DNA of 15,634 nucleotides from a bacterium. GTDB lineage: Bacteria > CG2-30-53-67 > CG2-30-70-394. The first letter of the stretch is position 1. Each line of letters starts with the position of its first letter. Of the stretch, positions 1 through 15,634 are shown piece after piece. Made by a program: the position numbers and the translations under genes. The notes beneath the pieces are model-generated. The model did not search any database. It saw only the letters and a list, made by a program, of their open reading frames with translations, and was not told the origin of the DNA. Location: the NCBI GenBank assembly GCA_024278555.1, contig JAJRSX010000106.1, forward strand, positions 1-15,634, given 5' to 3'.

Positions 1-39
1 CACGTCCACTCCGATCGTCTGCGTGGTAGCCTGCTTCAT
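1..39 (-). CDS. Partial IS110-like transposase, N-terminus only
   Basis: Only 13 codons lie inside the window, reading leftward from an ATG at 39: MKQATTQTIGVDV. The 'IGVDV' close to the N-terminus is the usual opening of the RNase H-like (DEDD) domain of IS110-family transposases, where it normally continues into SK..LDV. A good ribosome binding site (AGGAG, 7 bases before the ATG) supports a real start. The rest of the gene is beyond the left edge, so neither the family nor its integrity can be confirmed. Another RNase H-fold protein is possible. Confidence 0.5.
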   Translation of the reverse strand, partial: MKQATTQTIGVDV

Positions 40-258
40 GGTCGCTCTCCTTTGCTTGTGGGCTCCGAGCCCGTGGTTAGCATTGAGCCAGGTGAGAACC
101 TGAGCTCGCGAGGAGAGCGGCCTCCTCATCCCATCTCCGTGGTGAGCCCCGGCCCTCCTGGCCCTCACTGTGCTCTGGCGTCCCACCGGTGACGCCATAA
201 AGCAGATTCGAGGTTTGCTGCAGACTGCACGAAGGGACCGAAGAGATAGCATGTCGCC
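40..258. other. Non-coding flank between the transposase and DUF4160 genes
   Basis: No convincing gene is seen in these 219 bases. If the leftward gene is IS110-like, this stretch should hold the end of the element and, in the IS110 group, the non-coding region that specifies the bridge RNA. One clear hairpin is visible: TGGCGT (176-181) pairs with ACGCCA (192-197) around the palindrome CACCGGTG (184-191). I could not place the exact element end. The promoter of the DUF4160 gene must also lie here. Confidence 0.35.
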
Positions 259-519
259 ATGCCGGAGATCAGTTGCTTTCTTGGAATCTCGATACGGATG
301 TACTTCAACGATCACAACCCACCCCATTTCCACGTGCAGTACAACGACTACCGCGCCTCTCTCAAGGTCCATGACGCCGCGATTCTGGAGGGAGAGCTTC
401 CCGCCAGAGTGGTCGGACTGGTGGCCGAGTGGGCCAATCTCCATCGCGAGGAGCTGATGAACAACTGGGAGACCCTGCGAGCGAGCGGCGAGTGGGCGAA
501 GATCCCACCGCTCGTTTGA
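259..519 (+). CDS. DUF4160 domain protein
   Basis: This is an 86-residue protein with the standard DUF4160 layout. It has an N-terminal strand ending in 'GISIRMYFNDHNPPHFHV', including the diagnostic 'HNPPHFHV', then 'AAILEGELP' and a C-terminal helix with 'EWANLHREELMNNW'. The family has no settled biochemical role. It is repeatedly found next to a DUF2442 gene, as here (548-805), and the pair is often regarded as a possible toxin-antitoxin-like module. The ATG at 259 gives the usual family length. The preceding ribosome binding site is weak (AGAGA about 14 bases upstream). Base composition is somewhat less GC-rich than the TCA genes, which fits an accessory gene near an insertion element. 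Confidence 0.85.
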   Translation: MPEISCFLGISIRMYFNDHNPPHFHVQYNDYRASLKVHDAAILEGELPARVVGLVAEWANLHREELMNNWETLRASGEWAKIPPLV

Positions 520-547
520 TAGACTTCGTCGAACGGAGCACAAGGCA

Positions 548-805
548 ATGATCTGGGTGACGGAGGCAGAGTATCTTGGCGACTATCGGCTGCGGGTGGT
601 CTTCAATGACGGCTCGCAGGGGGTGGTGGACCTGGAAGAGACGGTGTGTGGCGACCCACGCCCCATCTTCGAGGGCGTGCGAGAGATCGACGCGTTTCGC
701 CGCTTCCGTGTGGAGATGGACACCGTGGTGTGGGAGAACGGCCTCGACCTCGCGCCGGAGTATCTCCACCGGTTGGCGGCTCAGCAGGACACCTCGGCGG
801 CATAG
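548..805 (+). CDS. DUF2442 domain protein
   Basis: This is an 85-residue protein with the DUF2442 pattern: 'MIWVTEAEYLGDYRLRVVF', a following 'DG' turn ('NDGSQGVVDLEE'), then 'FRRFRVEMDTVVWENGLDL' and 'APEYLH' near the end. It lies 28 bases after the DUF4160 gene in the same direction, so the two are probably co-transcribed. A GGAG about 9 bases before the ATG supports the start. In such pairs DUF2442 has been proposed as the antitoxin-like partner, but this rests on gene pairing and not on demonstrated activity. The last few residues (QQDTSAA) are probably a disordered tail. Confidence 0.85.
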   Translation: MIWVTEAEYLGDYRLRVVFNDGSQGVVDLEETVCGDPRPIFEGVREIDAFRRFRVEMDTVVWENGLDLAPEYLHRLAAQQDTSAA

Positions 806-1108
806 ACTCCGACCCGTGGTCACATCCCCTCTCTGCGTCTCCCACCTCTCCGCGTCTCCGCGTTAAAACCCACTCGGCACGAGCCCCGGTCCACCACCGG
901 TGACGCCTCCCCCCCCAGCTTATCCCCCCTTTGCGCCCTCGCGCCTTTGCGTTGAGTGGTGTGCCTTCCAGGCCGCCACCCGAGCCGCTTTCTGGTTCCC
1001 GTGACCGATCTCTCCCCCTGAAATGATGGCCGCTTGGCGATCGCGGCCTCCCCTGTCGGATCGGCCGCGGTGTCGACATAATCGGTGCTCACAGATCCGG
1101 GGGGCACC
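806..1108. other. Spacer with GCG-word repeats, no gene seen
   Basis: These 303 bases hold no convincing gene; the long leftward frames across them are high-GC shadows. Two groups of short repeated words are visible: 'CTCTGCGTCTC' with 'CTCCGCGTCTCCGCG' (about 829-863), and 'CCTTTGCGCC' with 'GCGCCTTTGCG' (about 928-951). The first group recurs inverted at 8621-8660. A weak -10-like CATAAT (1077-1082) precedes the DoxX gene, but no matching -35 is evident. Confidence 0.5.
829..951. repeat. Dispersed GCG-word repeat, copy 1
   Basis: The stretch contains 'CTCTGCGTCTC', 'CTCCGCGTCTCCGCG' followed by TTAAAACC, and further on 'TTTGCGCCCTCGCGCCTTTG'. The part at 850-872 matches the reverse complement of 8621-8643 at most positions (CTCCGCGTCTCTGCGCGAGAACC there). 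Such short-word dispersed repeats are widespread in intergenic DNA of many bacteria and have no established function. Confidence 0.55.
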
Positions 1109-1528
1109 ATGGCGCGCGACAAGGGGAGTCCACAGGTAGGGCTGATCGACTGGGGGCTGCTCCTCCTGCGCCTTGGCCTCGGGGCGGCCTTCGTCGCCCA
1201 TGGGGTGCCGAAGCTCCTCGGGGGGCCGGAGGCGTGGGCCGCCCTGGGGGGCGCGATGACCAACCTCGGGGTCCACTTCGCCCCGGCGGTGTGGGGGCTC
1301 GCCGCCGCCCTCTCCGAGGCGGCGGGAGGTGCGCTCCTCGCCGCCGGCCTCCTCTTTCGCCCCGCCTGTCTGGCGCTCGTGGCCACCATGGGGGTGGCCC
1401 TGGCGATGCACCTGGGGAAGGGCGACCCCTTCCTCGTCTACTCCCACGCCCTGGAGGACGCGGTGGTCTTCCTGGCTCTGTTGGTCACCGGTCCCGGACG
1501 GCTGGCCGCGGCGCGTCTGGCGCGGTAG
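1109..1528 (+). CDS. DoxX-family membrane protein
   Basis: This 139-residue protein fits the DoxX/DoxD-like family of small four-helix membrane proteins. The first helix contains 'LLLLRLGLGAAFVAHGVPKL', with the family's typical R..LG..F..HG..KL spacing. Three more hydrophobic segments follow: about residues 47-72 ('APAVWGLAAALSEAAGGALL'), 74-92, and a final one ending in 'VVFLALLVTGPGRLA'. DoxX relatives have been linked to thiosulfate:quinone oxidoreductase and to redox or sulfur stress, but the specific role here cannot be read. The ATG at 1109 follows a G-rich tract, and a GTG at 1085 is an alternative start. The gene stands 27 bases before the methyltransferase and may share its transcript. 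Confidence 0.8.
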   Translation: MARDKGSPQVGLIDWGLLLLRLGLGAAFVAHGVPKLLGGPEAWAALGGAMTNLGVHFAPAVWGLAAALSEAAGGALLAAGLLFRPACLALVATMGVALAMHLGKGDPFLVYSHALEDAVVFLALLVTGPGRLAAARLAR

Positions 1529-1555
1529 CGGCGGCCGGTCGCCGCGTCTTCGCCC

Positions 1556-2428
1556 ATGGAGCCCTTTGGCCCGCGCCGACTCGCCGGGGAGATCCGCCGG
1601 GCGGCGGCCCTGCGCGACCCCCTCGGTGTCGGCCCGCAGGGCGCGGTACGCCTCTACCACGGCGACGCCGAGGGGGTGCGCGGGGTGCGGCTGGACCGCT
1701 ACGGGCCGCACCTGCGCCTGGAGCTCTACGACCCGCTCCCCGACCCGAGCCAGCTCGACCCCCTCCTCGACGGCCTCCTCCCGTTGCTGCCGGCGGGAGG
1801 CGCCCTCTTTCTGCTGGAGCGGTACCGCGGCCACGGTGGCGCGGTTCCGGTGCGCGGCCGGGAGACCGACGGGGTGGTGGAGATTGCCGAGGGGGGGGCG
1901 CGCTTCCGGGTGGAGCTGGCCCGCGCCCGCAACACCGGCCTCTTCCTCGATACCCGGTCGGCGCGTCGCTGGGTCGCGGAGCTGGCGGTGGCGGGGCCGG
2001 TCCTCAACCTCTTCGCCTACACCTGCGCCTTTGGGGTGGTGGCCCGCCTGGCCGGGGCCGAGCACACGGTGAACGTCGACATGAGCCCCGCCGCCCTCGC
2101 CCGCGGTGCGGAGAATTACCGTCGCAATGGCCTCGACACCCCGTCGCGCACCTTTCTCCGCGGCGACATCCGCAAACGGCTCCCGTGGCTGGCCCGGCGC
2201 CACTTTTGCTTCGACTTGATCATCGTCGACCCGCCCCCCACCGCGCCGATCCCCCCGGCCCACCGCCTCGCGCCGCTCCTGGCCGAGGGTGGCCGCCTCC
2301 TCTGGTGCCACCACGGCAGTGGGCCGCCGCCGCTGCCCGAGGGGTTTGCCGTGGTCGAGGAACGCCCCGCCGACCCCGATTTCCCAGGGCGGTCGGTGAC
2401 CCGGTCCTATCTCCTGACTCCTGGGTGA
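1556..2428 (+). CDS. RlmI-like class I SAM methyltransferase
   Basis: This 290-residue protein resembles the catalytic part of the RlmI/RlmK family of 23S rRNA cytosine/guanine methyltransferases. An N-terminal region with 'GVRGVRLDRYGPHLRLELYD' (about 40-60) precedes 'RARNTGLFLDTRSARRWV' (about 122-139), the family's link into the Rossmann core. Motif I is 'VLNLFAYTCAFGVVA' (about 147-161). An acidic ribose-binding segment 'VNVDMSPAALARGAENYRRN' follows, and motif IV is 'FDLIIVDPPP' (about 217-226). RlmI itself is near 400 residues and carries an N-terminal PUA domain, which is missing here, so substrate specificity is uncertain. No strong ribosome binding site precedes the ATG. Confidence 0.8.
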   Translation: MEPFGPRRLAGEIRRAAALRDPLGVGPQGAVRLYHGDAEGVRGVRLDRYGPHLRLELYDPLPDPSQLDPLLDGLLPLLPAGGALFLLERYRGHGGAVPVRGRETDGVVEIAEGGARFRVELARARNTGLFLDTRSARRWVAELAVAGPVLNLFAYTCAFGVVARLAGAEHTVNVDMSPAALARGAENYRRNGLDTPSRTFLRGDIRKRLPWLARRHFCFDLIIVDPPPTAPIPPAHRLAPLLAEGGRLLWCHHGSGPPPLPEGFAVVEERPADPDFPGRSVTRSYLLTPG

Positions 2429-2434
2429 GGGACG

Positions 2435-2470
2435 TTGACACGTATCATGTGTCCACGTAATATGTGCTCA
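2435..2470 (+). promoter_or_regulatory. Near-consensus sigma-70 promoter of vapB, probably leaderless
   Basis: A perfect -35 hexamer TTGACA (2435-2440) is followed by exactly 17 bases and then a -10 hexamer TAATAT (2458-2463), one mismatch from TATAAT. Counting seven bases on places the expected transcription start at 2470, the A of the vapB ATG. No Shine-Dalgarno sequence precedes that ATG, so the transcript is predicted to be leaderless. The hexamers and spacing are read directly; the start site is inferred. Confidence 0.75.
2439..2466. promoter_or_regulatory. Two tandem 13-bp operator boxes
   Basis: CACGTATCATGTG (2439-2451) and CACGTAATATGTG (2454-2466) agree at 11 of 13 positions, start 15 bases apart, and are each imperfect dyads. 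The first overlaps the -35 and spacer, and the second covers the -10. That placement suits autorepression by the antitoxin or the VapBC complex, as is usual for such modules. Binding itself is inference. Confidence 0.65.
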
Positions 2471-2700
2471 TGAATATCACCCTTTCCGTGGAGGATCGTC
2501 TCCTTGAGCGGGCCCGCGAGGTCGCCCGTCGCCAGGGGGTAAGCCTCAACCAGCTCGTCCGTCATTACCTGGAGACGGTGGCTGGGGAGGTCTCGGGGGA
2601 GGTGGCGGCGGAGACGCTTTTGCATCTCATGGAGGAGCACGGGGGGCACTCCGGCGGCCACCGTATCCCCCGTGAGGCGGCATATGAGGGGCGGGTTTGA
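2470..2700 (+). CDS. vapB: VapB-type antitoxin (ribbon-helix-helix-like)
   Basis: This 76-residue protein begins 'MNITLSVEDRLLERAREVAR' and continues 'RQGVSLNQLVRHYLETVAG'. A short N-terminal strand followed by two helices with a small-residue turn is the pattern of ribbon-helix-helix antitoxins. The C-terminal part (about 40-76) is likely the toxin-wrapping tail. The stop overlaps the PIN toxin start (TTGA at 2697-2700), so the genes are translationally coupled. I chose the ATG at 2470 over the in-frame GTG at 2464 because the expected transcription start falls at 2470. It should neutralise the downstream PIN ribonuclease and repress its own promoter. The family is clear; the exact antitoxin class is less so. 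Confidence 0.8.
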   Translation: MNITLSVEDRLLERAREVARRQGVSLNQLVRHYLETVAGEVSGEVAAETLLHLMEEHGGHSGGHRIPREAAYEGRV

Positions 2701-3113
2701 AGGAGCGCACCTTCTTCGATACCAACGTCTTGGTCTATGCCGATGACCTCGATGGTGGAGCGAAGCGGGAGGTCGCGAGGCAGCTTCTCCGCGATGCGCT
2801 CGTCTCGGCGACCGGCGTTGTCTCCACCCAGGTCTTGCAGGAGTTTTTCGTGGTTGCCACACGCAAACTGGGTGTGGATCCGGAGGTCGCCCGCCGGAAG
2901 GTGGCCCTCGTGGCGCAGATGGATCTGGTCCTGATCCGCCTCGATCTTATCCTCGGCGCCATCGACCTCCACCGCCTCCACCCCCTCTCCTTCTGGGATG
3001 CCCTGGTGGTGAAGAGCGCCGCGGCTGCCGGGTGTACGCGCATCCTTACCGAGGACCTGAACCACGGTGAAGTGATCGACGGCGTGCAGGTGGTGGACCC
3101 CTTCTGCGGATAG
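2697..3113 (+). CDS. vapC: VapC-type PIN-domain toxin
   Basis: This 138-residue protein is a PIN-domain ribonuclease. The acidic metal-binding residues are visible in order: D8 in 'FFDTNVLVYA', E49 in 'STQVLQEFFVVATRKL', D101 in 'SFWDALVVKSA', and an acidic pair in 'ILTEDLNHGE' near residue 119. PIN toxins of VapBC modules cleave specific RNAs, often tRNA or rRNA, in a Mg2+-dependent way. The target here cannot be predicted. The start is a TTG overlapping the antitoxin stop, with GAGGGG about 5 bases upstream as ribosome binding site. All catalytic positions are intact, so the toxin looks functional. Confidence 0.85.
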   Translation: MKERTFFDTNVLVYADDLDGGAKREVARQLLRDALVSATGVVSTQVLQEFFVVATRKLGVDPEVARRKVALVAQMDLVLIRLDLILGAIDLHRLHPLSFWDALVVKSAAAAGCTRILTEDLNHGEVIDGVQVVDPFCG

Positions 3114-3173
3114 TAACCGGTGCACTGCGCCGGCGCCGGTGCGTGGGACGCTCCGGCCGGGCATCATCGGCGG

Positions 3174-3890
3174 GTGCAGCCCCCCGACCTCTACCTCTCG
3201 ATCCCCCACCGGTGTGCCTACCTGGCCGGACGGGAGTCCACCGCGATCCTCGTGGATCCGGACCACCGGGTGACCACCGGGGAGTACGGTCGCCTCCTCG
3301 CCCACGGCTTCCGCCGCTCGGGCCCGAGGGTCTATCGGCCGCGGTGTGAGGGGTGCGCCGCCTGCGTGGCGGTGCGGGTGCGGGTGGCCGACTTTGTGGC
3401 CTCGCGCTCCCAGCGGCGGGTGTGGCGGCGCAACCAGGACCTCACGGTCGCCGCGATGGAGCCGCGCTTCGACGAGGAGCGGTACCGGCTGTATCGCCGC
3501 TACCAGCGCGATCAGCACGACGACGCCATGGAGGAGCCGGGGCCGCCGGTGGAGGCGCGCGCCGCCTTTTGCCGCTTTCTGGTGGAGAGTCCGGTGGCGA
3601 CGGTCCACCACGACTACCGCGATGGTGGTCGCCTGGTGGGGGTGGGGGTGGTGGACCGGCTGCCCGGTGCCCTCTCCTCGGTCTACTACTACTTCGACCC
3701 GGAGGCGGGCCGCCGGTCGCTGGGGACCTACTCGGTCCTGTGGGAGATCGACCTCTGCCGTCGCCTCGGGCTGCCGTACCACTATCTCGGTTACTGGATC
3801 CGCGACTGCCCGAAGATGGCGTACAAGGACCGCTTCCAGCCGTTGGAGTACCTGGTGGGCGGTGTGTGGCAGTCCACGCCGCCGGAATGA
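3174..3890 (+). CDS. bpt: Aspartate/glutamate leucyltransferase
   Basis: The protein is 238 residues from the GTG at 3174, the usual size for Bpt. The in-frame GTG at 3120 would add 18 residues that do not look conserved. Bpt transfers leucine from Leu-tRNA to proteins with N-terminal Asp or Glu, marking them for the ClpS/ClpAP N-degron pathway. Family signatures are dense: 'CAYLAGRESTAIL', 'GFRRSGPRVYRPRCEGCAAC' with the paired cysteines, 'RSQRRVWRRNQDL', 'RYQRDQHDDAM', 'YYYFDP', and the C-terminal 'LGYWIRDCPKMAYKDRFQPL'. The closely related Ate is the alternative, but proteobacterial members of this type are annotated as Bpt. No strong ribosome binding site is visible before either start. 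Confidence 0.85.
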   Translation: MQPPDLYLSIPHRCAYLAGRESTAILVDPDHRVTTGEYGRLLAHGFRRSGPRVYRPRCEGCAACVAVRVRVADFVASRSQRRVWRRNQDLTVAAMEPRFDEERYRLYRRYQRDQHDDAMEEPGPPVEARAAFCRFLVESPVATVHHDYRDGGRLVGVGVVDRLPGALSSVYYYFDPEAGRRSLGTYSVLWEIDLCRRLGLPYHYLGYWIRDCPKMAYKDRFQPLEYLVGGVWQSTPPE

Positions 3891-3939
3891 AGGCGGGGAG
3901 CTGCGGCGCCGTCTGGCGTCGTGGTAGCCTGCCGCGGTC

Positions 3940-4281
3940 ATGGGCAAAGAGATCGCGGCGGTCGCGCAGGGCCGGAAGGAGGAGCTGGTGGAGCTTCAGT
4001 CGGTGCTCACCGGGGTGGGGATCGCGTCGGAGATCGTCTGCCCGCCCGGCTCCGGCCACGGCTGAGGCACCAAGTTCTTGCTCGCGGTCGCGAGCGCGGA
4101 GGGGCCACGGGCGGCACAGGCGTTGTATGACGCCTGGTACGCCCGGGCGAGCGAGGCGGAGCGGCGCGCGGCAGAGAGTGTCATCGACCACAACGCCGCA
4201 GAGATCACCTGCCCGGCGTGCGGCACCACCTTCGCCACCGGCCCGAGCGAGTGCCCGGACTGCGGTTTGGGGCTCCTTTGA
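3940..4281 (+). CDS. Small zinc-ribbon protein with in-frame TGA; candidate selenoprotein
   Basis: Read through one TGA (4063-4065, codon 42), this frame gives a 113-residue protein. The part before the TGA begins 'MGKEIAAVAQGRKEELVELQ' and continues to 'IVCPPGSGHG'. The part after it begins 'GTKFLLAVASAEG'. The C-terminus is a zinc ribbon with CPAC and CPDC. The first half recalls DUF2007-like 'signal transducing' proteins, but I do not recognise the family firmly. The frame stays open and protein-like on both sides of the TGA. Cys34 would lie eight residues before the TGA-encoded residue. A compact hairpin with a GGTC loop follows the TGA at a distance suitable for a bacterial SECIS element, so selenocysteine insertion is plausible. 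The alternative is a nonsense mutation or sequencing error. The gene lies 49 bases after bpt and converges on the PIN gene at 4286-4699. Confidence 0.6.
4066..4100 (+). promoter_or_regulatory. Candidate bacterial SECIS element
   Basis: Directly after the in-frame TGA, GCTCGC (4080-4085) pairs perfectly with GCGAGC (4090-4095) around a GGTC loop (4086-4089). The stem can be extended outward through a U-G pair, one U/C mismatch, and pairs 4077-4098, 4076-4099 and 4075-4100. Twenty bases separate the TGA from the loop. From memory, the E. coli fdhF element has the same GGUC apical loop beginning 18 bases after its UGA, with an unpaired U in the stem. In GC-rich DNA such a stem could arise by chance, so the call depends on genome-wide Sec machinery and homologues. 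Confidence 0.5.
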
Positions 4282-4285
4282 AAGC

Positions 4286-4699
4286 TCAGCGTTGTACCTC
4301 GAAGGCCCGACTCCGGTCGCGGCCGAAACGGTAGACGGCGAAGTGGTCGTCGAGGGTGGCAACGCGGTGGATCCCGAGGCGCTCCATGACCGCGAAGCTG
4401 GTGCGATCGGTGATTGAAAAGTCCTGGTCAGGGAAGCGGGAGCCGATCGTCCAGGCGTTTTCGAGGTCGGCGATGGCGACCAGTTCGATCGTGGCGATGC
4501 CGCCACGCAACCCTTCCCAGAACCGTTCCGCTGCGTTTGGGTGGATTCGGTGGTGGAGCAGCAGCCACGTCTCGACCAAGACGTGGTCCGTGGTGACGAG
4601 CGGCTCTCCGGCGGAGAGGATCCTTTTAGCCCACGCGTTGTTGCGGTCACCGCTGTCGGCGGCGGCGTACCAGGCGGAGGTGTCGACGAAGAGGCTCAT
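4286..4699 (-). CDS. vapC: VapC-type PIN-domain toxin, second module
   Basis: This 137-residue PIN-domain protein is encoded leftward. Catalytic acids are visible: D6 in 'SLFVDTSAWYAAAD', E43 in 'DHVLVETWLLLHHR', D98 in 'DFSITDRTSFAVMERLGI', and an acidic pair in 'VATLDDHFAVYRFGRDRSRA'. The 'F.ITDRTSFAVM...I..VATLDDHF.' ending is typical of the VapC/COG5611-like group. It is expected to be a Mg2+-dependent ribonuclease held inactive by the upstream antitoxin. The ATG overlaps the antitoxin stop (ATGA at 4699-4696), so translation is coupled. Its 3' end is only 4 bases from that of the convergent candidate selenoprotein gene. It is not a close copy of the toxin at 2697-3113. Confidence 0.87.
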   Translation of the reverse strand: MSLFVDTSAWYAAADSGDRNNAWAKRILSAGEPLVTTDHVLVETWLLLHHRIHPNAAERFWEGLRGGIATIELVAIADLENAWTIGSRFPDQDFSITDRTSFAVMERLGIHRVATLDDHFAVYRFGRDRSRAFEVQR

Positions 4700-4959
4700 T
4701 GCCCCGTGGGTCGGCCCTGAGGCTGGTCGGCGGCGAGCGCCTCACCGAGGAGGCGGTCCTTGTCCCGGGCGATATCGGTGGAGCCTGAGTCACCGAGATC
4801 GAAGACCGCCTCGGGGGTCACCTGGTGGTGCGGTTCGCCGAGGTCGCGCTCGAGGAGTCGGCGGATATATTCGGCAAAGGAGATCCCGAGCTGGGCGGCG
4901 CGTGCGCGACCGCGGCGCTGGACTTCGGAGTCGAGGGAGATCTGGGTGCGTGTCATCAT
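4696..4959 (-). CDS. vapB: Ribbon-helix-helix antitoxin, second module
   Basis: This 87-residue protein starts 'MMTRTQISLDSEVQRRGRAR', followed by 'AAQLGISFAEYIRRLLERDL'. The strand 'TRTQISLD' and the two helices with an intervening G.S turn are a standard ribbon-helix-helix DNA-binding fold (about residues 3-45). The remainder, rich in Asp and Glu with 'VFDLGDSGSTDIARDKDRLL', should wrap the PIN toxin. Either of the two adjacent ATGs (4959 or 4956) could be the start. No ribosome binding site is seen. A -10-like TATGAT (4974-4969) lies so close that the transcript would have almost no leader. Confidence 0.82.
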   Translation of the reverse strand: MMTRTQISLDSEVQRRGRARAAQLGISFAEYIRRLLERDLGEPHHQVTPEAVFDLGDSGSTDIARDKDRLLGEALAADQPQGRPTGQ

Positions 4960-4974
4960 GATGCATGTATCATA
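4958..4974 (-). promoter_or_regulatory. Operator-like palindrome and -10 at the second antitoxin start
   Basis: ATGATGCATGTATCAT (4958-4973) is a 16-bp dyad with one mismatched pair. It covers the antitoxin start codon region and overlaps a leftward -10-like TATGAT (4974-4969). No convincing -35 is seen 17 bases further upstream. The position fits autorepression by the ribbon-helix-helix antitoxin, as at the first module, but the sequence differs from that module's CACGTA boxes. Confidence 0.5.
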
Positions 4975-5208
4975 GCGCGACGTTGTCCATCTTCCCCAGT
5001 TCGTCATCCTGGCTTGCGCTCCTCTCTTTCCATGGAGCGCGACGGGTTCTTCTCTTTTGGTGGGCGGGAACAGGCCAACTGGATCGGACCCTGGCGGCGG
5101 CAGACTTTCGGCGCGTGGCTGGGCGATACTGGTCTCGTCCGGCCCCTTCGGTGCCCCACCGACGCCCCCTGTGGTCACCTCCCCCTTCGCCTCTCGGCAT
5201 TGATCCGC

Positions 5209-6171
5209 ATGTCCACCGAGCCCATCCCCGCCACCGTCGTCTCCGGCTTTCTCGGGAGCGGCAAGACCACCCTCCTGAACCGGCTGCTCAGCGCGTCGCA
5301 TGGGCGGCGGATCGCGGTGATCGTCAATGAGTTCGGTGAGGTGGGGATCGACGGGAGCCTGGTCGCCGGTGGGGAGCGGTTCGTGGAGCTGGACAACGGC
5401 TGCCTCTGCTGTGTCCTCAACGCCGATCTGGTGGAGCTCCTCGGGGAGCTCGGGCGGCGCGACGACATCGACCAACTGGTGGTGGAGACGACCGGCATCG
5501 CCGATCCCCTGCCGGTGGGGTGGGCCTTCTCGCGGCCGCAGCTCGAGGGTCGCTTCCGCCTCGATTGTCTGGTGACGGTGGCCGACTGTCTGAACCTGGA
5601 GCGGGCGGTGGAGGGGTCGCGCGAGGGCCGGTACCAGCTCGAGCGCGCCGACCTCCTCCTGCTGGCGAAGGGTGATCTGGTGGATGCGGAACGCCGGGCG
5701 GAGGTGGACGCGCGCCTGGCGGCGCTCAACGCGACCGCCCCCCGCTTTGCCGCCGACGACCCGGCCGCCCTCACCCTCTTGCTGGAGACGGAGCTCGACG
5801 GCGCCTTCGCCGGCGTGGCGGCCGCCGCCCCGCACCACCACCACGAACACGGCGCCGGGCACACCACCCACGAATTCGAGTCGGTGGCGGTGGAGGTGGG
5901 GGAGCGGGCCGCCGACCGTGACGAGCTGGAGGACCTCCTGGAGCAGCTACCGCCGACGGTCTACCGCTCCAAGGGGGTCGTGCGGGTGGCGGGGGAGGCG
6001 GAGTGGATGGTCTTCCACTCGGTGGCGAGCCGCCTGGAGATCGACTGGATGGCCGACCACGACGGCCCCGGCGCCCTGGTCTTCATCGGCAAGGGGCTCG
6101 ACCGGGCGGGGCTGGAGCGGGCGGTGGCGGCCCTCTTTGGAAAGGTGGCGAGGGTGGAGCCGGGCGGTTGA
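5209..6171 (+). CDS. COG0523/CobW-type G3E GTPase
   Basis: This 320-residue protein is a COG0523 (CobW/ZNG1-like) metal-handling GTPase. The Walker A is 'GFLGSGKTTLLN' (13-24), followed by 'VIVNEFGEVGIDGSLV' (switch region) and the metal-binding CxCC as 'GCLCC' (64-68). 'VVETTGIADP' is the Walker B-like segment. The guanine-recognition NKxD motif reads AKGD (153-156), an unusual Asn-to-Ala change. A His-rich stretch (H209-H212, then HEHGAGH) precedes the C-terminal CobW_C domain, which includes 'VYRSKGVVRVAGE'. Such proteins chaperone Zn, Co or Ni. Which metal is not decidable here, as no cobalamin genes or Zur site are seen. The ATG at 5209 puts the P-loop at the normal distance from the start. 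Confidence 0.85.
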   Translation: MSTEPIPATVVSGFLGSGKTTLLNRLLSASHGRRIAVIVNEFGEVGIDGSLVAGGERFVELDNGCLCCVLNADLVELLGELGRRDDIDQLVVETTGIADPLPVGWAFSRPQLEGRFRLDCLVTVADCLNLERAVEGSREGRYQLERADLLLLAKGDLVDAERRAEVDARLAALNATAPRFAADDPAALTLLLETELDGAFAGVAAAAPHHHHEHGAGHTTHEFESVAVEVGERAADRDELEDLLEQLPPTVYRSKGVVRVAGEAEWMVFHSVASRLEIDWMADHDGPGALVFIGKGLDRAGLERAVAALFGKVARVEPGG

Positions 6172-6196
6172 TGGATCGATCCACCAACCGCCCGGC
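6159..6196. terminator. Shared hairpin between convergent cobW-like and icd genes
   Basis: GCCGGGCGGTTG (6159-6170) pairs perfectly over 12 bp with CAACCGCCCGGC (6185-6196). Inside lies the 12-bp palindrome TGGATCGATCCA (6172-6183), so one long stem with a single mismatch is possible. It overlaps the stop codon of the GTPase gene and sits 20 bases past the icd stop. No T-tract follows on either side, so it may be a bidirectional terminator or an mRNA-end stabiliser. Confidence 0.55.
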
Positions 6197-6215
6197 CCTG
6201 GGGTAAGACCGGGGT

Positions 6216-9001
<2,786 letters not shown>

Positions 9002-10276
9002 ATGCAGATCACAGGGATGCTGAGCGGCTCCAAGCTCCTCCGCTACGTGGGGTACCCCACCGCCGAGGTGCTCGGTCCCGAGGCGAGCACGGACGACATC
9101 AAGGCGCTCATCGACAAGCACGGAGAGGTCTTCGTCAAGCCCCTCTTCCGCGGCGGCGTGGGCAAGAAAGGCAAGGCGGGGCTGATCGGCCGGGCCAAGG
9201 ACGTGGAGACGGCGCTGAAGGAGAAGGAGCGCCTCTACTTCGTCGAGCACCGCCACGGCAACGCGGTGGCGAAGGCGGAGGGGGTGACCTTCGAAGGGGC
9301 GGTACCGGCGGAGCACGAGGTCTACTTCGCGATCACCGACTCCACCAAGTTCCGGGCCCCGACGGTGACCATCACCCACCACGGCGGTGTGGACATCGAG
9401 GAGCTCGCCAAGGATCAGATCGCCGAGATCCCCTTCGACCCGCTCACCGGCCTGAAGGCCTTCGTCATCGCCAACGCCCTCACCGACCTCGGCGCTCCGG
9501 ACGAGATCATCTCGCCCCTGGTGCAGAACCTGCCCAAGCTGTGGGACCTCTTCCACAACTACGGGATGACCACCCTGGAGCTCAACCCGATCCGCATGAT
9601 GCCGAACGCCAAGGGGCGTCTGGTCCCGGTGGCGTGTGACTTCAAGTGCGGCTTCGATCAGGACGACCCGAACTGGAAACGCCTCGGCCTGCCGGCGCAC
9701 CTCTTCGCCTCCGACACCTCCGACTTCGAGCAGGAGGTGAACCAGCTCCGTACCTACCAGGGGCAGAGCGACGTCTTCGTCATCAATGACAAGGGGACGA
9801 TCCTCGCCCCCACCTTTGGCGGCGGCGCCAACGCCCTGGTCACCGAGCTCCTCGGCGACGACGCGATCATCTCCTCCGACTTCGGCGGCAACCCGCCGTA
9901 CGCGAAGATGAAGGAGATCGCACGGATCAGCTTCAAGTACTACCTGGAGCAGACCAACGTCCTGTTCATCATCGGCGGCAAGGCGAACAACACCGACATC
10001 TACGAGACCTTCCGCGCCATGGCGGACGGTCTGCGCGAGCACTTCAACACCCACGGGCCGACGCCCCTCTACGTGGTGATCGGCCGCGGCGGCCCCAACC
10101 TGATCCGCGGTATGGGGGTGATGCGCGACACCCTCGACGCCCTCGGCCTGCCGTACCGGATCTTCGGCCACGACTCGGCGATGAGCGAGGTGGTGAACTA
10201 CGCCCAGGCGATCAACCGCTGGATGATGGAGGGCGGCAAGGAGAAGGTTGCCGCCCGCCTGGGGATCACCGGCTGA
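9002..10276 (+). CDS. aclB: ATP citrate lyase, beta (ATP-grasp/citrate-binding) subunit
   Basis: This 424-residue protein corresponds to the N-terminal part of eukaryotic ACLY and to bacterial AclB. With AclA it cleaves citrate plus ATP and CoA to oxaloacetate and acetyl-CoA, the key rTCA reaction. The ATP-grasp domain (about 1-240) contains 'VFVKPLFRGGVGKKGKAGLI' and 'TTLELNPIRMM', with the metal-binding E.NP. The second domain contains 'PTFGGGANALVTELLGDDA', 'DFGGNPPY', 'LFIIGGKANNTDIYETFRAM' and 'VVIGRGGPNLIRGMGVMRDT', matching the citrate-binding part. It is slightly longer than the roughly 400 residues of classical AclB. A GAGGA ribosome binding site precedes the ATG by about 7 bases. 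It leads the acl-suc series. Sequence divergence suggests the type II group; succinyl-CoA synthetase beta is excluded by the C-terminal domain and by the presence of sucC. Confidence 0.88.
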   Translation: MQITGMLSGSKLLRYVGYPTAEVLGPEASTDDIKALIDKHGEVFVKPLFRGGVGKKGKAGLIGRAKDVETALKEKERLYFVEHRHGNAVAKAEGVTFEGAVPAEHEVYFAITDSTKFRAPTVTITHHGGVDIEELAKDQIAEIPFDPLTGLKAFVIANALTDLGAPDEIISPLVQNLPKLWDLFHNYGMTTLELNPIRMMPNAKGRLVPVACDFKCGFDQDDPNWKRLGLPAHLFASDTSDFEQEVNQLRTYQGQSDVFVINDKGTILAPTFGGGANALVTELLGDDAIISSDFGGNPPYAKMKEIARISFKYYLEQTNVLFIIGGKANNTDIYETFRAMADGLREHFNTHGPTPLYVVIGRGGPNLIRGMGVMRDTLDALGLPYRIFGHDSAMSEVVNYAQAINRWMMEGGKEKVAARLGITG

Positions 10277-10358
10277 GACCGCCGCCGGCAGCCAAGCGCA
10301 GCGCGGGCAGGAGCCCCTCTGCCGTTCGACAACGGACTCTGAGAGACGAGGTAATACG

Positions 10359-11483
10359 ATGCATCCTAAGGGCGTAGGCGACTTTCCCTATTACGTGGGC
10401 ATCCGCTCCCTGGCCGACCTGGCCACCCGGGAGGATCGGGTGTGTGTCCTCAACATCCTCGGCAACGAGTCGAGGTCGGTGACCCCGACGAGCCACGAGT
10501 ACTCGGGGGGCAACATCGTCTTCGGCACCGGCCCCGGCCGCGCCGGTCAGGTACTGAAGACGAAGCTCGGGGATATCCCGGTCTACAATAACGTCCGTGA
10601 CGGCATCGCCGACGGCCACACCTTCAACACCGGCGTCGTCTACCTGCCGCCGGCCGGGGTGCGCGACGGCGTCGCCGAGCTGATCCGGGTGAACCCGGAC
10701 CTGAAGAAGGTGATCATCCTCACGGAGAAGGTCTCGGTCCACGACGCCCGGGTCATTCGCTCCCTCGGTCAGCTCCGCGGTATCGACGTCTTCGGCGCCA
10801 ACTGCCTCGGCCTCGCCGACGCCTGGAACCAGGTCCGCCTCGGCGGCGCCCTGGGCGGCTCCGCCCCGGCCGAGTCTTTGATGAAGGGGTCGGTGGCGAT
10901 CTTCTCCAACTCCGGCAACTTCACCACCACCATCGCCGTCTACCTCACCACCGCCGGCTGGGGATCGACGGTCTCCGTCTCCTCCGGCAAGGACGTCTAC
11001 ATCCACTTCGCCGCCCCCGAGTTCGTCTACGCCCTCGACCACGACGACCGCTCCAAGGCGGCGGTGATGTACGTCGAGCCGGGCGGCTACTACGAGCGCG
11101 ACATCAAGCTGACCAAGCCGACGGTGGCGTGCGTCGTCGGCCGCTGGAAGGCGAAGCTCACCCGCTCGGTAGGCCACGCCGGCGCCATGGCCGGCTCCGG
11201 TGACGACGCTGCCGCCAAGGAGCGGTGGTTCATGGAGAAGTTCGGGGTCGACGCGATCTACACCCCGGACAACCCGGTCTGCTCCGCCAAGGGGGCGGTG
11301 GTCACCAACATCGCCCACATCCCCGTGGCGATGACCGCGGTGATGGCGAAGAACGGCATTGAGCCCGACTTCGAGTCCCAGGGGAGCCTGTCGCTGAAGC
11401 CGTGGTTCGCCAACACCCAGGGGATCGAGCTGCCGGCCGAGCTGGAGATCCCGGTGGTGGAGGCGGTGGCGCCGTACAACTAA
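10359..11483 (+). CDS. aclA: ATP citrate lyase alpha, N-terminal part, ending at an in-frame TAA
   Basis: These 374 residues form the CoA-binding and citryl-CoA-synthetase-like half of AclA. 'VCVLNILGNESRSVTPTSHE' and 'VFGTGPGRAGQVLKTKLGDI' match the Rossmann-type CoA-binding region. 'VFGANCLGLADAWNQVRLGG' and 'VAIFSNSGNFTTTIAVYL' follow. The phosphorylated histidine is H273 in 'SVGHAGAMAGSGDDAAAKER', which then runs into 'FMEKFGVDAIYTPDN'. A GAGG about 7 bases before the ATG supports the start, and the gene lies 82 bases after aclB. The frame ends at TAA 11481-11483, just after 'VVEAVAPYN', but coding sequence continues in the same frame. The stop is close to the boundary with the lyase domain. 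It may be a nonsense mutation, a sequence error, or a true split gene. Confidence 0.85.
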   Translation: MHPKGVGDFPYYVGIRSLADLATREDRVCVLNILGNESRSVTPTSHEYSGGNIVFGTGPGRAGQVLKTKLGDIPVYNNVRDGIADGHTFNTGVVYLPPAGVRDGVAELIRVNPDLKKVIILTEKVSVHDARVIRSLGQLRGIDVFGANCLGLADAWNQVRLGGALGGSAPAESLMKGSVAIFSNSGNFTTTIAVYLTTAGWGSTVSVSSGKDVYIHFAAPEFVYALDHDDRSKAAVMYVEPGGYYERDIKLTKPTVACVVGRWKAKLTRSVGHAGAMAGSGDDAAAKERWFMEKFGVDAIYTPDNPVCSAKGAVVTNIAHIPVAMTAVMAKNGIEPDFESQGSLSLKPWFANTQGIELPAELEIPVVEAVAPYN

Positions 11484-11507
11484 CAGATCGCCGCCCTCAA
11501 CCGCCAG

Positions 11508-13064
11508 GTGGGGGCGATCCTGCCGCGCCAGAACATGAAGGACTGCTCCGGCGCCTCGATGATGGATCCGAAGACCCAGGTCTCACGGATCCACGGCATG
11601 TCGGTCCTCGACGCCACCCAGCACTCCATGGAGTCGAACCTGGTGATGGCCCTGATCCGCGAGTCGATCGACGCCAACGGCGAGAAGCTCGCCAACGTCG
11701 CCATCGGCGCCGAGGTCAACCTCGCCGGCTCACCGCTCCTGGTGGCGGCGGACGCGGCGCGGGAGGCGGGCAACGCCCCCAACTCGGTCCTCGCCGCGGC
11801 CTGCTCCATCGTCGGTCCGAGGCGGGTCAATGGGGCGCGGGACGCGGCCGAGCGGCTGGTGGAGCTCTTCTCCCACCAGGGGCTCGAAGACGCCGCCGAC
11901 GAGAGCTTCGACATCGCCCCGATAGTGGCGAACTCGGAGGCGGCGGCCACCTTCGTCGGCCCCGAGCCCGACCCCAAGGCGGAGCGGATGCTCGCCGCGG
12001 TGGCGGCGCGGGGGGGCAAGTCGGTCTTCCTGCGCTACCTCCAGGCACTCGACGGCCACCCCACCGCCGACGCGGTCCTCGGGGCGATCTCCACCACCCT
12101 CGCCTGGGCGCCGCTGATGAAAAAGCGCATCTCGCCGTTCACGGTGCGCAACCTGCCGTGGTACCTCCGTCTCTACGGCACCTTCATCGGCGCGGCAGTG
12201 GCCGGTGAGCAGCACACCGCCGACGCCTTCTGCGGTGTCGCCATGGACGAGCTCCTCACCGACTGGTCCCTGGCCGAGGTCGCCTACCTGGCGCTCATGG
12301 GTGAGCGGCCGACCGAGGAGCAGATGTTCTCCTTCAGTGTCCTGCTCGGCCTGATCATCACCAACGGCCCCGGCACCATCTCCGCCCAGGGGGCCAAGGG
12401 TGGCGTCGCCGCCGACGGCCCGGAGACCCCGGAGCGGGTGCAGGTGAACAAGGCGATGACCGGCTTCCTCACCCACACCGGCTACGCCCACGGCGGCAAC
12501 GGCTTCGAGGCGATCGCCTTCCTGTTGGAGCGGTTCAAGGAGAGCGGCGTCGCCGACCCGGGCGATGCGAACCACGGCCTCGACCTCGCCGCCATGGCCG
12601 GCGACTACGCGGCCGAGTACAAGAAGTACAAGGCGGAACAGAAGGCGATCGGCAACCTCGGCTACGCCAAGATCCCGTGCGTCAACCATCCGATCTTCAA
12701 GGGCAAGCCGGTCAACTACGACCCGCGCGAGGTCTACGTTGCCGACCTCTTCAAGGGGCGCGGCGAGTACAACCTCTTCCACGACTACTACCACGCCCTC
12801 GTCCAGGCCCTCTTCGACAAGGGGGTGAGTCGCGAGGTCTACTGCGTCAACGTCGACGCGGTGATCGCGGTGCTGCTGTTGAAGATCCTCTGGAAGCCGT
12901 ACCGCGAGGGGCGCTTCTCCGAGGCCACCATGGAGACCGCCGCCTTCACCACCTTCCTCTTCGGCCGGATGATCGGCTGCGCCGCGGAGGTGGATGATCA
13001 CACCAACCGGGGGAAGAACATGGATACCCGGACGCCGGCATCGAAGTGCTCCTTTGTCGGGTAG
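11508..13064 (+). CDS. aclA: ATP citrate lyase alpha, C-terminal (citryl-CoA lyase) part
   Basis: This is the same-frame continuation of aclA after the TAA. Protein-like sequence begins immediately, at 11484 ('QIAALNRQVGAILPR'), giving 526 residues to the stop. GTG 11508 and ATG 11535 are the nearest starts, but neither has a ribosome binding site. 'DCSGASMMDPKTQVSRIHGM' matches the opening of the lyase domain of ACLY. The C-terminal 270 residues are citrate-synthase-like: 'LIITNGPGTISAQGAKGG', 'IPCVNHPIFKGKPVNYDP', 'VNVDAVIAVLL' and 'FLFGRMIGCAAEVDDHTNRG'. In full-length numbering, H777 and D833 align with catalytic His and Asp, while N669 stands where ACLY has His in 'ADHGP'. About 210 residues between roughly 425 and 640 are extra. 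Whether this part is translated depends on readthrough, a cryptic start, or the stop being an error. Confidence 0.8.
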   Translation: MGAILPRQNMKDCSGASMMDPKTQVSRIHGMSVLDATQHSMESNLVMALIRESIDANGEKLANVAIGAEVNLAGSPLLVAADAAREAGNAPNSVLAAACSIVGPRRVNGARDAAERLVELFSHQGLEDAADESFDIAPIVANSEAAATFVGPEPDPKAERMLAAVAARGGKSVFLRYLQALDGHPTADAVLGAISTTLAWAPLMKKRISPFTVRNLPWYLRLYGTFIGAAVAGEQHTADAFCGVAMDELLTDWSLAEVAYLALMGERPTEEQMFSFSVLLGLIITNGPGTISAQGAKGGVAADGPETPERVQVNKAMTGFLTHTGYAHGGNGFEAIAFLLERFKESGVADPGDANHGLDLAAMAGDYAAEYKKYKAEQKAIGNLGYAKIPCVNHPIFKGKPVNYDPREVYVADLFKGRGEYNLFHDYYHALVQALFDKGVSREVYCVNVDAVIAVLLLKILWKPYREGRFSEATMETAAFTTFLFGRMIGCAAEVDDHTNRGKNMDTRTPASKCSFVG

Positions 13065-13193
13065 GGGGAGGGGTAGAAAGTAGGAAGTAGAAGGTAGAAA
13101 GGGGGGGGCGGAAGAGGGTGGGTGCCCCCTCGCCGCGATTCCTCGGGATCCCCCCTTTCTACATTTCTGCTTTCTACTCTTCTCCCTCCCCCC
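13065..13193. repeat. Imperfect palindrome of GTAGAAR words after aclA
   Basis: The left arm (13065-13108) repeats GTAGAAAG, TAGGAAG, TAGAAGG and TAGAAAGG before a G-run. The right arm (13150-13193) is its approximate reverse complement: CCCCCCTTTCTACATTTCTG, then CTTTCTACTCTTCTCCCTCC. The arms are about 44 bases and differ by a few substitutions and small indels, around a 41-base centre. It begins right after the aclA stop, so the transcript would carry a long stem-loop between aclA and sucC. It could act as attenuator, stabiliser or mobile repeat. Confidence 0.7.
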
Positions 13194-13243
13194 TCCCGCA
13201 CCCCGGCCCCACCGAAGCCCCCAGACCCAAGGAGATCACTCCC

Positions 13244-14404
<1,161 letters not shown>

Positions 14405-14413
14405 CTTTTCGCG

Positions 14414-14552
14414 GACAGCGTTCAGCGATCAGCTTGTGGGGACAGCTTCGCTGGCCATTCTTTTGCAGGGAACGGTTCCCGAAGGTCATCGTCCAACCCA
14501 ATAAATTGTTCGTCCTATCGAGCCGAAGGCTGATCGCTGAAGGCTGACAGCT
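14414..14552. repeat. Imperfect palindrome of CAGCGATCAGC words between sucC and sucD
   Basis: The left arm (14414-14435) contains TTCAGCGATCAGC, and the right arm (14521-14552) contains the exact complement GCTGATCGCTGAA, flanked by further AAGGCTGA/GACAGCT words. The centre holds a separate perfect dyad GGGAACGGTTCCC (14468-14480). This AT-richer insert occupies most of the sucC-sucD spacer. Similar 'CAGC.TTCAGC.ATCAGC' repeats occur in intergenic DNA of many bacteria; function is unknown. Confidence 0.65.
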
Positions 14553-14570
14553 CGAACACGGAGTATTCGC

Positions 14571-15440
14571 ATGAGCATCTTGGTCGACAAAGATACGAAG
14601 GTCATCGTTCAGGGGTTCACCGGCAAGGAGGGGACCTTTCACGCCACCCAGTGCATCGAGTACGGCACCCAGGTGGTCGGCGGGGTGACCCCGGGCAAGG
14701 GGGGACAGACCCACCTGGAGCGTCCGGTCTTCAACACCGTGCGCGAGGCGCGCGACGCGACCGGCGCCAACTGCTCGCTGATCTTCGTGCCGCCGCCGTT
14801 TGCCGCCGACGCGATCATGGAGGCGATCGCAGCCCAGATCGAGCTCATCGTGGCGATCACCGAGGGGATCCCGGTCCTCGACATGGTGCGGGCGAAGAAC
14901 TACCTGAAGGGCTCCGCCTCGCGCCTCATCGGCCCCAACTGCCCCGGCATCATCACCCCCGGCGAGGCGAAGATCGGCATCATGCCCGGCTTCATCCACA
15001 ACCCCGGCCGGGTGGGGATCATCTCCCGCTCCGGGACCCTCACCTACGAGGCGGTCAACCAGGTCACCGAGGTGGGGCTGGGACAAAGCACCTGCATCGG
15101 CATCGGCGGTGACCCGGTGAACGGCACCAACTTCATCGACTGCCTCTCCCTGTTCCAGGCGGATCCCGACACCGACGCGGTGGTGATGATCGGCGAGATC
15201 GGCGGTGACGCCGAGGAGCGCGCCGCCGCCTATGTGGCGGAGCACATGGACAAACCGGTGGTCGCCTTCATCGCCGGCTCCACCGCCCCTCCGGGCCGCC
15301 GCATGGGCCACGCCGGCGCCATCGTCTCCGGCGGCAAGGGGACCGCCGAGGCCAAGTTCGCCGCCCTGGAAGAGGCCGGCATCCGCACCACCCGCAACCC
15401 CTCCGAGCTCGGCGTCCTGATCAAGGATGCGATCGGGTAG
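14571..15440 (+). CDS. sucD: Succinyl-CoA synthetase, alpha subunit
   Basis: This 289-residue protein is the full length for SucD, the CoA-binding subunit that is transiently phosphorylated on histidine. It starts '[20 protein letters not shown]' with '[18 protein letters not shown]', the CoA-binding Rossmann region. '[16 protein letters not shown]', '[20 protein letters not shown]' and '[16 protein letters not shown]' follow. The phosphohistidine is H247 in '[20 protein letters not shown]'. '[14 protein letters not shown]' is also typical. A GGAG about 8 bases before the ATG supports the start. It is the last gene of the series and pairs with sucC, 166 bases upstream across the palindromic repeat. 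Nothing looks damaged. Confidence 0.96.
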
Positions 15441-15452
15441 CAGAAAAGGGGG

Positions 15453-15474
15453 GACGCCCCCGGGGCGGGGCGTC
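15453..15474 (+). terminator. GC-rich hairpin after sucD
   Basis: GACGCCCC (15453-15460) pairs with GGGGCGTC (15467-15474) around a 6-base loop, 12 bases after the sucD stop. It is very stable but is not followed by a T-run, so it is a possible 3'-end or Rho-assisted terminator and not a textbook intrinsic one. Confidence 0.4.
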
Positions 15475-15549
15475 GTCGGCGGTGTCTGGAGGCCGAGTAG
15501 CGGGTCAGCGGAGATAGCCCCGAGCCTTCCGCCATCCTTCACACCGCTG

Positions 15550-15634
15550 GAACACGAAACCACGAAAGGGGGAAAGCACGAAAAACAACCGATTGAATTC
15601 TTTCGTGTTTTGAACTTTTCGTGCTTTCGTGTTC
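15550..15634. repeat. Imperfect palindrome of CACGAAA words at the right edge
   Basis: The left arm GAACACGAAACCACGAAAG (15550-15568) is nearly the reverse complement of the right end CTTTTCGTGCTTTCGTGTTC (15615-15634). Additional AAGCACGAAAA and TTTCGTGTTTT words lie inside. The DNA is much richer in A+T than the neighbouring genes. It ends exactly at the window edge and may continue. 'CACGAAA' repeats of this kind are common intergenic elements of unknown function. Confidence 0.7.

What the first reader, a model, noticed from the sequence alone, without database searches (positions are those of the whole stretch)
3940..4281. Candidate new selenoprotein: in-frame TGA followed by a SECIS-like hairpin in a zinc-ribbon protein
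The sequence shows one frame from ATG 3940 to TGA 4281 interrupted only by TGA at 4063, with protein-like sequence on both sides. Directly after that TGA, GCTCGC/GCGAGC encloses a GGTC loop 20 bases downstream. Known bacterial SECIS elements sit at about this distance, and the E. coli fdhF element has a GGUC apical loop. The product would have Cys34, a TGA-encoded residue 42 and a C-terminal CPAC/CPDC zinc ribbon, suggesting a small redox or metal protein. I do not recognise it as a known selenoprotein family. A chance stem in GC-rich DNA plus a nonsense mutation remains possible.
Basis: partly seen in the sequence, partly recalled or inferred. Interest (0 to 1): 0.85.

Follow-up and report, generated by a model that had tools for sequence, protein, structure and literature searches.

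The report
Selenocysteine zinc-ribbon protein, DG-like family
This small gene almost certainly makes a real selenium-containing protein by reading an internal stop codon as selenocysteine; it is a divergent branch of a family first predicted in 2025, which current annotation models would probably cut short.

Summary
Confirmed and strengthened. Window 3940-4281 is one gene with an in-frame UGA at codon 42. A same-genus genome (69% identical) and 16 Myxococcota-type genomes carry homologues with TGA in exactly the same column; other homologues carry Cys there. All 18 TGA members have a bSECIS-type hairpin whose loop starts 20-21 nt after the UGA; none of six Cys members tested does. The host genome has tRNA-Sec (anticodon UCA), SelA, SelB and SelD, and SelD itself has a Sec-UGA. 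SelA occurs in 16 of 18 UGA genomes and 1 of 6 Cys genomes. It is not a wholly new family: the only significant NCBIfam relative is NF049953, 'zinc ribbon-containing (seleno)protein DG' (E 4e-19), predicted in 2025. Our protein is below that model's cut-off (69 vs 130 bits), lacks the N-terminal ribbon and lacks the DG 'GUxG' motif: a short, divergent sister subfamily. Best reading: a small thiol/selenol redox (or metal-handling) protein, with a Sec loop on a DUF2007/ferredoxin-like core plus a C-terminal zinc ribbon. The Sec assignment is well supported by comparison; the function is inferred.

The parts
3940..4281 (+). DG-like selenoprotein gene, 113 residues, Sec42 encoded by TGA 4063-4065
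4063..4065 (+). Sec-UGA codon; TGA in all 18 Sec-form members, Cys codon in Cys-form members
4079..4096 (+). bSECIS-type hairpin TGCTCGC-GGTC-GCGAGCG, loop 4086-4089, spacing 20 nt from the UGA
3952..4146 (+). DUF2007/ferredoxin-like domain (beta-alpha-beta-[Sec loop]-beta-alpha), residues about 5-69
   Evidence: AlphaFold2 model, pLDDT 75.6; weak DUF2007 match of Cys homologue L055; Foldseek/VIA ferredoxin-like matches
4039..4074 (+). Sec loop CPPGSGHGUGTK (residues 34-45) with Cys34 eight residues before Sec42
4210..4266 (+). C-terminal zinc ribbon CPACGTTFATGPSECPDCG (residues 91-109); both CxxC pairs kept throughout the aligned family
5239..6171 (+). CobW-type (COG0523-like) GTPase gene; directly follows the Sec gene in sister genome G001 (context only)

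Best explanation
The gene encodes a small, presumably cytosolic selenoprotein. SelB, bound to the hairpin 20 nt downstream, delivers Sec-tRNA-Sec(UCA) to UGA 42, so the ribosome makes the full 113-residue chain (supported by comparison and by the presence of the machinery, not by experiment). Sec42 sits in a glycine-rich loop between two strands of a DUF2007-like, ferredoxin-like domain (model). In 16 of 18 Sec members a Cys lies 5-9 residues before it, so the likely chemistry is a reversible selenenylsulfide (or a metal-selenolate) in that loop. The C-terminal CPxC-CPxC zinc ribbon probably stabilises the fold or docks a partner. It therefore probably works as a thiol/selenol redox or redox-switch protein, possibly tied to metal handling (CobW-type GTPase neighbour in this genus). 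Everything from 'redox active' onwards is inference. The confidence given is for the selenoprotein assignment; for the redox role I would give about 0.6.
For: Same-column TGA in 18 genomes; Cys in that column in L055, L065, L068, L069, L073 and L113, and by inspection in L058. Protein similarity and purifying selection continue after the UGA (downstream dN 0.22, dS 0.84). bSECIS criteria (review PMC13188914) met by 18/18 Sec members at spacing 20-21 nt and by 0/6 Cys members. The hairpin is kept in two clades by different stems (GCTCGC/GCGAGC and CCTCCT/AGGAGG). Host genome: tRNA-Sec 77 bits, anticodon tca; SelA 541 bits, SelB 326 bits, SelD 357 bits with its own CAGUASK Sec. SelA in 16/18 UGA genomes against 1/6 Cys genomes. 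The only significant NCBIfam match is a selenoprotein family.
Against: No protein or selenium data. The hairpin is partly forced by the peptides LLVxEE / LAVAS in GC-rich codons (synonymous-recoding P 0.02-0.47 per gene at spacing 19-22). One UGA genome (G256) shows no SelA and another (G253) only a fragment; whether these assemblies are incomplete was not checked. The Fisher values treat related sequences as independent. The upstream loop Cys is missing in two Sec members (L059, L066). Six same-phylum genomes have SelA but not the gene. Distant long-form relatives without any Cys at the site exist.
Confidence: 0.95

Rival explanations
1. Nonsense mutation or pseudogene: the TGA is a true stop in a decaying gene, with a chance stem in GC-rich DNA.
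For: The hairpin alone is only modestly unusual.
Against: The TGA is in the same column in 18 genomes, coding is conserved afterwards with dN below dS, and no other frame damage is seen.
Confidence: 0.02
2. UGA is read as another amino acid (suppression as Trp or Arg, or a changed code) rather than Sec.
For: Readthrough of UGA by near-cognate tRNAs is known in general (own knowledge).
Against: Homologues have Cys, not Trp or Arg, in that column; the genome has tRNA-Sec (tca) and SelA, SelB, SelD; the gene's own terminal codon is TGA.
Confidence: 0.02
3. It is a selenoprotein, but its role is metal handling (transfer of a metal by the Cys/Sec loop and ribbon, with the CobW-type GTPase) rather than thiol/selenol redox chemistry.
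For: CobW-type GTPase gene directly downstream in G001 and nearby in the window; weak HypA similarity of the ribbon half; CC-x-GG-C loops in Cys forms.
Against: The synteny is seen only within one genus; tblastn found no such neighbour in the fetched stretches of the Myxococcota-type loci; the HypA match is below cut-off and limited to the C-terminal half.
Confidence: 0.3

Closest known systems
NF049953 zinc ribbon-containing (seleno)protein DG ('hypothetical protein DG', Xiao and Zhang 2025, PMC12013277)
   Same: Nearly the whole of our protein (residues 3-111) aligns to profile 57-170 of 172 at E 3.9e-19; Sec and Cys forms; C-terminal zinc ribbon; SECIS-like structure reported for DG
   Different: 69 bits against a cut-off of 130; no N-terminal part (profile 1-56, a zinc ribbon in the long forms seen here); Sec context GUGT rather than GUxG; other lineages than Desulfosediminicola
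PF09413 DUF2007 (putative prokaryotic signal transducing protein)
   Same: Cys homologue L055 matches weakly (E 0.0022); predicted beta-alpha-beta-beta-alpha core
   Different: Below cut-off; our own protein gives no match; no Sec loop known to me in that family
Long-form double-ribbon proteins of the same phylum as G008 (L092-L117)
   Same: N- and C-terminal ribbons around the same kind of middle domain; match the DG model
   Different: No Cys or Sec at the site, no in-frame TGA, longer loop

Membership tests
Bacterial selenoprotein | In-frame UGA conserved and aligned with Cys in homologues | tested here: met
   18 TGA members; Cys in L055, L065, L068, L069, L073, L113, and L058 by inspection
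Bacterial selenoprotein | bSECIS hairpin downstream (loop 3-9 nt, stem 4-16 bp, G in the first two loop positions, spacing 16-37 nt, at most -7.5 kcal/mol) | tested here: met
   -10.5 kcal/mol, 7 bp, spacing 20, loop GGTC (criteria from PMC13188914); own script, not bSECISearch itself
Bacterial selenoprotein | tRNA-Sec, SelA, SelB, SelD in the genome | tested here: met
Bacterial selenoprotein | Selenium actually incorporated | not testable with these tools
   needs 75Se labelling or mass spectrometry
NF049953 (seleno)protein DG | Score over the curated cut-off of 130 bits | tested here: not met
   69.2 bits for P0001; 0 of 377 genomes of the phylum of G008 over the cut-off
NF049953 (seleno)protein DG | N-terminal part of the model (profile 1-56) | tested here: not met
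   match begins at profile 57
NF049953 (seleno)protein DG | GUxG motif listed for DG in the 2026 review | tested here: not met
   window has GUGT; others GUGx, SUSP, SUST, GUKT
NF049953 (seleno)protein DG | Significant homology over the middle and C-terminal domains | tested here: met
   E 3.9e-19, residues 3-111
PF09413 DUF2007 | Pfam gathering score | tested here: not met
   no match for P0001 at E up to 10; L055 18.6 bits against 25.7
PF09413 DUF2007 | Ferredoxin-like fold | tested here: inconclusive
   model pLDDT 75.6 from 3 sequences; best VIA Z 8.7 (57 residues, 1.3 A) to the PrgK first periplasmic domain, 6.0 to 2hfv

The most novel reading that the evidence does not exclude
The Sec loop on a DUF2007-type fold with a zinc ribbon is a selenoprotein family of its own, separate from DG proper, with chemistry not seen before (a selenolate redox or metal switch set in a ferredoxin-like or PII-like signalling fold).
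Probability: 0.25. Interest if true: 0.75.

Novelty: new variant of a known kind. Interest (0 to 1): 0.55.

Why it matters
Eighteen Sec-UGA genes of this subfamily were found here; those scored against the only existing model fall well below its cut-off, so automatic annotation would probably end them at the UGA (inference). The Sec and Cys forms, with the hairpin present in one and absent in the other, make a clean set for studying how Sec and Cys interchange. The predicted fold is not the thioredoxin fold that most characterised selenoproteins have (PMC13188914).

Tried and rejected
Rfam scan of 3900-4300 gave nothing above a gathering score. Viral contigs gave only zinc-ribbon local matches; plasmids gave none. 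The promoter/terminator scan of 3800-4400 gave nothing. The fold search gave no Foldseek match at E <= 0.001; the type III secretion ring, ACT and PII matches reflect a common ferredoxin-like arrangement and were not read as function. A literature search for selenoprotein plus zinc ribbon plus Myxococcota found no paper. HypA membership was rejected: below cut-off and limited to the C-terminal half. The hairpin alone was rejected as proof, since synonymous recoding reproduces it fairly often in the LLVxEE clade.

Full report
Observation. The window holds one frame, ATG 3940 to TGA 4279-4281, interrupted only by TGA 4063-4065. A hairpin TGCTCGC-GGTC-GCGAGCG follows at 4079-4096, its loop starting 20 nt after the UGA. 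The 56-nt fold by itself is not exceptional (z -0.93). A bSECIS-type hairpin of -10.5 kcal/mol or better at spacing 19-22 nt is seen at 0.6% of 2055 in-gene codon positions in the window, and in 4.1% of synonymous recodings of the same peptide.

Homologues. A search with the UGA read through gave one same-genus genome, G001 (69% identical, one TGA), and two MAG loci, L011 (45%) and L012 (39%), titled Deltaproteobacteria bacterium and Myxococcota bacterium. All have TGA at the same codon. A profile of the four, run on 377 genomes of the phylum of G008 (the genome of L011), added 14 TGA members at that column: L053, L054, L056, L057, L059-L064, L066, L067, L072, L074. In the joint alignments the column holds Cys in L055, L065, L068, L069, L073 and in L113. 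L058 is a Cys form by inspection (GESCGAGCSCK), but its loop is aligned differently, so it is the weakest of them. More distant long forms with two ribbons (L092-L117, except L113 and the misread L115) have neither Cys nor Sec at the site and a longer loop; I read them as relatives without the redox loop.

Coding after the UGA. Between window and G001 the part after the UGA has dN 0.22 and dS 0.84, with 30 third-position differences against 15 and 12 at the first and second. The 18-nt hairpin is identical in the two. Among the six closest members the stem varies only at two pairs, and every variant still pairs; the other 12 use a different stem shifted by one base, with the GGT or GTC loop in the same place.

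SECIS and machinery. By the constraints summarised in PMC13188914, 18/18 Sec members qualify at spacing 20-21 nt, whereas six Cys members (L055, L058, L065, L068, L069, L073) have no hairpin of -7.5 kcal/mol or better (Fisher p 7e-6, sequences not independent). The host has tRNA-Sec with anticodon tca, SelB, SelA and a SelD that itself reads CAGUASK. SelA is over its cut-off in 16 of 18 UGA genomes and 1 of 6 Cys genomes (p 0.0027). G256 has no SelA match and G253 only residues 1-89; the tables give no completeness for these. Six other genomes of the window's own phylum have SelA but not this gene.

Known or not. The only significant NCBIfam match is NF049953, 'zinc ribbon-containing (seleno)protein DG'. 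'Hypothetical protein DG' was reported in 2025 from two Desulfosediminicola genomes, with TGA and Cys homologues elsewhere (PMC12013277), and the 2026 catalogue lists it under NF049953 with motif GUxG (PMC13188914). Our protein scores 69 bits against 130, begins at profile position 57 and has GUGT. None of 377 genomes of the phylum of G008 passes the cut-off; the best is a long Cys form at 116.5 bits. I therefore call it a sister subfamily of DG and do not file it as a DG member. I could not see the published DG alignment, so whether its TGA homologues include any of ours is unknown.

Structure and mechanism. An AlphaFold2 model from three sequences (pLDDT 75.6, pTM 0.59) shows beta-alpha-beta-beta-alpha followed by a ribbon, with Sec42 in the loop between strands 30-33 and 46-51. 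The core resembles ferredoxin-like domains, and one Cys homologue matches DUF2007 weakly. A Cys lies 5-9 residues before Sec in 16 of 18 Sec members, and not in L059 and L066. A selenenylsulfide in the loop is the likeliest chemistry; this is inference. In G001 the gene is followed at once by a CobW-type GTPase gene, 75% identical to window 5239-6171; in the window a PIN/RHH pair lies between. That hints at metal handling but rests on one genus.

Verdict. A real Sec gene by comparative evidence; a divergent variant of a recently predicted family; its biochemical role is open.

Noticed in passing
window 4286-4956 (-): A PIN-domain toxin gene (PF01850) and a ribbon-helix-helix antitoxin-like gene (PF22513, below cut-off) sit between the Sec gene and the CobW-type GTPase gene; in G001 those two genes are adjacent, so the pair looks inserted.
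   Followed up: partly
window 2697-3890 (+): A second PIN-domain gene and an arginyl-tRNA-protein transferase gene lie between the methyltransferase-like gene (1556-2428) and the Sec gene; tblastn did not find them in the 9.3-kb G001 stretch, where the outer genes are close together.
   Followed up: partly
window 3905-3940, and the starts of many homologues: Many members have a TAnnnT-like box roughly 10-15 nt before the start codon and no clear Shine-Dalgarno sequence, as if the transcripts were leaderless; not tested against chance.
   Followed up: no
G002-G007: Six other genomes of the window's small phylum have SelA but lack this gene.
   Followed up: no
L066, C-terminus of the Sec protein: This Sec member has an extra Cys-rich tail (CGTGGCGPKGCG) and no Cys in the loop before Sec.
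   Followed up: no
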